Below, piece by piece: positions 1 through 64,000 of a DNA stretch of 64,000 nt (position 1 is its first letter; each line of letters starts with the position of its first letter). The position numbers and the translations under genes were made by a program. Origin of the DNA: Actinotalea endophytica (GTDB taxonomy: Bacteria; Actinomycetota; Actinomycetes; Actinomycetales; Cellulomonadaceae). The notes under the pieces were generated by a model. The model made no database searches. It had not been told where the DNA came from and worked only from the letters and a program-made list of their open reading frames with translations. The DNA is taken from the NCBI RefSeq assembly GCF_025717005.1, contig NZ_JAOVZU010000003.1:236348-300347 (forward strand), in the 5' to 3' direction.

Positions 1-156
1 CACCGTGCCGGCCTCTGCGACGACGCCCATGCCGTCGGAGCGGTCGATCACCTCCGCGATGCCCCGTCGCACGACCTCGTGGTCGTCGACGATCATCACG
101 GCGATCTCGCTGGAACGGCCCGGTGCGGGCGGCACATTAGTCACCACGGCAGGCAT
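1..156 (-). CDS. Response regulator, N-terminal part (cut by window edge)
   Basis: Reading leftward from 156, the 52 visible codons give a receiver-domain start: a short tail, then IVDDHEVVRRGI and a helix ending VVAEAG. This matches NarL/LuxR-family two-component response regulators, whose acidic pair (DD) helps bind Mg2+ near the phosphoacceptor Asp. The phosphoacceptor and the DNA-binding domain lie outside the window. ATG at 156 is the longest start. A GTG at 147 in the same frame follows a TAGGAT hexamer by 7 bases, so a leaderless start at 147 is plausible. The sensor kinase partner is not visible. Family is fairly sure; target unknown. Confidence 0.8.
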   Translation of the reverse strand, partial: MPAVVTNVPPAPGRSSEIAVMIVDDHEVVRRGIAEVIDRSDGMGVVAEAGTV

Positions 157-160
157 CCTA
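155..160 (-). promoter_or_regulatory. -10 element of response regulator gene
   Basis: TAGGAT on the minus strand ends 7 bases before the GTG at 147. It overlaps the alternative ATG at 156, so if used as a -10 it favours the 147 start. Confidence 0.4.
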
Positions 161-184
161 GATAACACGGTGCAGGGCCTGCAC

Positions 185-1090
185 CTACCGTCCTCGGCGT
201 GGTCGCGCCTGACATCGTGGGCAGGTGAACGATGACCGGTTCATGAACGCCGTGCGCACCACGGGTGCACCGCACCGGCGGCACGGCAGGCCGGCCCGGC
301 CGTAGACCGCCAGCTCGCGGTCGAAGTACCCCGACGAGCCGTTGACGTCGACGTAGAGCGCGTCGAAGCTCGTGCCTCCGACCTGCAGCGCCGCACGCAT
401 CACGGCCTCTGCCGCGGCGAGCACCGCGGCGATCTGCCCCGGGCGGAGCCGGTCGGTGGGTCGGGCGCCGTGCAGACGTGCCCGCCAGAGCGCCTCGTCC
501 GCGTAGATGTTGCCGATCCCCGAGACCAGCGTCTGGTCCAGCAGCGCGCGCTTGAGCTCGGTGTGCCGCCGACGCAGGCCGGCGACGACCGCCGCGCGGT
601 CCAGGTCCGGGTCGAGCAGGTCGCGCGCGATGTGGACGACCGAGGGCGGCAGCGCGGCGAGCGGGCTGCCGTACCCGCCCGGCCCGCCGTCTGGGGTCGG
701 CACGAGCTCGGCGAGCCCCAGGTGACCGAAGGTGCGCTGGTCGACGAAGTCGAGCACCCGGTCGGGCTCGGCCGCGGCGGTGAGCGTCATCCGCACGCGC
801 AGGTGCGGGTGCTCCGGGGCGTCCACCGCGTGGTGCACCAGCAGCTGGCCGCTCATCCCGAGGTGCGCGGTCAGTGCGTCGTCGCCACCGATCGTGAGCC
901 ACAGGAACTTGCCGCGCCGGACCGCTGCCTCGAAGGTGCGCCCGGCCAGGCGCTCCGCGAAGTCGGCCGCTCCCGGCACGTGCCGGCGCACCGCACGCGG
1001 GTGATGCACCTGCACGGCGGTGACGGTGCGCCCGACCACGTGCCGGGCGAGGCCGTCACGAACGGTCTCGACCTCGGGCAGCTCGGGCAC
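185..1090 (-). CDS. mutM: Formamidopyrimidine-DNA glycosylase MutM/Fpg
   Basis: Bifunctional DNA glycosylase/AP lyase that removes oxidised purines such as 8-oxoguanine. The 301 residues begin [10 protein letters not shown], placing the catalytic Pro2 and Glu3 directly after the start. Lys61 in RRGKFLW is the conserved catalytic lysine. A C-terminal zinc finger has cysteines at about 270, 273, 290 and 293, with an Arg in NRSSFTCP for DNA contact. GTG start at 1090 abuts the stop of rnc, so it is the last gene of the rpmF-rnc-mutM string and probably translationally coupled. Length and motifs are complete for the family. Confidence 0.97.
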
Positions 1091-1831
1091 TCAGGCCCCG
1101 CCGGCGGCGCGCGCCACCATCTCGGGACCGCGCGCGCTCAGGCACTCGTAGGCGGCCGCCGCGGCCTCCTGCTCGGCGACCTTCTTCGCGGGACCGGTGC
1201 CCTCGCCGCACAGCTCGTCGGCGATCAGGATGCGGGCGTTGAACGTCCGTGCGTGGTCCGGCCCGCTGCCCTGGACGTCGTACTGCGGCGCGCCCAGACC
1301 GAGCCGGGCAGCGAGCTCCTGCAGGGACGTCTTCCAGTCCAGCCCCGCTCCGAGCTGAGCCGCTGCCTCGAGGGTCGGACCCACCAGGCGCTCGACCAGC
1401 TCCCGAGCCGGCTCCAGACCGTGGGTCAGGTAGACCGCACCGAACAGCGCCTCGAGCGTGTCGGACAGGATCGAGTCCTTCTCCCGACCACCCGTGGCCG
1501 TCTCGCCCTTGCCGAGCAGCAGGAAGTCGCCGAGGTCGATCGTTCGCGCGATGGCCGCGAGCGCCCGCTGGGACACCGTCGCGGCGCGCATCTTCGCGAG
1601 CTCGCCCTCGGCCTGGTTCGGGTAGCGCCGGTACAGCGCCTCGGTGACCACCAGGCCCAGAACCGTGTCGCCGAGGAACTCCAGACGCTCGTTGGTCGGC
1701 AGCCCGCCGGCCTCGTGCGCGAACGAGCGGTGCGTGAGCGCAAGCACGAGAAGCTCGGGGTCCAGGTGGACCCCGAGCGTCGTGATGAGCCTGGAGGCGG
1801 TGGTCACGGGCTCGTCACCGCCGGGAGGCAC
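1091..1831 (-). CDS. rnc: Ribonuclease III
   Basis: Endonuclease cutting double-stranded RNA in rRNA and mRNA processing. The 246 residues contain the signature NERLEFLGD at 47-55 with the Mg2+-binding acidic residues, a second acidic site in DTLEALFGAVYL, and a C-terminal double-stranded-RNA-binding domain from about residue 165. GTG at 1831 gives the longest product; an in-frame GTG at 1807 (VTTASRL) is also possible. The gene begins 3 bases after the rpmF stop and ends against the mutM start. The rpmF-rnc-mutM order is widely conserved in Actinobacteria. Confidence 0.97.
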   Translation of the reverse strand: MPPGGDEPVTTASRLITTLGVHLDPELLVLALTHRSFAHEAGGLPTNERLEFLGDTVLGLVVTEALYRRYPNQAEGELAKMRAATVSQRALAAIARTIDLGDFLLLGKGETATGGREKDSILSDTLEALFGAVYLTHGLEPARELVERLVGPTLEAAAQLGAGLDWKTSLQELAARLGLGAPQYDVQGSGPDHARTFNARILIADELCGEGTGPAKKVAEQEAAAAAYECLSARGPEMVARAAGGA

Positions 1832-1834
1832 AGG

Positions 1835-2032
1835 TCAGCGGGCCTCGTGCTCGCTGCGCAGCGCCTCGGCGTACTGACGGCCGTTGTAGGCGCCGCACGC
1901 CGGGCACGCGACGTGCGGAAGCTTCTCGGCCTTGCAGCGCGGGCACGTGGTCAGCGTCGCTGCGGTCGTCTTCCACTGCGACCGACGCGCACGGGTGTTG
2001 CTGCGCGACATCTTGCGCTTCGGAACAGCCAC
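1835..2032 (-). CDS. rpmF: 50S ribosomal protein L32
   Basis: Small large-subunit ribosomal protein of 65 residues starting with GTG and beginning [11 protein letters not shown], the usual L32 N terminus. Two CxxC pairs (Cys30/33 and Cys43/46) form a zinc ribbon, so this is the zinc-binding (C+) paralogue type rather than the zinc-independent form. It starts 2 bases after the DUF177 stop and is followed by rnc, so all three are probably co-transcribed. L32 and DUF177 (YceD) adjacency is a well-known pairing across bacteria. Confidence 0.97.
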
Positions 2033-2034
2033 GG

Positions 2035-2607
2035 CTAGCTCTCTTTCGGGTCGTCGTACAGGTCAGCCAACGCCTGCCACCGAGGGTCGGTGACCTCGTG
2101 AGCGTGGTCCGCGTTCTCGGGGTCCGCCAGGCGGGCCCCGCACTGCGGGCACAACCCGGGGCACTCCGGAGAGCACACCGGGCGAAACGGCAGCGCAGGC
2201 ACCACCGCATCACGCACCGCGGGCTCGATGTCGATCAGATCGCCCTCGAGCTCGCGCAGATCCTCCTCGTCGTCGCCGTCCTCGACGGCGACCCGGGCCC
2301 GCTCAGGGTAGACGTACAGCTCCTGGATCTCGACGTCGACATCGCCGACGACCTCGTCCAGGCAGCGCACGCACTCCCCGACGGTCCCGCCCCGGACGGT
2401 GCCCGAGACGAGGATCCCCTCCATCACCGCCTCGAGCCGCAGGTCGAGCTCGAGGTCGGATCCGGCCGGGACACCGATCACGGCGGTACCGAGATCCTCC
2501 GGGGCCGGGACGGTCCGGGAGACCGTGCGCATCGTCCCCGGGCGGCGGCCGAGCTCGTGAGTGTCGAGCACGAACGGTGCGCGGGGATCGAGGGCGTGGT
2601 GCTCCAT
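2035..2607 (-). CDS. DUF177 / YceD family protein
   Basis: The 190-residue acidic protein has the DUF177 (YceD) layout: an N-terminal [14 protein letters not shown] segment, a central region with VRCLDEV, and a C-terminal cysteine cluster [16 protein letters not shown] that probably binds zinc. YceD proteins are linked to 23S rRNA maturation and ribosome assembly in other organisms, and the rpmF neighbour fits that. ATG at 2607 is chosen; a TTG one codon upstream extends the frame. The Mycobacterium tuberculosis counterpart sits at the same place (Rv2926c). Exact activity is not readable from the sequence. Confidence 0.88.
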
Positions 2608-2761
2608 CAACGGTCCAGGTTCGAGGGGTCCCGGTCCACGCCGCGAGCAGTGGACCGACGGGCCATCCTACGGCATGCCGGGCGGTGCCCCAACTCGCGG
2701 TCCGAGGCCCGGCACGAACCGACTTCACACCGCGCGACCGCGGCCGGACGGACGGCCACGG

Positions 2762-3268
2762 TCACGCCTCGGGATCGCTGAACGGCTGGCGCTCCTGCGG
2801 CTGCTCCAGGCGGCTCGCGAGCTTCGCCCGCCCCGCCTGCACCTGGGCGACGACCCGTCCGAGGTCGATCTCGAAGTCGGCGAGCCGCCGGTCGCAGTAG
2901 TCGTCCGCGTCCCGGCGCAGGCCGGCGGCGATGGTCTCGGCGTCCGCCACGATCCGCGCCGCGAGATCCCGGGCCTCGAGCACCACCTGCTCGCGGCTGA
3001 CCAGCTCCTCGGCGCGGGCGTGCCCGGCCCGGACGATCTGATCGGCGCGCGCCTGGGCGTCCGCAAGGACCTGGTCCGCACCCGCCAGCACCTCGTCGGC
3101 GTGCGCGAGCTGGTCCGGCAGCACCGAACGCGCTCGCTCGACGAGGGCGAGCAGCTCGTCCCGGTTGACCAGCACCGAGGACGACATCGGCATCGCCCGG
3201 GCGCCGGTCACCAGCGCCTCGAGCTCGTCGAGCAGGGCCGTCAGACTCTGCTCACGGGCGTCATCCAT
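2762..3268 (-). CDS. SepIVA/DivIVA-like coiled-coil cell-division protein
   Basis: The 168-residue protein begins MDDAREQSLTALLDELEAL. It then has a long Ala/Glu/Arg/Asp-rich helix from about 45 to 160 with heptad-like spacing, typical of DivIVA-type coiled coils. No catalytic motif is visible. Its place upstream of DUF177-rnc-mutM matches Rv2927c, the mycobacterial SepIVA gene, whose product localises at septum and pole and is needed for division. That role is inferred here from synteny and coiled-coil form. Its ATG overlaps the coaD stop by one base (TGATG), so the two are translationally coupled. Confidence 0.75.
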   Translation of the reverse strand: MDDAREQSLTALLDELEALVTGARAMPMSSSVLVNRDELLALVERARSVLPDQLAHADEVLAGADQVLADAQARADQIVRAGHARAEELVSREQVVLEARDLAARIVADAETIAAGLRRDADDYCDRRLADFEIDLGRVVAQVQAGRAKLASRLEQPQERQPFSDPEA

Positions 3269-3753
3269 CAGGTCCCCCGTTCGGCCAGCCTGGCCCGCAC
3301 CGCCGCAGCGACGTGCTCGGGCACCAGGTCGTCGATCTGACCGCCGTACCTCGCGACGTCCTTGACCAGCGACGACGCGATGTGGATCACCGACCGGTCG
3401 GCCGGCAGGAAGACGGTCTCGATGCCGGTGAGGTGCCGGTTCATGAACGCCATCGGCAGCTCGGCGTCGTAGTCGCCGCCCCCACGCAGCCCTTTGAGCA
3501 GCATCGTCGCGCCGATCTCCCGGCAGAAGTCGACCAGCAGCCCCGCGACGGGCTCGACACGGACACCGCTGAGCCCGGCCACCGCCTCGCGCGCGAGGGC
3601 GACCCGCTCGTCCAGGCCGAACAGCGGCTGCTTGCCGGCGTTGGTCGCGACCGCGAGCACGACCTCGTCGGCGAGACCGGTGCCGCGGCGGACGATGTCG
3701 AGGTGACCGTACGTCACCGGGTCGAACGAGCCGGGGCACACCGCGATGGTCAC
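3268..3753 (-). CDS. coaD: Phosphopantetheine adenylyltransferase
   Basis: Catalyses the fourth step of coenzyme A synthesis, ATP plus 4'-phosphopantetheine to dephospho-CoA. The N-terminal nucleotidyltransferase motif GSFDPVTYGHLD carries the catalytic His, and later KGLRGGGDYD and ASSLVKDVARYGG match the family. GTG at 3753 gives 161 residues; a GTG two codons upstream is possible. The 3753 start lies 6 bases after a TAGGGT hexamer, suggesting a leaderless message. The gene follows rsmD, the common rsmD-coaD pairing, and overlaps the SepIVA-like gene. Confidence 0.95.
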   Translation of the reverse strand: MTIAVCPGSFDPVTYGHLDIVRRGTGLADEVVLAVATNAGKQPLFGLDERVALAREAVAGLSGVRVEPVAGLLVDFCREIGATMLLKGLRGGGDYDAELPMAFMNRHLTGIETVFLPADRSVIHIASSLVKDVARYGGQIDDLVPEHVAAAVRARLAERGT

Positions 3754-3759
3754 GGCCAC

Positions 3760-3765
3760 ACCCTA
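3760..3765 (-). promoter_or_regulatory. -10 element of coaD
   Basis: TAGGGT on the minus strand, 6 bases before the GTG at 3753. This fits a leaderless coaD transcript and overlaps the end of rsmD. Confidence 0.45.
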
Positions 3766-4329
3766 CGTCGCCGCATCCTCCGAGACCTCGGGCTCGGCGA
3801 ACCACACCGTGGTCTCGCCGTACCGGCGCTCGTCGAGCTCGCGCCAGGTCGCCGGCCACGGCGGCCGGCCCGACCGGGTCGACCGTTCGACCACGACCAC
3901 GCCCTGCGGGTCCAGGTGCGGCACCAGGGCGACGAGCACGTCGCCGAGCGCCGCGTCGGCCAGGTCGTACGGCGGGTCGAGCAGCACCAGGTCGAACGTC
4001 TCGTCGCCGCGCTGCAACCACGGCAGCACGCGGTCGGCGACCACCCGCACCCCGGCGAGGCCGAGCGCCGCGACGTTACGACGGCAGACCGCGACCGCGG
4101 GGCCCGCCGACTCGACGAGCACCACGTGCGCCGCGCCACGGCTCGCGGCCTCCAGCCCGAGCGCCCCCGAGCCCGCGTACAGGTCGGCGACCCGGGCCCC
4201 GTCGACCACGTCGAGGTGCTCGAGCCGGGAGAACAGCGCCTCGCGCACCCGGTCGGAGGTCGGTCGCGTGCCACGCGGCGGGACCGTCAGGCCCCGACCG
4301 CCCGCGAGGCCCGCGATGATCCTGGTCAC
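3763..4329 (-). CDS. rsmD: 16S rRNA (guanine966-N2)-methyltransferase RsmD
   Basis: SAM-dependent methyltransferase acting on G966 of 16S rRNA. The 188 residues start VTRIIAGLAGGRGLTVPPRG, with the RsmD hallmark RPTSDRVREALFSRL. The SAM-binding loop DLYAGSG is at 49-55 and the catalytic DPPY at 118-121. GTG at 4329 overlaps the stop of the upstream ABC permease (GTGA), so translation is coupled. coaD follows directly. Both position and motifs are canonical. Confidence 0.95.
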   Translation of the reverse strand: MTRIIAGLAGGRGLTVPPRGTRPTSDRVREALFSRLEHLDVVDGARVADLYAGSGALGLEAASRGAAHVVLVESAGPAVAVCRRNVAALGLAGVRVVADRVLPWLQRGDETFDLVLLDPPYDLADAALGDVLVALVPHLDPQGVVVVERSTRSGRPPWPATWRELDERRYGETTVWFAEPEVSEDAAT

Positions 4330-5897
4330 CGGCCCGCCTCGCTGTCCGTCAGCCGCTCGAACAGGCTCCTGGTCTCCGTGCTCGACCCCCAGGCCAGCAC
4401 GATGGCGCTGGTCACGACCTGCGCCAGGAGCAACACCGGCAGCGGTGCGCCCACCAGGATCGCGATCACGGCGGGCAGGAGCCCCACGACCACGGCGTCC
4501 GGCCCGCGCGCGATGACCGCGGCGGCACCCATCGGCACGGCGCCGGCCGGGGTGGCCACGACCGCGAGGTCCCAGCGGGGCGCGGGGCGGAAGGCGGAGC
4601 GCAACGCGGCGCCCGCCCACGCCGGCCCGGCGAGCACGCCCAGGGCGAGCCACAGCGGCACCGAGCCGTACCAGACCCCGACGGCGCCGAACGCGGCCAG
4701 GTTCCAGACGGTCATCACGATCGCGGGGACGACGAGCCGGGCCCGGCGCAGACCGTTGGCCGACAGCGGCAGCAGGCGGTCCAGACCCGGCGTCAGCTCC
4801 GCGCGACGCGCACCCTCGGTCGTCGCAGCCATCGCGACACCGCCCGCGAACAGCACGGCGAGCGCGACCTGGACCGACCCGGCCAGCGCGGGCGCGGAGA
4901 CCACCAGGACCGGCACGAGCGCGGTCGCCGCGAGCTGCACGAGGTGTCGCGGCGACCGCACGAGCACCAGCAGGTCCGAGGTCACCAGCGCGCTGAGCGG
5001 ACCGCGGACCGTGCGCATCCGACGTGACCGGCGCCGCTCCTGGCGCGCGATCCGGTCGGTCAGCGCCCGGCCGAGCTCGCGGGAGTCGAACGAGACCAGC
5101 GCGCCGGTCGCCTGGGCCGCGACGGCGCCGCTGTCCCGCAGGCTCCGCGCCGGGATCCGGTCCAGGCGGGTCGTCACCAGGGCCCCGACCGCACCGAGCA
5201 GCACGACCAGGACACCGCTGACCCACCACGGGACGTCGACGGCGCCGCTCGGCTGCCAGCCGAGCGCCAGCACTGCCACGGCGCTGACGGCGCCCAGCAC
5301 CATGAGTGCGTCACCGCCCTGAGCCACCACGCGCGACCCGCGCCAGGACTGCACCAGCGCTGCCGAGCCGACCAGCAGGGCCGCCGCGAGCCCGACGCCG
5401 ATCCCGACCCGCAGCGCCCGCGACGCCGACCCGGCGAGCGCGGCGTCGAGGACGCCCGCGACGAGCGCACCGGCCAGGGCCGCGACCACGGGGACGCGCC
5501 GGGCCGACGGGGTGAGCAGACCCCGCCGATCGACCGGCAGCGACAACCACCACTGCGCCTCGGCCCCGCCGACACCCACCGGCCCGAGGCGCCCCGCGAG
5601 GGAGACCACGGCCCCCGCGGCGACCATCAGCACCGGCCTGGCCAGCGCGTCGAGCGAGAGGCCTACCGGACCGCCCGGCGGGTCGACCACCGGGAGCTGC
5701 TGGAGCGCGCCGAGCGCGATGAGCACCCCGATCCCGACCATGATCACGGAGTAGTAGACGTCGCCCAGCAACGTCATCATGCCGGCGTCGGCACGCTGCC
5801 GGGCGACCGCCGCGGTGTAGCCCCGGATCGACCGCGCGGCCGGGATCGGCGTCCGGTCGGCCGGCCCGACGGCCGGGTCCAGGACCGTCGCGCTCAC
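4326..5897 (-). CDS. DUF6297-type ABC transporter permease
   Basis: A 523-residue integral membrane protein with roughly ten or more hydrophobic segments and no enzymatic motif. A central cytoplasmic stretch of about 70 residues is rich in Arg (RQERRRSRRMRTVRG). The layout resembles the DUF6297 family found beside small ATPases in Cellulomonas-like genomes. GTG at 5897 overlaps the ATPase stop (GTGA), making the two a coupled pair. Together they probably form an exporter; the substrate cannot be told. DUF6297 assignment rests on recognition of length and context and is moderate. Confidence 0.75.
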   Translation of the reverse strand: MSATVLDPAVGPADRTPIPAARSIRGYTAAVARQRADAGMMTLLGDVYYSVIMVGIGVLIALGALQQLPVVDPPGGPVGLSLDALARPVLMVAAGAVVSLAGRLGPVGVGGAEAQWWLSLPVDRRGLLTPSARRVPVVAALAGALVAGVLDAALAGSASRALRVGIGVGLAAALLVGSAALVQSWRGSRVVAQGGDALMVLGAVSAVAVLALGWQPSGAVDVPWWVSGVLVVLLGAVGALVTTRLDRIPARSLRDSGAVAAQATGALVSFDSRELGRALTDRIARQERRRSRRMRTVRGPLSALVTSDLLVLVRSPRHLVQLAATALVPVLVVSAPALAGSVQVALAVLFAGGVAMAATTEGARRAELTPGLDRLLPLSANGLRRARLVVPAIVMTVWNLAAFGAVGVWYGSVPLWLALGVLAGPAWAGAALRSAFRPAPRWDLAVVATPAGAVPMGAAAVIARGPDAVVVGLLPAVIAILVGAPLPVLLLAQVVTSAIVLAWGSSTETRSLFERLTDSEAGR

Positions 5898-6586
5898 AGC
5901 GCGCCCGGCCGGAGCGCGTCGACCGCCTCGTCGACCCGGACGACGCGCGTCTCGTCCCCGACGATCACGGCCGAGTCCGCGACCGACGCCAACAGCTCCG
6001 CGTCGTGCGTGGCGATCAGCACGGCCCCACCGGCCTGCTTCTCGGCCACCAGGCGGTCGGCGACGTGACGCCGCATCGCCGAGTCCAGGCGCTGCTCGGG
6101 CTCGTCCAGCACGAGCAGGCTGCGGGGCCGCACCAGACCGGCGGCGAGCAGCAGGCGGCGGCGCTGACCCGACGAGAGCGCGTTGGGCAGGACCTCGGCG
6201 TGACCGGTCAGCCCGAACTCGTCGAGCAGCTCGTCCACCTCGTCCCCGGCACCGGCGACCCCGTGCCCCCGAGCGGTGAGGTACAGGTGCTCCGCGACGG
6301 TGAGCGCGGGGAACCACGCATCGTCGTCGAGGACGGCCGAGACGTGGGCGCGGAAGGTCGCGGTCCGCTCGTCGACCGGCGATCCGAGCACCTTGACGGT
6401 GCCGCCGAGCGGTTCGAGCAGGCCGAGCACGGCGCGCAGCAGGGTCGACTTCCCTGACCCGTTCGGCCCGACCAGGGCGATCGCCCGGCCGGCTCGGAGC
6501 GTGAAGGTGGCCGGGCCGCACACCGGCCGGCCGACCCAGCCGACCTCGAGACGATTGGCACTGAGCACAGGAGCGGGGCGGGGCAC
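5894..6586 (-). CDS. ABC transporter ATP-binding protein
   Basis: Nucleotide-binding subunit of 230 residues. Walker A GPNGSGKST is at 40-48, the signature LSSGQ at 137-141, Walker B LLVLDEPE at 157-164 and the switch His in ATHDAE. It is short with no extra domain, like ATPases of efflux systems. GTG at 6586 is 6 bases after a TAGGCT hexamer on the minus strand. The stop overlaps the permease start. Substrate unknown; direction of export is inferred from the lack of a binding-protein gene. Confidence 0.93.
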   Translation of the reverse strand: MPRPAPVLSANRLEVGWVGRPVCGPATFTLRAGRAIALVGPNGSGKSTLLRAVLGLLEPLGGTVKVLGSPVDERTATFRAHVSAVLDDDAWFPALTVAEHLYLTARGHGVAGAGDEVDELLDEFGLTGHAEVLPNALSSGQRRRLLLAAGLVRPRSLLVLDEPEQRLDSAMRRHVADRLVAEKQAGGAVLIATHDAELLASVADSAVIVGDETRVVRVDEAVDALRPGAL

Positions 6587-6592
6587 CCGCCC

Positions 6593-6598
6593 AGCCTA
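6593..6598 (-). promoter_or_regulatory. -10 element of ABC exporter operon
   Basis: TAGGCT on the minus strand, 6 bases before the GTG start of the ATPase, suggesting a leaderless transcript for the ATPase-permease-rsmD-coaD string. Confidence 0.45.
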
Positions 6599-6643
6599 CG
6601 AGCCGCGAGACCTGCCTTCGGCCACGCCCGGACGGCGCCGCGG

Positions 6644-8884
6644 TCAGGCCCGGTCCAGGTACTCCTGCGCATCGGGTGCCAGCCAGGCGTCGATCGCCGC
6701 GGCGAGGGCCGGCCACTCCCGCAGCCCGGGGTCCTCCGCGACGAGCGTGCGAGCCTCGTCCCGAGCCTCGGCGATGAGCTCCGCGTCACGCACCACCCGC
6801 AGCAGCCGCAGCGAGCTGGACCGCCCGGACTGGGACGCCCCGAGCACGTCGCCCTCGCGTCGGAGCTCGAGGTCGACGGCCGCGAGCGCGAACCCGTCGG
6901 TCGTCGAGGCGAGCGTCTCCAGCCGGACGGCCGCGTCGGACCCCTCGGCCGCCCGCGCGACCAGCAGGCACAGGCCGGGCTCGCGTCCCCGGCCCACCCG
7001 ACCGCGCAGCTGGTGGAGCTGGGACAGGCCGAACCGCTCCGCGTCGAGTACCACCATCGCGCTCGCCTCGGGCACGTCGACACCGACCTCGATCACGGTG
7101 GTGCAGACGAGCACCGGCGTCCGGCCGGTCGCGAACGCCGACATCGCCTCGTCCTTCGCGGCCGGGGCCATCCGACCGTGCAGCACACCGACCGGCACGC
7201 CGGCCAGGGCGGGGTGCGCCGCGAGCTCGGCGGCGACCTCCTCCACGGCGCGCAGCGGCGGCCGGGCGTCCGTCTCGCCGACGGCATCCCGGGCGAGCAG
7301 GTCCGCGTCGTCGTCGCCCGAGCCGCCGTCGCCGTCGCCGTCGGCGCTGATCCTCGGGCAGACCACGTACGCGCGGCGGCCGGCGTCGACCTCCTCGCGA
7401 ACCCGCGCCCAGGTCCGTTCGAGCCACGCCTGGTTGTCGGCGGGCACGACGTGCGTGCGGACCGGCGACCGTCCCGACGGGATCTCGGTGAGCGTCGACA
7501 CCTCGAGGTCGCCGAACACGGTCATCGCGACCGTGCGCGGGATCGGGGTCGCCGTCATGACGAGCAGGTGCGGCACCCGGGCGTCGTCACCGCCGCGCGA
7601 GCGCAGCACGTCCCGTTGCTCGACGCCGAAGCGGTGCTGCTCGTCGACCACCACCAGACCCAGGTCGGCGAACTGCACGCGCTCACCGAGCAGCGCGTGG
7701 GTGCCGACCACGATCCCGGCGGCCCCGGAGGCGGCATCGAGCAACGCCTCGCGGCGAGCGGCAGCGGTCTGCGAGCCGGTGAGCAGCACCACCCGGGTGG
7801 CGCGGTCGGCGGCGCCGAGCATGCCCTCCTCCGCGAGCGGCCCGAGCAGGTCGCGCAGGGTCCGCAGGTGCTGCGCGGCGAGGACCTCGGTCGGCGCGAG
7901 CAGCGCCGCCTGGCCACCTGCGTCGACCACCTGCAGCATCGCTCGCAGCGCGACCACGGTCTTGCCGGAGCCGACCTCACCCTGCAGGAGACGCTGCATC
8001 GGTTCCGCCGAGGAGAGGTCCGCGGAGATCTCCTCGCCGACCGCGCGCTGCCCTGCCGTCAGGGCGAACGGGAGCCTGCGGTCGAACGCGTCCCGCAGGC
8101 CGCCGTCGGCCGCGGGGCGCGCGGTGCCGGGCCGCGCCGCGGCCTCGGCCCGGCGCCGGGCGAGCGCGGCCTGCAGCACGAACGCCTCCTCGAACCGCAA
8201 CCGGCGCCGCCCGCGGGACGCGTCGTCGTCGGAGTAGGGCTCGTGCACCAGGCGGAGGGCCTCCAGCAGGGTCGGGAGCCGTCGGCGCGCGCGCACCTCG
8301 TCGGGCAGCGGGTCGGGCACGTCTGCCTCGGTCATCGGGTCGAGCACGGTGCGGACCGCGCGCTGGATCCGCCAGGTGGGCAGCGCGGCCGAGGCCGGGT
8401 ACACCGGGATCGGCCGGCTCGCCTCGACGAGCGCCGCGGCCTCGTCGTCGACGTCGGTGCCGACCAGCTGGTAGTCGGGGTGGGTGAGCTGGAGGCTGCC
8501 GCGGTAGACGGTCACGGTGCCGGTGAACATGCCCTGTCGGCCCGGTCGGAGGCGGCTCTCGTGCACGCGCAGCGAGCCCGGGTGCTTGCCGAAGAAGGTC
8601 AGCGACAGCTCCCGCAGCCCGTCGGTGACCACCGCCTGGAGGAGCACGCCGCCGCGCGACCGCATGGTGCGGACGGTCGCCTGGCGCACCTCGGCCATGA
8701 CCGTGACATGCTCGCCGGGCACGAGCGAGGTGAGGTCGGTGAGCCGGCCGGGCGAGGCGTAGCGGCGCGGGTAGTGGCGCAGCAGGTCGCCCGTCGTGTG
8801 CAGGCCGAGTGCTGCCAGCGGCCCTGCGGCACGCTTGCCGAGCAGCCGTGCGAGGGGCTCGTCCCAGCGCTCGCTGACGGCCAC
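6644..8884 (-). CDS. recG: ATP-dependent DNA helicase RecG
   Basis: Branch-migrating helicase that rescues stalled replication forks and processes Holliday junctions. The 746 residues carry an N-terminal OB-type wedge domain, Walker A GEVGSGKT near residue 304, the RecG-specific DEQHRFGVEQR motif near 413 and helicase motif VI QLRGRVGRG. The start is GTG at 8884, preceded by GGAGG at good spacing. Length is somewhat longer than E. coli RecG because of an Asp/Gly-rich insertion near residue 520 (DGDGDGGSGDDD). It is divergent from rpmB. Confidence 0.96.
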   Translation of the reverse strand: MAVSERWDEPLARLLGKRAAGPLAALGLHTTGDLLRHYPRRYASPGRLTDLTSLVPGEHVTVMAEVRQATVRTMRSRGGVLLQAVVTDGLRELSLTFFGKHPGSLRVHESRLRPGRQGMFTGTVTVYRGSLQLTHPDYQLVGTDVDDEAAALVEASRPIPVYPASAALPTWRIQRAVRTVLDPMTEADVPDPLPDEVRARRRLPTLLEALRLVHEPYSDDDASRGRRRLRFEEAFVLQAALARRRAEAAARPGTARPAADGGLRDAFDRRLPFALTAGQRAVGEEISADLSSAEPMQRLLQGEVGSGKTVVALRAMLQVVDAGGQAALLAPTEVLAAQHLRTLRDLLGPLAEEGMLGAADRATRVVLLTGSQTAAARREALLDAASGAAGIVVGTHALLGERVQFADLGLVVVDEQHRFGVEQRDVLRSRGGDDARVPHLLVMTATPIPRTVAMTVFGDLEVSTLTEIPSGRSPVRTHVVPADNQAWLERTWARVREEVDAGRRAYVVCPRISADGDGDGGSGDDDADLLARDAVGETDARPPLRAVEEVAAELAAHPALAGVPVGVLHGRMAPAAKDEAMSAFATGRTPVLVCTTVIEVGVDVPEASAMVVLDAERFGLSQLHQLRGRVGRGREPGLCLLVARAAEGSDAAVRLETLASTTDGFALAAVDLELRREGDVLGASQSGRSSSLRLLRVVRDAELIAEARDEARTLVAEDPGLREWPALAAAIDAWLAPDAQEYLDRA

Positions 8885-8965
8885 CGCACCTCCGTCCCGG
8901 CCAGGCGACCTGCCGGTCGTCCGGCTCCTCGCCCCGTTCGTCCTGCGACGTCGACCGGCGCCGTT

Positions 8966-8995
8966 TTGGGTCCACCGTCAACGATCGGCTACCCT
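8966..8995 (+). promoter_or_regulatory. Possible rpmB promoter
   Basis: TTGGGT at 8966-8971 and TACCCT at 8990-8995 are separated by 18 bases, pointing toward rpmB. The region between recG and rpmB (8885-9135) holds no other gene that I can see. Confidence 0.35.
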
Positions 8996-9135
8996 ATCCA
9001 GGTTGTCCGGGTGGACCCGGACCCGCGGGGCGTGCGTCAGTGAGCGGCTCATCGTTCGCCAGGCATCCTGCCCCGCCGCACCGACACGAACATGAACCCG
9101 CGCCCTGGCGCACGCGACGATCAGGAGACCGACCC

Positions 9136-9327
9136 GTGGCTGCTCACTGCGACATCTGCGGCAAGAGCCCGAGCTTCGGGCACAGCATCTCGCACTCCCA
9201 CCGCCGGACGAAGCGGCGCTGGAACCCGAACATCCAGCGGGTGCGCACCGTGGTGGCCGGCACGCCGAAGCGCGTGAACGTGTGCGCCTCGTGCCTCAAG
9301 GCCGGCAAGGTGGTCCGCTCGGCCTGA
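9136..9327 (+). CDS. rpmB: 50S ribosomal protein L28
   Basis: The 63-residue protein (GTG start, AGGAGA ribosome site 7 bases upstream) reads AAHCDICGKSPSFGHSISHSHRRTKRRW, shown here only in part of its length: CDIC pairs with a C-terminal CASC to form a zinc ribbon, the zinc-binding form of L28. Family hallmarks are the GHSISHSHRRTKR stretch and the basic middle. It stands alone on plus, divergent from recG and followed by a strong hairpin terminator. The rpmB-recG neighbourhood is common in Actinobacteria. Confidence 0.96.
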   Translation: MAAHCDICGKSPSFGHSISHSHRRTKRRWNPNIQRVRTVVAGTPKRVNVCASCLKAGKVVRSA

Positions 9328-9340
9328 GCCCCAGCTCACC

Positions 9341-9373
9341 GACGCCCGCGACGCCAGACGGCTCGCGGGCGTC
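9341..9373 (+). terminator. Hairpin terminator after rpmB
   Basis: An 11-base-pair perfect inverted repeat: GACGCCCGCGA at 9341-9351 and TCGCGGGCGTC at 9363-9373, 14 bases after the rpmB stop. There is no strong T-run, as is usual in this GC range. Confidence 0.6.
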
Positions 9374-9431
9374 GCTCTGTCCGGGGACGGACGTCTGGCC
9401 CGGTCCGCACGTCGATGGCAGGCTGGGCGGC

Positions 9432-9947
9432 ATGCAGGACGAGCTGCCCGAGGTCACCATCCGCCCAGCCGTCGTCGACGACGCCGACGCGATCGCCCAG
9501 GTGCACGTGGCCTCGTGGCGTCAGGCCTACGCGGGGCACGTGCCCCAGGCCCAGCTCGACGGGCTCGACACGGGGTCGTGGTCCAGGTCGTGGCGCGACC
9601 GGATCGCCGGCCGGCACGGCACGATCCTCGTCGCCGAGGACGACGGCGACGTGATCGGCTTCGTGTCCTACGGCGCGAGCCGTGACGAGGACGCCTCCCC
9701 CGGCACGATCGAGATCTACGCGATCTACCTCGAGCCGCACGCCTGGGGCCACGGCGCCGCCCGCGAGATGATGCGAACCCTGCTCGGCTCGTTGCCCGAC
9801 AGCGGCACCGTCACGCTGTGGGCCCTCGCCTCGAACGAGCGTGCCCGGCACTTCTACCGGCGCCACGGCTTCACACCCGACGGGGTGGAGCGGATGGAGG
9901 AGATCGGCGGCGCGAGCGTGCTCGAGGTCCGCTACCGCAGAGGCTGA
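9432..9947 (+). CDS. GNAT family N-acetyltransferase
   Basis: The 171 residues form one GNAT fold: TIRPAVVDDADAIAQVHVASW at the N terminus (shown partly), beta-strand IYAIYLEPHAWGHGAAREMMR with an acetyl-CoA pyrophosphate-binding turn near 105-110, and the C-terminal NERARHFYRRHGF. The ATG at 9432 gives a normal GNAT N terminus; upstream sequence is the terminator. Substrate is not predictable. It lies convergent to thiL and about 100 bases after rpmB. Confidence 0.88.
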   Translation: MQDELPEVTIRPAVVDDADAIAQVHVASWRQAYAGHVPQAQLDGLDTGSWSRSWRDRIAGRHGTILVAEDDGDVIGFVSYGASRDEDASPGTIEIYAIYLEPHAWGHGAAREMMRTLLGSLPDSGTVTLWALASNERARHFYRRHGFTPDGVERMEEIGGASVLEVRYRRG

Positions 9948-9988
9948 CGCACGCCGGGGCCGCCCGCGGGTCCGGCACCCACCGAGCC

Positions 9989-10939
9989 TCAGCGCGCGAA
10001 GTGGTCCCAGCCCAACGGGCCCTGGGGCTCCTCGCCGGCGACCGTGAGACGCCCGGCAGGTCCGTCCAGCACCCGGCCGATCCGGCGGAACGGCTCGGGC
10101 AACGCCACGTCCGCCGGGAAGGTCGCGAGCAGGCCGTGGTCCTCGCCCCCGGTGAGCACCCACGTCGTCGCGTCGACGCCCAGCGCGACCGCGGCCGGTG
10201 CGAGCGCCGCGAGCTCGTCCCCGAAGACCTCGCTGGCCGCGGCGAGGTCCAGGCCGACCCCGCTCGCGAGCGCCAGCCGCTGGGCGTCGCGCAGCAGCCC
10301 GTCGGAGACGTCCAGCATCGCCGTTGCCCCGGCGCGTGCGGCTGCGATCCCCGCCGCGAGCGGTGCCGTCGGGCGCCGGTAGGCCTCGACGAGGGCGCCG
10401 AAGCCCTCGTGACCTGCGTCGAGACCGGCCTCCAGCAGCCCCAGACCGGCGACCGACCTGCCCCTGTGCCCGGCGTGCGCGACCACGTCACCGGGACGCG
10501 CACCGTCCCGGCGGACCGGCGCGCGGCCCTCGAGGTCGCCGAGCACCGTGACCGCCACCGACAGCTCGGTCCCGGCCGACAGGTCGCCGCCGACGACCCC
10601 GACGTCGCCGCACGCCTCGGCGAGCCCGCCGGCGAGGTCGGCCAACCAGTCCGGCGTCACGTCCGGCGGGCAGACCAGGGCGACGACGAGCGCGGTCGGC
10701 CTGGCGCCCATCGCGGCCACGTCGGCGAGGTTCTGCACCGCGGCGCGGTAGCCCACGTCGGCGCCGCTCGACCAGCTGCGCCGGAAGTGCCGTCCGTCGA
10801 CGAGCACGTCGGTGGACACCACGACCCGCCCGTCCGGCGCGGCGACGATCGCGGCGTCGTCCCCCGGCCCGAGCAGGGTGTCCCGGCCGAACGGCAGCCG
10901 GGGCAGGATCCGGGCGAGCAGGGCGTCCTCGTCGGTCAC
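9989..10939 (-). CDS. thiL: Thiamine-monophosphate kinase
   Basis: Phosphorylates thiamine phosphate to thiamine pyrophosphate, the last step of cofactor synthesis. The 316 residues include GPGDDAAIV near 23, an STDVLVDGRHF metal/ATP region, and DVSDGLLRDA, all characteristic of ThiL in the PurM/AIR synthase superfamily. GTG at 10939 lies 7 bases after a TAGCGT hexamer. A DUF3515 gene is divergent, an arrangement also seen in mycobacteria around thiL. Start and function are well supported. Confidence 0.94.
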   Translation of the reverse strand: MTDEDALLARILPRLPFGRDTLLGPGDDAAIVAAPDGRVVVSTDVLVDGRHFRRSWSSGADVGYRAAVQNLADVAAMGARPTALVVALVCPPDVTPDWLADLAGGLAEACGDVGVVGGDLSAGTELSVAVTVLGDLEGRAPVRRDGARPGDVVAHAGHRGRSVAGLGLLEAGLDAGHEGFGALVEAYRRPTAPLAAGIAAARAGATAMLDVSDGLLRDAQRLALASGVGLDLAAASEVFGDELAALAPAAVALGVDATTWVLTGGEDHGLLATFPADVALPEPFRRIGRVLDGPAGRLTVAGEEPQGPLGWDHFAR

Positions 10940-10946
10940 GCCCCCG

Positions 10947-10952
10947 ACGCTA
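10947..10952 (-). promoter_or_regulatory. -10 element of thiL
   Basis: TAGCGT on the minus strand, 7 bases before the GTG of thiL; it sits back to back with the same hexamer for the divergent gene at 10961. Confidence 0.5.
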
Positions 10953-10960
10953 CCGGCGGA

Positions 10961-10966
10961 TAGCGT
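10961..10966 (+). promoter_or_regulatory. -10 element of DUF3515 gene
   Basis: TAGCGT, 6 bases before the GTG at 10973, suggesting a leaderless message. Confidence 0.5.
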
Positions 10967-10972
10967 GGGGCC

Positions 10973-11449
10973 GTGCGCCCGCTCCCCGTCGCCGCGGCCC
11001 TCGCCCTCGTCGTCCCGCTGGCCGGCTGCGCGACCCGGGTCCCGGTCGAGCCCGCGCCGTCGGCCGGCGACCCGCTGTGCGCCGAGGTCGTGCTCGCGCT
11101 GCCGCTCGAGCTCGGCGGGCTCGAACGCGTGCTGACCGACAGCCAGGCGAGCATGGCGTGGGGCGACCCGGCGCACCCGATCGTGCTGCGGTGCGGTGTC
11201 GAGCCCCCGGGGCCCACCACCGACCAGTGCGTGACGGCGGACGACGGGGAGGTCGCGGTGGACTGGGTCGCCGTGCCCGGGGAGGCCGACGCCACCGGCG
11301 CGGCCGACTGGACGTTCACGACCTACGGCCGTTCCCCGGCCGTCGAGGTGTTCGTCCCGGCCGAGGTGACCGGGACGCGGTCCACGTCCTTCCTGGTCGA
11401 GCTCGGTCCGGCGATCTCCAAGATCCCCGCGACCCGGCACTGCGTGTGA
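10973..11449 (+). CDS. DUF3515 family lipoprotein
   Basis: The 158-residue protein has a signal peptide with a lipobox (VVPLAGC, lipidated Cys at about residue 19). The rest is a secreted domain with Cys residues near 38, 75, 87 and at the C terminus (HCV). Length, cysteines and position between thiL and a ddl-type gene fit DUF3515, an actinobacterial family of unknown function; the M. tuberculosis homologue lies at the same place next to ddlA. GTG start immediately behind a -10 hexamer. Expected to sit on the outer face of the membrane. Confidence 0.82.
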   Translation: MRPLPVAAALALVVPLAGCATRVPVEPAPSAGDPLCAEVVLALPLELGGLERVLTDSQASMAWGDPAHPIVLRCGVEPPGPTTDQCVTADDGEVAVDWVAVPGEADATGAADWTFTTYGRSPAVEVFVPAEVTGTRSTSFLVELGPAISKIPATRHCV

Positions 11450-11487
11450 GCCACTAGGCTCGCGGCATCGATGCGAGGAGGGGTGCG

Positions 11488-12453
11488 GTGAGCGACCTGG
11501 GGCGCGTGGCGGTGATCGCCGGCGGGCTGTCCAACGAGCGCGAGGTGTCGTGGCGTTCGGGCCGGCGGGCCGAGTTCGCGCTCGACGAGGCCGGCGTGGA
11601 CGCGACGCTCTACGACGCCGACGAGACCCTCCTCGACCGGCTCGCCGCCGACCACGTCGACGCCGCCTACATCGCGGTGCACGGCGCGAGCGGCGAGGAC
11701 GGCTCCCTGCAGACCGCGCTCGACCTGGTCGGGCTGCCGTACGTGGGTTCGCCGCCACCGTCCTGCCACCTCGCGTGGGACAAGGTCGTCGCCAAGGTGC
11801 TGGTCGAGCGGGCCGGCCTGACGACGCCGGCGTGGGTCGCGATCTCGGCGCGCAGCTTCCGGGAGCTCTCCCCGGCGCAGATCGTCCGCTCGGTGGTCTC
11901 CGACCTCGGTCTGCCCGTGGTGGTCAAGCCGGCCACGAGCGGCTCGACCCTCGGCATGAGCCTGGTCGCCGAGGCCGCGGACCTCCCGGCGGCGCTGGTG
12001 CGCTGCTTCACGTTCGGCGACGTCGCCCTGATCGAGCGGTTCGTCGAGGGCCGCACGGTGGAGACCGTCGTGGTGGAGAACGCCGCGGGCGAGCCCGAGG
12101 CCCTACCGCCTGCCGAGTTCGCGAACCCGAGCGTCTCGCCGTTCAGCTTCGAGGCCCGGTACAGCGCCGACCTCATCTCGATCGCGCTGCCCGCGCCGCT
12201 GAGCGACGCGGCGACCGCCGAGGTACGCACGACCGCCGAGACCGTGCACCGCGTCCTGGGCCTGCGGGACCTGTCCCGCACCGACGTCGTGGTCGACGCC
12301 GAGGGGACGCCGTGGTTCCTCGAGGGGGCGATCTCGCCCGGGCTCACCGAGACGTCGGTCCTGCCGCTCGCGGCGGCCGAGGTCGGGCGCCCGCTGGGCA
12401 CGCTGCTCGCGGAGCTCCTGGTGCGTGCCAAGGAGCGCGGCGCGGGTCGCTGA
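11488..12453 (+). CDS. D-Ala-D-Ala ligase-type ATP-grasp protein (divergent active site)
   Basis: The 321 residues have the Ddl architecture: N-terminal VAVIAGGLSNEREVSWRSGR, the AVHGASGEDGSLQ loop, AWDK at 96-99, VVVKPATSGSTLGM at 144-157 for ATP, and a C-terminal metal site. Ddl enzymes join two D-alanines for peptidoglycan precursors. The usual metal-ligand triad Asp/Glu-x-Asn is Asp266 and Glu279, but Asn is replaced (LEGA, Ala281). So either the ligase is altered or metal binding differs. A GAGGAGGGG ribosome site precedes the GTG start. It follows the DUF3515 gene, the expected ddl neighbourhood, but on the opposite strand to the mycobacterial ddl. Catalysis of D-Ala-D-Ala formation is uncertain. 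Confidence 0.8.
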   Translation: MSDLGRVAVIAGGLSNEREVSWRSGRRAEFALDEAGVDATLYDADETLLDRLAADHVDAAYIAVHGASGEDGSLQTALDLVGLPYVGSPPPSCHLAWDKVVAKVLVERAGLTTPAWVAISARSFRELSPAQIVRSVVSDLGLPVVVKPATSGSTLGMSLVAEAADLPAALVRCFTFGDVALIERFVEGRTVETVVVENAAGEPEALPPAEFANPSVSPFSFEARYSADLISIALPAPLSDAATAEVRTTAETVHRVLGLRDLSRTDVVVDAEGTPWFLEGAISPGLTETSVLPLAAAEVGRPLGTLLAELLVRAKERGAGR

Positions 12454-12471
12454 CCGGGGTCGCGGTCCTCG

Positions 12472-13623
12472 CTACAGCCGCGGCCCGTCCAGGCCCACGA
12501 GCTTGCCCGCGATCCCACCCGCCGCACGCAGCGCCGCACCGGAGCCGAACCCGCTCGGGGCACCCACCACGGGCGCGTCGCGCGCCTCGCGCAGCGCGTC
12601 GAGCAGCACCTCGGACGCCGGGTGCTTGGGCGCCCACAGGTAGAGCGAGAGCGCACCCGGCACCGAGTTCACCTCGTTCACCACGAGCTCGCCCGAGGAC
12701 TCGTCGTACAGGAAGTCCAGACGCACCACGCCGGTGAGGCCGGTGACCACCGCGACCCGGCGGGCGAGCTCGGCCGCGCGCCGGGCGACCTCGTCCGGCA
12801 CCTGGGCGGGCAGCTCGCGCGGCGCGGACGAGAGCCCGGCCTCCCCGGCGCCGCCGGCGAGGTACTTCTCGTCGTAGGAGTAGACCGCGCCGTCCGGACG
12901 CCGCAGCGGCCGCTCGAGGTCGGACACCTCGAGCGCCGGCGCGGTGCGGAACGAGATGTTGAGGTCCACCAGGTCGCGGCGGAACGGCTCCACGACGGCG
13001 CCGGCGCGCAGGTGCGCGCTCGACCTGGCCACCACCCGGGCGGTCGCGAGGTCGTCGACGATCTCGATGCCGATCGAAGAGCCACCGAAGCGCGGCTTGA
13101 CGATGTACGGCCCGTCGAACGGCGGGTCCACGTCCGGCTCGAGCGCGACCCTCGGCAGCGTCGGGATCCCCGCCGATGCCATCACGGCGCCGAACGCGAG
13201 CTTGTCCATGCCGAGCGCCGACGCGTACAGCGACCCGCCGGTGGTCCGGATGCCGAGCAGCGCCATCAGGCCCGCGTAGCCACCGCCCTCACCGAGACCG
13301 CCGTGCAGGCAGGACAGCGCCGCGGTCGGCTCGATCCGCTCGCTGCGCAGCCGCCCCTTGACGTACAGGCCGGCGTCGGCGCCGAGACGGACGTCCACCG
13401 GCTTGGACCCGGACGGCGCACCCTCGAGGTAGTCCTTGGCCTCGGTGCCGGGCGGGACGAGGAACCAGCCCCCGGTCGGCGCCCAGTACAGCGCGAGCAC
13501 GTCCTGGCCGGCGCCGGTCAGCACCCGCTCGGCCTGCAGACCCGTGAGGATCGAGATCTCGTGCTCGGGGGACGGCCCCCCGAAGACCACGGCCCAGCGG
13601 CTGTCGGACGGGCTTGCAGACAC
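12472..13623 (-). CDS. Second Ddl-like ATP-grasp ligase, linked to MurF-like gene
   Basis: The 383 residues resemble D-Ala-D-Ala ligase but are divergent. Seen: WAVVFGGPSPEHEISILTGL near the start, a long insertion around 55-100, CLHGGLGEGGG in place of the usual HGxxGEDG, YIVKPRFGGSSIGIEI, Asp303, and an intact NEVNSVPG at 316-323. The catalytic metal ligands are therefore kept, so it is likely an active carboxylate-amine ligase. The stop-to-start distance from the upstream Mur ligase gene is 31 bases, with GAGG before the GTG start, so they are an operon. A product other than D-Ala-D-Ala (for example another D-amino acid dipeptide or depsipeptide) is possible. Confidence 0.8.
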   Translation of the reverse strand: MSASPSDSRWAVVFGGPSPEHEISILTGLQAERVLTGAGQDVLALYWAPTGGWFLVPPGTEAKDYLEGAPSGSKPVDVRLGADAGLYVKGRLRSERIEPTAALSCLHGGLGEGGGYAGLMALLGIRTTGGSLYASALGMDKLAFGAVMASAGIPTLPRVALEPDVDPPFDGPYIVKPRFGGSSIGIEIVDDLATARVVARSSAHLRAGAVVEPFRRDLVDLNISFRTAPALEVSDLERPLRRPDGAVYSYDEKYLAGGAGEAGLSSAPRELPAQVPDEVARRAAELARRVAVVTGLTGVVRLDFLYDESSGELVVNEVNSVPGALSLYLWAPKHPASEVLLDALREARDAPVVGAPSGFGSGAALRAAGGIAGKLVGLDGPRL

Positions 13624-13654
13624 GTTTGCTACCTCGCGGGTCGGGGGTCCCGAC

Positions 13655-15196
13655 TCACGGATAGTGATCGGGCAGGTCGTTCTCGTACAGTATGACGCCC
13701 TTCGGGCCGGCGACCCGGGTCGCCACGGCGACACCTTGCTCACGGCGGTCGACCACGTCGTAGGTGCCGCCGCCGGCACGCACGCCCTCGAGCAGAGCGG
13801 CACGGTTCGTGCGCCCGACGATGACGACGTGCGCCCCGAGCACGGCGGCCTCGGTGCCGAGCGCCGCGTTCCGCTCACGCTGCACGGGGCCGAGCTCGAC
13901 CATCCCCGGCGTGACGAGCACGAGGCGTCCCTCGTCCCCCACGATCGCCGCGGACTCGACGAGCGCGGCCCGCGCGCCGACCGGGTTCGCGTTGTAGGTG
14001 TCGTCGACCACGGTGAGGCCCTCCGCGGTCCGCTGGACCTCGGCACGGTGCGCGGCACGGGGCAGGGCGGCGAGCCGCGGCCGGAGCGCTGCAGGGTCGA
14101 CGTCGAGGACCGTCGCGATGCCGAGCGCGATCGCGAGGTTGACCCCGTGCGCGACGCCTTCGCCGAGGTCGAGCTCGACCGGGCCGTCCGGCCCCGGCAC
14201 CGTCGCCGTCGCGGCGACGAGGTCGACCCGGACGTCCGCGTCGGCGCCGGCGACCGTGCAGGTCACCACCCGCTTGCCCTGCTCGCGGCAGCGCTCGGCG
14301 AGCGCGGCCAGCCCGGGTTCGTCGACGGGGAGCACCACGGCACGGGCCCGCTCGGTGATCTCCGACTTGGCCGCGAGGATCACGTCCGTGGAGCGCATCC
14401 GCTCCAGGTGCGCCTCGCCGATCGTCGTGATCGCGGCGATGTCCGGTGGGAACAGCCCGCACAGCTCGCGGATCTCACCGGGGCCGTACGTACCCATCTC
14501 GGCGACGAACACCTCGGTCCCGTCCACCAGGGCGTCGTTGACCGCACGCGACAGGCCGAGCCGGTTGTTGAAGCTCGCCGGCGACGCGACCACCGAGCGC
14601 GCGCCGCCCAGGACGTGCGCGACGTAGCCCTTCGTCGAGGTCTTGCCGTAGGAGCCGGTGATCGCGACCACGGTCGGACGCACGCGGGACAGCCGCTGCT
14701 GGGCCTTCGCGACGAACGGCGCCGAGAGGCGCTTCTCCACCGCGCCCATCACCGCGGCCGCCAGGTCCACCGTGAACGGGACCGTCACGGCCACGAGCGC
14801 GGTCGCGCGGACGCCGATCAGCAACCAGAGCAGCGCACCGATGGCGAGGACGACCACCGCCCATCCGATCGCGAGCCGGCGCAGCCGCCCGGTCCACGCG
14901 AGCGCCGACGTACGGCCGCGCACCGACAGGCCACGCGGCACGAGTGCGCCGAGCGCCGCTGCGAGCACGGCAGCGAGCCACGCCCGCGAGAACGGCACGA
15001 GCGCGACCAGGGCGAGTGCGGCGGAGACCAGCACCCCCGTCGCATCCTCGGCGGACCGGGTGAACCAGAGCCGCGCGATCACGGTCGCGCGGCCGGGCAG
15101 GTAGTGCTCGCGCTGGCACACACGCAGCCAGCGCAGGCCGCCGACGGCCGTCGCGGCGACCACCACGACGAGCACGGCGAGGTCGGTGAGGCTCAT
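13655..15196 (-). CDS. Membrane-anchored MurF-like Mur ligase
   Basis: The 513 residues combine an N-terminal membrane region of about five hydrophobic segments (roughly 5-22, 53-69, 73-88, 108-128, 131-150) with a Mur ligase catalytic core. Core motifs follow MurF order: ATP loop GSYGKTS at 181-187, NNRLGLS, AEMGTYGPGEI from 232, IGEAHLERM with AKSEI at 276-280, and DDTYNANP at 398-405. MurF normally adds D-Ala-D-Ala to UDP-MurNAc-tripeptide and is soluble. The membrane anchor suggests a lipid-linked or polymer substrate. It is flanked by an alpha/beta hydrolase (16 bases upstream) and a Ddl-like gene, so the three probably act together. Standard dcw-cluster murF is not in the window. Confidence 0.85.
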   Translation of the reverse strand: MSLTDLAVLVVVVAATAVGGLRWLRVCQREHYLPGRATVIARLWFTRSAEDATGVLVSAALALVALVPFSRAWLAAVLAAALGALVPRGLSVRGRTSALAWTGRLRRLAIGWAVVVLAIGALLWLLIGVRATALVAVTVPFTVDLAAAVMGAVEKRLSAPFVAKAQQRLSRVRPTVVAITGSYGKTSTKGYVAHVLGGARSVVASPASFNNRLGLSRAVNDALVDGTEVFVAEMGTYGPGEIRELCGLFPPDIAAITTIGEAHLERMRSTDVILAAKSEITERARAVVLPVDEPGLAALAERCREQGKRVVTCTVAGADADVRVDLVAATATVPGPDGPVELDLGEGVAHGVNLAIALGIATVLDVDPAALRPRLAALPRAAHRAEVQRTAEGLTVVDDTYNANPVGARAALVESAAIVGDEGRLVLVTPGMVELGPVQRERNAALGTEAAVLGAHVVIVGRTNRAALLEGVRAGGGTYDVVDRREQGVAVATRVAGPKGVILYENDLPDHYP

Positions 15197-15212
15197 GCGA
15201 GGTCCGTCCGGG

Positions 15213-15956
15213 TCATGCGGTGCTCCCGCGGTCGGTGTCGAGGTGGGCGGCCAGTGCCGCGGCGACCGCACGGGCGACCGGACCGGTCAGCAGGTGACCG
15301 CCGCTGGGGACCACCTCGAGCCCGGCGCCGGGCACGAGCGAGGCGGCCAGCCGAGCACCGGCGAGCGGTGCCTGGTCGTCGAGCTCGCCCCAGACGAAGG
15401 TGGTCGGCACGGAGATCCGGGCCAGGTCCTCGCGGTAGTCCTCGTTGACGACCCGCACGAAGATCTCCCGCATGCGGCCCTGCAGCGCGCGGTAGTCGTC
15501 GGACCCCGCGTTGCGGCGGATCCGCTCCACGACGGACTCCGGGACCAGGTGCCAGCCGACCAGGCGCTTGGCCAGCCTGAGCCGCAGCGCCGGCGTGGGC
15601 GGAGGGGTCGCGCGCACGAGCGGCGCGCCGGTCAGGACCAGCGACCGCACCAGCTCGGGGTGCCGGACCGCGAGCCGGACCGCGACCCGTCCGCCGAACG
15701 AGTGGCCCACCACGGTGTAGGGGCCGGTGCCGGCGAGCGCGCCGGCCAGCTGGTCGGCGTACTCCGTGCTCCCCCACACCGCAGGCGGTTCAGGCGTGAT
15801 GCCGAACCCGGGGAAGTGGACCGCCAGGGCGTCCTCTCCCGCCACGACGGGGGCGAAGTCCGCTCCGCTGCGCATCCAGCCGTGCAGTGCGAGCACCTCG
15901 GAGGCCGGCCGACCGATCCGGTCGGCCAGGAGGTCGTCAGCCAGGGCCGTCAGCAC
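15213..15956 (-). CDS. Alpha/beta-fold hydrolase
   Basis: The 247 residues show an alpha/beta-hydrolase core: LALHGWMRSG for the oxyanion hole, nucleophile elbow GHSFGG with Ser86, an acid in ELDDQAP, and a C-terminal GGHLL supplying His. No signal peptide, so cytoplasmic. The start is uncertain: GTG at 15956 is the only convincing initiation codon in frame, with no clear ribosome site. First gene of the three-gene operon with the MurF-like and Ddl-like genes. It could release or edit the ligase product, but substrate is unknown. Confidence 0.82.
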   Translation of the reverse strand: MLTALADDLLADRIGRPASEVLALHGWMRSGADFAPVVAGEDALAVHFPGFGITPEPPAVWGSTEYADQLAGALAGTGPYTVVGHSFGGRVAVRLAVRHPELVRSLVLTGAPLVRATPPPTPALRLRLAKRLVGWHLVPESVVERIRRNAGSDDYRALQGRMREIFVRVVNEDYREDLARISVPTTFVWGELDDQAPLAGARLAASLVPGAGLEVVPSGGHLLTGPVARAVAAALAAHLDTDRGSTA

Positions 15957-16003
15957 GACGGTGAAGGCTACACCGGGGCGGCCCGGGACCTCGTGTCCGG
16001 GCC

Positions 16004-16047
16004 GCGACGTGGCGGCGACGTGGCGGCGACGTGGCGGCGACACGGTG
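16004..16047. repeat. 11-bp tandem repeat in divergent intergenic region
   Basis: Three perfect head-to-tail copies of GCGACGTGGCG (16004-16036), then a degenerate copy GCGACACGGTG. They lie between the hydrolase and the divergent PLP enzyme and end about 30 bases before the start of the latter. Confidence 0.85.
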
Positions 16048-16064
16048 CCGACACGGCGGCGACC

Positions 16065-16070
16065 TAGGCT
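16065..16070 (+). promoter_or_regulatory. -10 element of PLP enzyme gene
   Basis: TAGGCT, 6 bases before the GTG at 16077; consistent with leaderless transcription. Confidence 0.5.
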
Positions 16071-16076
16071 GCGACC

Positions 16077-17222
16077 GTGAACCCGTCGACCCCCCTGTCC
16101 CGCGCGACCCTCGCGGTGACCGCCGGCCGCCCCACCCACGAGCGCGGTGCCGCACTGAGCCCGCCCGTCGTCCTCAGCTCGACCTTCGTCTCCAGCGGGG
16201 TGCCGACCGGCGACGAGCCGCTGTACGGGCGCGCTGCCAACCCGACCTGGTCCGATCTCGAGGCGGCGCTCGGGACGCTGGAGGACGCCGCGCTGCCGGG
16301 GCTCGTGCTGTCGTCCGGGATGGCCGCGATCGACGCCGCGCTGTCCCTCGTGCCGCCGGGTGGCCGGGTGGTGCTGCCCCGTCACGCGTACCAGCTCACC
16401 GGTGTGCTCGCCGCCGACCTCGCGGCTCGCACGGGGCTGCGCGCGGTCCCGGTGGACGTCGCCGACACCGAGGCGACCCTCGCGGCCGTCCGCGCGGAGC
16501 CCACCGACCTGCTGTGGCTCGAGTCGCCGACCAACCCGATGCTCGAGGTCGCCGACCTGCCCGCCCTGGTGGCCGGCGCGCACGAGGCCGGCACGCCGGT
16601 CGCGGTGGACAACACGTTCGCGACCCCGATCGCGCAGCGTCCGCTCGAGCACGGCGCGGACCTCGTGGTGCACTCGGTGACCAAGTACCTCGCGGGGCAC
16701 TCCGACCTGGTGCTCGGTGCGCTGGTCACGTCGGACCCCGACCTGCGGGCCCGGCTGCACGCCCATCGCACGCTGCACGGGGCGATCGCCGGGCCCTGGG
16801 AGGCGTGGCTCGCGCTGCGTGGGCTCCGGACCCTCGCGTTGCGGGTCGAACGGTCCCAGGCGTCCGCGGCCGTGCTCGCGGCACGCCTCGCCGCGCATCC
16901 CTCGGTCGTGGAGGTCCGCCACCCGAGCCTGCCCACGGACCCCGGGCACGAGCGGGCCGCCCGGCTGCTCGACGGCTTCGGCTCGGTGCTGGGTCTGCGG
17001 CCCAGGGGCGGTGTCGCAGCCGCCGACGCCGTCGTCGACGCGGTACGGCTGTGGGTGCCGGCGACGAGTCTCGGCGGTGTGGAGTCGATGCTCGAGCGGC
17101 GGCGCCGGTTCGCCACCGAGGCCGAGACCGTGCCCGAGGACCTCCTGCGGCTCAGCGTCGGCATCGAGGACGTGGAGGACCTCTGGGCGGATCTCGCCCA
17201 GGCGCTCGACGGCCTGGGCTGA
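16077..17222 (+). CDS. Cys/Met metabolism PLP-dependent enzyme
   Basis: A 381-residue member of the cystathionine gamma-synthase/gamma-lyase family (transsulfuration). PLP binding is shown by LSSGMAAIDAAL near 80, the Asp178 in VDNTFATP, and Lys203 in HSVTKYLAGHSD. The C-terminal LRLSVGIEDVEDLWADL is the family's substrate-carboxylate region. Synthase and lyase cannot be told apart with confidence. GTG start with -10 hexamer 6 bases upstream. It is a single gene followed at once by a tandem repeat. It is not part of the usual gpsA-thiL neighbourhood and may have been inserted there. Confidence 0.88.
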   Translation: MNPSTPLSRATLAVTAGRPTHERGAALSPPVVLSSTFVSSGVPTGDEPLYGRAANPTWSDLEAALGTLEDAALPGLVLSSGMAAIDAALSLVPPGGRVVLPRHAYQLTGVLAADLAARTGLRAVPVDVADTEATLAAVRAEPTDLLWLESPTNPMLEVADLPALVAGAHEAGTPVAVDNTFATPIAQRPLEHGADLVVHSVTKYLAGHSDLVLGALVTSDPDLRARLHAHRTLHGAIAGPWEAWLALRGLRTLALRVERSQASAAVLAARLAAHPSVVEVRHPSLPTDPGHERAARLLDGFGSVLGLRPRGGVAAADAVVDAVRLWVPATSLGGVESMLERRRRFATEAETVPEDLLRLSVGIEDVEDLWADLAQALDGLG

Positions 17223-17280
17223 GGCAGCACGGCAGCAGCACGGCAGCAAGCACGGCAGCAAGCACGGCAGCAGCACGGCA
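17223..17280. repeat. 11/12-bp tandem repeat after PLP enzyme gene
   Basis: Starts right after the stop codon: GGCAGCAC, GGCAGCAGCAC, two copies of GGCAGCAAGCAC, GGCAGCAGCAC and a partial GGCA. Length variation by one base between units suggests slippage. The core CACGGCAG also occurs in the repeat at 26550. Confidence 0.85.
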
Positions 17281-17341
17281 TGGCGACCGCACGGCGGAGC
17301 CCTGCCGCGTACGATCAGGGCCGTCGAAAGGGGACGCCTCG

Positions 17342-18070
17342 ATGGTGCGAGCGCGCCGCGCCGCCGTGCTGGTGGCCGTGCTCGGGATCGGTCTCGGAAC
17401 CGCCTCCTGCACGCTCGACCCCACCGCGGGGCTGACACCGAGCTCGTCGACCGCGGAGGGCTCGACCGCCGCGACGACATCCGCCTCGAGCGCCACCGGC
17501 ACGCCTGGCACGACCCCGAGCACCCCGACGACCGGCACGACGAGCGGGAGCCCCACCCCGAGCCTCAGCCCGAGCACGAGCCCCTCGACGCCGGTGGACG
17601 ACGGCGGCGACGCTCCCCCGTTCCGGGCCGACACCGCCGACGACACCGGCAACGGGACCGGGTCGGACGTCGGCAGCCTCGTGGACATCCGGGTCTCCGC
17701 CCAGGACGGCTTCGACCGGGTCGTGATCCAGCTCGACGGCCCCGACATCCCGGCGTGGGACGTCGGCTACGTCGACCGTGCGCTCGGCGACCCGAGCGGC
17801 ATCGTGGTGGACGTCGAGGGCGATGCGGTGCTCCAGGTGCTGCTCCAGCCGGTCGCCTACCCCGAGTCCGGCGAGAACCCGTACGACGGCCCCCAGAAGG
17901 TCTCCGCGGCCGGGACCGCCGTGGTCACCGAGGCGGTGCTGTCCTCGATCTTCGAGGGCGAGCTGCAGCTGTTCATCGGCGTCGACGGTGGCCGCGAGCC
18001 GTTCCGGGCCTACGGCATGAGCGACCCGTCCCGGATCGTCATCGAGGTGCGCGACCGGCTCGGGTCCTAG
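17342..18070 (+). CDS. Secreted lipoprotein with AMIN-like domain
   Basis: The 242 residues comprise a signal peptide ending in a lipobox (GTASC, Cys23), a Ser/Thr/Pro/Gly linker of about 65 residues typical of cell-wall-spanning regions, and a C-terminal beta-rich domain from about 105. That domain (VDIRVSAQDGFDRVVIQLDG, later DPSRIVIEVRD) looks like the AMIN-like fold of actinobacterial lipoproteins. ATG at 17342 has an AAAGGGGA site upstream. The role is unknown; a wall- or polymer-binding function is inferred from the domain. Confidence 0.78.
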   Translation: MVRARRAAVLVAVLGIGLGTASCTLDPTAGLTPSSSTAEGSTAATTSASSATGTPGTTPSTPTTGTTSGSPTPSLSPSTSPSTPVDDGGDAPPFRADTADDTGNGTGSDVGSLVDIRVSAQDGFDRVVIQLDGPDIPAWDVGYVDRALGDPSGIVVDVEGDAVLQVLLQPVAYPESGENPYDGPQKVSAAGTAVVTEAVLSSIFEGELQLFIGVDGGREPFRAYGMSDPSRIVIEVRDRLGS

Positions 18071-18099
18071 CCGGGCTCCGGATCGGGTCCGGGCGGCCC

Positions 18100-19095
18100 T
18101 CAGACCCCGTCGGCCTTGTGCGGGCGGGCGAGCAGCAGCTGGCCCATCTCCTCGACCGGTCGCCCCTCGTGCAGCACCGCGACCACGGCCGCGGTGATCG
18201 GCATGTCGACGCCGCTGCGCCGCGCGAGGTCGAGCACCGACAGGGCGGTCTTGACTCCCTCGGCGGTACCCGGCGTGGCCTCGAGCGCTGCCGCCAGGTC
18301 CATCCCCTCGCCGATCCGACGACCGAGCTGATGGTTCCGGGACAACGGCGAGTCGCAGGTCGCGAACAGGTCGCCGATGCCGGCCAGGCCCGCGAAGGTC
18401 TCCGCGTCGGCGCCGAGCGCCAGCCCCAGCCGGGTGATCTCCGCGAGGCCGCGGGTGATCAGGGTCGCGGTGGTGTTGTCGCCGTAGCCGAGCCCCTGGG
18501 CGGCGCCGATGCCGATCGCGATGACGTTCTTGGCGGCCCCGCACAGCTCGACGCCGATGAGGTCGGTGTTGGTGTACGGCCGGAACCACACGGTCGCGCA
18601 GACCTCGGTGATCCACCGGGCGAGCTCCTCGTCGGCCGCCGCGACGACCGTGGCCGCGGGCTGGTGCTCGGCGATCTCACGTGCGAGGTTCGGCCCGGAC
18701 AGCACGGCCACCTTCTCGGTCGGCACGCCGAGCACCTCGACGAGCACCTGGCTCATCCGCTGGTCGGTCGCGAGCTCGACACCCTTCATCAGGGACAGCA
18801 CGACGGCGTCCGGCTCCAGCAGCCCGGCGAACGGAGCGAGCGTCCGGCGCGCGGACTGGGCCGGCACTGCGACCGCGACCAGGGCGGCGCCACGCACCGC
18901 GTCGCGCGGATCGGTCGTCGCGCGGATCGCCTCGGGCAGGACGAGACCGTCGACGTAGGGGCTCGTCCGCGTCGTGTTCACCGCCTCGGCGACCTCCGCG
19001 CGACGCGCCCAGAGCACCACGTCGTTCCCGGCCTCGGCGAGCACCGCCGAGAACGTGGTGCCCCACGAACCGGCACCGAGCACTGCGACCTTCAC
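18100..19095 (-). CDS. gpsA: Glycerol-3-phosphate dehydrogenase [NAD(P)+]
   Basis: Makes sn-glycerol 3-phosphate from dihydroxyacetone phosphate for phospholipid synthesis. The 331 residues start KVAVLGAGSWGTTFSAVLA, an NAD(P)-binding Rossmann loop. SGPNLAREI, CGAAKNVIAIGIGAA with the catalytic Lys, and SRNHQLGRRIGEG are family signatures. GTG start at 19095, 11 bases after the plsC stop. Third gene of murA-plsC-gpsA, an order conserved in Actinobacteria. Confidence 0.96.
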   Translation of the reverse strand: MKVAVLGAGSWGTTFSAVLAEAGNDVVLWARRAEVAEAVNTTRTSPYVDGLVLPEAIRATTDPRDAVRGAALVAVAVPAQSARRTLAPFAGLLEPDAVVLSLMKGVELATDQRMSQVLVEVLGVPTEKVAVLSGPNLAREIAEHQPAATVVAAADEELARWITEVCATVWFRPYTNTDLIGVELCGAAKNVIAIGIGAAQGLGYGDNTTATLITRGLAEITRLGLALGADAETFAGLAGIGDLFATCDSPLSRNHQLGRRIGEGMDLAAALEATPGTAEGVKTALSVLDLARRSGVDMPITAAVVAVLHEGRPVEEMGQLLLARPHKADGV

Positions 19096-19105
19096 CCGAC
19101 GACCC

Positions 19106-19831
19106 TCACCGGCCGGGCTCCGGCATCCCCTTGCGCCAGACGAACCGCTCGGCCGGCGCCTGCTCGCCCCGGATCTGCTCGAGCTGGTGCGTGACCGCGT
19201 CCATGATCCGGTCGGTCGCCACGCGGAGCACGGTGCCGTCGACGGGCTTGTCGTACAGGTCGCTCAGGTCGACCGGCGGGCCGGCGACCACGGTGATGGT
19301 CTTGCGCGGGATCGGCTTGAGCAGCTTGCGGTAGCGACCGAGCAGGCGGTGCGCGCCCCACTGCGCGATCGGGACGACGGGGGCCCGGGTCGCCAGCGCG
19401 AGGCGGGCCACGCCCGTCTTGCCCTGCATGGGCCACAGGTCCGGCTCGCGGGTCAACGTGCCCTCGGGGAAGACCACGACGCACTCACCGCTCGCGAGGG
19501 CCTGCTCGGCCGCCTTGAGCGACTCGCCCGCCGACGCGGCACCCCGCGAGACCGGGATCTGACCGGTCGCGGTGAGCATGCTGCGCAGCACGGGGATCTT
19601 CCACAGCGAGTCCTTCGCCATGATCCGGGGGGCGACGCCGTTGTCCCACAGGTAGTGCGCGAACGTCAGCGGGTCGATGTTCGTGGCGTGGTTGCCCACG
19701 GCGATGAACCCGCCCGGTTGGGCGAGGTGCTCCGCACCGTGCCAGTCCCGACGGGTCGAGGACAGCAGGAAGGTCCGCACCACTCGGGCGAGGTTGACGT
19801 AGGCGCGCGATGCACGCGACGGGGCCGGCAC
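19106..19831 (-). CDS. plsC: 1-acyl-sn-glycerol-3-phosphate acyltransferase
   Basis: Acylates lysophosphatidic acid to phosphatidic acid at the membrane. The 241 residues carry the acyltransferase motif HATNIDP (HxxxxD), a GQIPVSRG block, the substrate-binding VFPEGTLTR and a further VPIAQWGAHRLL region. Between murA and gpsA, so phospholipid and wall precursor genes are linked. GTG at 19831 is preceded by a TAGCAT hexamer 7 bases upstream, which may add an internal promoter in the operon. Other PlsC paralogues probably exist elsewhere. Confidence 0.92.
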   Translation of the reverse strand: MPAPSRASRAYVNLARVVRTFLLSSTRRDWHGAEHLAQPGGFIAVGNHATNIDPLTFAHYLWDNGVAPRIMAKDSLWKIPVLRSMLTATGQIPVSRGAASAGESLKAAEQALASGECVVVFPEGTLTREPDLWPMQGKTGVARLALATRAPVVPIAQWGAHRLLGRYRKLLKPIPRKTITVVAGPPVDLSDLYDKPVDGTVLRVATDRIMDAVTHQLEQIRGEQAPAERFVWRKGMPEPGR

Positions 19832-19838
19832 GGCGCCG

Positions 19839-19844
19839 ATGCTA
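19839..19844 (-). promoter_or_regulatory. Possible internal -10 element of plsC
   Basis: TAGCAT on the minus strand, 7 bases before the plsC start and inside the short murA-plsC gap. Confidence 0.35.
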
Positions 19845-19855
19845 CCTGTGGGTGC

Positions 19856-21172
19856 TCAGAGCATCCGGAACTCGGCGCCGAGGGCGCTGAGCTTGTCCCG
19901 GAAGTGCTCGTAGCCCCGATCGATGATGCCGATCCCGGCGACGTTCGACTGGCCCTTGGCCGCGAGGGCTGCGATGAGGTGGCTGAACCCGCCGCGCAGG
20001 TCCGGGACCTCGATGTCGGCGGCCTCGAGCGGGGTCGGGCCGGAGATCACCGCCGAGTGGTAGAAGTTCCGCTGCCCGAACCGGCACGGGTGACCGCCGA
20101 GGCACTCGCGGTAGACCTGGATGTTCGCGCCCATGCCGATCAGCGCGTCCGCGAACCCGAACCGGTTCTCGTAGACCGTCTCGTGCACGATCGACAGGCC
20201 CTTCGCCTGGGTCAGCGCGACCACGAGCGGCTGCTGCCAGTCGGTCATGAAGCCCGGGTGGACGTCGGTCTCGAGCACGATCGAGCGCAGGTCGCCGCCC
20301 GGGTGCCAGAACCGGATCCCGTCGTCGAGCACGTCGAACTCGCCGCCGACCTTGCGGAACACGTTGAGGAACGTCGTCATCTCGGGCTGGTGGGCACCGC
20401 GCACCGTGATGTCGCCGCGCGTGGCGAGGGCGGCCGACGCCCAGGACGCGGCCTCGATCCGGTCCGGCAGCGAGGTGTGCCGGAACCCGCACAGCCGCGG
20501 GACCCCCTCGATCCGGATCACCCGGTCGGTGTCGACCGAGATGATCGCGCCCATCTTCTGCAGCACGTTGATCAGGTCGAGGATCTCGGGCTCGATCGCC
20601 GCGTTCGACAGCTCGGTGATGCCGTCCGCCCGGACCGCGGTGAGCAGCAGCTGCTCGGTGGCGCCGACGCTCGGGTACGGCAGGCGCACCTTGGTGCCGA
20701 TCAGACCGTGCGGCGCGCGGATCGCGATGCCCTGGTCGAGCTTGTCGACCTCCGCGCCGAACTGGCGAAGGATGTCCAGGTGGTAGTTGATCGGCCGGTC
20801 GCCGATCCGGCAGCCGCCGAGGTCCGGGATGAAGGCCTCGCCGAGCCGGTGCAGCAGCGGGCCGCAGAACAGGATCGGGATCCGGCTGGAGCCGGCGTGC
20901 GCGTCGATGTCCGCGACGTGCGCGAGCTCGACGTTGCGCGGGTCGAGCCGGAGGGTGCCGGCCTCCTCGTCGAGGTCGACCTTGACGCCGTGCAGCTCGA
21001 GCAGCTCGGTGACGACGGTGACGTCCCGGATCATCGGCACGTTGCGGAGCTCGCTCGGGCTGTCGCCGAGCAGCGAGGCGACCATCGCCTTCGAGACGAA
21101 GTTCTTCGCCCCGCGCACGGTGATCTCACCGTGCAGAGGGATACCGCCGTTGACCTGGAGGACGTCACGCAT
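19856..21172 (-). CDS. murA: UDP-N-acetylglucosamine 1-carboxyvinyltransferase
   Basis: First committed step of peptidoglycan synthesis: transfers enolpyruvate from PEP to UDP-GlcNAc; target of fosfomycin. The 438 residues have Lys23 in GAKN, the active-site loop LGGCRIGDRPINYH with Cys121, and PGFMTDWQQP near 305. Cys rather than Asp at the loop predicts fosfomycin sensitivity of this enzyme, by family knowledge. ATG at 21172 gives the usual N terminus; another ATG three codons upstream (21181) is possible. First gene of murA-plsC-gpsA. Confidence 0.93.
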   Translation of the reverse strand: MRDVLQVNGGIPLHGEITVRGAKNFVSKAMVASLLGDSPSELRNVPMIRDVTVVTELLELHGVKVDLDEEAGTLRLDPRNVELAHVADIDAHAGSSRIPILFCGPLLHRLGEAFIPDLGGCRIGDRPINYHLDILRQFGAEVDKLDQGIAIRAPHGLIGTKVRLPYPSVGATEQLLLTAVRADGITELSNAAIEPEILDLINVLQKMGAIISVDTDRVIRIEGVPRLCGFRHTSLPDRIEAASWASAALATRGDITVRGAHQPEMTTFLNVFRKVGGEFDVLDDGIRFWHPGGDLRSIVLETDVHPGFMTDWQQPLVVALTQAKGLSIVHETVYENRFGFADALIGMGANIQVYRECLGGHPCRFGQRNFYHSAVISGPTPLEAADIEVPDLRGGFSHLIAALAAKGQSNVAGIGIIDRGYEHFRDKLSALGAEFRML

Positions 21173-21307
21173 GGGGACCATCGTCGCGCACGCCGAGCCG
21201 ATTCTCACGTCGCGCTCGGCGTGGTCCCGTGGAGGTCCTGTGCACGTCGGGCTCCCAGGCGTGTCACAGCGGGCACCTAGCGTGGGCGCGAGCACGAGGG
21301 GTGGGCG

Positions 21308-22201
21308 ATGAGGTTCGGGTACGTCGGGACGTTCGGGTCTGCGGAGCTGCTGGTGCAGCAGGCGGTCGCGGTCGAGCAGCACGGCTGGGACGGCTTCTTC
21401 ACCTGGGACGCGCTGTCGATCGGCGCCGACGTGACCTGGGACCCGTGGTCGCTGCTCGCGGCGGTCGCCGTGCGCACGACCCGGGTGCGCCTGGGTGCGA
21501 TGGTGTTCGCACCGGCGCGGCACCAGCCGTGGACGCTGGCGCGTCAGGTGCAGACCGTGGACCACCTCTCGGGCGGCCGCCTGGTGCTCCCGGTCGGGCT
21601 CGGCGTGGACGACGACGCCGCCTACTCCCGGGTGGGCCCCGGCGCGGCAGGAGCGGCCGGGTCGACGACCGGCGCCGCCGGGGCCACCGACCCGGACCGG
21701 CGGCCGGTCGCCACCCGGGAGCGCGCCGAACGGCTGGACGACGCCCTCGAGGTGCTCGCCGCGGCGGCCGGCGGTGGACCGGTGACGGTGCACGGGCGCC
21801 ACAGCGAGCTGCGCGACGTCGTGCTCGAGCCGGGCACGGTGCAGCGACCCCATGTGCCGGTGTGGGTCGTCGGCGCCTGGCCGAGCCGCCGGTCGATCGC
21901 GCGCGCCGCGCGCTGGGACGGGGTCGTGCTGCAGCGGTTGCGCTCGGCCGACCCGGTGGACGCCGCGATGGTGCGCGACGTCCTCGCCGAGATCCGCGCG
22001 CTCCGGTCCGCCGACGGCCGGTCAGGTCCGTACGAGGTGGTGCTCGGTCAGGCGCTCCCGCAGGACTCCGCCGCCGCTGCGGAGGCCGCCCGCGAGCTCG
22101 AGGCGGCCGGCGTCACCTGGTGGGTGCACGCGGACTGGTCGCCGAGCACGTCGGTCGAGGCGCACCTCGACCGCATCGCCCAGCGCCCGCCGATCGTCTG
22201 A
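21308..22201 (+). CDS. LLM-class flavin-dependent oxidoreductase
   Basis: The 297 residues fit the bacterial luciferase-like family (FMN or F420 users): RFGYVGTFGSAELLVQQAVAVE at the start (in part), LGAMVFAPARHQPWTLARQ, and VDHLSGGRLVLPVGLG. A 25-residue Gly/Ala/Thr-rich insertion near 115-140 is odd for the family and probably a surface loop. ATG start with GAGGGG nearby, 24 bases after a TAGCGT hexamer. It and the next gene sit on the opposite strand between leuD and murA, which are often neighbours in relatives. Substrate unknown. Confidence 0.85.
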   Translation: MRFGYVGTFGSAELLVQQAVAVEQHGWDGFFTWDALSIGADVTWDPWSLLAAVAVRTTRVRLGAMVFAPARHQPWTLARQVQTVDHLSGGRLVLPVGLGVDDDAAYSRVGPGAAGAAGSTTGAAGATDPDRRPVATRERAERLDDALEVLAAAAGGGPVTVHGRHSELRDVVLEPGTVQRPHVPVWVVGAWPSRRSIARAARWDGVVLQRLRSADPVDAAMVRDVLAEIRALRSADGRSGPYEVVLGQALPQDSAAAAEAARELEAAGVTWWVHADWSPSTSVEAHLDRIAQRPPIV

Positions 22202-22268
22202 TCAGCCCACCGGTCCCGGTGCGGGCCGCCGCCCCCCCGTCCGCCGCTGCGTCACCACGGAGGTTCTC

Positions 22269-22727
22269 ATGCAGGTCAGCTTCATCGCCGGGTTCGGTCC
22301 GATCGCACGCTCGGTCGACGACTCGCACCGGTTCTGGGTCGGTGCGCTCGGGCTGCCGCTCACCGAGCTCGCGCCCTCGTACTTCCACTCGGAGCAGGTC
22401 GCCGGCGCGAAGGCGTTCGCCATCTGGTCGCTGGACCAGGCTGCCGAGTCGGTCTTCGGCACGTCGACGTGGCCGGCGGAGCACCCTGTACCGCAGGCAT
22501 GGCTCGAGCTGGACGTCGCGACGCCGGCCGAGGTCGCCGAGGCCGTCGTCGAGCTCGGCTCAGCCGGGTACCAGGTCCTGCGCGGCGCCGCGGAGGAGCC
22601 GTGGGGCCAGACCACGTCACGGCTGCTCAGCCCGGAGGGGTTGCTGGTGGGCGTGAGCCACACACCGTGGATGCACGCCGACGCAGCGGACAGCGAGGAG
22701 GCACCGCCGGCGGGGTCGGACAGCTGA
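22269..22727 (+). CDS. VOC (glyoxalase-like) family protein
   Basis: The 152 residues show one vicinal-oxygen-chelate fold: SVDDSHRFWVGALGLPLTEL, a central FAIWSLDQAAESVFG stretch and a C-terminal PWGQTTSRLLSPEGLLVGV. Only a Glu in the last strand could act as metal ligand, so resistance-type binding and enzyme roles both remain open. ATG at 22269 has GGAGG 7 bases upstream. Follows the LLM oxidoreductase by 67 bases and may be co-transcribed. Confidence 0.82.
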   Translation: MQVSFIAGFGPIARSVDDSHRFWVGALGLPLTELAPSYFHSEQVAGAKAFAIWSLDQAAESVFGTSTWPAEHPVPQAWLELDVATPAEVAEAVVELGSAGYQVLRGAAEEPWGQTTSRLLSPEGLLVGVSHTPWMHADAADSEEAPPAGSDS

Positions 22728-22742
22728 CCGCCCTCACCGAGT

Positions 22743-22773
22743 GCGCGCGGGGGCGGCCACGGCGCCCGCGCGC
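22743..22773. terminator. Hairpin between convergent VOC and leuD genes
   Basis: GCGCGCGGG (22743-22751) and CCCGCGCGC (22765-22773) form a 9-base-pair stem between two convergent stops; probably works in both directions. No T-run. Confidence 0.5.
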
Positions 22774-22787
22774 GACCCAGGAGCGGC

Positions 22788-23444
22788 TCAGCTCAGCGCG
22801 TCGTCCGCGTGCACCGGGCGAGCGGCCACCACCTCGACCGGCGGCAGGTGCTTGGCCGGCAGCGTGGTGGGTCGCCAGGCCGCGCGGGTCTGCTCGAACT
22901 CGCTGATCTCGGCCTCGTGCTGCATGGTCAGGCCGATGTCGTCGAGACCCTCCATGAGACGCCAGCGGGTGTAGTCGTCCACCTGGAACGGGACGACGAC
23001 GTCGCGGCACCGCACCTGGCGCGCGTCGAGGTCCACCGTGACCTCGGTGCCGGGCTCGGTCTCCAGGATCTTCCACAAGAGCTCGATGTCGTCCTGCGCG
23101 AGCTGCGCCGCGAGCAGGCCCTGCTTGCCCGAGTTGCCGCGGAAGATGTCCGCGAACCGGCTGGAGAGCACCGCACGGAAGCCGTAGTCCTTGAGCGCCC
23201 ACACGGCGTGCTCACGCGACGAGCCGGTGCCGAAGTCCGGACCCGCGACCAGCACCGAGCCCGCCGTGTACGCGTCGCGGTTCAGCACGAAGTCCGGGTC
23301 ACCCCGCCACGCGGCGAACAGCGCGTCCTCGAAGCCGGTGCGGGTGACCCGCTTGAGGTACACCGCCGGGATGATCTGGTCGGTGTCCACGTTGCTGCGA
23401 CGCAGCGGGACCCCGACGCCGGTGTGCTGGGTGAACTTCTCCAT
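22788..23444 (-). CDS. leuD: 3-isopropylmalate dehydratase, small subunit
   Basis: Forms the swivel domain of isopropylmalate isomerase with LeuC in leucine synthesis. The 218 residues start [20 protein letters not shown], with the substrate-binding [16 protein letters not shown] near 70-85 and [16 protein letters not shown]. Length is normal. It is 77 bases downstream of leuC on the same strand and shares its promoter. Confidence 0.96.
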
Positions 23445-23521
23445 CGGTGCCTCTCAGGCGGTTCAGGTCTCGGGTGGTCTGTGGTGACTGAGCGGTCGAG
23501 CGTCCGGCCGGGGCCGCGGGC

Positions 23522-24970
23522 TCAGACCGTCGCGGGCTCGAGCGGGCTGCCGTCCGGCGCCTCGACGCCGTCCAGGTCGGCCACCGAGGACAACGTGCCG
23601 CGGATCGCGGTCGCGGCGGCGACGAGCGGCGACACGAGGTGGGTGCGGCCGCCCTTGCCCTGCCGGCCCTCGAAGTTGCGGTTCGACGTGGACGCGGCGC
23701 GCTCCCCCGGCTTGAGCTGGTCCGGGTTCATGCCCAGGCACATCGAGCACCCCGCGTTGCGCCACTCGGCGCCGAAGTCGAGGAAGATCCGGTCCAGCCC
23801 CTCGGCCTCGGCCTGCAGCCGGACCCGAGCCGACGACGGCACCACGAGAACCCGCACGTCCGGGTGCTTGGTGCGGTCCTTGAACAGCTTCGCGACCGAG
23901 CGCAGGTCCTCGATCCGGCCGTTGGTGCACGAGCCGATGAACACCGTGTCCACGGCGATCTCGCGCAGTGGCATGCCCGGCGTCAGGCCCATGTACTCCA
24001 GGGCACGCTCGGCGGCGATGCGCGCGTTCTCGTCCGGGATCTCGGCCGGCACCGGGACGTTGCCGCTGAGCGGGAGCCCCTGGCCCGGGTTCGTGCCCCA
24101 CGTGACGAACGGCTCCAGGTCGGCCGCCTCGAGCACGACCTCGGCGTCGAACACCGCGTCCTCGTCGGTGTGCAGCGTCGACCAGTACTCGACCGCGGCG
24201 TCCCAGTCCGCGCCCTCCGGCGCGTGCGGCCGGCCCTGGAGGTAGTCGAACGTGGTCCGGTCCGGCGCGATCATGCCCGCCCGGGCGCCCGCCTCGATCG
24301 ACATGTTGCAGATCGTCATGCGCGCCTCCATCGACAGCGCACGGATCGCCTCGCCGCGGTACTCGAGCACGTAGCCCTGGCCGCCGCCGGTGCCGATCTT
24401 GGCGATCACCGCCAGGATGATGTCCTTGCTCGTGGTGCCCTTCGGCAGCGTGCCGTCGACCGTGATGGCCATCGTCTTGAACGGCGCGAGCGGCAGCGTC
24501 TGGGTGGCCAGGACGTGCTCGACCTCGCTGGTCCCGATCCCGAACGCCAGCGCGCCGAACGCGCCGTGCGTCGAGGTGTGCGAGTCGCCGCAGACCACGG
24601 TGAGGCCGGGCTGGGTCAGGCCGAGCTGCGGTCCGACCTGGTGCACGATCCCCTGGTCGGCGTCGCCGAGCGAGTGGATCCGGACCCCGAACTCCTTGAC
24701 GTTGTTGCGCAACGTCTCGATCTGCGTCCGGCTGGTCCGGTCGGCGATCGGCAGGTCGATGTCGAGGGTCGGGGTGTTGTGGTCCTCGGTCGCGATCGTC
24801 AGGTCCGGCCGGCGCACCGGGCGACCGGCGAGGCGCAGACCTTCGAAGGCCTGCGGGCTGGTCACCTCGTGGATCAGGTGCAGGTCGATGTAGAGCAGGT
24901 CCGGAGCTCCGTCGGTGCCCCGGCGCACGACGTGTGCGTCCCAGACCTTCTCGGCGAGCGTGCGTCCCAT
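23522..24970 (-). CDS. leuC: 3-isopropylmalate dehydratase, large subunit
   Basis: Catalytic [4Fe-4S] subunit converting 2- to 3-isopropylmalate. The 482 residues contain EDHNTPT near 65, [19 protein letters not shown], and cluster cysteines in FIGSCTNGR near 350 and AGCSMCLGM near 410. ATG at 24970 has AGGAGAGGA ahead. Divergent from the IclR regulator gene, with an apparent operator in the shared 111-base gap. Confidence 0.97.
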
Positions 24971-25046
24971 CGCGTGTCCTCTCCTGCCCGATCCGGCGCA
25001 TGGCGGGGTGTCGGGGTGGTGCGTCCCGGTCGATCGGGCCCTGTAC

Positions 25047-25075
25047 TTGCATCTCAGCCTTCGAGACGCCAATAT
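25047..25075 (+). promoter_or_regulatory. ndgR promoter
   Basis: TTGCAT at 25047-25052 and CAATAT at 25070-25075 with exactly 17 bases between; the ATG follows 6 bases later, so the message would be leaderless. Confidence 0.6.
25052..25066. promoter_or_regulatory. Inverted repeat, likely IclR/NdgR operator
   Basis: TCTCAGCCTTCGAGA, with TCTC and GAGA arms, lies in the spacer between the ndgR -35 and -10 boxes and in the leuC upstream region. Inferred to serve autoregulation and leuCD control; the consensus was not checked. Confidence 0.45.
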
Positions 25076-25081
25076 CGACCT

Positions 25082-25801
25082 ATGGACAACTCTAGCGGAG
25101 TCGGCGTCCTGGACAAGGCCGCCGCGGTCCTCAGTGCTCTCGAGGCGGGGCCGATGACCCTCGCGCAGCTCGTCGCTGCGACCCATCTTGCCCGACCGAC
25201 GGCACATCGTCTCGCCGTTGCGCTCGAGCACCATCGTCTGGTCGCCCGCGACATGCAGGGCCGGTTCATCCTCGGACCGCGACTCGGCGAGCTGTCCACG
25301 GCGGCCGGCGAGGACCGGTTGCTGGCCGCGGCCAACCCCGTGCTCGCCGCGCTGCGCGACCACTGCGGCGAGTCCGCCCAGCTCTACCGGCGCCAGGGCG
25401 ACCAGCGGATCTGCGTCGCCGCCGCCGAGCGCCCGATGGGCCTGCGCGACTCGATCCCGGTCGGGGCGACCCTGACGATGCAGGCCGGATCGGCCGCCCA
25501 GGTGCTGCTCGCCTGGGAGGAGCCGGACCGCCTGCACCGCGGCCTGCAGGGAGCGCGGTTCACCGCGACGATCCTGTCCGGCGTGCGCCGCCGCGGCTGG
25601 GCGCAGTCCGTGGCCGAGCGCGAGCCGGGCGTCGCGTCGGTGTCGGCACCGGTCCGCGGGTCCTCGGGTCGGGTCGTCGCCGCCGTGTCGATCTCCGGTC
25701 CCGTCGAGCGACTGACCCGCCAGCCCGGCCGGCTGCACGCCGGTGCGGTCGTCGCCGCCGCGAACCGGCTGACCGAGGTGCTGCGCCGCACCGGCGAGTG
25801 A
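25082..25801 (+). CDS. ndgR: IclR-family regulator of leuCD (NdgR/AreB type)
   Basis: The 239 residues have an N-terminal winged helix ([20 protein letters not shown], then [16 protein letters not shown] as recognition helix) and a C-terminal effector-binding domain with the [13 protein letters not shown] stretch. Divergent position to leuCD is the hallmark of NdgR (Streptomyces) and AreB/LtbR (other Actinobacteria), which control leucine synthesis genes. Effector is probably a leucine-pathway metabolite. ATG at 25082 is right behind a good promoter. Confidence 0.9.
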
Positions 25802-25975
25802 CGCCGGCCGCGAGAGCGGTCACGACCGACCCTCGCGACCGGCCCCAGGGCCTCCTCGCGCCCGGGTGAAATGTGCTGCGCCGTCCAGGTGACTTGGCCT
25901 CATCCGTCGGCGGCAACGTGGCGATGGCTCTCCTGGACGGCACGGACCCCCGACCGTGCGACGAGAGGAACCACC

Positions 25976-26503
25976 GTGAGCGCGACACGCGAACCGTACG
26001 GCCCGGCCGGAGCCGCCGGCTCCGCGGCCCCCGTCTGGGAGCCGCCGACGACCACCGGTCAGCAGGCCGTGAGCAGCTGGCAGCCCCAGGCCGTGGACAC
26101 CCCGCCGGCCACGAACCCCTACGCGGCCCCCGTCGGCCAGCCGGCACCCCAGACGTACCCCGCACCGCAGGCCTACGCGGCCCAGCCCTATCCGTACCAG
26201 CCCGCGCCCGGCGCCTCCCGCTTCGGCACGACGCCCTCGTACGAGACGTGGGGCTACCAGGTGCCCGGCAACCCGAAGGCGGGCACCACGAACGGCTTCG
26301 CCGTGGCAGCCCTGGTGCTCGGGATCCTCGGCGTCTCGCTGCTCGCGGTGATCTTCGCGGCCGTCGCCGAGTCGCAGATCAAGAAGAACGGGCAGCGTGG
26401 CCACGGCATGGCCGTCGCCGGCGCGCTGATCGCCGTCGGCTGGATCGCCCTGGGAGTGCTGGCGTTCCTGAGCGGCTTCGCCGCGGGTCTCCCCGGCAGC
26501 TGA
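25976..26503 (+). CDS. DUF4190-domain membrane protein
   Basis: The 175 residues are an N-terminal cytoplasmic tail of about 100 residues rich in Pro, Gln, Tyr and Ala (repeated TYPAPQAYAAQPYPYQPAP-like segments), then two transmembrane helices (about 105-127 and 138-165) separated by ESQIKKNGQRGHG. This GFAVAALVLGILG core is the DUF4190 pattern. GTG at 25976 has GAGAGGA at 7-base spacing. Function unknown; such proteins are common in actinobacterial membranes. Monocistronic, followed by a tandem repeat and terminator. Confidence 0.8.
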   Translation: MSATREPYGPAGAAGSAAPVWEPPTTTGQQAVSSWQPQAVDTPPATNPYAAPVGQPAPQTYPAPQAYAAQPYPYQPAPGASRFGTTPSYETWGYQVPGNPKAGTTNGFAVAALVLGILGVSLLAVIFAAVAESQIKKNGQRGHGMAVAGALIAVGWIALGVLAFLSGFAAGLPGS

Positions 26504-26549
26504 GGGGAACCCGTCCGGGCCCGCGTCGAGCGCCTGCACGGCGGTCAGG

Positions 26550-26601
26550 CACGGCAGTCGGACACGGCAGTCGGACACGGCAGTCGGACACGGCAGTCAG
26601 G
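26550..26601. repeat. 13-bp tandem repeat
   Basis: Three perfect copies of CACGGCAGTCGGA and a fourth ending TCAGG, in the gap between the DUF4190 gene and the terminator. Shares CACGGCAG with the repeat at 17223. Confidence 0.9.
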
Positions 26602-26610
26602 GCAACGACG

Positions 26611-26639
26611 AAGGCCCCGGTCCGATGGACCGGGGCCTT
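26611..26639. terminator. Rho-independent-type hairpin
   Basis: AAGGCCCCGGTCC (26611-26623) pairs perfectly with GGACCGGGGCCTT (26627-26639) across a 3-base GAT loop. It lies between the DUF4190 gene and the tRNA-Glu end, so it can serve both strands. Confidence 0.8.
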
Positions 26640-26648
26640 CGTCTGATG

Positions 26649-26721
26649 TACCCCCAAGGGGATTTGAACCCCTGCTACCGCCGTGAGAGGGCGGCGTCCT
26701 AGGCCGCTAGACGATGGGGGC
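26649..26721 (-). tRNA. tRNA-Glu (anticodon CTC)
   Basis: On the minus strand the cloverleaf is complete: acceptor GCCCCCA with TGGGGGT, anticodon stem CCGCC/GGCGG enclosing CTCTCAC (anticodon CTC), and T-loop GTTCAAATC. CCA is not encoded. It decodes GAG, the dominant Glu codon here. Downstream of tRNA-Gln on the same strand with a 98-base gap, probably one transcript. Confidence 0.95.
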
Positions 26722-26819
26722 CAGGACACTCCCCGAAGGGAGCGACAGCGGACAACCATACAGCATCTTCGGCATGCCGCTGACCAGCTGGTCGGACCGA
26801 CGGGACGCCGTCACGACCA

Positions 26820-26894
26820 TGGCTGGGGTACCAGGACTCGAACCTAGACTAAGTGAACCAGAATCACTCGTGCTGCCAATTACACCATACCCCA
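26820..26894 (-). tRNA. tRNA-Gln (anticodon CTG)
   Basis: Minus strand: acceptor TGGGGTA with TACCCCA, discriminator G and an encoded CCA end (26820-26822). Anticodon stem AGTGA/TCACT encloses TTCTGGT, giving CTG, which reads CAG. T-loop GTTCGAGTC. Amide synthesis by direct GlnRS or the Glu-tRNA amidotransferase route cannot be judged from this window. Confidence 0.95.
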
Positions 26895-27052
26895 CCGGGG
26901 TATCCGCTCGGCTTCCCGAGAGGGACGCCACGCGAACTACCGGCGCACGATGCTACCGGAGCCGGACGACGGCTCCAAACGGCCGCCCGCACGCCCCGCT
27001 CCGAGCCTCCCCTGCGCCTCCGTGTCGGAGCCGCCCTCACAGCTGTGCGACG

Positions 27053-28924
27053 ATGCCGGGCGTGACGACCCGACCCGAGCTGCTCGGCTCCCTGGGGATG
27101 GTCGCCTCCAGCCACTGGCTCGCGTCCGCGACCGGCATGGGCGTGCTCGAGCGGGGCGGCAACGCGTTCGACGCGGCGGTCGCCGCCGGCCTCGTGCTGC
27201 ACGTGGTCGAACCGCACCTCAACGGGCTCGGCGGCGACGTACCGCTGATCGGCTGCCGGGCGGGAGACGAGCCGTTCGTGCTCTGCGGGCAGGGCACCTC
27301 CCCCGCAGCGGCCACCCCCGACGCGTTCACCGACCTGGGTCTCGACGTCGTGCCCGGCGCCGGCGTGCTCGCCGCCGTGGTGCCGGGCGCCTTCGGCACC
27401 TGGATGGACCTGCTCGCCCGCTACGGCTCCTGGACGCTCCGCGACGTGCTCGAGCCGGCCATCGGCTATGCGGCGGGCGGTCACGCGCTGCTGCCGGCCG
27501 CGTCGGCCACGATCGGCCGGATGTCCGGGACGTTCACCCGGCACTGGCCGACCTCGGCCCGGGTGTGGCTGCCCGCCGGCCGGGTACCCGCACCGGGCGA
27601 GCGGTTCGCCAACCTGGACCTCGCCGCGACGCTCGAGCGCCTGCTGCACGAGGCCGAGGCAGCCGGCAGCGCCCGGGAGGTCCAGATCGAGGCCGCGCGT
27701 CGCGCGTTCTACGAGGGCTTCGTCGCCGAGCGCATCGACGCCTCGGTGCGGATCGCCACCTGGGACTCCTCCGGCTCCGAGCACGCCGGTCTGCTCACCG
27801 CCGACGACCTGGCGACCTGGCGGGTCCGTGAGGAGGCGCCCGTCACCGTGGACGTCCTCGGCCGGACCATCGCCAAGACCGGTCCGTGGGGCCAGGGCCC
27901 GGCGCTGCTGCAGCAGCTCCTCGTGCTCGCCGGGATGGACCTCGATGACACCGAACCCACCAGCGCCGAGCTGGTGCACACCGTCGTGGAGTCGGCGAAG
28001 CTCGCGCTGGCCGACCGCGACGCCTGGTACGGCGACCCCGACCACACGGACGTCCCGCTGGCCACCCTGCTCTCCACCGCCTACGCCGACGAGCGTCGGC
28101 GACTGATCGGGCACGAGGCGTCGGCCGAGCTGCGACCCGGCTCCCCCGACGGTCGCGCGCCGCGCCTGCCACGGCTGATCACCGATGCGCTCGGCGACCC
28201 CCGCACCGCTCCGTCCGGCACGCCCACCGCGACCGGCGAACCCACCTTCGGCGGGCCGGCCGGCCGTGACCCCGGCTCCGGGACCTCCACCGCGCGTGGC
28301 GAACCCACCTTCGCCGCCGACGACACCGCTGCCCCACCACGCGGCGACACCTGCCACCTCGACGTCGCCGACCGGTGGGGCAACGTCGTGGCGGTCACAC
28401 CGAGCGGGGGGTGGCTGCAGTCCAGCCCCGTGGTGCCCGGACTCGGCTTCGCGCTGCCGACGCGTGCCCAGATGTTCTGGCTCGAGCAGGGACTGCCGGC
28501 CTCGATCGGCCCTCGTCGCCGGCCCCGCACCACACTCTCGCCGACCCTGGTGCTGCGCGACGGCGTCCCCGAGCTCGCCTGCGGGACCCCGGGCGGCGAC
28601 ATGCAGGACCAGTGGCAGGTCCCGTTCCTGCTGCGCCACCTGCGCGGCGGCCTGGGCCTGCAGGCCGCGATCGACGCACCGATGTGGCACACCACCCACC
28701 ACGTCGCGTCGTTCGAGCCTCGCACGGTCGACCTGCTCGGCGTGCACATCGAGGAGCGGGTCGGCCCCGAGGTCCTCGCCGAGCTGCGTCGCCGCGGCCA
28801 CCGCCTCACCGTCACCGGCCCCTGGTCGCTCGGGCGGCTGTCCGCCGCCGGCACCCGCCCCGACGGCCTGCTGCGCGGCGCGGCGACCTCCCGCGGCGCC
28901 CAGGCCTACGCGGTGGGTCGATGA
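27053..28924 (+). CDS. Gamma-glutamyltransferase family protein
   Basis: The 623 residues fit the N-terminal-nucleophile GGT family, which transfers or hydrolyses gamma-glutamyl groups of glutathione-like compounds. The processing Thr is at about 433 in GDTCHLDVADRWGN, and GGWLQSS and CGTPGGDMQDQWQ follow the small-subunit pattern. No signal peptide is evident, so it may be cytoplasmic, unlike E. coli GGT. A Pro/Thr/Gly linker just before the processing site contains GEPTF twice, an apparent local duplication. ATG at 27053 or GTG at 27062 may be used. Its stop overlaps the next gene. Substrate unknown. Confidence 0.87.
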   Translation: MPGVTTRPELLGSLGMVASSHWLASATGMGVLERGGNAFDAAVAAGLVLHVVEPHLNGLGGDVPLIGCRAGDEPFVLCGQGTSPAAATPDAFTDLGLDVVPGAGVLAAVVPGAFGTWMDLLARYGSWTLRDVLEPAIGYAAGGHALLPAASATIGRMSGTFTRHWPTSARVWLPAGRVPAPGERFANLDLAATLERLLHEAEAAGSAREVQIEAARRAFYEGFVAERIDASVRIATWDSSGSEHAGLLTADDLATWRVREEAPVTVDVLGRTIAKTGPWGQGPALLQQLLVLAGMDLDDTEPTSAELVHTVVESAKLALADRDAWYGDPDHTDVPLATLLSTAYADERRRLIGHEASAELRPGSPDGRAPRLPRLITDALGDPRTAPSGTPTATGEPTFGGPAGRDPGSGTSTARGEPTFAADDTAAPPRGDTCHLDVADRWGNVVAVTPSGGWLQSSPVVPGLGFALPTRAQMFWLEQGLPASIGPRRRPRTTLSPTLVLRDGVPELACGTPGGDMQDQWQVPFLLRHLRGGLGLQAAIDAPMWHTTHHVASFEPRTVDLLGVHIEERVGPEVLAELRRRGHRLTVTGPWSLGRLSAAGTRPDGLLRGAATSRGAQAYAVGR

Positions 28925-29694
28925 CGCCGATCGAGCTCGTCGGGGTCCTGCTCGCCGGCCTCGCCGCGGGGACGGTCAACGCCATCGTGGGCGCCGGAAC
29001 GCTGGTGACCTTCCCGCTGCTGGTCGCGCTCGGCGTCCCCCCACTCACCGCCAACGCGTCGAACACGGTCGGCCTCGTGCCCGGTGCGGTGACCGGTGCG
29101 TGGGGCTACCGGCGCGAGCTCGTGGGCTCGTGGGGCCAGGTGGGCCGGATGGCCGCGCTGTCGGCGGTCGGCGGCATCGCGGGATCGCTGCTCGTCGTCG
29201 CGGCCCCGCCGGACACCTTCACCGCGGTGGTGCCGTGGCTGCTCGTGGTCGCCGCCGCGCTCGCCGCAGCGCAGCCACGGGTCGCGCGCTGGGTCCGGCG
29301 CCACGCCGAGCACGAGTCGGGTGCCGAGCCGGCCACCGCACCGCTGTCCGTGGGCCTCGCGCTCGGCATCATGGCGACCGGGGTGTACGGCGGGTACTTC
29401 GGCGCGGCGCAGGGCGTGGTGCTCATCTCGCTGCTGGGCATCGCGTGGAGCACCGACCTGCAACGGGCCAACGGCGCGAAGAACGTCCTGGCCGGCACCG
29501 CGAACGTGGTCGGAGCCGTGGTGTTCATCCTCGGCGGGCTCGTCGACTGGCGGATCGCCGCCCTGGTCGCCGTCGGCTCGGCGACCGGCGGCGCGCTGGG
29601 CGCGCGGATCGGACGGCGGATCCCGGCACCCGTGCTGCGCGCCGTGATCGTGGTCGCCGCGCTCGCTGCGGCCGCCGCGCTCTGGTGGGGCTGA
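28921..29694 (+). CDS. TauE/SafE family permease
   Basis: The 257-residue protein has about eight transmembrane helices, two homologous halves, and the TSUP motifs NAIVGAGTLVTFPLL near 20-35 and YGGYFGAAQGVVL near 157-170. This family moves organosulfur compounds or sulfoacetate. The ATG overlaps the GGT stop (ATGA), so the pair is coupled; a link to sulfur-containing gamma-glutamyl substrates is plausible but inferred. Confidence 0.9.
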   Translation: MTPIELVGVLLAGLAAGTVNAIVGAGTLVTFPLLVALGVPPLTANASNTVGLVPGAVTGAWGYRRELVGSWGQVGRMAALSAVGGIAGSLLVVAAPPDTFTAVVPWLLVVAAALAAAQPRVARWVRRHAEHESGAEPATAPLSVGLALGIMATGVYGGYFGAAQGVVLISLLGIAWSTDLQRANGAKNVLAGTANVVGAVVFILGGLVDWRIAALVAVGSATGGALGARIGRRIPAPVLRAVIVVAALAAAAALWWG

Positions 29695-29742
29695 CGACTC
29701 ACCGATCCGAGTGTCCGGGCCGACGGGCCGACGCACGTCCGC

Positions 29743-30687
29743 TCAGGACGTCCGTGCCCCCGGACGCGCGATGCGCGGCACGCCCTGCGCGATGACGATC
29801 CCCACGATCACGACGAGCGCACCCAGCGGCTCGTTCCAGGACAACCGCTCGTCGAACACCAGGAACCCGATGACGGCGGCCACGATCGGGGTGAGGTAGG
29901 TGACCGTGCTCGCCGTGGTCGACCCGACCGCAGCGATCACCCGGTTCATCCACACGAACGCCAGACCCGTGCCGAGCGCGCCCAGCGCGATCATGGAAGC
30001 GCCGACGCCGACCGTGACCTCGCCGTGCGGCGTGACGCCGGTGAGCAGCACCACCGGGAGCAGCAGCACCGCCGCCGAGCCGATCTGTGCCGTCGTCACC
30101 GCGACCGGCCCCTCCGGCGCGCCGACGATGTGCCGACGTGCGTAAGGCAGCGCGGCGCCGTAGCAGAGGATCGCGGCCAGGCACGCGAGCGCGCCGTACC
30201 ACTGCGTCGCCGGGAACGACTGCCACACGCCGAGCACCACGAGGATGCCGACGAACCCGGTCAGCAGTCCCGCCACCCGACGGGGCGTGGGCCGCTCCTC
30301 CGGGAACGCGACGATCACGAACAGCAACGTGCTCAGCGGCGTCGCGGCGTTGATGATCGCGGCGAGCACCGACGGCACGAACTGCTGGCCGAACGCGAAC
30401 AGCAGCAGCGGCACCGCGTTCTGCAGCGCCGAGTAGACGACGATGTGCTTCCACAGCTCCGGCCGGCGGGGCAGCCGTGTCCGGGTCACCACGGCGAGCA
30501 GACCCAGCGTCAGCGCGCCGATCGCGACCCGCCCGAACGCGACCTGCACGGCGCTCAGCGCGGTCAGGCCGGCTCGCACGAACCCGAACGACGAGCCCCA
30601 GACCAGCGCGTTCGCGAGGTAGAGCGGCAGCCAGGTGCGGGCCGGTGGTGCGGTGGTCGCCGCGCCGACCCGGGCCGGCGCGCTCAT
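29743..30687 (-). CDS. EamA (DMT) family transporter
   Basis: The 314 residues contain ten predicted membrane helices in two EamA repeats (WGSSFGFVRAGL in the first, ALGTGLAFVWMNRVI and PIVAAVIGFLVFDERLSWNE in the second). The drug/metabolite superfamily mostly exports amino acids or toxic metabolites. The ATG overlaps the stop of the upstream alkyltransferase gene (ATGA). Direction and substrate unknown. Confidence 0.9.
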   Translation of the reverse strand: MSAPARVGAATTAPPARTWLPLYLANALVWGSSFGFVRAGLTALSAVQVAFGRVAIGALTLGLLAVVTRTRLPRRPELWKHIVVYSALQNAVPLLLFAFGQQFVPSVLAAIINAATPLSTLLFVIVAFPEERPTPRRVAGLLTGFVGILVVLGVWQSFPATQWYGALACLAAILCYGAALPYARRHIVGAPEGPVAVTTAQIGSAAVLLLPVVLLTGVTPHGEVTVGVGASMIALGALGTGLAFVWMNRVIAAVGSTTASTVTYLTPIVAAVIGFLVFDERLSWNEPLGALVVIVGIVIAQGVPRIARPGARTS

Positions 30688-31550
30688 CCGGCGACCTCGA
30701 CGTCGTCCTCGGCCGTCCAGGCGTGCTCGGCGGCGAGCAGGTCCCGCTTCACGGTGAGGCCCCAGCGGTACCCGCCGAGCCCGCCGTCGCTGCGCACCAC
30801 GCGATGGCACGGCACGACCAGCGCGAGCCGGTTGCGGGCGCACGCACCGGCCACCGCTCGGACCGCCGTGGGCCGGCCGACCTCGACCGCGAGCTCGGCG
30901 TAGGTGCGGGTCTCGCCGAGCGGGATGCGGGTCAGCGCATCCCACACGCGGGCCTGGAAGGCCGTGCCCCGCACGTCGAGCGGCAGCGCGGGCGCCGGGT
31001 GACCGGCGGCGAGCGCCCCGAGCGCCGCGCCGATCGCGGACAGGCCCTCGTCGTCGCGGTCCAGCAGCGCGCCGGGGAACTCCGCACGCACGTCGTCGAG
31101 CAGCGGCCCGACCTCGGGTCCGATCCGCACGGCGCACAGCCCGCGCGGGCTGACCACCCCGAGCACGACGCCGACCTCGGTCCGGACCGCGGTCCAGCCG
31201 AGCTGCTCGCCCGGGGCGCCGGCGGCGTAGCGGCTCGGCGGCATGCCCATCGTCTCCCCGGCCGTCTCGTAGAACGCCCGCACCGAGCCGAACCCGGCCC
31301 CGAGCAGCGCGTCGGTGACCGGCGCACCGTCGCGGAGCAGACCCCGCACCGCGCCCGTGCGCACGGCCTGGCCGAACGCCCGCGGGCCGACCCCGAGCAG
31401 GTCGGTGAAGGCGCGGCGCAGGGTGCGCTCGGAGACGCCGGCGAGGCGGGCGAGCTCGGGGGTCGGGAGCGGTCCGCCGGCCTCGGCCATCGCACGGGCG
31501 GCGTCCAGGACGACTGCGGTCCGCAGGTCCTCGGTGGTGGTGCTGGTCAT
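30684..31550 (-). CDS. Ada-like AraC-HTH/methylated-DNA-cysteine methyltransferase fusion
   Basis: The 288 residues join an AraC-type helix-turn-helix region (about 30-110, LARLAGVSERTLRRAFTDLLG) to an O6-alkylguanine-DNA methyltransferase domain (about 120-275). The acceptor Cys248 is in VVPCHRV, and the ending RWGLTVKRDLL matches. The N-terminal zinc methyl-phosphotriester domain of Ada is missing, so it may repair DNA and bind it but not sense phosphotriesters the Ada way. ATG is 7 bases after a TAGCGT hexamer. Coupled to an EamA gene. Confidence 0.9.
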   Translation of the reverse strand: MTSTTTEDLRTAVVLDAARAMAEAGGPLPTPELARLAGVSERTLRRAFTDLLGVGPRAFGQAVRTGAVRGLLRDGAPVTDALLGAGFGSVRAFYETAGETMGMPPSRYAAGAPGEQLGWTAVRTEVGVVLGVVSPRGLCAVRIGPEVGPLLDDVRAEFPGALLDRDDEGLSAIGAALGALAAGHPAPALPLDVRGTAFQARVWDALTRIPLGETRTYAELAVEVGRPTAVRAVAGACARNRLALVVPCHRVVRSDGGLGGYRWGLTVKRDLLAAEHAWTAEDDVEVAG

Positions 31551-31557
31551 GGCGACG

Positions 31558-31563
31558 ACGCTA
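31558..31563 (-). promoter_or_regulatory. -10 element of the Ada-like gene
   Basis: TAGCGT on the minus strand, 7 bases before the ATG at 31550. Confidence 0.5.
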
Positions 31564-31644
31564 CGGCCTGGCCCCGACCCCCAGCACTCCGGTTCCGGCC
31601 AACCTGCGCCAGGATCCGGCCACGGAACGCCAGGTCAGGGTGCC

Positions 31645-33567
31645 TCACCCTCGGACCAGCCAGTGGCTGGCCAGCGGGGCGAGCCAGACGTTGCCGTCCG
31701 CGCCGGCGTCCAGGTCCAGCCCGGAGAGCAGGTCGTGCGCGGTCCCCAGCCCGAGCTCGACCAGCCGGTGCCCGGGCCACGCCCGCCACTCGTCCGTGAT
31801 GTTGTACAGCGCGAGGAACGGACCCAGCGGGTGCCGGCGCAGGACGGCGAGCACACCGGGGTCCGACGCGCCGAGCACTCGGGCCGGCACCGAGGCGTCC
31901 AGGTGCGCGGTCGCGCGCCGTACGTCCACGAGGTGCCGCACACCGGCGAACACCCGCTCCGGGACGACGCCCGGGGTGTGCCGCGTCTCAGCGACGTCCC
32001 ACGGCATCCGCGGTCGATGGACCCACCGGTTGTCGTCCGCGTGGCCCGGCTCCGACGCCCAGGCGTCGTCGTTCGGCAGGCCGAGCTCGTCGCCCATCCA
32101 GAGCACCGGGATGCCGCCGAAGCCCATCACGATCGCGTGGGCGAGCAGCAACCGGTCGATCGCCTTCTGGGTCGCCCCCGGGTCGCCCTCGGCCACGGCA
32201 CGGTCCAGGCCGACGAGCGCTGCCGCCGTGCCCGAGACCCGTCGGTCCCCGGTGGCCGGGTTGGCCTGGAAGACCAGCCCGGTCGCGGGTGAGGTCGGGT
32301 ACCCGCCGGTGTACCAGTCCGACAGGAACGCCCGGTGCGCGAAGCCGTCCAGACCCACCGCCGCCGCGTCCGCGTCGTCGATCGCCCACCCGATGTCGTC
32401 GTGGCAGCGCAGGTAGGTGATCCACGCGGTGGAGGCCGGCACGGGCGGCATCGCCTGCAGCGCCCGCACCGCGAGCCGCACGTCCTGGGCGGCGAGCATG
32501 GACCACACCTGCACCATGAGGCTGTTGTGGTACGCGAGGTCGCTGACCTTGCCGTGGTGGGCACCCTGACCCAGGTAGTGCACGAGGTCCTGCGGCGCGA
32601 CGATCGCCTCCGCCTTGAAGATCACCGCGGGTGCGGCGACCCGGACCAGGGCCCGCAGCGCCTGCGTGATCGCGTGCACCTGCGGCCGGTTCTGGCAGTT
32701 GGTGCCCAGCTCCTTCCAGACGAAGGCGATCGCGTCCAGGCGGACCACCTCGACGCCGAGCGAGGCGAGGAACAGCACGATGTCCGCGTACTCGACGAAC
32801 ACGTCGGGGTTCGACCAGTTGACGTCCCACTGCCAGGAGTTGAACGTCGTCCAGACCCAGCCGGCGAGGTCGTCGTCCCAGGTGAAGCTGCCGGGCGCGA
32901 AGTCGGGGAAGACCTCCGGCAGGGTCGCCTCGAACGCGTCGGGGACGGTGCGGTCGGGGTGCACGTAGAAGTAGTCGCGGTACCGCTGGTCCCCCGCGCG
33001 CGCGGCCGCGGCCCAGGCGTGCTCGCGCGCCACGTGGTTGAGCACGAGGTCCGCGACCAGCGAGATCCCGTTCTCGCGCAGGTCGGTGGCCAGCGACCGC
33101 AGGTCGTCGACGGAGCCGAGGTCGGCGCGCACCTGGCGGTAGTCGGCGACCGCGTAGCCACCGTCGTTGTCCCCCTCCCGCGGCTGGAGCACCGGCATGA
33201 GGTGCAGGTAGGTGACGCCGAGCTCCCGGAGGTAGTCGATGTGCTCCCGCACGCCCTGCAGCGTTCCGGCGAACCGGTCCGCGTAGCACGCGTAGCCGAT
33301 CATCTGCTCGGACTGGAACCAGCCGGGATCGAGGGTCCTCGCCTGGTCGAGCCGCGCGAGCTCGGGGCCGCGCTCGGCGAACGCGCGCGCGACGACGCGC
33401 AGCAGCCGGCTCTCGAGCTCGGGGACCTGGTCGGGCCGGTACACGGCGCTGAGGCCGGCGTGCACGTCGGGCCACCAGCGCTCGAGCCGCACCTCGAGGG
33501 TCTCGCGCCGCTCCGGCGACAGGGCCTCGAGCACGTCGGAGATCTGCGCCACGGACAGGCTCTGCAC
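31645..33567 (-). CDS. Amylosucrase-like GH13 enzyme
   Basis: Amylosucrases (GH13_4) build alpha-1,4-glucan from sucrose, releasing fructose. The 640 residues nearly equal the Neisseria polysaccharea enzyme in length. An N-terminal helical part ([16 protein letters not shown]) precedes the (beta/alpha)8 barrel. The catalytic triad is placed as expected: Asp278 in VVRLDAIAF, Glu320 in FKAEAI, and Asp390 in [19 protein letters not shown] is in the substrate loop. GTG at 33567 with GAGGAG spaced 6. Sucrose hydrolase or isomerase activity is an alternative that the motifs do not exclude. Alone, with no sucrose transporter nearby. Confidence 0.87.
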
Positions 33568-33662
33568 GGTTGACTCCTCGCTGCCGCAGCTGGGCACGGC
33601 ACTGGACCCATGGGAAGCCCTGCCAGCGTATCGCCGGCTGCCCGGGCCGCCGCCGGGAAGGT

Positions 33663-34394
33663 TCAGACGACGCCGTCGAGTGCGTCGAGGGTCGCGACCA
33701 CGTGGACACCGACCGACCGCGCCGCGGCGATCTCCGCCTCCGGCACCACGTGCCGGCGTGTGCCCGGCCGGTCGAGCCAGACGCCGACCAGACCCGCGCG
33801 AACGGCCGCGACCGCGTCGATGTCCAGCTCGTCGCCGACGTACACCGTGCGCGCCGGATCGGTGCCCAGCCGGCGGCACGCCTCGTGGAAGACGCGCTCG
33901 TCGGGCTTGCCGACACCCAACGTGTCCATCCCGACGAGCACCGGCACCTGCTCCAGCCCCGCGCGCTCGAGCTTGCGGGTCTGGTAGCCGACCGCGGCGT
34001 TGGTCAGCGCACCGACCGCGAGACCACGGCCGACCAGGGCAGCGACCGTGGCGACCGCGTCGTCGTGCGCGCGCCAGGCGTCCTCGAAGGCGGCCTCGAA
34101 CACCGCGTCCCAGCGAGCGAACCCGTCACCGTCCAGCGCCGGTCCGCCGAACAGGTCGTGCAGCTCGTTGGCCCGCGCCCGGCGCTGCTCGACGTAGCCG
34201 ACCTCGCCGCGCGTGTATCGCCGGTACCAGCCGCCCGAGTCGGCCCGCCAGGTCATCACGACCTCGGCGAGCCGGGCCTCGCCCACCTCGGGCAGGTAGA
34301 CGCGAGCGACCTCCGCCAGCGCGGCCTCGAACGCGGCCCGGGTGTCGACGAGCGTGTCGTCGACGTCCAGCAGGACGCCGTCGACCGTCGTCAC
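33663..34394 (-). CDS. HAD-family hydrolase
   Basis: The 243 residues show haloacid dehalogenase motifs: [12 protein letters not shown] (nucleophile Asp), [13 protein letters not shown] Lys within [10 protein letters not shown] and [16 protein letters not shown] helical cap lies between motifs I and II. Likely a phosphatase of small metabolites. GTG at 34394 overlaps the gltX stop (GTGA), so it is translated after gltX. Substrate unknown. Confidence 0.9.
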
Positions 34395-35920
34395 AGCGAG
34401 GCGCGGAAGGCCCGCAGCCGGGCCAGGGTCGCGTCGCGCCCGAGGATCTCCATCGACTCGAACAGCGGCGGGGAGACCCGGCGGCCCGTGACGGCGACCC
34501 GCAGCGGCGTGTAGGCGAGCCGGGGCTTGAGGCCCAGCCCGTCGACCAGTGCGGCGGCGAGCGCGTCCTGGATCGGACCCGCCTCGAACGGCTCGACGGT
34601 CTCCAGCGCGCCGATCGACGCGTCCAGCGCCGTCGCCGGCTCGCCCTTGACGGCGGCGGCCCGCGCGTCGTCCTCGACCACGAGCGCATCGTCGGCCACG
34701 AGCAGGAACCCGAGCATGCCGACCGCCTCGCCGAGCAGCCCGATCCGCTCCTGGACCAGGGGCGCCGCGGCCGTGAGCACCGCCTGCTCGCGCTCGCCGA
34801 GCTCGGCGAACGCTGCGGCGTCGACCAGCCCGGCCGCGTGCAGGTAGGGCACCACCCGGTCGCGGAAGTCGTCGGCGGCGAGCATCCGGACGTGGTCGCC
34901 GTTGATCGCCTCGGCCTTCTTCAGGTCGAACCGCGCCGGGTTCGGGTTGACGTCGGCGACGTCGAAGGCCGCGACCATCTCGGCGACGCTGAACACGTCC
35001 CGGTCCGGTGCGATCGACCAGCCGAGCAGCGCGAGGTAGTTCAGCAGCCCCTCCGGCGTGAAGCCTCGCTCGCGGTGCAGGAAGAGGTTGGACTCCGGGT
35101 CGCGCTTGGACAGCTTCCGGTTGCCCTCGCCCATGACGTACGGCAGGTGGCCGAACACCGGCACCGCCTCGGTCAGCCCGAGCTCGACCAGGGCCCGCCA
35201 GAGCACCACCTGGCGTGGGGTCGAGGAGAGCAGGTCCTCGCCGCGCAGCACGTGCGTGATGTGCATCAGCGCGTCGTCGACGGGGTTGGTCAGCGTGTAC
35301 AGCGGGTGGCCGTTGGCCCGCACGATCACGTAGTCCGGGACCGAGCCGGCCGCGAAGGTCAGCTCGCCGCGCACCAGGTCGGTGAAGGTCACATCGGTGT
35401 CGGGCATCCGGATCCGCAGCACCGGCTCGCGCCCCTCGGCGCGGTAGGCGGCCTTCTGCTCCTCGGTGAGGTCGCGGTCGAAGCCGTCGTAGCCGAGCTT
35501 CGGGTCGCGCCCGGCAGCGCGGTGGCGCGCCTCGATCTCCTCCGGGGTGGAGAACGACTCGTAGGCGTAGCCCGCGTCGACCAGCCGCTGCGCGACGTCG
35601 GCGTAGATGCCCAGGCGCTCGGACTGGCGGTACGGCCCGTACGGCCCGCCCAGCTCGACACCCTCGTCCCAGTCCATGCCGAGCCAGCGCAGCGCGTCGA
35701 GCAGCTGCTCGTAGGACTCCTGGGAGTCGCGCTCGGGATCGGTGTCCTCGATCCGGAACACGAAGGTGCCGCCGACGTGGCGGGCGTAGGCCCAGTTGAA
35801 CAGGGCGGTGCGGATGAGCCCGACGTGCGGGGTCCCGGTCGGCGAGGGGCAGAACCGGACGCGGATGTCCGAGCCGGTCGCCTCGGTCGTGGGAACGCTG
35901 GTGGTGGCGGTGCTGGTCAT
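34391..35920 (-). CDS. gltX: Glutamyl-tRNA synthetase
   Basis: Charges tRNA-Glu. The 509 residues carry a class I synthetase core: [13 protein letters not shown], an HIGH-type motif with the second His replaced by Leu, common to GluRS, and GNRKLSKRD for the KMSKS loop. A helical C-terminal anticodon-binding half follows. ATG at 35920 with a TAGGCT 9 bases before. Together with tRNA-Glu at 26649 in the same window, though not adjacent. FAH-gltX-HAD on one strand. Confidence 0.96.
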
Positions 35921-36008
35921 GGTGTCGCCAGCCTAGTGCCGTGCCCACCCGCCGCCGTCCGGCCGTCGGCGGCCTGCGCGGACGCCGCGCTGCGGCCCCG
36001 CCTGGCGC

Positions 36009-36791
36009 TCAGTCGCGCCGCAGCACCGGGTTGCGCAGCACCCCGATCTCCTCGACCTCGCACTCGACCACGTCGCCGTGCTCGATCGGCCCGACTCCCG
36101 CCGGGGTCCCGGTGAGGATCACGTCCCCGGGGAGCAGCGTGCACACCTCGGAGACGTAGGAGATCAGGTACGCGACGTCGAAGATCAGCTGCGACGTGCG
36201 GCCGTCCTGACGCACCGCTCCGTTGACCCGTGCGGTGACGCCGAGGTCCTCCACGTCCAGACCCGGCACCAGGTACGGGCCGAGCGGGCACGCGGAGTCG
36301 AAGCCCTTCGCGCGCAGCCACTGCGAGTCGGAGCGCTGCGCGTCGCGGGCCGTGACGTCGTTGCCCACGGTGTACCCGAACACCTGGTCCAGCGCCCGCT
36401 CGGGCGACACGTCCTTGGTCACCTTGCCGATCACCACGGCGAGCTCGGCCTCGTGGTGCACCTCGGACGTCCACGACGGCAGCAGGATCGGGTCGTCCGG
36501 ACCGATCACCGACGTGTTCGGCTTGAAGAACAGCAACGGCGCGGTCGGCAGCTCGTTGCCCATCTCCGCCGCGTGGTCGGCGTAGTTCCGGCCGACGCCG
36601 ACGATCTTCGACCGTGGGATGACCGGCGCGAGCAGGCGCACCTCGTCGCTCATCGGGACGACCTGGCCGGTCAGCTCGGCCGGCATGTACAGCGGGTCGC
36701 CGCGGAGCACGTGCAGCTCAGTGGCGTCCCCCTCCCCCTGGACCATCGCGAAACGGGGGTCGGCGCCGGTGGTGAAACGTGCGATCCGCAT
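36009..36791 (-). CDS. Fumarylacetoacetate hydrolase family protein
   Basis: The 260 residues have the FAH fold of hydrolases/decarboxylases acting on 2-oxo acids. Metal-binding residues are visible in EVHHEAELAVVIGK (Glu and Glu) and NDVTARDAQ (Asp), and LLPGDVILTGTPAGVGP is the family end motif. ATG at 36791 is 6 bases after TAGGCT. In Actinobacteria a gene of this type often precedes gltX. It may be acylpyruvase or oxaloacetate decarboxylase-like; exact activity unknown. Confidence 0.9.
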   Translation of the reverse strand: MRIARFTTGADPRFAMVQGEGDATELHVLRGDPLYMPAELTGQVVPMSDEVRLLAPVIPRSKIVGVGRNYADHAAEMGNELPTAPLLFFKPNTSVIGPDDPILLPSWTSEVHHEAELAVVIGKVTKDVSPERALDQVFGYTVGNDVTARDAQRSDSQWLRAKGFDSACPLGPYLVPGLDVEDLGVTARVNGAVRQDGRTSQLIFDVAYLISYVSEVCTLLPGDVILTGTPAGVGPIEHGDVVECEVEEIGVLRNPVLRRD

Positions 36792-36797
36792 GGGTCG

Positions 36798-36803
36798 AGC
36801 CTA
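36798..36803 (-). promoter_or_regulatory. -10 element of FAH gene
   Basis: TAGGCT on the minus strand, 6 bases before the ATG at 36791. Confidence 0.5.
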
Positions 36804-36812
36804 CGGGGCACG

Positions 36813-36818
36813 TAGCCT
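36813..36818 (+). promoter_or_regulatory. -10 element of the DUF418-type gene
   Basis: TAGCCT, 6 bases before the GTG at 36825. It lies only 10 bases from the opposing -10 of the FAH gene, so the two divergent promoters overlap. Confidence 0.5.
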
Positions 36819-36824
36819 GCCTCC

Positions 36825-37841
36825 GTGCCAGGAGCCGAGGGCCGGATCGTCGGGGTCGACGTCGCGCGCGGCCTCGCGGTGCTCGGCATGGCGGCCGCGC
36901 ACGTCGGCGACGCCGGTACCTGGGACGAGGTCACCGGGGCTCTCCAGCTGGCCGACGGCCGGTCCGCGGCCACCTTCGCCACGCTCGCCGGGGTGTCGAT
37001 CGGGCTGCTCTCCGGCGGTCGCTCACCGCGGGACCTCCCGGTGGCCCGCGCCCGGATCGCGACCCGCGCGGTGCTGATCGGGACGCTCGGCGTGCTGCTC
37101 ATGGCGCTCGGTACGCCGGTGGTCGTGATCCTGCCGTCCTACGCCGTGATGTTCCTGCTCGCATTGCCCGTGCTGGGCGCCTCGCCACGGCTGCTGACCG
37201 GGTTGGCCGGCGTCGTCCTGGTGGTCGGTGCCGCAGTGCACGAGGCCGTGCGCGACGCCGCGTGGGCGCTGGAGTGGCCCGTGTCGATCCTGCTCGGCCA
37301 CTACTACCCGGTCGTGGTCTGGACGGCCTACCTGCTCGCCGGCCTCGCCGTGGTCCGGGCGGGCCTGCTCGGCCGCCCGGCGCGGCTCGCCGCGATCGGT
37401 CTCGCGCTCGCGCTGGTGGGCTACGGGACGGGGGCCGTGGCGGCGTTCGTCGCCGGCCCCGTCGCCGGTGGGCCGCTCGACCTGACGCCGCACTCGAGCA
37501 CGGTGCCCGAGGCGCTCGGCAACCTCGGCGTCGCGTTCGTCGTGCTGGCCGGGTCGCTCGCCGTCTCGCGCCGACTCCCGGGGGTCGTCGCACCGCTCGC
37601 GGCGACCGGCGCACTGGCCCTCACGGCGTACACCGGGCAGGTGGTGGCGATCGCGGTGCTCGGCCGGGACGTGGTGTACCAGCCGAGCAACGTGGTGCTC
37701 GCCGCGTTCGTGGTCGTGACCGTCGCCGCCTGCTGGGTCTGGCGATCGCTCTGGGGCCGCGGACCGCTCGAGCGGCTCATCCACGGCGCGTCGGTCGCGG
37801 TGGGCGAGTCGTTCGCCACCCCGGCGCGCTCGGAGCCCTGA
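36825..37841 (+). CDS. DUF418/DUF1624-type membrane acyltransferase-like protein
   Basis: The 338 residues have about nine or ten transmembrane helices and start RIVGVDVARGLAVLGMAAAH, the mark of the heparan-alpha-glucosaminide acetyltransferase/DUF1624 group. The C terminus RSLWGRGPLERLIHGAS is the DUF418 ending. These families are thought to move acyl groups across membranes onto envelope glycans, but few are characterised. GTG start with leaderless signature. Single gene. Confidence 0.8.
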   Translation: MPGAEGRIVGVDVARGLAVLGMAAAHVGDAGTWDEVTGALQLADGRSAATFATLAGVSIGLLSGGRSPRDLPVARARIATRAVLIGTLGVLLMALGTPVVVILPSYAVMFLLALPVLGASPRLLTGLAGVVLVVGAAVHEAVRDAAWALEWPVSILLGHYYPVVVWTAYLLAGLAVVRAGLLGRPARLAAIGLALALVGYGTGAVAAFVAGPVAGGPLDLTPHSSTVPEALGNLGVAFVVLAGSLAVSRRLPGVVAPLAATGALALTAYTGQVVAIAVLGRDVVYQPSNVVLAAFVVVTVAACWVWRSLWGRGPLERLIHGASVAVGESFATPARSEP

Positions 37842-37861
37842 GGCGCGTCGGGCAGGTCCGG

Positions 37862-38725
37862 TCAGCCCGGGACCCGCGCCAGGAGCTCGCCGTGCAGCAT
37901 GCCGAACCAGGCGTCCGGCTGGGCACCCCAGTCGAGCCAGCCCTCCGAGATCTCCTCGAGGAGCACGTCGTCGGCGAGCCCGTGGTCGCGAGCGTGCTGC
38001 GCGAAGTCCGATCGGGTCGCGCGGTCGGCCCAGACCTGCGCCCACCAGGTCGCCTCCGCGCCGGCGTAGGCCCAGGCGCTCGCCGAGCTGGTGAGGTCCT
38101 CGCTCGCGAAGCCCGCCTGCAGCGCCCACCCGGCGAGGTACCGGCCGGCGTCGGGCTCGCCGCCGTCGGCGTTGGCGACCTCGCGGTAGAGCTCTCGCCA
38201 CTCGGCGAGGCCCTCGGACGCCGGAGCCCAGGTCATGGTCGCGTAGTCCACGTCGCGCACCGCGACGAGACCGCCCGGCCGCACCACGCGCCGCATCTCG
38301 CGCAACGCCCGAACCGGGTCGGGCAGGTGCTGGAGCACCTGGTGCGCGTGGACCACGTCGAAGCTGGCGTCGGGGAACGGCAGCGCCATCGCGTCGGCAG
38401 CGCGGAACGACAGACCCGGCACGTCGCCGGCCGCGTCCGCGAGCAGCCGCGCCTCGGCGAGGACGGCGTCCGACGCGTCCACACCGACCACCTCGCCCGG
38501 CGCCACGGCCCGCGCCAGGTCGAGCGTGATGGTGCCCGGCCCGCAGCCGACGTCGAGCAGCCGCTGGCCGGGCCGCAGCTCGGGCAGCAGGTACGCCGCG
38601 CTGTCGGCCGCCGTCCGTGCGCGGTGCGAGCGGAGCACACTCTCGGCGTGCCCGTGGGTGTAGGTCACCAGGCCAGGGAAGCCCAGCCACGTCTGCGTTT
38701 CAATATCCAGGACGAATCGTCTCAC
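37862..38725 (-). CDS. SAM-dependent methyltransferase (class I)
   Basis: The 287-residue frame has the Rossmann motif LLDVGCGPGTITLDLA near residue 57, post-motifs VVGVDASDAVL, FRAADAMALPFPDASFDVVHAHQVLQHL and VVRPGGLVAVRDVD, like UbiE/COQ5-type small-molecule methyltransferases. GTG at 38725 abuts the rnhA stop, but its first 19 codons are lower in GC and unlike the family. A GTG at 38668 (VTYTHGHAESVL) gives a standard N terminus of 268 residues. Substrate unknown. Confidence 0.85.
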   Translation of the reverse strand: MRRFVLDIETQTWLGFPGLVTYTHGHAESVLRSHRARTAADSAAYLLPELRPGQRLLDVGCGPGTITLDLARAVAPGEVVGVDASDAVLAEARLLADAAGDVPGLSFRAADAMALPFPDASFDVVHAHQVLQHLPDPVRALREMRRVVRPGGLVAVRDVDYATMTWAPASEGLAEWRELYREVANADGGEPDAGRYLAGWALQAGFASEDLTSSASAWAYAGAEATWWAQVWADRATRSDFAQHARDHGLADDVLLEEISEGWLDWGAQPDAWFGMLHGELLARVPG

Positions 38726-39187
38726 CTATCGAGCGAGACCCAGCTGGTCGACGCCTCGGTTCGCGAGCGCGTCCGCACGCTCGTTGCCGGGGTCCCCGGA
38801 GTGGCCCTTGACCCACAGCCAGGTCACGTCGTGCCGCTGGAGCTCGGCGTCCAGCGCCTGCCACAGGTCGACGTTCTTCACCGGCTTCTTGTCCGCGGTC
38901 CGCCACCCGTTGCGCTTCCAGTTCGGCATCCACCGCTGCACACCGTTCATCACGTAGGTCGAGTCCACGTGCAGTCGCACCCGGCACGGGCGACGCAGCG
39001 CACGCAGCGCCTCGATCACCGCGGTGAGCTCCATCTTGTTGTTCGTGGTCAGCGCGTCGCCGCCGAACAGCTCGCGCTCGTGGTCGCCGGACCGCAGCCA
39101 GGCGCCCCAGCCGCCCGGACCCGGGTTCCCCTTGCACGCGCCGTCGGTCCACATCTCGACGTCGGTCAGCTCGTTGTCGTCGGCCAC
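38726..39187 (-). CDS. rnhA: Ribonuclease HI
   Basis: Degrades RNA in RNA-DNA hybrids. The 153 residues carry the DEDD site: Asp in [15 protein letters not shown], Glu in [13 protein letters not shown], Asp in VDSTYVMNG and Asp in NERADALA. The basic protrusion [15 protein letters not shown] is present, giving a full-length bacterial form. GTG start, 6 bases after TAGGGT. Followed directly by the methyltransferase. Confidence 0.96.
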
Positions 39188-39193
39188 GCGGTC

Positions 39194-39199
39194 ACCCTA
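39194..39199 (-). promoter_or_regulatory. -10 element of rnhA
   Basis: TAGGGT on the minus strand, 6 bases before the GTG of rnhA. Confidence 0.5.
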
Positions 39200-39300
39200 G
39201 CCAGACGGTGGCCCCGGACCGGACCACGGACGGCCCGGCTCACAGCGCATCCCGACCGAACGCCTGCACCGCGCACAGCCCGAGGCGCACGATAGGAGGC

Positions 39301-39945
39301 ATGACCTTCGCGAACCGCACGGATGCGGGACGCCGGCTGGCCGAACGGCTCGCACCGCTGCACGGCACACCGGTCGTGGTGCTGGGCCTCCCGCGAGGCG
39401 GCGTGCCCGTCGCGGCACCCGTGGCCGTGGCGCTCGAGGCGCCGCTCGACGTGCTCCCGGTGCGCAAGCTCGGCGTGCCGTGGCAGCCCGAGCTCGCGAT
39501 GGGCGCGATCGCCGAGGGCGGCGTCCGGGTGGTCGAGGCCGAGGTCGTCGCGCGTGGTGGGCTCACCGACGCCGCGATCGACGCGGCGGCCGAGCGTGAG
39601 GCTCCCGCGCTGGCCCGCGAGGCGGCGTACCGCGGCGGGCGCCCGGCCGTGCCGCTCGAGGGCAAGACGGTCGTGGTCGTCGACGACGGACTGGCGACCG
39701 GGTCCACGGCGCGAGCGGCCTGCCTGGCGGCCCGCGCGCGCGGCGCCGAGCGCGTGGTCCTCGCGGTCCCGGTCGCCCCGCCGCACTGGGCATGGCCGAT
39801 GCACGAGGTCGCGGACGAGTGCATCGCGCTGCACGTCCCGTCCCACTTCCGGGCGGTCGGGCAGGACTACGACGACTTCTCCCCCACGACCGACGCCGAG
39901 GTGCTGGCCGCGCTCGACGAGGCGCGGGCCGAGCTCGAGAGCTGA
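39301..39945 (+). CDS. Phosphoribosyltransferase-fold protein
   Basis: The 214 residues contain the PRPP-binding motif VVVVDDGLATGSTARA at about 122-137 and an N-terminal LGLPRGGVPVAAPVA loop. This is the type I PRTase fold seen in actinobacterial dormancy-region-like proteins; the exact base is not known. The AGGAGG is only one base before the ATG, too near for a ribosome site, so the message may be leaderless (CACGAT 7 bases upstream). Single gene. Confidence 0.85.
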   Translation: MTFANRTDAGRRLAERLAPLHGTPVVVLGLPRGGVPVAAPVAVALEAPLDVLPVRKLGVPWQPELAMGAIAEGGVRVVEAEVVARGGLTDAAIDAAAEREAPALAREAAYRGGRPAVPLEGKTVVVVDDGLATGSTARAACLAARARGAERVVLAVPVAPPHWAWPMHEVADECIALHVPSHFRAVGQDYDDFSPTTDAEVLAALDEARAELES

Positions 39946-39959
39946 GTCACCGCCGCGGG

Positions 39960-40679
39960 TCACGGCCAGGGACCGAGCTCCGGCAGGTCCACCACGGCGC
40001 CCCCGTTGTCCGCGACCAGCGGCACGATCGGCTCGCGCCCGGCCAACCAGGCGACCAGGTCGTTGGCCGCGCCCCGCACCCGGAGCACCCGACCCTGGCC
40101 GAGCCGCCGCGGCTCGTCCACATCGGTCGGCTCGAGGTCGAGCTGCGTGCCGTCGGGCACCCGCGGCGAGAGGAACGCCACGAGGTGCTCGCGCAGCTCC
40201 GGACCCCACAGGGTGTGCTCGGCGCCCAGGTCGAGATCCGTGAGGTGGATCGAGAACTCCCGCCACCAGGCGAGCACCACGGCCTCGACCGGCAGCCCGT
40301 CCTTGAAGGCGGTCCGCCGCCGCAGGACGTCCTCGTCGAGCAGGTCGAGGAGTCCCTCCATGCGGTCCATCGCCGCTTCCACCCGGGTGACGTGCTCGGC
40401 GGCGCCGGCCGACGCGCCCGCCTCGATCGCGGCGTCCCGCCCGGGCCGGCCGCCGTCGTAGAACTCTCCCGGGTCGGCCCCCTCCAGCGCCCGGAGCACC
40501 TGCCGCTCGGCCGCGGCACCGAACCCCGCCAGGTGCGCGAGGACGTGGCCACGCGTCCAGCCGGGCAGCCGCGACGCGGCCCGGACGTCGTCGTCGGTCA
40601 GCCCCTCGATCGTCGTACGGACTCGCTCATGAGTGCGCTCGATCGACTCGATCGCCGCAGACGCCTCGGTCGGAAGCAT
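39960..40679 (-). CDS. Maleylpyruvate isomerase-type (TIGR03083, DinB-like) protein
   Basis: The 239 residues begin with a DinB-like four-helix bundle; the His in LPGWTRGHVLAHLAGF and AWWREFSIHLTDLDLG are the metal-binding set typical of mycothiol-dependent maleylpyruvate isomerase N-terminal domains. A C-terminal SCP2-like half (RVLRVRGAANDLVAWLAGR) follows. This supports a mycothiol-dependent enzyme of unknown substrate. ATG at 40679 is chosen; a longer frame reaches 40835 but looks noncoding. Divergent from the helicase. Confidence 0.82.
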   Translation of the reverse strand: MLPTEASAAIESIERTHERVRTTIEGLTDDDVRAASRLPGWTRGHVLAHLAGFGAAAERQVLRALEGADPGEFYDGGRPGRDAAIEAGASAGAAEHVTRVEAAMDRMEGLLDLLDEDVLRRRTAFKDGLPVEAVVLAWWREFSIHLTDLDLGAEHTLWGPELREHLVAFLSPRVPDGTQLDLEPTDVDEPRRLGQGRVLRVRGAANDLVAWLAGREPIVPLVADNGGAVVDLPELGPWP

Positions 40680-40810
40680 GACTCCATCCCACCCCCGCCC
40701 GGCGCGAACGGCAAGGTCGCCGGGTGTGACGTGGCGCTCGGCCCGGTCCGCTGCGGCGGGCCGCCGCACGCTCACCCGCCCACCCGGCGGGCCTGGCAGA
40801 CTGGCGGCCC

Positions 40811-43402
40811 GTGACCGTTCCGAGCGTGACCCCATCGCTCGCCGACCGCGTGCCCGGCGAGCCCGACCCCGACGCGCTCTACGACGCCTTCACCGGATGG
40901 GTCGCCGAGCGTGGCCAGACGCTCTACCCGCACCAGGACGAGGCCCTGCTCGAGCTGGTCACCGGGTCGCACGTCATCGTGTCGACCCCGACCGGGTCCG
41001 GGAAGTCGCTGATCGCGATGGCCGCGCACTTCGTCGCCCTCGCCCAGGGCCGCCGGACGTTCTACACCGCGCCCCTCAAGGCCCTGGTCAGCGAGAAGTT
41101 CTTCGACCTGGTCGCCGCGTTCGGCACGGCCAACGTCGGGATGATCACCGGGGACTCCTCGGTCAACCCCGGCGCCCCGATCATCTGCTGCACGGCCGAG
41201 ATCCTGGCGAACATCGCGCTGCGCACCGGCGACGGCACCGCAGAGGCGGCCGGCCACGCCGACGACCCCGCGGTCCCCGGGACCGACGCCGTGGGCCAGG
41301 TGGTGATGGACGAGTTCCACTTCTACGCCGACCCGCAGCGCGGCTGGGCATGGCAGGTCCCGCTGCTGGAGCTGCCGCGAACCCAGTTCGTCCTCATGTC
41401 GGCGACCCTGGGCGACCCGTCGTTCTTCGCCGAGGACCTGCGCCGGCGCACCGGCGTCGAGGTCGCGTGCGTGACGAGCGTCGAGCGTCCGGTGCCGCTC
41501 ACCTACGGCTACGTCGTCGACCCGTTGCACGAGGTCGTCGCCGGTCTGGTCGCCGGGGGCCGCGCACCGGTGTACCTGGTGCACTTCACCCAGAAGGACG
41601 CGGTCGAGCGCGCTCAGGCGCTGATGTCGACCACGCTCGCCAGCCGCGAGCAGCGCGATGCGATCGCCGCCGAGCTCGGCGCGTTCCGGTTCGCCGGCGG
41701 GTTCGGCCAGACCCTGTCACGGTTCCTGCGGCACGGGGTGGGCGTGCACCACGCCGGGATGCTGCCGCGCTACCGGCGGGTCGTGGAGCGGCTCACCCAG
41801 CAGGGGCTGCTGACCGTGGTGTGCGGCACCGACACGCTCGGGGTGGGCATCAACGTGCCGATCCGCACGGTCGTCCTGACGTCGCTGGTCAAGTACGACG
41901 GCGAGCGGATGCGCCACCTGACCGCCCGCGAGTTCCACCAGATCTCCGGCCGGGCCGGACGCGCCGGGTTCGACACCCTCGGCGAGGTCCTGGTGATGGC
42001 GCCGGAGCACGTGATCGAGAACCGCGCGGCGCTGGCCCGGGCCGGGGACGACCCCAAGAAGGTCAAGAAGATCGTGCGCAAGAAGGCGCCGCCCGGACAG
42101 GTCAACTGGACCGAGCAGACCTTCGAGCGGCTGCGCGACGCCCCGCCCGAGCCGCTCACGTCGAGCCTGACCGTCTCGCACGCCATGGTGCTCAACGTGC
42201 TGGCCCGCCGATCGGGCGACCCGGTCGAGGCGATGCGCCGGCTGCTCACCGACAACCACGAGCCGGAGGCCGCGCGCGGCCGCCTGGTGCGCCAGGCCGT
42301 CCGGATCTACCGCTCGCTGCGCGAGTCCGGCGTGGTCGACCGGGTGCGGTCGGCCGACGGGCGGTGGACCGTGCGCCTCGCGGTGTCGCTCCCCGAGGAG
42401 TTCGCCCTCAACCAACCGCTGTCGCCGTTCGCGCTCGCAGCGCTCGACATGCTCGACGCGGCAGCCCCCGACTACGCGCTGGACGTCGTGTCGGTGGTCG
42501 AGGCGACCCTCGACGACCCGCGCCAGGTGCTCGTCGCGCAGGAGAAGAAGGCGCGTGGCGAAGCGGTCGCCGCGATGAAGGCCGAGGGCATGGAGTACGA
42601 CGAGCGGATGGCGGCCCTCGAGGACGTCACCTACCCGCGCCCGCTCGCCGAGGAGCTCGCCGCCGCCTTCGCGATCTACCGGCGGACCAACCCCTGGGTC
42701 GCCGACCACACCCTGTCGCCGAAGTCCGTGGTGCGCGACATGGCCGAGCACGGCGCGACGTTCTCCGACTACGTCGCGACCTACGGGCTCCAACGCACCG
42801 AGGGCGTGCTGCTGCGCTACCTCGCGGACGCCTTCCGCGCGCTGCGCCAGACCGTGCCACCCGAGGCCCGGGACGGCGCGCTCGACGAGCTGCTCGAGTG
42901 GCTCGGCGTGGTCGTGCGCGGGACGGACTCGAGCCTGCTGGACGAGTGGGAGAAGCTCGCGGCCGGCGAGGGCGCTGCTGGCACCGGCGGCGTGCCGCTC
43001 GAGCCGCCGCCGCCGACCCGGCTGTCGGCCGCACCCCGGGCACTGCGCGCCATGGTGCGCGGCGCGCTGTTCCGCCGGGTCGAGCTGGTGGCCCGGGAAC
43101 GCTGGGACGAGCTCGGGCGCCTCGGTGACACCGATCCCGACGGTGCCGCCTGGAACGCGGACCGCTGGCACGCGGCGCTCGACCCGTACTTCGACGAGCA
43201 CGACGAGCTGCTGACCGGACCCGACGCCCGCGGGCCGCAGCTGCTGCTGGTCACCGAGCACCGCGACCGGTGGGAGGTGCGCCAGCTGCTCGACGACCCC
43301 GCGGGCCACCACGACTGGTACATCGACCTGGTCCTGGACCTGACCGCCTCCGACGAGACCGGCGAGCCCGTCTGGCACGTGACCGACGCCGGCCGCCTCT
43401 AG
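40811..43402 (+). CDS. Ski2-like DEAD/DEAH-box helicase with DUF3516 region
   Basis: The 863 residues have two RecA domains: Walker A TPTGSGKS at 59-66, DEFH at 167-170, LMSATLG motif III, and QISGRAGRAG motif VI. A long C-terminal half (from about 440) fits the DUF3516 region found in actinobacterial Ski2-like helicases. RNA unwinding or turnover is likely by family. GTG start with CAGACT 8 bases upstream. Large, single, conserved in Actinobacteria. Confidence 0.9.
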   Translation: MTVPSVTPSLADRVPGEPDPDALYDAFTGWVAERGQTLYPHQDEALLELVTGSHVIVSTPTGSGKSLIAMAAHFVALAQGRRTFYTAPLKALVSEKFFDLVAAFGTANVGMITGDSSVNPGAPIICCTAEILANIALRTGDGTAEAAGHADDPAVPGTDAVGQVVMDEFHFYADPQRGWAWQVPLLELPRTQFVLMSATLGDPSFFAEDLRRRTGVEVACVTSVERPVPLTYGYVVDPLHEVVAGLVAGGRAPVYLVHFTQKDAVERAQALMSTTLASREQRDAIAAELGAFRFAGGFGQTLSRFLRHGVGVHHAGMLPRYRRVVERLTQQGLLTVVCGTDTLGVGINVPIRTVVLTSLVKYDGERMRHLTAREFHQISGRAGRAGFDTLGEVLVMAPEHVIENRAALARAGDDPKKVKKIVRKKAPPGQVNWTEQTFERLRDAPPEPLTSSLTVSHAMVLNVLARRSGDPVEAMRRLLTDNHEPEAARGRLVRQAVRIYRSLRESGVVDRVRSADGRWTVRLAVSLPEEFALNQPLSPFALAALDMLDAAAPDYALDVVSVVEATLDDPRQVLVAQEKKARGEAVAAMKAEGMEYDERMAALEDVTYPRPLAEELAAAFAIYRRTNPWVADHTLSPKSVVRDMAEHGATFSDYVATYGLQRTEGVLLRYLADAFRALRQTVPPEARDGALDELLEWLGVVVRGTDSSLLDEWEKLAAGEGAAGTGGVPLEPPPPTRLSAAPRALRAMVRGALFRRVELVARERWDELGRLGDTDPDGAAWNADRWHAALDPYFDEHDELLTGPDARGPQLLLVTEHRDRWEVRQLLDDPAGHHDWYIDLVLDLTASDETGEPVWHVTDAGRL

Positions 43403-43429
43403 CCCGCCACGCTGCGAGAGGTCGCTCGG

Positions 43430-43435
43430 TACGGT
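43430..43435 (+). promoter_or_regulatory. -10 element of ybaK
   Basis: TACGGT, 6 bases before the GTG at 43442. Confidence 0.5.
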
Positions 43436-43441
43436 GCTCGC

Positions 43442-43933
43442 GTGAGCAAGAAGCAGCCCGTCGGCACACCGGCGCTCGTCGCGCTCGAGCGTGCGGGCGT
43501 GCCGCACACCGTTCACCCCTACGACCACGACGCGGGCAGCGACGTCGGCTACGGCCTCGAGGCCGCCCAGGTGCTGGGGCTCGAGCCCGAGCAGGTGTTC
43601 AAGACCCTGATGGCCTCGGTGGACGGCACGCTCACCGTCGCCGTGGTCCCGGTGGCCGGTAAGCTGGATCTCAAGGCGCTGGCCTCCGCGGTCGGTGGGA
43701 AGAAGGCCGCGATGGCCGACCCGGCCGCCGCCGAGCGCGCGACCGGGTACGTGGTGGGCGGCATCTCGCCGCTCGGGCAGAAGACGGCGCACCCCACGGT
43801 GCTCGACGAGACGATCTGGCTGTTCGACACGGTCTACGTCTCCGGTGGTCGCCGCGGGCTCGACGTGGGTCTCGCCCCGGAGGACCTCGTACGGCTCACC
43901 GACGCCGTGGTCGCCGACATCGCACGCGACTGA
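43442..43933 (+). CDS. ybaK: Cys-tRNA(Pro)/Cys-tRNA(Cys) deacylase, YbaK/EbsC
   Basis: Trans-editing enzyme that hydrolyses mischarged Cys-tRNA(Pro). The 163 residues include EPEQVFKTLMASVDG with the conserved Lys, AVVPVAGKLDLKALA and YVVGGISPLGQKTAHPTVLD. All are family signatures of bacterial YbaK. GTG start with leaderless signature, 39 bases after the helicase. Confidence 0.93.
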   Translation: MSKKQPVGTPALVALERAGVPHTVHPYDHDAGSDVGYGLEAAQVLGLEPEQVFKTLMASVDGTLTVAVVPVAGKLDLKALASAVGGKKAAMADPAAAERATGYVVGGISPLGQKTAHPTVLDETIWLFDTVYVSGGRRGLDVGLAPEDLVRLTDAVVADIARD

Positions 43934-44053
43934 TCGGCAGACCCGGCCGCGTGCCCGACGGCCCGCCGCAGCCCCGGTACCCCCTCGTGCTCGGCGCCCC
44001 GTCGGGATAGCGTCGAGGCGTCCCAGGCACGACGAGGTGCGGGAGGAGACGCC

Positions 44054-44263
44054 ATGTCGGAGCACGTCTACAAGGTGGTCGAGGTCGTCGGGTCGTCCGC
44101 GGCCGGGATCGACGCAGCGATCAACAACGCGGTCGAGCGCGCGGCGAAGCACACCCGGCACCTGGACTGGTTCGAGGTCACCGAGATCCGCGGGCACCTC
44201 GCCGACCAGGCCGTGGCGCACGTCCAGGTGTCGCTGAAGATCGGCTTCCGCCTGGAGGAGTGA
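44054..44263 (+). CDS. Dodecin, flavin-binding protein
   Basis: The 69-residue protein (VYKVVEVVGSS, then AINNAVERAAKHTRHLDWFEVTEIRGHL) is a dodecin: twelve copies form a shell that stores flavin or, in some bacteria, CoA. The Trp in DWFEV is the flavin-stacking residue. ATG with a GGGAGGAG site. Preceded by 120 bases with nothing recognisable. Convergent to the YccF gene. Confidence 0.95.
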   Translation: MSEHVYKVVEVVGSSAAGIDAAINNAVERAAKHTRHLDWFEVTEIRGHLADQAVAHVQVSLKIGFRLEE

Positions 44264-44312
44264 GCGACCCCGGCGCACGCGTCGGACCGGCGACAACCCG
44301 GACCGAGCTCGG

Positions 44313-44714
44313 TCAGCGGGCCCCGAACCGCTGGTCGCTCGGCACGATCTGCTTGCCCATCGGCAGCAGCGAGACCGGGATCAGCTTGAGGTTGGCCCAG
44401 CCCATCGGGATCCCGATGATCGACACGAACAGCGGGATCGCCGTGACCACGTGCCCGAGCGCGAGCCACCAGCCCGCCACGAGCAGCCAGACGACGTTCC
44501 CGAGCGTCGACCACGCGCCCGCGTCCGGACGGTCGACCACGGTGCGTCCGAAGGGCCACAGCACGTACGCCGCGATCCGGAACGACGCGATGCCGAACGG
44601 GATCGTCACGACGAGCAGGACGCAGATCAGGCCCGCGACGACGTAACCGAGGGCGAGCCAGGCACCCGCGAGCACCAGCCAGATGACGTTGAGCAGAGCG
44701 TTGACGACCTTCAC
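44313..44714 (-). CDS. YccF domain membrane protein
   Basis: The 133 residues contain two YccF repeats: NVIWLVLAGAWLALGYVV near 7-24 and NVVWLLVAGWWLALGHVV near 73-90, each followed by a conserved PFG or GIPMGWANLKL segment. Four helices predicted. Family role unknown. GTG start; the 102 bases upstream hold nothing recognisable. Confidence 0.9.
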   Translation of the reverse strand: MKVVNALLNVIWLVLAGAWLALGYVVAGLICVLLVVTIPFGIASFRIAAYVLWPFGRTVVDRPDAGAWSTLGNVVWLLVAGWWLALGHVVTAIPLFVSIIGIPMGWANLKLIPVSLLPMGKQIVPSDQRFGAR

Positions 44715-44816
44715 ACCCCCACCGTGCCCCGGATCGGCGCGCGGCGGTATCCGGGATCACCCGGATCTGGCACCGGGTCGATCTCCCGGCATCTCGGCCG
44801 GCGAGCGGGCCGCCGG

Positions 44817-45467
44817 TCACTCGCCGGCGACCACCAGGGGGTGATCCGGGTCGGTCAGGTCGACCACCACGGTCGCCAGGTGAGCCGGCCGGCACTCGTC
44901 GAGGTAGAGGCCCTGGCCCTCGACGTACCGACGGTTCGCCGGGTCGTCCGGGTCCGGCGATCCCCCGTCCCGCTGCGCCGTGCGCGCGACGGTCACCTCG
45001 AACGGCGCGTCCAGGAACACCGACACGTCCCACAGCGCCGCGAGCTCGCGGCGGTGCAGGAACATCCCGTCGACCACGATCACCGCGTCCTCGGGGACCC
45101 ACACCGGAGGGACGTCGACCGGCGTGTCCGTCCGGTGGTCGAACACCGCGGTGCGGATCCGCGGCTCGTCGTCGCGCAACGGACGCACCACCGCGTCGAG
45201 GAACGCGGCCAGGTCCACCGAGTCCAGGTAGTACCCCGTCGCCGAGTCGCGACCCCGCGCGTACCGCCGCTCAGCGGGCTGCAGGAAGTCGTCCAGGCTC
45301 ACCCGCAGCACGTCTCGGCCGGCCGCGCGCAACGAGTCGGCGAGCGCCTCGGCCACCGTCGTCTTGCCGACGCCGTCCACACCGTCGACCCCGAGCAGGA
45401 GCCGCCCGGGCCCCGCCTGGTCCACCGCGAGGCCGATCTCCGAGAGCACACCGTCCAGAGCAGTCAC
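44817..45467 (-). CDS. Uridine kinase-like P-loop kinase
   Basis: The 216 residues have Walker A GVDGVDGVGKTT near 26-37, a lid/base-binding LRVSLDDFLQPAE, the YYLDSVDLAAF stretch, VIVVDGMFLHRREL and an R-rich RTAQRDGG region. Fits uridine kinase/phosphoribulokinase family; substrate may be uridine or a sugar. GTG start, 29 bases from the divergent YggS gene. Confidence 0.87.
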   Translation of the reverse strand: MTALDGVLSEIGLAVDQAGPGRLLLGVDGVDGVGKTTVAEALADSLRAAGRDVLRVSLDDFLQPAERRYARGRDSATGYYLDSVDLAAFLDAVVRPLRDDEPRIRTAVFDHRTDTPVDVPPVWVPEDAVIVVDGMFLHRRELAALWDVSVFLDAPFEVTVARTAQRDGGSPDPDDPANRRYVEGQGLYLDECRPAHLATVVVDLTDPDHPLVVAGE

Positions 45468-45483
45468 CGGCCCAGAGTGCCAC

Positions 45484-45489
45484 TACAGT
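45484..45489 (+). promoter_or_regulatory. -10 element of yggS-like gene
   Basis: TACAGT, 7 bases before the GTG at 45497. Confidence 0.45.
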
Positions 45490-45496
45490 CCGGCGT

Positions 45497-46228
45497 GTGA
45501 GCAGTCCGCACCCCGACGAGGAGCGGGCCGCCCGCGTCGCCGGCCGGTGGCGGGACGCGCAGCGCCGCGTCGCCGACGCCGCCACCGCCGCCGGACGCGA
45601 CCCCCGTGAGGTGCGGATCCTGCTCGCCGTGAAGACCCTGCCCGCGAGGGTCGTCCGCGAGGCGGTGCTCAGTGGCGCGACGCTGCTCGGCCAGAACCGG
45701 GTCCAGGAGCTCACCGCCGTGGCACCCGAACTGGCCGCGCTCGCGCCGACCTGGCACGTGATCGGGCACCTGCAGTCCAACAAGGTGAACGCGGCGCTGC
45801 AGTGGGCGCACGCCGTGCAGAGCGTGGACAGCACCGATCTCGCCGCACGACTGTCCCGGCGGTGCACGGCTCTCGACCGCGACCTCGAGGTCTGGGTGCA
45901 GGTGAACGTCTCCGGTGAGGCGACCAAGAGCGGTGTGACCCCGGCGGCGGCGCTCGAGCTGGCGGCCGAGGTCGCCGCGCTGCCCCGGCTGCGCCTCGCG
46001 GGCCTGATGACGATCGGCGCGCGGTCGGACGACGAGGCCCTGGTCCGCGCCGGCTATGCGCGGCTGCGCGAGCTGCGCGACGCACTCGTCGGGTCGGGTG
46101 CACCGGGCACGGCCGATGCGCACGGCCTGTCGATGGGCATGAGCGGGGACGTCGAGCTCGCGGTCGCCGAGGGTGCCACGATGGTCCGCCTCGGCAGCGC
46201 GGTGTTCGGGCCGCGCCCGCCGGCCTGA
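45497..46228 (+). CDS. YggS family PLP homeostasis protein
   Basis: The 243 residues form a fold-type III PLP barrel: Lys in ILLAVKTLPA, WHVIGHLQSNKVNAAL near 94, VNVSGEATKSGV, GLMTIGARSDDE, and LSMGMSGDVELAV plus MVRLGSAVFG for phosphate binding. YggS/PLPBP controls free PLP without known catalysis. Not in the usual dcw position beside sepF, so a second copy may exist elsewhere. GTG start. Confidence 0.93.
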   Translation: MSSPHPDEERAARVAGRWRDAQRRVADAATAAGRDPREVRILLAVKTLPARVVREAVLSGATLLGQNRVQELTAVAPELAALAPTWHVIGHLQSNKVNAALQWAHAVQSVDSTDLAARLSRRCTALDRDLEVWVQVNVSGEATKSGVTPAAALELAAEVAALPRLRLAGLMTIGARSDDEALVRAGYARLRELRDALVGSGAPGTADAHGLSMGMSGDVELAVAEGATMVRLGSAVFGPRPPA

Positions 46229-46281
46229 CCGACCACGGAAATCCGCGTGCACCCGACGCCTCGGGACTCCAGACTCACCGC

Positions 46282-47151
46282 GTGATCGTGCGCACCGCCG
46301 TCCCGTCCGACCGCTCGACCCTGGCCGTGCTGGCCGCCGGGCTCCAGCGACGACCCGAGCGCCACGTGGCCTACCTCGGCCTCGACGCCGAGACGATCGC
46401 CGCCGAGATGGTCGCCGAGGACGACGACTGGACCGCGGTGAGCGCCGTGGCCGAGCGGGACGGCGCCCCGGTGGGGTGGCTGGTGGGCTCCGTGGACCAG
46501 GAGATCGGCCGGGTGTGGTGGTTCGGCCCGTTCATCACCGCCGAGGACGAGGGCTGGGTGGCGATCGCGGACGCCCTCGACGCGCACGCCCGCGCGTTGC
46601 TGCCCGCCGCTATCGACCAGGAGGAGCTCGCACCCGACGCGCGGTTCGACGTCCTGATCGCCTGGGCCCGCGCGCACGGCTTCGCCGCGGAGAGCGGGTC
46701 GGCCGTCCTCACGCTCGGCGGGCCTCTGCCAGGCCCCGCGGTCGAAGCGCGCCCGCTGCGGCCGGACGACGTCGACGTCGCAGCGCTGCACGACCGGCTG
46801 TTCCCGAGGACGCACGCCACCGGCGACGGGCTGCTGCGCGACGCCGACCCCGACCATCTGCGCCTGGTGGTCGAGCAGGACGGCACGCCCGTCGGCTACC
46901 TCGCCGCCGAGCGCCAACCTGACGGTGACGGGTACCTCGACTTCCTCGGCGTCGCGGAGCACGCACGCCGCCAGGGTTGGGGCGGCGAGCTGGTCAAGGC
47001 CGCGGTGGCGGCCCTCCGGGCGCTCGGCTGCGGTCGGGTGCACCTCACGGTGCGGGAGACCAACGTCGCGGCGCGCAGCCTCTACCAGGGCCTGGGGTTC
47101 GTCGAGGAGCGGGTGATCGCCCCGCAACGGCGTGGCTTCTCCCTCGACTGA
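46282..47151 (+). CDS. Double-GNAT acetyltransferase
   Basis: The 289 residues consist of a degenerate N-terminal GNAT domain (about 1-150) and a canonical C-terminal one (about 155-280) with YLDFLGVAEHARRQGWGGELVKAAV for acetyl-CoA binding and VRETNVAARSLYQGLGF. This fused arrangement is like mycothiol synthase MshD, but residue-level assignment is not possible. GTG start, CAGACT 6 bases ahead. Single gene. Confidence 0.85.
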   Translation: MIVRTAVPSDRSTLAVLAAGLQRRPERHVAYLGLDAETIAAEMVAEDDDWTAVSAVAERDGAPVGWLVGSVDQEIGRVWWFGPFITAEDEGWVAIADALDAHARALLPAAIDQEELAPDARFDVLIAWARAHGFAAESGSAVLTLGGPLPGPAVEARPLRPDDVDVAALHDRLFPRTHATGDGLLRDADPDHLRLVVEQDGTPVGYLAAERQPDGDGYLDFLGVAEHARRQGWGGELVKAAVAALRALGCGRVHLTVRETNVAARSLYQGLGFVEERVIAPQRRGFSLD

Positions 47152-47245
47152 GGTGGCACACCTGCCGGCCCCCGGCATCGTCGGCCGGTGACCTGCGTCA
47201 CAGCGGCGCTCGTCGGCCCTCTCTTCAGGTATGAGCGCACGACAC

Positions 47246-47347
47246 CTCCGGACCGTCGGTCACCCGCGGCGCCAAACCGGTCCCGTCGGGGTCCTTGACT
47301 CGGCGGCGATCGGGCCGATGGGGCAGGTGAGTCCCCACCGACCGGAG
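47246..47347 (+). promoter_or_regulatory. Structured leader or promoter region before the 47354 gene
   Basis: CTCCGG-TCGGT (47246-47260, with a 4-base bulge) can pair with ACCGA-CCGGAG (47337-47347), an 11-base-pair helix that holds the GGAG ribosome site. Inside, TCGGC/GCCGA can form a second hairpin near 47299-47318. Alternatively, TTGACT (47295) and GCCGAT (47314) may be a promoter of sigma-28 style. No known riboswitch class was matched. Confidence 0.35.
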
Positions 47348-47353
47348 CACGTC

Positions 47354-47728
47354 ATGACCGCCGAGTTCACCCCCACCAGCATCCTGCGCGACCACGGCCC
47401 CCACGCGTTCGCGCCGAGCGACGTCGCGCACGCGGTGCTGCTCTCCGACGACGGGCTCTTCGAGGAGATCGTCACCGGGCACCCGCGCGACGTGCTGCAC
47501 CGCTGCGGCGCCTGGCGGCTGCTCGGCGAGACGACCTGGACGCCGGAGGCGGCGGAGTCGGCCCGAGCCCTGCGGACCCTGCTCGGCCCGGTGCGGCACC
47601 CGCTCGCCCGGGTGGTGATCGCGGCCCTCAGCGAGGGCATCGAGACGGCCGAGGCGGCCTTCCCGCCGGCCGGCGAGCCGAACGAGGAGCCCGCTCGCGT
47701 CGAGGCGAGCGCCCAGCACGCCGCCTGA
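47354..47728 (+). CDS. Hypothetical protein
   Basis: I do not recognise this 124-residue protein. It reads as soluble and mostly alpha-helical, with LLSDDGLFEEIVTGHPRDVLHRCGAWRLLGE in the centre (cited in part), one His-Arg-Cys, and a Glu/Ala/Pro-rich tail. No signal peptide or membrane helix. ATG at 47354 has GGAG at 7-base spacing; an upstream in-frame ATG at 47231 would put the structured region inside the frame. Convergent to the lipoate ligase gene, only 3 bases apart. Confidence 0.6.
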   Translation: MTAEFTPTSILRDHGPHAFAPSDVAHAVLLSDDGLFEEIVTGHPRDVLHRCGAWRLLGETTWTPEAAESARALRTLLGPVRHPLARVVIAALSEGIETAEAAFPPAGEPNEEPARVEASAQHAA

Positions 47729-47731
47729 GCC

Positions 47732-48781
47732 TCACGGCACCCGGGCGGTCCACTCCTGGGTGCCGAACTTGGTCTCGACGAGCTCGTCGGCGCGCGCCCG
47801 CTCCCCCTCGGTGACGGCCCCGTCGACGGTCCGGTAGCGCGACCTGAAGTGAGCCTTGAACGCTTCGATCACCTCGGCACGAGCCATCCCGGACTGCGAG
47901 CGCAGCGGGTCGACGCGCTTGTTCGCGCTCTTCGTGCCCTTGTCCGAGAGCTTCTCCCGGCCGATCCGCAGGACCTCGAGCATCTTCGACTGGTCGATGT
48001 CGTAGGCCATCGTCACGTGGTGCAGCACGGCGCCGGTGGCGAGCCGCTTCTGCGCCGCGCCGGCGATCTTGCCGGCCGGCGAGGCGATGTCGTTGAGCGG
48101 CACGTAGCGGGCGTCGATCCCGATCTCGGCGAGCGCGCCGAGCACCCAGTCGTCCAGGAACGCGTACGAGCGCTCGAAGCTCAGGCCCTCGACGAGCGAG
48201 GCCGGCACGGTGAGCGAGTAGGTGATCGTGTTGCCGGGCTCGATGAACATCGCGCCACCACCGGAGATCCGCCGGACCACGGTGATGCCGTGCCGGTCGG
48301 CCGCCTCCGCGTCGACCTCGTTGCGCAGCGACTGGAACGAGCCGATCACCACGGCCGGCGCGCCCCACTCCCAGATCCGGAGCGTGGGCCGGCGGGTCCC
48401 GGCGCCGACCGCCTCGGCCATCGCCTGGTCGAGCGCCATGTGCATGGCCGGCGACGCCGGTCCCTCGTGGACGATCTCGAACTCGTGGTCGTCCCAGCCG
48501 GTGGCGTGCCCGAGGGCGCGCCGCACCGCCACCGCGACCGCGTCGGCACTGAAGCCGACCATCACGGCGCCTGCTCCGAGCGCCTGCTCGACGACCCGGG
48601 TCAGCTCGGCGACCGGGGTGTCTGCGGGCTGCCCCAGCAGGGCCTCGTTGATCGCTTCGAGCGCGGTGTCCGGCTCGAGGAAGAAGTCGCCACTGACCGC
48701 GACCCGGGTCAGCCTCCCGTCGTCGACCTCGACGTCGACCGCCACGAGCTTGCCACCGGGGACCTTGTACTCACCGTGCAC
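47732..48781 (-). CDS. Lipoate-protein ligase A family protein
   Basis: The 349 residues place the accessory (usually C-terminal) domain first (about 1-95, HGEYKVPGGKLVAVDVEV) and the BPL/LPL catalytic domain after it. Catalytic motifs: RRISGGGAMFIEPGN and NDIASPAGKIAGAAQKR with the essential Lys. So the domain order of E. coli LplA is swapped, an arrangement seen in some other bacteria. Joins lipoate (or octanoate) to E2 and GcvH proteins. GTG start. Single gene. Confidence 0.85.
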   Translation of the reverse strand: MHGEYKVPGGKLVAVDVEVDDGRLTRVAVSGDFFLEPDTALEAINEALLGQPADTPVAELTRVVEQALGAGAVMVGFSADAVAVAVRRALGHATGWDDHEFEIVHEGPASPAMHMALDQAMAEAVGAGTRRPTLRIWEWGAPAVVIGSFQSLRNEVDAEAADRHGITVVRRISGGGAMFIEPGNTITYSLTVPASLVEGLSFERSYAFLDDWVLGALAEIGIDARYVPLNDIASPAGKIAGAAQKRLATGAVLHHVTMAYDIDQSKMLEVLRIGREKLSDKGTKSANKRVDPLRSQSGMARAEVIEAFKAHFRSRYRTVDGAVTEGERARADELVETKFGTQEWTARVP

Positions 48782-48844
48782 CGAGTCATCCTAGGACTCC
48801 GCCGGGGTGAACGCAGACCCGAGCGCGCGCACGGGCACGGCTGC

Positions 48845-49906
48845 TCAGGCGCCCACCAGCCGGACCCCGGCGTAGGCGACCGCCGCGACCAGCACCCAGG
48901 AGGCGAGCCCGAGCGCCAAGGCGCGGCCGCCCGTGCGACGCAGCATCGCGATGTGGATGCCGGTCCCGAGCCCGACGAGCGCGGCGACCAGGAGGACCTG
49001 CTGGGTGAGCTCGGCGGCGTGCAGGACGCCGTCCGGCAACCAGCCCGTGCTGGCCACCAGGATCGCGACGAGGAACCCGACGACGAACAGCGGGACCGGT
49101 GCGGGCCGCCGGCCGTCGGCGCGCGGCTGTGCCTGCCTCCCCGCGGTCCGCCGCTCGCGCAGCGCGACCGCGGCCACCAGCGGTGCGAGCAGCACGACAC
49201 GGCTGAGCTTGACCACGACGGCGGCGGAGAGCGCCCCGGGCACGCGGTTCGCGGTGGCGACGGTCTGGCCCACGTCGTGCACGCTCGCTCCGACCCACGC
49301 CCCGAACGACGTGACGTCCAGGCCGAGCACCCCGCGCAGCGGCGGGAGCAGCAGGATCGCGAGCGAGCCGCACAGCGTGACCAGGGCGACCGCGACGCCG
49401 ACGTCCTCCTCGTCGCAGTCCACGACCTCCTTCATGGCCCCGACCGCGGACGCACCACAGATCGAGAACCCGGTCGCGACGAGCAACGAGCGGGTCCGTC
49501 CGACCCGGAGCAGCCGGCCCAGCACCTGCGTCCCGGTGAAGGTGAGCGTGACGGTCGCCGCCACCACGGCGAGACCGGCCCAGCCGAGCCCTGCCACCTG
49601 GCCGAGGGACAGCTGAAGACCGAGCAGGACGACTCCGACCCGCAGCAGACGCTTCGCGGCGAAGGCGGTGCCCGGCCGCAGCACCGCGCGGTGCAGCCCG
49701 AGGTTGGCTGCGAGAGCGCCGAGCACCACGGCGACGGTCGTGGCGCCGAGCCCCGGGACGGCCGCGGCCACACCGAACGCGACGAGCGTCGCGGCCGCGA
49801 CGGCAGCGAGTCCGGGTACGAGTGGTCGCAGGCGCCCGAACCGCTCGACCGGGCCCGGCACCACCGTCGCGCCCGGCCGCGTCGCGGCCCGCACCTCGTC
49901 GCTCAT
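48845..49906 (-). CDS. YeiH/PSE family (UPF0324) membrane protein
   Basis: The 353 residues contain about ten transmembrane helices and the family stretches GVVLLGLQLSLGQV near 93, FSICGASAVGAMKEVVDCDEEDV near 147, and ASVHDVGQTVATA. YeiH proteins are putative sulfate/organic-anion exporters, often controlled by a divergent LysR protein, as here. ATG start at 49906; the 127-base gap to the LysR gene carries the likely operator. Confidence 0.9.
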   Translation of the reverse strand: MSDEVRAATRPGATVVPGPVERFGRLRPLVPGLAAVAAATLVAFGVAAAVPGLGATTVAVVLGALAANLGLHRAVLRPGTAFAAKRLLRVGVVLLGLQLSLGQVAGLGWAGLAVVAATVTLTFTGTQVLGRLLRVGRTRSLLVATGFSICGASAVGAMKEVVDCDEEDVGVAVALVTLCGSLAILLLPPLRGVLGLDVTSFGAWVGASVHDVGQTVATANRVPGALSAAVVVKLSRVVLLAPLVAAVALRERRTAGRQAQPRADGRRPAPVPLFVVGFLVAILVASTGWLPDGVLHAAELTQQVLLVAALVGLGTGIHIAMLRRTGGRALALGLASWVLVAAVAYAGVRLVGA

Positions 49907-49997
49907 CCGGTCTCCTCGCTCGTCCCATGTCTGTTCGACCGGGGCAAGCCTCCGCTACGCAGGTGCCCACGCGGAAGGCCAGGATCTTGATCGACCC

Positions 49998-50012
49998 ATC
50001 ACCATTCGTGAT
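49998..50012. promoter_or_regulatory. Candidate LysR-binding dyad
   Basis: ATCAC-CATTC-GTGAT: an inverted repeat of the T-N11-A sort in the YeiH/LysR gap, 10 bases ahead of the LysR -10. Confidence 0.55.
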
Positions 50013-50021
50013 GACTCCGGG

Positions 50022-50027
50022 TACGGT
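50022..50027 (+). promoter_or_regulatory. -10 element of LysR gene
   Basis: TACGGT, 6 bases before the GTG at 50034. Confidence 0.5.
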
Positions 50028-50033
50028 GGCCAC

Positions 50034-50969
50034 GTGCCCGAGAACCCGAAGCCGGCGCTCGGCCCGGCGGCGCCGCAGGTGCCGGATCTCGTCTCGCTGT
50101 CGCTCCTGCGGGCGATCGGCGAGGAGCAGAGCCTGTCCCGCGCGGCGGCCCGGCACGGCCTGAGCCAGCCCGCCGTGTCGGCCCGGCTGCGGGCCCTCGA
50201 GCGCCGGGTCGGCACGACGCTGGTGGACCGCGGACCGCGCGGGTCGCGACTGACCCCCGCGGGGGCACTGGTGGCCGGCTGGGCCGGACCGGTGCTGGAC
50301 GCTGCGGCGGACCTCGGCGCCGGCCTCGCCTCGCTGCGCAGCGATGCGCGGGGGCGCCTGCGCCTCGCCGCGTCACTGACCGTCGCCGAGCACCTGCTCC
50401 CCGGCTGGCTCGCGCTCTACGCCGCGGCCCACCCGGACTCCACCGTGACCCTTGACGCGATGAACTCGGTGCGCGTCGAGCAGGCGGTCCTGGACGGCTC
50501 GGTCGACCTGGGGTTCGTCGAGGGGCCGAACCCGCCACGCGGCCTCAGGTCGCGCGTGGTCGCGCGCGACCGGCTCGCCGTCGTCGTGCACCCCGGGCAC
50601 GCGTGGGCCCACCGGTCCGAACCGGTCGAGCCCCGCGAGCTGGCCGCCACCCGGCTGGTGCAGCGTGAGCCGACCTCGGGCACCCGCACCTTCCTCGAGA
50701 CCGCCCTCGCGGGGGCGGGAGTCGGACCGTCCGCCGCGCCCGTGCTCGAGCTCTCCACGACGAGCGCGGTGCGCTCCGCCGCCGTGGCCGGCGCGGGGCC
50801 GGCCGCCCTGAGCCTGCTGGCTGTGTCCCGCGACATCGCCGACGGCCGGCTCGTCGAGGTGGACGTCGCACTGGACCTGCGGCGCCCGCTGCGCGCGGTC
50901 TGGCGCGGCGACCTCGGCCCCGCGGCGCTCGACCTGCTTCGGATCGCGGGCCGGCTCCGCGAGGCCTGA
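50034..50969 (+). CDS. LysR-family transcriptional regulator
   Basis: The 311 residues show the LysR winged helix (LRAIGEEQSLSRAAARHGLSQPAVSARLRALE region, about 25-55) and a C-terminal type 2 periplasmic-binding-like effector domain. Divergent from yeiH, which it probably controls, together with itself via the ATCAC/GTGAT dyad. GTG at 50034. Effector unknown. Confidence 0.92.
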   Translation: MPENPKPALGPAAPQVPDLVSLSLLRAIGEEQSLSRAAARHGLSQPAVSARLRALERRVGTTLVDRGPRGSRLTPAGALVAGWAGPVLDAAADLGAGLASLRSDARGRLRLAASLTVAEHLLPGWLALYAAAHPDSTVTLDAMNSVRVEQAVLDGSVDLGFVEGPNPPRGLRSRVVARDRLAVVVHPGHAWAHRSEPVEPRELAATRLVQREPTSGTRTFLETALAGAGVGPSAAPVLELSTTSAVRSAAVAGAGPAALSLLAVSRDIADGRLVEVDVALDLRRPLRAVWRGDLGPAALDLLRIAGRLREA

Positions 50970-50973
50970 CACG

Positions 50974-51006
50974 ACCGAGGGCCCCGCAGCGCGCGGAGCC
51001 CTCGGT
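50974..51006. terminator. Bidirectional hairpin terminator
   Basis: ACCGAGGGC (50974-50982) and GCCCTCGGT (50998-51006) form a 9-base-pair stem between the convergent LysR gene and the 50-residue gene. Confidence 0.7.
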
Positions 51007-51024
51007 TCGTCGCGTCAGCCGTGC

Positions 51025-51177
51025 TCAGCCGTGACCGCGCGCGACGACGCGCACCATCTTGAGGTTGATCACGGCGAAGCGGACGAGCTGGAAGAACACG
51101 TTCCTGCGGCGGGCCAACGTCTTGGGAGTCGGCAGCGGTGACGAAGCGATGGCCTCGTCGGCGATCGGGTCGGACAT
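51025..51177 (-). CDS. Small 50-residue protein downstream of SQR
   Basis: Reading leftward from ATG at 51177, 50 codons encode MSDPIADEAIASS, then PTPKTLARRRNVFFQLVRF, then AVINLKMVRVVARGHG. It is basic and amphipathic, with an RRRN...QLxRFxxINLKM core. I have seen similar short proteins beside actinobacterial FAD/NAD oxidoreductases, but no family name is certain. The ribosome site GAGAGGA is 9 bases upstream. It follows the SQR-like gene on the same strand with a 92-base gap. Confidence 0.65.
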   Translation of the reverse strand: MSDPIADEAIASSPLPTPKTLARRRNVFFQLVRFAVINLKMVRVVARGHG

Positions 51178-51269
51178 GGTCACTGGTCCTCTCTGGCGGG
51201 TCTTGGTCGGTCGTCCAGTCGCTCACGGGTCCGGCGGTCGCGCGGCCTGCGCGCGTCCCGCCCTCTCGG

Positions 51270-52727
51270 TCACTCCGGGATGAGGAACCAGAACGGACGC
51301 GCCTTGGCCTTGTAGATGAACAGGTAGTGCAGCATCGCCTTGATCCAGTGGCCGGCCAGGCCGATCTCGCCGGACGTGCCCTTCTGGTCACGACCCGTCC
51401 CCGGGTACTTCTTCCAGTCCGGCACCACCGGGAACATGGTCATCGCGGCCGCCGACCCCCGGGTGAAGCCGTTGCCCGCCGACGCGACGCAGGCGGCTCC
51501 CATCCGGGCCATCGACGCGGTGTGCGCGTGGGCCTGGTCGCCCTTCGCGATCAGGTCCTTGATGGTGAGCGCGACGGTCTTGGCCATGATCCCGGACGGC
51601 ATGCCGGTGCGCGGCGGTGCCGGCGTGATGACCGTGCCGTTCGGGCTCTTGCGCGGCACCGAGATCGGGTGCGGCGGCGCGAACGCGATGCCCGGCGCGA
51701 AGATGTTCGGGTACGAGGGGTTGCGGTAGGTGGTGGGCCAGTCGTCGGCCGACCACTCCTCGTACGGCTTGGGCGTGTAGTCGGCGTCGACCTTGGTCAA
51801 CCCGTTGGGTGCGAAGAGCCGGTCGGTGATGTCCGCACCGGCGCGGTCGTACGCCTTCATGTCTGCGCCCTTGAACGGCGGCAGGAGCATCGCGAAGTCG
51901 AAGTCGAGGCTGTGCTCGGAGCCGTCCAGCTGCTCGTAGTGCACCGTGCCGGGCTCGACCTTCTGGACGTGGGCCCGCAGGATCGCCTTGACGCCACGCT
52001 CCCGGAAGAGCGACTCGGTCCAGGTCTTCGACGACGTCGTGAAGCCCATCTGGGTGAAGCTCATGCCGCCGACGCCGAAGTCGCCGAGCTCGTACTCGTT
52101 GGACAGGTACACGACCTCGGCGTTGTCCCGCACGCCCTTCTCGCGCAGCTCGTGCTCGACGTTGAAGGTGTACTCGAACGCGGCGCCCTCGCACGTGCAC
52201 ATGCCGTGGCCGGTGCCGATCACGATCGTCTTCTTCTCGCCGGCCCGCATCTGCTCGACGAGCGCGTCGAACTCCTTCGAGGTCTCGGCCGCGTGCGAGG
52301 CCGTGCAGACGGACAACGAGTTGCCGTCCGGACCGAGCCCCGGGGTCGCCGCGAAGTTCAGCTTCGGACCGGTCGCGTTGATCAGGTAGTCGTACCAGAG
52401 CCGCTCGGTCTGCCCCTGCGAACCGGGCGCCGTCGAGGAGACCTCCACCTGCGGTCGCTCGTCCTCGGCCGTGCCCTCGGGGAAGATCGTGGTGGCCAGC
52501 GCCTGGTGGAACCCGATCCCCTTGCGCCGGTAGATCGGGGCGAGCGGGAAGACCACCTGGTCCGAGGCCATCTTGCCGACGCCGACCCAGATGTTCGACG
52601 GGATCCAGTTCCACTTCGAGTTCGGCGACACCACGACGATCTCGTGCTGCTTGCCGAGCATCCTGCGCAGGTGCAGTGCCGCGGTGTGTCCGGCGATGCC
52701 GGCCCCCAGGATCACTACGCGAGCCAT
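51270..52727 (-). CDS. Sulfide:quinone oxidoreductase-like flavoprotein
   Basis: The 485 residues fit the FAD-dependent pyridine nucleotide-disulfide/SQR family: ARVVILGAGIAGHTAALHLRR with the dinucleotide loop, SKWNWIPSNIWVGVG, and a second region IGTGHGMCTCEGAAFEYTF with a CxC. The C-terminal HWIKAMLHYLFIYKAKARP segment looks like a membrane-binding helix. It may oxidise sulfide to persulfide and pass electrons to quinone. ATG with AGGAGGAG. The CsoR/CstR-type operator upstream supports a reactive-sulfur role. Confidence 0.85.
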   Translation of the reverse strand: MARVVILGAGIAGHTAALHLRRMLGKQHEIVVVSPNSKWNWIPSNIWVGVGKMASDQVVFPLAPIYRRKGIGFHQALATTIFPEGTAEDERPQVEVSSTAPGSQGQTERLWYDYLINATGPKLNFAATPGLGPDGNSLSVCTASHAAETSKEFDALVEQMRAGEKKTIVIGTGHGMCTCEGAAFEYTFNVEHELREKGVRDNAEVVYLSNEYELGDFGVGGMSFTQMGFTTSSKTWTESLFRERGVKAILRAHVQKVEPGTVHYEQLDGSEHSLDFDFAMLLPPFKGADMKAYDRAGADITDRLFAPNGLTKVDADYTPKPYEEWSADDWPTTYRNPSYPNIFAPGIAFAPPHPISVPRKSPNGTVITPAPPRTGMPSGIMAKTVALTIKDLIAKGDQAHAHTASMARMGAACVASAGNGFTRGSAAAMTMFPVVPDWKKYPGTGRDQKGTSGEIGLAGHWIKAMLHYLFIYKAKARPFWFLIPE

Positions 52728-52787
52728 CGATCTCCTCCTCGAGGTCGTTGCGGCGCCTTGCCGCCGGGCGCCCTGGCCCGACCGATG

Positions 52788-52793
52788 AGCATA
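52788..52793 (-). promoter_or_regulatory. Likely -10 of SQR gene
   Basis: TATGCT on the minus strand overlaps the left edge of the palindromic operator. Confidence 0.35.
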
Positions 52794-52811
52794 CCCCCAG
52801 GGGTATACCCC
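52791..52811. promoter_or_regulatory. CsoR/CstR-type operator
   Basis: ATACCCC-CA-GGGGTAT (52791-52806) has two 7-base arms, and GGGGTATACCCC (52800-52811) overlaps it as a perfect palindrome. The layout matches operators of CsoR-family repressors, including the persulfide-sensing CstR. Sits 64 bases before the SQR start. Confidence 0.7.
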
Positions 52812-52889
52812 TCGAGGATTGTTCCGCACCGACATCGATACCACTCGGACGGCCGTCGCGAGGTCGATTCGGGGCGCGGCTCCGGCAGA

Positions 52890-52895
52890 TAGGGT
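52890..52895 (+). promoter_or_regulatory. -10 element of methyltransferase gene
   Basis: TAGGGT, 6 bases before the GTG at 52902. Confidence 0.5.
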
Positions 52896-52901
52896 CGAGC
52901 C

Positions 52902-53489
52902 GTGCCCCACGACGTCAGCTGGGACGACTACAACGCCCACCAGTGGGGCCGCGTCCCCCGCGCCTCGCTCGACCTCGCGCTGGACGCGACCAGCGGCGAA
53001 CCCGGCGTCGCGGTCGACCTCGGCTGCGGCGAGGGTGTCGAGGTGGCGGCCCTGCTCGACGCCGGGTGGACCGTGCACGCGGTCGACGGCGAGCCCGCAG
53101 CGCTCGCGCGGATCGTCGACCGGCACGGCTCGCACGCCGCCCTGCACGTGCAGCACGCCGACTTCACCGCCCCGCCGGTGCTACCGCCGGCGGACCTGGT
53201 GCACTCCTCGTACGCCCTGCCCTACTGTCCGCCGGCCGCCTTCGACGCCCTGTGGGCCGAGGTGCGCGAAGCGCTCCGCCCCGGCGCCGTGCTCGCCGTC
53301 CAGCTGTTCGGCCCGAACGACGACTCCTACGGCGACCCCGAGATGACGTTCCACACCGAGGCCGAGGCCCAGGAGCTGCTCGCCGGGCTCGAGATCCTGC
53401 ACTGGCGTGAGGAGGACGCCGACGGCAACGCCTACACCGGGCCCAAGCACTGGCACGTCTTCCACGTGGTCGCCCGACGACCCGCCTGA
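52902..53489 (+). CDS. SAM-dependent methyltransferase (TehB-like)
   Basis: The 195 residues have VAVDLGCGEGVEVAALLDAG near 36, a VHAVDGEP acidic loop, and YALPYCPPAAFDALWAEV. A small single-domain enzyme of class I. Motif spacing is like TehB and similar chalcogen methylases, but substrate is unproven. GTG with leaderless signature. Divergent from the SQR gene and may share its control region. Confidence 0.82.
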   Translation: MPHDVSWDDYNAHQWGRVPRASLDLALDATSGEPGVAVDLGCGEGVEVAALLDAGWTVHAVDGEPAALARIVDRHGSHAALHVQHADFTAPPVLPPADLVHSSYALPYCPPAAFDALWAEVREALRPGAVLAVQLFGPNDDSYGDPEMTFHTEAEAQELLAGLEILHWREEDADGNAYTGPKHWHVFHVVARRPA

Positions 53490-53528
53490 CACCGCGCCCG
53501 GCGCGACCCGGCACGGCCGGACCCGTGC

Positions 53529-55127
53529 TCAGGAGCGGTTCGGCACCCCGGCGCGCAGCAGCCCGTAGGTGATCGCGTCGACCAGCGCCTCCCACGAGGC
53601 CTCGACCAGGTTCGGCCCCACGCCGACCGTCATCCAGGTGGTCTCCGCGTCGGTGTCCATCGTCTCGACGAGCACGCGCGTGGTGGCGTCCGTGCCGTGC
53701 TCGGTGTCCAGGATGCGCACCTTGAAGTCGATCAGCTCGAACCTGCCGACCTCGGGGTAGGTCGGCTCGACCGCCTTGCGCAGCGCGTGGTCGAGCGCGT
53801 TCACCGGACCGTTGCCCTCGCCGGTCGCGAGCATCCGCTCGCCGCCGACGTGCATCTTCACGGTCGCCTCGCTCGACGCCTGGGTCGGGTCGCCGGGCAT
53901 CGTCTCGACGAAGACGCGCCAGCTCTCGGTGGTGAAGAACGCCGGTCGCGCCCCGTCGAGCTCCTCGCGCAGCAGCAGCTCGAACGACGCATCCGCTGCG
54001 TCGTAGGTGTACCCCTGCGCCTCGGCGTCCTTGACCCGGTTGGTCACCTTGGTCAGCAGCTCGCCGCGTCCGGTCAGGTCGTACCCCAGCTCACGGCCCT
54101 TGAGCTCGATCGACGCGCGGCCCGCCATGTCCGAGACCAGCATCCGCATGTCGTTGCCGACCGTGATCGGGTCGGTGTGCTGGTACATGTCCGGGTCGAC
54201 CTTGATGGCGCTCGCGTGCAGGCCCGCCTTGTGCGCGAACGCGCTCGCGCCCACGTACGGCTGGCGCGCGAACGGCGCGATGTTCGTGATCTCGCTGATC
54301 GCGTGCGCGATCCGGGTCATCTCCCGCAGGCCGTCACCGGCGAGCAGCCGACGGCCGTGCTTGATCTCCAGGTTGGCGACGACCGTGAGCAGGTCGGCGT
54401 TCCCGGTCCGCTCGCCGTAGCCGTTCACCGTGCCCTGCACGTGCACCGCGCCCGCGCTGACCGCGGCCAGGGTGTTCGCGACCGCGCACCCCGTGTCGTT
54501 GTGCGCGTGCATGCCCAGCCGCCCGGTGGTGCGCTGCTGCACGGTGGCCACGACCTCGTGGACCCACTCCGGGATCATGCCGCCGTTGGTGTCGCACAGC
54601 ACGACGGTCTCCGCGCCCGCCTCGAACGACTCGAGCACCGCTGCGACCGCGTAGTCCTCGTCGTACCGGAACCCGTCGAAGAAGTGCTCGACGTCCACCA
54701 CCACGCGTCGCCCCTCGCGGCGCAGGAGTCGCACGGTGTCGGCGATCATCGCGAGGTTCTCCTCGCCCGTGGTCCGCAGCGCGCGCTCGACGTGACGGAT
54801 GTCCGACTTGGCGACGAGCGTGACCACGGGCGCCTCGCTGTCGAGCAGTGCCCGCACCTGGGTGTCCTCGGCCGCCGTGGTGCCGGCCTTGCGGGTCGAG
54901 CCGAACGCGACGAGCTCGGCGTTGCGCAGGTCGAGCTCCTTGGCGGCGCGCTTGAAGAACTCGGTGTCCTTGGGGATCGCGCCCGGCCAGCCACCCTCGA
55001 TGAAGCCGACCCCGAGCTCGTCGAGCAGCGGCGCGATCGCGAGCTTGTCGGCCACCGAGAGGTTCATGCCCTCCTGCTGGGCCCCGTCTCGCAGGGTCGT
55101 GTCGTAGACGTCGAAGGTGGTGTCCAC
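53529..55127 (-). CDS. cimA: (R)-citramalate synthase
   Basis: Condenses pyruvate and acetyl-CoA to citramalate, giving threonine-independent 2-oxobutyrate for isoleucine synthesis. The 532 residues start VDTTFDVYDTTLRDGAQQEGM, the HMGL-like metal site, with GMHAHNDTGC near 207 and a C-terminal regulatory (LeuA dimer) domain from about 400. CimA rather than LeuA is indicated by GFIEGGWPGAIPKD and overall length. GTG start with GAGGAG. Preceded by an attenuator leader. Confidence 0.94.
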   Translation of the reverse strand: MDTTFDVYDTTLRDGAQQEGMNLSVADKLAIAPLLDELGVGFIEGGWPGAIPKDTEFFKRAAKELDLRNAELVAFGSTRKAGTTAAEDTQVRALLDSEAPVVTLVAKSDIRHVERALRTTGEENLAMIADTVRLLRREGRRVVVDVEHFFDGFRYDEDYAVAAVLESFEAGAETVVLCDTNGGMIPEWVHEVVATVQQRTTGRLGMHAHNDTGCAVANTLAAVSAGAVHVQGTVNGYGERTGNADLLTVVANLEIKHGRRLLAGDGLREMTRIAHAISEITNIAPFARQPYVGASAFAHKAGLHASAIKVDPDMYQHTDPITVGNDMRMLVSDMAGRASIELKGRELGYDLTGRGELLTKVTNRVKDAEAQGYTYDAADASFELLLREELDGARPAFFTTESWRVFVETMPGDPTQASSEATVKMHVGGERMLATGEGNGPVNALDHALRKAVEPTYPEVGRFELIDFKVRILDTEHGTDATTRVLVETMDTDAETTWMTVGVGPNLVEASWEALVDAITYGLLRAGVPNRS

Positions 55128-55281
55128 CGGGTCTCCTCGGGCTGGCCGTCGGCGTCGGTGCCGACGGGTCGAACCAGGCACTGCGGGCAGGTTCCGTCCA
55201 CGGTACGCGGGGTGCTGCCCGACCAGGGGTGGCGGTCGGGCCGTGGACGGTGCCGGTCGGGCGGGGGTGGTGCCCGGACCA

Positions 55282-55312
55282 ACAAAAAGACCCCCCGAGG
55301 TCACGGGAGGTC
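55282..55312 (-). terminator. Attenuator terminator of cimA
   Basis: On the minus strand GACCTCCC and GGGGGGTC pair with a loop of 8 and are followed by TTTTTGTT (55282-55288). It lies 27 bases after the leader peptide stop and about 155 bases before cimA. Confidence 0.7.
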
Positions 55313-55339
55313 TGCGCGTCCGGCGAGGTGCCGAACGCG

Positions 55340-55372
55340 CTACTCGATAATGAGGTGTGCTGGGTGAGTCAC
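55340..55372 (-). CDS. cimA leader peptide
   Basis: Reading leftward, GTG ACT CAC CCA GCA CAC CTC ATT ATC GAG TAG gives MTHPAHLIIE. Consecutive Leu, Ile, Ile codons, including the rare ATT, fit ribosome-mediated attenuation by isoleucine (and leucine) supply. The start is 6 bases after CATGAT, with TTGGCG 17 bases ahead of that, so the leader message is leaderless. Confidence 0.7.
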   Translation of the reverse strand: MTHPAHLIIE

Positions 55373-55378
55373 GCGGGC

Positions 55379-55407
55379 ATCATGCCACAGCCCTCCAGCG
55401 CCGCCAA
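55379..55407 (-). promoter_or_regulatory. cimA promoter
   Basis: -35 TTGGCG (55402-55407), 17-base spacer, -10 CATGAT (55379-55384), on the minus strand; 6 bases to the leader GTG. Confidence 0.6.
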
Positions 55408-55522
55408 GGACCGTCTCAGCCGCGCCGCGCGCGTTCCCCTGCGCCACGACGGCACCATGGCTAGCGTGGGCGTGTCGAGCCGGAACGGCCCAGCACGACG
55501 GGCCCTCCCACCTGGAGGAACG

Positions 55523-56038
55523 ATGACCGACCCGTACGAGCCGACCCGCCGGATGCCGCCGGTGCAGCCGCCGGTCCAGCACACCCAGCCCGAGCCACCC
55601 GCCGCGCCACCGAAGCCCGCGTGGACGATCGACGCCGGCAGGTACTGGGCCGGGGCGGTCGCCACCGCCGTCGTCGCCGCGCTCGTGGGGGTGGTCGGCA
55701 CGATCGTGGCCGAGGAGATCCTGAACGTCGACCTCGTGGTGCAGGACCCGTTCGGCACGGACTCGCACCTGTGGGCCTACGTGCTCGGCGGAGCCGTGGC
55801 CGCGCTGCTCGCGGCCGGGCTGCTCCAGCTGCTCGTGATCGCCGCGCCCCGTCCCCAGGCGTTCTTCGGCTGGATCGTGGGCCTGGTCACGGTGGTCGCG
55901 ATGCTGCTCCCGCTGACCTGGACCGACGACCTGGGCAGCGCGGTCGCGAGCGGCCTGGTCAACCTCGTGGTCGGCCTGTCGATCGGCTCGCTGCTCGGCG
56001 GCGTGCTGAGGTGGACGCTCCACCCGACCGTCCCCTGA
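55523..56038 (+). CDS. DUF6069-like membrane protein
   Basis: The 171 residues have a Pro-rich N-terminal tail (YEPTRRMPPVQPPV) and four transmembrane helices (about 42-62, 85-108, 112-130, 140-162). AAPRPQAFFGWIVGLVTVVA resembles DUF6069-type actinobacterial proteins. ATG with TGGAGGAA. Function unknown. The cimA leader lies on the opposite strand upstream. Confidence 0.75.
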   Translation: MTDPYEPTRRMPPVQPPVQHTQPEPPAAPPKPAWTIDAGRYWAGAVATAVVAALVGVVGTIVAEEILNVDLVVQDPFGTDSHLWAYVLGGAVAALLAAGLLQLLVIAAPRPQAFFGWIVGLVTVVAMLLPLTWTDDLGSAVASGLVNLVVGLSIGSLLGGVLRWTLHPTVP

Positions 56039-56125
56039 GCGAACCGGGCGCGGGCCCGGCTGCTCGGACGAGCCGACGCCGGCCGGTCGGACCCGCTGCT
56101 CGGACCCGCCGCCCGGGCGCACCGT

Positions 56126-57232
56126 TCAGGCGAGCCGGCGCATCCAGCCGTGCGTGTCCTCGGCGCGCCCGTACTGCACGGCCGTGAGCTGGTGCCGGAT
56201 CGCGGTGGTCACGGTGCCGGTCGCGCCGCCGTTGACCTCGAGGTCGAACCCGTCTCCGACGAGCCGGCCGATCGGCGTCACGACGGCCGCCGTTCCGCAC
56301 GCGAAGATCTCCGTGACGTCTCCCGTGCGCAGCCCCTCCAGCACCTCGGCGAGGGGCAGGTCGCGCTCGACCACCTCGTGCCCGCCCTCGCGCAGCAGCG
56401 TGAGGATCGAGTCCCGGGTGACACCCTCGAGGATCGTGCCGGACAGCGCGGGCGTGGCGATCGACCCGTCCCGGTGCACGACCATGACGTTCATCCCGCC
56501 GAGCTCCTCGAGCAGCGAGCTGGTCGCCGCGTCCAGGAAGCACACCTGCTCGCAGCCGTGCGCGTAGGCCTCCTGCTGAGGCAGCAGCGACGCCGCGTAG
56601 TTGCCGCCGCACTTGGCCGCGCCGGTCCCGCCGGGGCCCGCCCGGTGGTAGTCCTCGGCGACGAAGATCGACACGGGGCGCACACCGCCGGAGAAGTAGG
56701 GACCAACCGGGGAGGCGATCAGCAGGTAGTCGACCCGGCGCGACGGGCGCACCCCGAGGAACGACTCCGCCGCGAACATGAAGGGGCGCAGGTAGAGGCT
56801 CGTCTCGTCCGCGCCCGGCACCCACGCACCGTCGACCGCGACCAGTGCCTCGATCGAGCCCAGGAAGTCCTCGACCGAGAGCTCCGGCAGGGCCAGCCGA
56901 CGGGCCGAGGCCGCGAACCGCGCCGCGTTCTTCTCGGGCCGGAACGTCCAGATCGAGCCGTCCGCGTGGCGGTAGGCCTTGAGCCCCTCGAAGATCTCCT
57001 GGCCGTAGTGCAGCACCGCCGCGGCCGGGTCGAGCTGGAGCGGTCCGTACGGCTCGACGCGGCGGTCGGTCCAGCCCTCGTCGGCGGTCCACGTCACCCG
57101 CGCCATGTGGTCGGTGAAGACCACGCCGAACGACGGCGAGGCGATGAGCTCGGCGCGCTCCGACTCGCTGCGCGGTGAGTCGCTGAGCCGTCGCTCGAAC
57201 GCGTCGGCGGAGGTGTGTGCCGTGGTGCTCAT
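56126..57232 (-). CDS. ilvE: Branched-chain amino acid aminotransferase (copy 1)
   Basis: Transfers the amino group of Glu to branched-chain 2-oxo acids, the last step of Val, Ile and Leu synthesis; fold-type IV PLP enzyme. The 368 residues have the PLP Lys in GGTGAAKCGGNYAASL near 190, EELGGMNVMVV, and GTAAVVTPIG. The sequence is canonical for the actinobacterial enzyme. ATG with AAGGGA ahead. 69 bases after the second copy. Confidence 0.93.
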   Translation of the reverse strand: MSTTAHTSADAFERRLSDSPRSESERAELIASPSFGVVFTDHMARVTWTADEGWTDRRVEPYGPLQLDPAAAVLHYGQEIFEGLKAYRHADGSIWTFRPEKNAARFAASARRLALPELSVEDFLGSIEALVAVDGAWVPGADETSLYLRPFMFAAESFLGVRPSRRVDYLLIASPVGPYFSGGVRPVSIFVAEDYHRAGPGGTGAAKCGGNYAASLLPQQEAYAHGCEQVCFLDAATSSLLEELGGMNVMVVHRDGSIATPALSGTILEGVTRDSILTLLREGGHEVVERDLPLAEVLEGLRTGDVTEIFACGTAAVVTPIGRLVGDGFDLEVNGGATGTVTTAIRHQLTAVQYGRAEDTHGWMRRLA

Positions 57233-57301
57233 CTCGTTCCCTTCGACCGGGGCGCAGCGCCCACGGAACCGGCCCTGAGGCTACCTGTGCATCCGGTCAC
57301 T

Positions 57302-58420
57302 TCACACCAGCCGGACCATCCAGCCGTGCGGGTCGGCCGCCCTGCCGTGCTGCACGTCGGTCAGCCCCTCACGCACGGCCACCGTCACCGGTCCGGCGGT
57401 CCCGTCACCCACCCGCTCGTCGAAGCCGGTCCCGGCCAGCCGGCCGATCGGCGTGACCACCGCGCCGGTCCCGCAGGCGAAGGCCTCGGCGACCTCTCCC
57501 GAGCGCAACCCGTCGAGCACCTCCGCCAACGGCACGTCCCGCTCCTCGACGTCGTGCCCGGCCTCGCGCAGGAGCGTGAGCACGGCGTCCCGGGTCACCC
57601 CGGGAAGGATCGTGCCGGACAGCCCCGGTGTCACGACCGACCCGTCCGAGCGCACGACGACCACGTTCATGCCGCCGAGCTCCTCGAGGTTGGCCCCGGT
57701 TCGCGCGTCGAGGAAGCAGACCTGGTCGCAGCCGTGCGCATAGGCCTCGGCCTGCGACGCGAGCGACGCGCCGTAGTTGCCCATCGTCTTGACCGCGCCG
57801 GTCCCGCCAGGTCCCGCGCGATGCAGGTCCTCGGCGACCCAGATCGACACCGGCGTGAGCGCGTCCGAGAAGTACGCGCCCGCCGGCGAGGCGATCACGA
57901 GGTACTCGACCCGGTGCGCGGCCCGGACGAGCAACGTCGGCTCGGTGGCGACCATGAACGGTCGCAGGTAGAGGCTGGTCTCCGCGCCGTCCGGGACCCA
58001 GGCCTCGTCGACCGCGACCAGCGCCTGGATCGAGCCGAGGAAGTCCTCGGCCGGCAGCTCCGGGAGGGCCAGGCGGCGGGCCGAGGCTGCGAACCTGGCC
58101 GCGTTCTGCTCCGGCCGGAACGTCCACACCGAGCCGTCGGGGTGCCGGTACGCCTTCAGGCCTTCGAACACCTCCTGGCCGTAGTGCAGCACGAGCGAGG
58201 ACGGCTCGAGCTCGAGCGGTCCGTACGGCTCGACCCGACGGTCGCCCCAGCCGGTCTCGCTCGTCCAGGTCGCCCGGGCCAGGTGGTCGGTGAACACGTC
58301 GCCGAACCGCGGCGCCGCCAGCAGGGCCTTGCGCTCGACGTCCGGCCGCGGCGTGGTGGACCGTCGCACCGCGAAGGCGCGCGCCGCCTCGGTCAGCTCC
58401 GCGGGGCCCGTGATCGTCAT
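57302..58420 (-). CDS. Branched-chain amino acid aminotransferase (copy 2, diverged)
   Basis: The 372 residues are clearly a relative of the next gene: same EPYGPLELEPSS, GGTGAVKTMGNYGASL with the Lys kept, EELGGMNVVVV and GTGAVVTPIGR. Around the PLP Lys, CG is replaced by TM and Ala by Gly, so substrate preference may have changed. ATG at 58420 is chosen, 10 bases after the leuB stop; the frame could extend to 58462 inside leuB. A tandem duplicate. Confidence 0.88.
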   Translation of the reverse strand: MTITGPAELTEAARAFAVRRSTTPRPDVERKALLAAPRFGDVFTDHLARATWTSETGWGDRRVEPYGPLELEPSSLVLHYGQEVFEGLKAYRHPDGSVWTFRPEQNAARFAASARRLALPELPAEDFLGSIQALVAVDEAWVPDGAETSLYLRPFMVATEPTLLVRAAHRVEYLVIASPAGAYFSDALTPVSIWVAEDLHRAGPGGTGAVKTMGNYGASLASQAEAYAHGCDQVCFLDARTGANLEELGGMNVVVVRSDGSVVTPGLSGTILPGVTRDAVLTLLREAGHDVEERDVPLAEVLDGLRSGEVAEAFACGTGAVVTPIGRLAGTGFDERVGDGTAGPVTVAVREGLTDVQHGRAADPHGWMVRLV

Positions 58421-58430
58421 GGTCCGGTGC

Positions 58431-59471
58431 TCAGCCGGCCACGCGTGCGGCGAGGTCGGCACCGACCTGCGACGTGGACCGCACGGCCGAGCCCCGCTCG
58501 GCGAGGTCCGCCGCGACGGCCGCCTCGACCCGGGCGGACGCGTCGTCGAGCCCCAGGTGCGCGAGCAGCATGCTCACGCTCAGCACGGTGGCGGTCGGGT
58601 CGGCCTTGCCCTGGCCCGCGATGTCCGGAGCCGAGCCGTGCACGGGCTCGAACATCGACGGCGCGGTCCGGTCCGGGTTGATGTTGCCGGACGCCGCCAG
58701 GCCGATGCCGCCGGTGATCGCGGCCGCCTGGTCGGTGAGGATGTCGCCGAAGAGGTTGTCCGTGACGATGACGTCGAACCGCGACGGGTTCGTGGTGAGG
58801 AAGATCGTGGCGGCGTCGACGTGCAGGTAGTCGGTGGTGACGTCGGGGAACTCGGCGTTGACCCGCTCGACCGTCCGGCGCCACAGGTGCCCGGCGTGCA
58901 CGAGCACGTTGTGCTTGTGCACCAGGGTGAGCTGCTTGCGGCGCTTCCGGGCACGGGCGAACGCGTCCCGGACCACGCGCTCGACGCCGAAGGCGGTGTT
59001 GACGCTGACCTCGTTGGCGACCTCGTGCGGCGTGCCGACCCGGATCGCACCGCCGTTGCCGACGTACGGGCCCTCGGTCCCCTCGCGCACCACCACGAAG
59101 TCGACGTCACCGGGGTCGGCGAGCGGCGAGCGGACACCGGCGAACAGCCGGGCGGGGCGCAGGTTCACGTAGTGGTCGAGCTCGAAGCGCAGCCGGAGCA
59201 GCAGCCCACGCTCGAGGACCCCGCTCGGCACGTTCGGGTCGCCGACCGCGCCGAGCAGGATCGCGTCGTGCTCGCGCACGGTGGCCAGGTCCGCGTCGGT
59301 GAGGGTCTCCCCCGTCGCGTGCCAGCGGCTCGCACCGAGGTCGAGCTCGGTCGTGGCGACCGTGGTGCCGCTGCCGGCGAGCGCTGCGTCCAGGACGCGC
59401 AGCCCCTCCTCGACGACCTCGGTCCCGATGCCGTCGCCACGGATCACCGCGAGCCTGATCTCCTGCGCCAT
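58431..59471 (-). CDS. leuB: 3-isopropylmalate dehydrogenase
   Basis: Oxidises and decarboxylates 3-isopropylmalate in leucine synthesis. The 346 residues start [38 protein letters not shown] is the NAD/metal segment and [20 protein letters not shown] carries the Asp cluster. [16 protein letters not shown] closes the family pattern. ATG at 59471 is preferred because GAAGGA is 8 bases upstream; an ATG 9 bases earlier overlaps that site. Confidence 0.96.
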
Positions 59472-59505
59472 GCGTGCCATCCTTCGTGCGCCCTGCGGCG
59501 CGTCG

Positions 59506-60069
59506 TCATCGGTCGTTCGGTCGGGGGTACAGCAGGGTGAAGCGTTCGAGGACGAGCTCGAGCGCGGGCGAGAACTCGACGCCGATCGCCGGCAGCACCC
59601 GCCGCCAGTAGCGCTCGTGCTCGGCGCGCCAGGACGTCAGGCTCCGGTCGTCCTCGCCCTCGGCGGCGGCGTGCTCGGCGTCGACCTCGTCGAACCGGCA
59701 CCTGGTCACCGACGTCGTCCGGATCAGCGCTCCGGGACGCCCGCGGCCGTCCAGCACGATCGACAGGTCACCTCGTCTGGGCTCCGGCTCGTCGGACGCC
59801 ACGAGTTCCGCGGCCGCGGTGGACGTGCCGGTCTTGACCCCGTCGAGCACGAGCTGGAGCAGCGAGTCCGCAAGCTCGGGCGAGTCCCCGAACGACCACG
59901 CCGGCGGCACGATGCTGCCGACGACGCCGAGGCCGGTCCACTCCGGCACCGGCGCCACCTTGGCCCGTGGCCGGGCCACCTCCCAGAACTCCAGCAACGC
60001 GACTCTCGCCGTGTCGTCGGAGTCGGGCGCCCGGTCCTCGGGTCCGGGCTGCCCGCCCCGCTCCTGCAT
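59506..60069 (-). CDS. ASCH domain protein in ilv-leu operon
   Basis: The 187 residues end in an ASCH (ASC-1 homology) domain: [17 protein letters not shown] near 80, [22 protein letters not shown], and [11 protein letters not shown]. The ASCH beta-barrel fold is thought to bind RNA or nucleotides. ATG at 60069 has AGGAG 5 bases ahead that overlaps the ilvC stop, so coupling to ilvC is likely. Its presence between ilvC and leuB is unusual. Confidence 0.85.
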
Positions 60070-60078
60070 GGCCACTCC

Positions 60079-61721
<1,643 letters not shown>

Positions 61722-61751
61722 GCTGCACCTGCTTCCTCGAGGCGGGTCATG

Positions 61752-63581
61752 TCAGTCCTCCCGGTCCCAGGCCGGGCTGATGCCACGGGCGTACTGGATC
61801 TCGTCGTTGCTCACGCCGGCGGCCACCATCGGCCACACCATGGCGTCGCGGGACACCGTGAAGTCGATCACCACGGGCCGGTCGTCGATCTCCATGGCGC
61901 GCTTGATCGCGGCGTCGACCTCGCCCTTGGAGTCGACCCGGATGCCCTCCGCGCCGTAGGCGTCGGCGAGCTTGACGAAGTCCGGGATGCGCACCGTGCC
62001 GTGCCCGGTGTGCAGGTCGGTGTTGGAGTACCGCGACTCGTAGAACAGGGTCTGCCACTGGCGGACCATGCCGAGCGAGGAGTTGTTGATCAGCGCGACC
62101 TTGATCGGGATCTCGTTGATGGTCGCGGTGGCCAGCTCCTGGTTGGTCATCTGGAAGCAGCCGTCGCCGTCGATCGCCCAGACCACCCGGTCGGGGTCGC
62201 CCACCTTGGCGCCCATCGCGGCCGGGATCGCGAAGCCCATCGTGCCCAGGCCCCCGGAGTTGATCCACGCACCGGGGCGCTGGTGCTTGATGAACTGCGC
62301 GGCCCACATCTGGTGCTGGCCGACGCCGGCGACGTAGACCGCCTCAGGGCCGGCGATCTCGCCGATCCGGGTGATCACGTGCTGCGGGGCGAGCAGGCCG
62401 TCCTCGGTGTCGGTGTAGCCGAGCGGGAACGTCTCGCGCCAGTCGTCGATCTGCTTCCACCAGCGCTCGAGGTCCGGCTTGCCGTGCTGCGCGTGCTCAC
62501 GAGCCAGTTCGGGCAGCAGGTCGGCGATGACCTCCTTGAGGTCGCCGACGATCGGCACGTCCGCGCGGCGGTTCTTGCCGATCTCCGCGGGGTCGATGTC
62601 CGCGTGCACGATCAGTGCGTGCGGCGCGAACGACGACAGCTTGCCGGTCACCCGGTCGTCGAACCGGGCCCCGAGCGCGACGATCAGGTCGGCCTTCTGC
62701 AGCGCGGCGACCGCGGGCACGGTGCCGTGCATGCCCGGCATGCCGAGGTTCTGCGGGTGGGTGTCCGGCAGCACGCCGCGGGCCATCAGCGTGGTGACCG
62801 CGGGGGCGCCGGACTCGTCGACCAGCCGGCGCAGCTCGGCCGCGGCCCCGGCGCGCACCGCGCCGCCGCCGACGTAGAGCACCGGGCGCCGAGCCGTCGC
62901 GAGCAGCCGCGCGGCCTCCCGCACCTGCTTGGCGTGCGGCTTGGTGACCGGGTGGTAGCCGGGCAGCTCGACCTCGGCCGGCGGCCACGAGTAGGTCGTC
63001 ATCGCCTGCATCGCGGACTTCGCGACGTCGATCAGCACCGGGCCGGGCCGACCGGTCGAGGCGATGTGGAAGGCCTGGGCGATCGTCTTCGGGATGTCGG
63101 CCGGGTCGGTGATCAGGTAGCTGTGCTTGGTCACCGGCAGCGTGATGCCGACGATGTCGGCCTCCTGGAACGCGTCCGTGCCGATCAGCGACGCCCCGAC
63201 CTGGCCGGTGATCGCGACCATCGGCACCGAGTCGAGGTTCGCGTCTGCGAGCGCCGTGACGAGGTTCGTCGCGCCGGGCCCGGAGGTCGCCATGCAGACG
63301 CCGACCTTGCCGGAGGTGTACGCGTAGCCCTCGGCCGCGTGGCCGGCGCCCTGCTCGTGGCGGACCAGGATGTGGCGCACCGACGAGGAGTCCATCAGCG
63401 GGTCGTACGTGGGCAGGATCGCGCCGCCCGGGATGCCGAAGACGGTGTCGACGCCGACGGCCTCAAGCGAACGGACGATCGACTCCGCTCCGGTCATCTG
63501 CTGCGGCTGCGCCGGGCGCAGGTCGGCCGGCGTGACCGGCCTCCCGGCCGCCGGCGGCGCCTGCTGGGACCCTTGGACCAT
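61752..63581 (-). CDS. ilvB: Acetolactate synthase, large (catalytic) subunit
   Basis: Thiamine diphosphate and FAD enzyme that makes acetolactate or acetohydroxybutyrate. The 609 residues include [16 protein letters not shown] near 60, [13 protein letters not shown] with the catalytic Glu, and the ThDP motif [29 protein letters not shown] (cited in parts: [17 protein letters not shown]). ATG at 63581 has AGGAG upstream. First gene of ilvBNC-ASCH-leuB-ilvE-ilvE, behind an attenuator. Confidence 0.97.
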
Positions 63582-63624
63582 CGTTGCTCTCCTGTGTCTC
63601 GTCGTGGGGGTGACCCCTGGCATG

Positions 63625-63660
63625 AAAAAACCCCTCGGCCCGGGTGGGCTCGGCGAGGGG
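63625..63660 (-). terminator. Attenuator terminator of ilvB operon
   Basis: On the minus strand CCCCTCG (63654-63660) and CGAGGGG (63631-63637) pair, with an inner GCCC/GGGC hairpin, then TTTTTT (63625-63630). It ends about 43 bases before ilvB. Confidence 0.8.
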
Positions 63661-63681
63661 CTGGCGTGGACCGTGGGAGGT

Positions 63682-63717
63682 CTACGCCTGACTGACTACG
63701 ACGACGAACGTACGCAC
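63682..63717 (-). CDS. ilvB leader peptide
   Basis: GTG CGT ACG TTC GTC GTC GTA GTC AGT CAG GCG TAG gives [11 protein letters not shown]. Four Val codons in a row point to ribosome stalling under valine limitation. The start is 7 bases after a TAGTCT -10. Confidence 0.8.
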
Positions 63718-63724
63718 GTCCGCG

Positions 63725-63753
63725 AGACTACGACACCGTTTCCTCTGTGTCAC
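63725..63753 (-). promoter_or_regulatory. ilvB operon promoter
   Basis: -35 GTGACA (63748-63753), 17-base spacer, -10 TAGTCT (63725-63730) on the minus strand; 7 bases to the leader peptide GTG. Confidence 0.7.
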
Positions 63754-63844
63754 GCTCCGAAGGTCCCGTCTCGCATCGTGGATCACGAGTTCATCAGGTG
63801 GATGACATTCGGCGGTGCCGGACTCGCCGCCCGAGCGACCCAGA

Positions 63845-64000
63845 TCAGTCCCGGGCCTGCCACGTGCAGACGCAGGCCTCGTTGCCCTCCGGGTCGGCCA
63901 GTACCCAGAACGCGGGCGCGCGGGTGTCCCGGACCAGCGTCCCGCCGGCCGCGAGAGCGGCCGCGACGCGAGCCTCGGCCTCGTCGTGCGGCACCGTGAC
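63845..64000 (-). CDS. VOC (glyoxalase-like) protein, C-terminal part (cut by window edge)
   Basis: The last 51 codons run off the right edge. Visible: VTVPHDEAEARVAAALAAGG, then FWVLADPEGNEACVCTW, a typical end strand of a vicinal oxygen chelate/glyoxalase-like domain (LADPEGNE, with the acidic metal ligand). The start lies outside the window. Substrate unknown. Confidence 0.75.
   Translation of the reverse strand, partial: VTVPHDEAEARVAAALAAGGTLVRDTRAPAFWVLADPEGNEACVCTWQARD

Follow-up and report, generated by a model that had tools for sequence, protein, structure and literature searches.

A membrane-integrated MurF homologue, conserved with a Ddl homologue and a hydrolase, is the sole MurF candidate found in Actinotalea endophytica

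Organization of the cassette

We analysed a 64,000-nucleotide stretch of Actinotalea endophytica DNA (the window). It contains three minus-strand genes, separated by gaps of 16 and 31 bases as first described in the original prediction, encoding an alpha/beta hydrolase, a MurF-like protein (MurF-L) and a Ddl homologue (DdlL). A second Ddl-like gene (DdlPlus) converges on this cassette.

15213–15956, minus strand: alpha/beta hydrolase (ABH), GTG start, Abhydrolase_1/6 domain matches
13655–15196, minus strand: MurF-L, membrane-integrated MurF homologue, 513 residues, ATG start
14738–15196, minus strand: N-terminal membrane domain of MurF-L, about residues 1–153, placed by hydropathy peaks
12472–13623, minus strand: DdlL, 383 residues, GTG start, Dala_Dala_lig_N and Dala_Dala_lig_C domains
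11488–12453, plus strand, convergent to the cassette: DdlPlus, which flanks the cassette in the genus

The hydrolase–MurF-L–DdlL trio is 59–86% identical in nine other genomes of the genus, with unchanged gene order; in one of these (G013), it is divided between two contig ends. The trio also recurs across phyla, with the hydrolase nearly always near MurF-L. Genome G275 has MurF-L and DdlL on separate contigs. Owing to its conservation in the nine genus genomes and its recurrence across phyla, the cassette is more than a chance arrangement, and the predicted linkage of the three genes holds. DdlPlus adjoins the cassette in all ten cassette-bearing genomes of the genus; it is a companion within the genus, outside the wider cross-phylum trio.

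MurF-L combines a MurF-type catalytic core with a membrane domain

A domain profile search placed Mur_ligase_M at residues 179–325 of MurF-L and Mur_ligase_C at residues 383–503, while the UDP-MurNAc domain PF01225 gave no match at E 0.001. The position where PF01225 is expected is occupied by about five predicted membrane helices, the number proposed originally, with five hydropathy peaks at residues 3–21, 52–70, 72–90, 109–127 and 135–153. Four residues of this membrane domain (Q28, Y32, T102 and R104) are invariant in 63 of 63 aligned homologues from several phyla.

The catalytic motifs GSYGKTS, AEMG, AKSEI and DDTYNANP, all listed in the original prediction, are present. TGSYGKTS and AKSEI align with E. 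coli MurF residues 106–113 and 201–205, corresponding to the P-loop and the AKxEI lysine motif. The acceptor motif is of the MurF type, DDxYNAN (DDTYNANP), not of the MurE type, DYAHTPD; among the 21 MurF-L sequences displayed, 19 have both Asp residues and all 21 have N-x-N.

Against TIGR01143, MurF-L scores 182.4 bits, under the curated cut-off of 288.6, which is itself imperfect (9 of 10 bacterial controls matching at E 1e-40 exceed it). In a quick tree made without bootstrap, without CapB and CphA and with some long branches among canonical MurF, MurF-L forms a sister clan of canonical MurF and is not nested within it (SH-aLRT support of 99 for MurF-L, 97 for MurF and 99 for both together). 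Placement of MurF-L, the ligase for which we built this tree, within housekeeping MurF had been named beforehand as a refuting outcome and is not seen.

Active-site residues of DdlL, DdlPlus and the hydrolase

DdlL scores 153.8 bits against TIGR01205, under the cut-off of 245.65. We compared its active site with that of E. coli DdlB at 20 selected positions. Sixteen are kept (E15, H63, E68, K97, K144, S150, S151, E180, K215, Y216, R255, D257, E270, N272, G276 and L282) and four differ (D69, L183, E187 and S281). The equivalents of Tyr216 and Lys215 are retained in all 27 aligned DdlL sequences, including that of the window. None of the 27 keeps Ser281; its equivalent is Tyr, Phe or His, and Tyr in the window DdlL.

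Both features first noted in this protein, NEVN and an altered HGGLGEGGG loop, are present. Of the 27 aligned sequences, 21 retain the Asp69 equivalent (the Asp of GEDG), and six, including the window's, have it changed. The GEGGG loop is a local derivation, and we set it aside as the key to function, as GEDG is kept in most aligned family members. Together, the Ser281-to-Tyr change and the GEGGG loop could alter DdlL specificity. In DdlPlus, the Asn272 equivalent is Ala in nine genus genomes and Ser in one, and the Lys215 equivalent is Arg in 10 of 10. In the hydrolase, Ser86 (within G-H-S at 84–86), D193 and H221 show no variation across the 34 homologues aligned and presumably form the catalytic triad.

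The cassette replaced ddlA in the genus, and canonical murF decayed

The genome is 99.6% complete, and the search of it yielded no MurF candidate besides MurF-L. The five Mur_ligase_M matches comprise MurE, MurF-L, MurC, MurD and one weak match on C3; we reject the idea that MurF-L is an extra paralogue here, no other MurF having been found. Across the 19 genomes of the genus, ten have MurF-L without canonical MurF and nine show the reverse. A MurF over the cut-off was found in each of the 40 other relatives searched. Canonical DdlA was likewise not found in the same ten MurF-L genomes.

In the genus, the cassette lies between gpsA and thiL, where ddlA sits in the canonical members (7 loci read of 9). 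The cassette replaced ddlA at its usual site. In the eight division/cell-wall (dcw) cluster regions read from the ten cassette genomes, the MurE C-terminus bears a decayed MurF C-domain in which the DDSYNAN motif is destroyed (8 of 8). This domain is a fossil of the old murF. In a MurE tree of eight cassette and three canonical genomes, the cassette genomes were not recovered as one clade (two changes, one supported fork).

Distribution beyond the genus

Isolates of Blastochloris, Pseudalkalibacillus and Geomicrobium are among the many cassette genomes, spread over several phyla, in which the usual MurF was not found. None of the 19 further actinobacterial genomes with the cassette has a MurF over the cut-off. 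Soluble MurF has apparently been replaced by MurF-L in many genomes. Own-genome queries for dcw genes were weak on distant loci, and E. coli K-12 queries were added. In a Poribacteria metagenome-assembled genome (MAG), the cassette occupies the murF slot, exactly between murE and mraY. It lies among dcw genes in one Clostridia MAG and three alphaproteobacterial loci. In six cassette genomes that were read, murE and mraY are immediate neighbours, with no murF between them.

By our reading, canonical MurF is also present in 16 of 50 named cassette genomes (8 over the cut-off, 6 full-length below it and 2 fragments), many of these records being MAGs without stated completeness. The cassette can therefore be an addition rather than a replacement. 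A Ddl exceeding the TIGR01205 cut-off occurs in 15 of 52 cassette genomes. At E 1e-20, 32 of the 52 have a single Ddl, located on the MurF-L contig in 30. Four of these 32 (G472, G478, G484 and G499) keep a canonical MurF, over the cut-off in two and full-length below it in two; because DdlL is the sole Ddl there, it must feed canonical MurF. Penicillin-binding transpeptidases need D-Ala-D-Ala-type donors, and their domains were found in all 12 cassette genomes tested. We rejected plasmid carriage. Matches were found in 57 plasmid records, none of them spanning 80% of the query at a single site; the 20 matches listed all start no earlier than residue 153, the pattern expected of soluble MurF.

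A proposed membrane-integrated D-Ala-D-Ala branch

In this cell, the last two amino acids of the cell-wall building block are most likely added by the cassette alone, through a membrane-embedded form of an enzyme that is soluble in most bacteria. We propose, with a probability of roughly 87%, that the cassette represents an alternative, membrane-integrated form of the D-Ala-D-Ala branch of peptidoglycan synthesis. In this scheme, DdlL would make D-Ala-D-Ala, and membrane-embedded MurF-L, devoid of the soluble UDP-MurNAc domain, would ligate it to the tripeptide stem. The hydrolase would serve the same step, most likely in the editing or release of products that are wrong or stalled. In the genus, the cassette would have displaced ddlA in place, with loss of canonical murF. 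Gene content, exclusivity within the genus, synteny, the kept motifs and the MurF fossil are the observed part of this explanation; we infer what the enzymes do, D-Ala-D-Ala as the product, the acceptor (a UDP-linked or a lipid-linked one) and the role of the hydrolase.

Which acceptor MurF-L uses bears on the order of steps. In the more conventional version, to which we give slightly less than even odds, MurF-L uses UDP-MurNAc-tripeptide, the helices only hold it near MraY, and other residues contact the nucleotide sugar. The match of its catalytic and acceptor motifs to canonical MurF agrees with this, as do G472, G478, G484 and G499, which imply the usual D-Ala-D-Ala pool. However, Mur ligases bind the precursor through an N-terminal domain (PMC11915815) that was not found in MurF-L, and invariance of the membrane-domain residues in 63 of 63 homologues would exceed the needs of a plain anchor. 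Perhaps MurF-L acts on a lipid-linked tripeptide. We tentatively suggest a version in which completion of the pentapeptide has shifted to the membrane: MraY would pass a tripeptide precursor to the lipid carrier, MurF-L would recognize the lipid-linked sugar via its membrane domain (Q28, Y32, T102 and R104) and add D-Ala-D-Ala to lipid I or lipid II, and the hydrolase would clear mis-made stems.

We consider it unlikely that the cassette builds a different stem terminus (D-Ala-D-Ser, D-Ala-D-Lac or other) for a variant wall or self-protection. The changed Ser281 equivalent (27 of 27) and Asp69 equivalent (6 of 27) and the almost constant hydrolase would fit such a role. However, DdlL keeps the Tyr216 and Lys215 equivalents throughout and does not have the His that marks D-Ala-D-Lac ligases. 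Moreover, H. pylori Ddl, which shares PGSLA-YL, is characterized as a D-Ala-D-Ala ligase, with kinetic parameters and a structure paper cited, in PMC6899670.

A dedicated system that decorates a surface polymer with an amino acid, dipeptide or depsipeptide, while peptidoglycan is made by other means, would suit the membrane location of MurF-L and the coexistence of cassette and canonical MurF in some genomes. It fails because MurF-L is the only murF candidate found in the genome, an outcome named beforehand as refuting. Given also the dcw location in some relatives, and since none of the 12 NCBIfam families matched at E 0.01 is a CapB/PgsB or cyanophycin-synthetase model (NCBIfam presumably contains such models), we reject it as highly improbable. 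Of the interpretation first offered, one part stands: the MurF-type ligase is anchored in the membrane and belongs to a conserved set with Ddl and hydrolase, possibly with lipid-linked chemistry. The CapB- or cyanophycin-type polymer system is not supported.

Significance and comparison with known systems

MurF catalyses a near-universal, essential step and is a drug target. In many genomes of several phyla, its place is taken by a membrane protein that lacks the sugar-nucleotide domain. These genomes may be recorded as having no murF, and inhibitors of the UDP-MurNAc pocket may fail on them. The sequence of steps in lipid II assembly is opened to direct testing, and the genus, divided 10 to 9 and carrying a fossil MurF domain, offers a clean natural experiment. 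If true, membrane-stage pentapeptide completion would alter the textbook step order in many lineages.

No description of a membrane-integrated MurF was found in the open-access literature searched, with subscription journals mostly outside its scope. Soluble MurF (TIGR01143; E. coli b0086, PDB 1gg4) shares with MurF-L the ATPase domain, C-terminal domain, DDxYNAN and ELG; MurF-L differs in having no detected UDP-MurNAc domain, in its membrane helices with invariant Q, Y, T and R, and in a C-terminal ENDLPD signature. The best-scoring solved structure for the DdlL profile is the distant H. pylori Ddl (PDB 2pvp). It has NEIN-PGSLA-YL in common with the DdlL family and, when aligned, also Tyr at the Ser281 equivalent, whereas window DdlL has the GEGGG loop and, compared with E. 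coli DdlB, a longer loop after KYL. Cyanophycin synthetase CphA unites ATP-grasp and Mur ligase in one chain, unlike the separate genes of the cassette.

Bifunctional MurE–MurF fusion proteins are known (PMC11915815). The genus MurE likewise has MurF-derived C-terminal sequence, but retains only the MurF C-domain, with DDSYNAN destroyed. In Campylobacter jejuni, murF (Cj0795c), a hydrolase gene (Cj0796c) and ddl (Cj0798c) lie close together and are already annotated; a role in peptidoglycan synthesis has been suggested for the hydrolase, which may be essential (PMC5530802). The C. jejuni locus holds the same three gene types as the cassette. Since a similar murF–hydrolase–ddl neighbourhood is known, the gene arrangement of the cassette is not wholly new.

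MurF-L, a probable membrane-integrated MurF

The three cassette genes were found on the minus strand with intergenic gaps of 16 and 31 bases, exactly as the original prediction had described them:

12472–13623, minus strand: DdlL, a Ddl homologue; both Ddl domains (Pfam)
13655–15196, minus strand: MurF-L, a MurF homologue; Mur middle and C-terminal domains (Pfam)
15213–15956, minus strand: alpha/beta hydrolase

Their codon-position GC (0.76–0.80, 0.52–0.54 and 0.92–0.95) is near that of gpsA and of DdlPlus, the convergent second Ddl-like gene (11488–12453, plus strand), with murA further off. A Pfam search of MurF-L did not find the N-terminal domain PF01225. Its five hydropathy peaks all lie in the first 153 residues; among 63 aligned homologues, 28 have four peaks, 20 have five, 14 have one to three and one has six. 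The membrane-domain residues Q28, Y32, T102 and R104 are invariant (63/63), which would exceed the need of a passive membrane anchor. The acceptor motif is of the MurF type, and the presumed triad residues of the hydrolase are invariant in 34 of 34 sequences.

In a tree of 83 rows (quick method, no bootstrap, CapB and CphA left out), MurF-L forms one clan (SH-aLRT 99) with canonical, soluble MurF as its sister (97; joint group 99), apart from MurE, MurD and MurC; branches are long for two of the canonical MurF rows, and letter make-up is uneven. We read the cassette as an alternative form of MurF, integrated in the membrane and accompanied by a Ddl and a hydrolase of its own. The observation behind the original prediction was right, and its interpretation partly so.

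Apparent replacement of soluble MurF and DdlA in the genus

Five Mur_ligase_M matches were found in the window's 99.6%-complete genome of 4.25 Mb (20 contigs): MurE, MurC and MurD of the division/cell-wall (dcw) cluster, MurF-L, and a weak match on contig C3, which leaves MurF-L as the sole MurF candidate. The open frames of the dcw cluster, from which we assigned gene names, read rsmH-ftsI-murE-mraY-murD-ftsW-murG-murC-ftsQ-ftsZ, with no murF in the cluster. Canonical MurF exceeds the curated cut-off (TIGR01143) in 49 of 59 genomes, own included, and the remaining ten are precisely those with MurF-L (66–100% identical). A search of the genus found 19 members, of which nine carry canonical MurF, ten MurF-L, none both and none neither; DdlL is present and canonical DdlA absent in the same ten.

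Cassette genomes share the order murA-plsC-gpsA-(cystathionine lyase type gene)-hydrolase-MurF-L-DdlL-DdlPlus-DUF3515-thiL, split over two contigs in one (G013). The cassette's slot is occupied by ddlA in all seven canonical members with the locus read (of nine), flanked by the lyase-type gene in 7/7 and on the other side by DUF3515 in 6/7, the seventh reaching a contig end. The cassette is thus an in-place replacement at the ddlA site.

The dcw cluster holds a further trace:

L006 13455–15536 (own genome): MurE of 693 aa with a MurF-derived tail; decayed yet retained MurF C-terminal domain at its end

This extension matches the canonical MurF C-terminal domain of sister species in all eight cassette dcw regions read (eight of ten cassette genomes; G008 and G011 left out), and in none of the eight is the DDSYNANP motif still intact. 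The window genome's own copy is ~45% identical to two of three sister-species MurF proteins compared and 37% to the third. We read it as what is left of a murF that was deleted, now joined to murE and retained.

In each of the ten cassette-bearing genus members, DdlPlus has Ala or Ser at the Asn272 equivalent and Arg at the Lys215 equivalent; three relatives further away have Ala and Arg at these positions. A homologue (41–51% identical) occurs in 38 of 49 canonical relatives, active-site residues having been read only for the cassette genomes and those three. DdlPlus may be other than an ordinary D-Ala-D-Ala ligase.

The cassette beyond the genus

A DdlL profile (E ≤ 1e-30) matched 31 of 396 Actinomycetota genomes. 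Sixteen of them, the window's own among them, score above 300 bits; 13, all of one family (f25), score 121–167, and the other two 110–114. MurF exceeded the cut-off in none of the 19 DdlL-bearing genomes checked (15 strong, four of f25). The three genes stand together in 15 of 17 loci from these 19; one of the others begins within MurF-L at a contig end, and the G275 locus holds DdlL alone.

A named-genome scan, from which the best 80 loci were taken and which is not a census, reached Microbacteriaceae, Nocardioides, Acidimicrobiia, Bacteroidales, Clostridia, Alphaproteobacteria, Poribacteria, Omnitrophota and others. Among these 80, the hydrolase lies ≤400 bases upstream of MurF-L in 74, DdlL ≤400 bases downstream in 57, and both in 55; at least six missing-neighbour cases are contig ends. 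Linkage to MurF-L is thus tighter for the hydrolase than for DdlL. In nine loci (L152, L153, L156, L164, L190, L191, L207, L212 and L216) hydrolase and MurF-L occur with no DdlL found in the fetched stretch, some stretches being short; such loci suggest a core made up of the hydrolase and MurF-L.

Canonical MurF exceeded the cut-off, which misses one of ten bacterial controls with a MurF profile match, in eight of 50 cassette genomes tested from these loci. On our reading, six more have full-length matches below it, in ORFs of 826–917 aa that are probably MurF-Alr fusions; two have fragments and 34 no full-length match, in genomes of unstated completeness. Both sets, canonical MurF and Ddl plus cassette, occur in G460, G476, G488 and G495 (Nocardioides sp. 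YR527, a Tissierellia MAG, [Clostridium] ultunense and Sporosalibacterium), possible intermediates of displacement. Separately, G136 carries an extra Mur-type ligase besides dcw MurE (C1:1901479-1902519; 154 bits to the MurF profile, positions 1–333).

Several cassettes lie within dcw clusters, which ties them to peptidoglycan. A Poribacteria MAG (L181) reads rsmH-ftsI-murE-(hydrolase-MurF-L-DdlL)-mraY-murD-ftsW-murG, and a Clostridia MAG (L206) murC-(cassette)-(~1.2 kb)-murE-mraY-murD. In alphaproteobacterial L186 and L188, DdlL adjoins ftsQ, with hydrolase and MurF-L between it and murC, the interval that holds ddlB in E. coli; in a third (L190), MurF-L adjoins murC and the contig starts within the hydrolase gene. 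murE and mraY are adjacent, with murF absent, in Blastochloris sulfoviridis (L222), Pseudalkalibacillus (L223), Geomicrobium (L224) and actinobacteria L230, L233 and L234. Kordiimonas (L232), with both systems, retains murF between them.

Function and relation to known systems

A single Ddl (E 1e-20) was found in 32 of 52 cassette genomes, on the MurF-L contig in 30 (exceptions G275 and G458). Where canonical MurF is also present, above the cut-off (G478, G484) or full-length below it (G472, G499), the one cassette Ddl must feed it. D-Ala-D-Ala-type stems are to be expected, since every one of 12 cassette genomes examined has penicillin-binding transpeptidase domains. In the window's organism the cassette is most likely the essential D-Ala-D-Ala branch.

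Precursor binding is ascribed to Mur ligase N-domains (PMC11915815). Loss of this domain and gain of a conserved membrane domain suggest either a membrane-held MurF acting on UDP-MurNAc-tripeptide or a ligase of lipid-linked tripeptide. The latter would work only if tripeptide were accepted by MraY and by the enzymes that follow it, which is possible given that S. aureus at low MurF incorporates tripeptide into its wall (PMC9603463). The hydrolase might have an editing role.

Our search of open-access literature found no description of a membrane-integrated MurF or of mutual exclusion with soluble MurF. DdlL retains most ligase residues in alignment, with Tyr, Phe or His at the Ser281 equivalent (27/27); among solved structures H. 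pylori Ddl scores highest. The two have a motif in common, and the enzymology of the H. pylori enzyme is published (PMC6899670). Genes for MurF, an alpha/beta hydrolase and Ddl also lie close together in Campylobacter jejuni, where a role in peptidoglycan synthesis has been suggested for the hydrolase, which is perhaps essential (PMC5530802); the likeness to the cassette is one of gene types and neighbourhood only.
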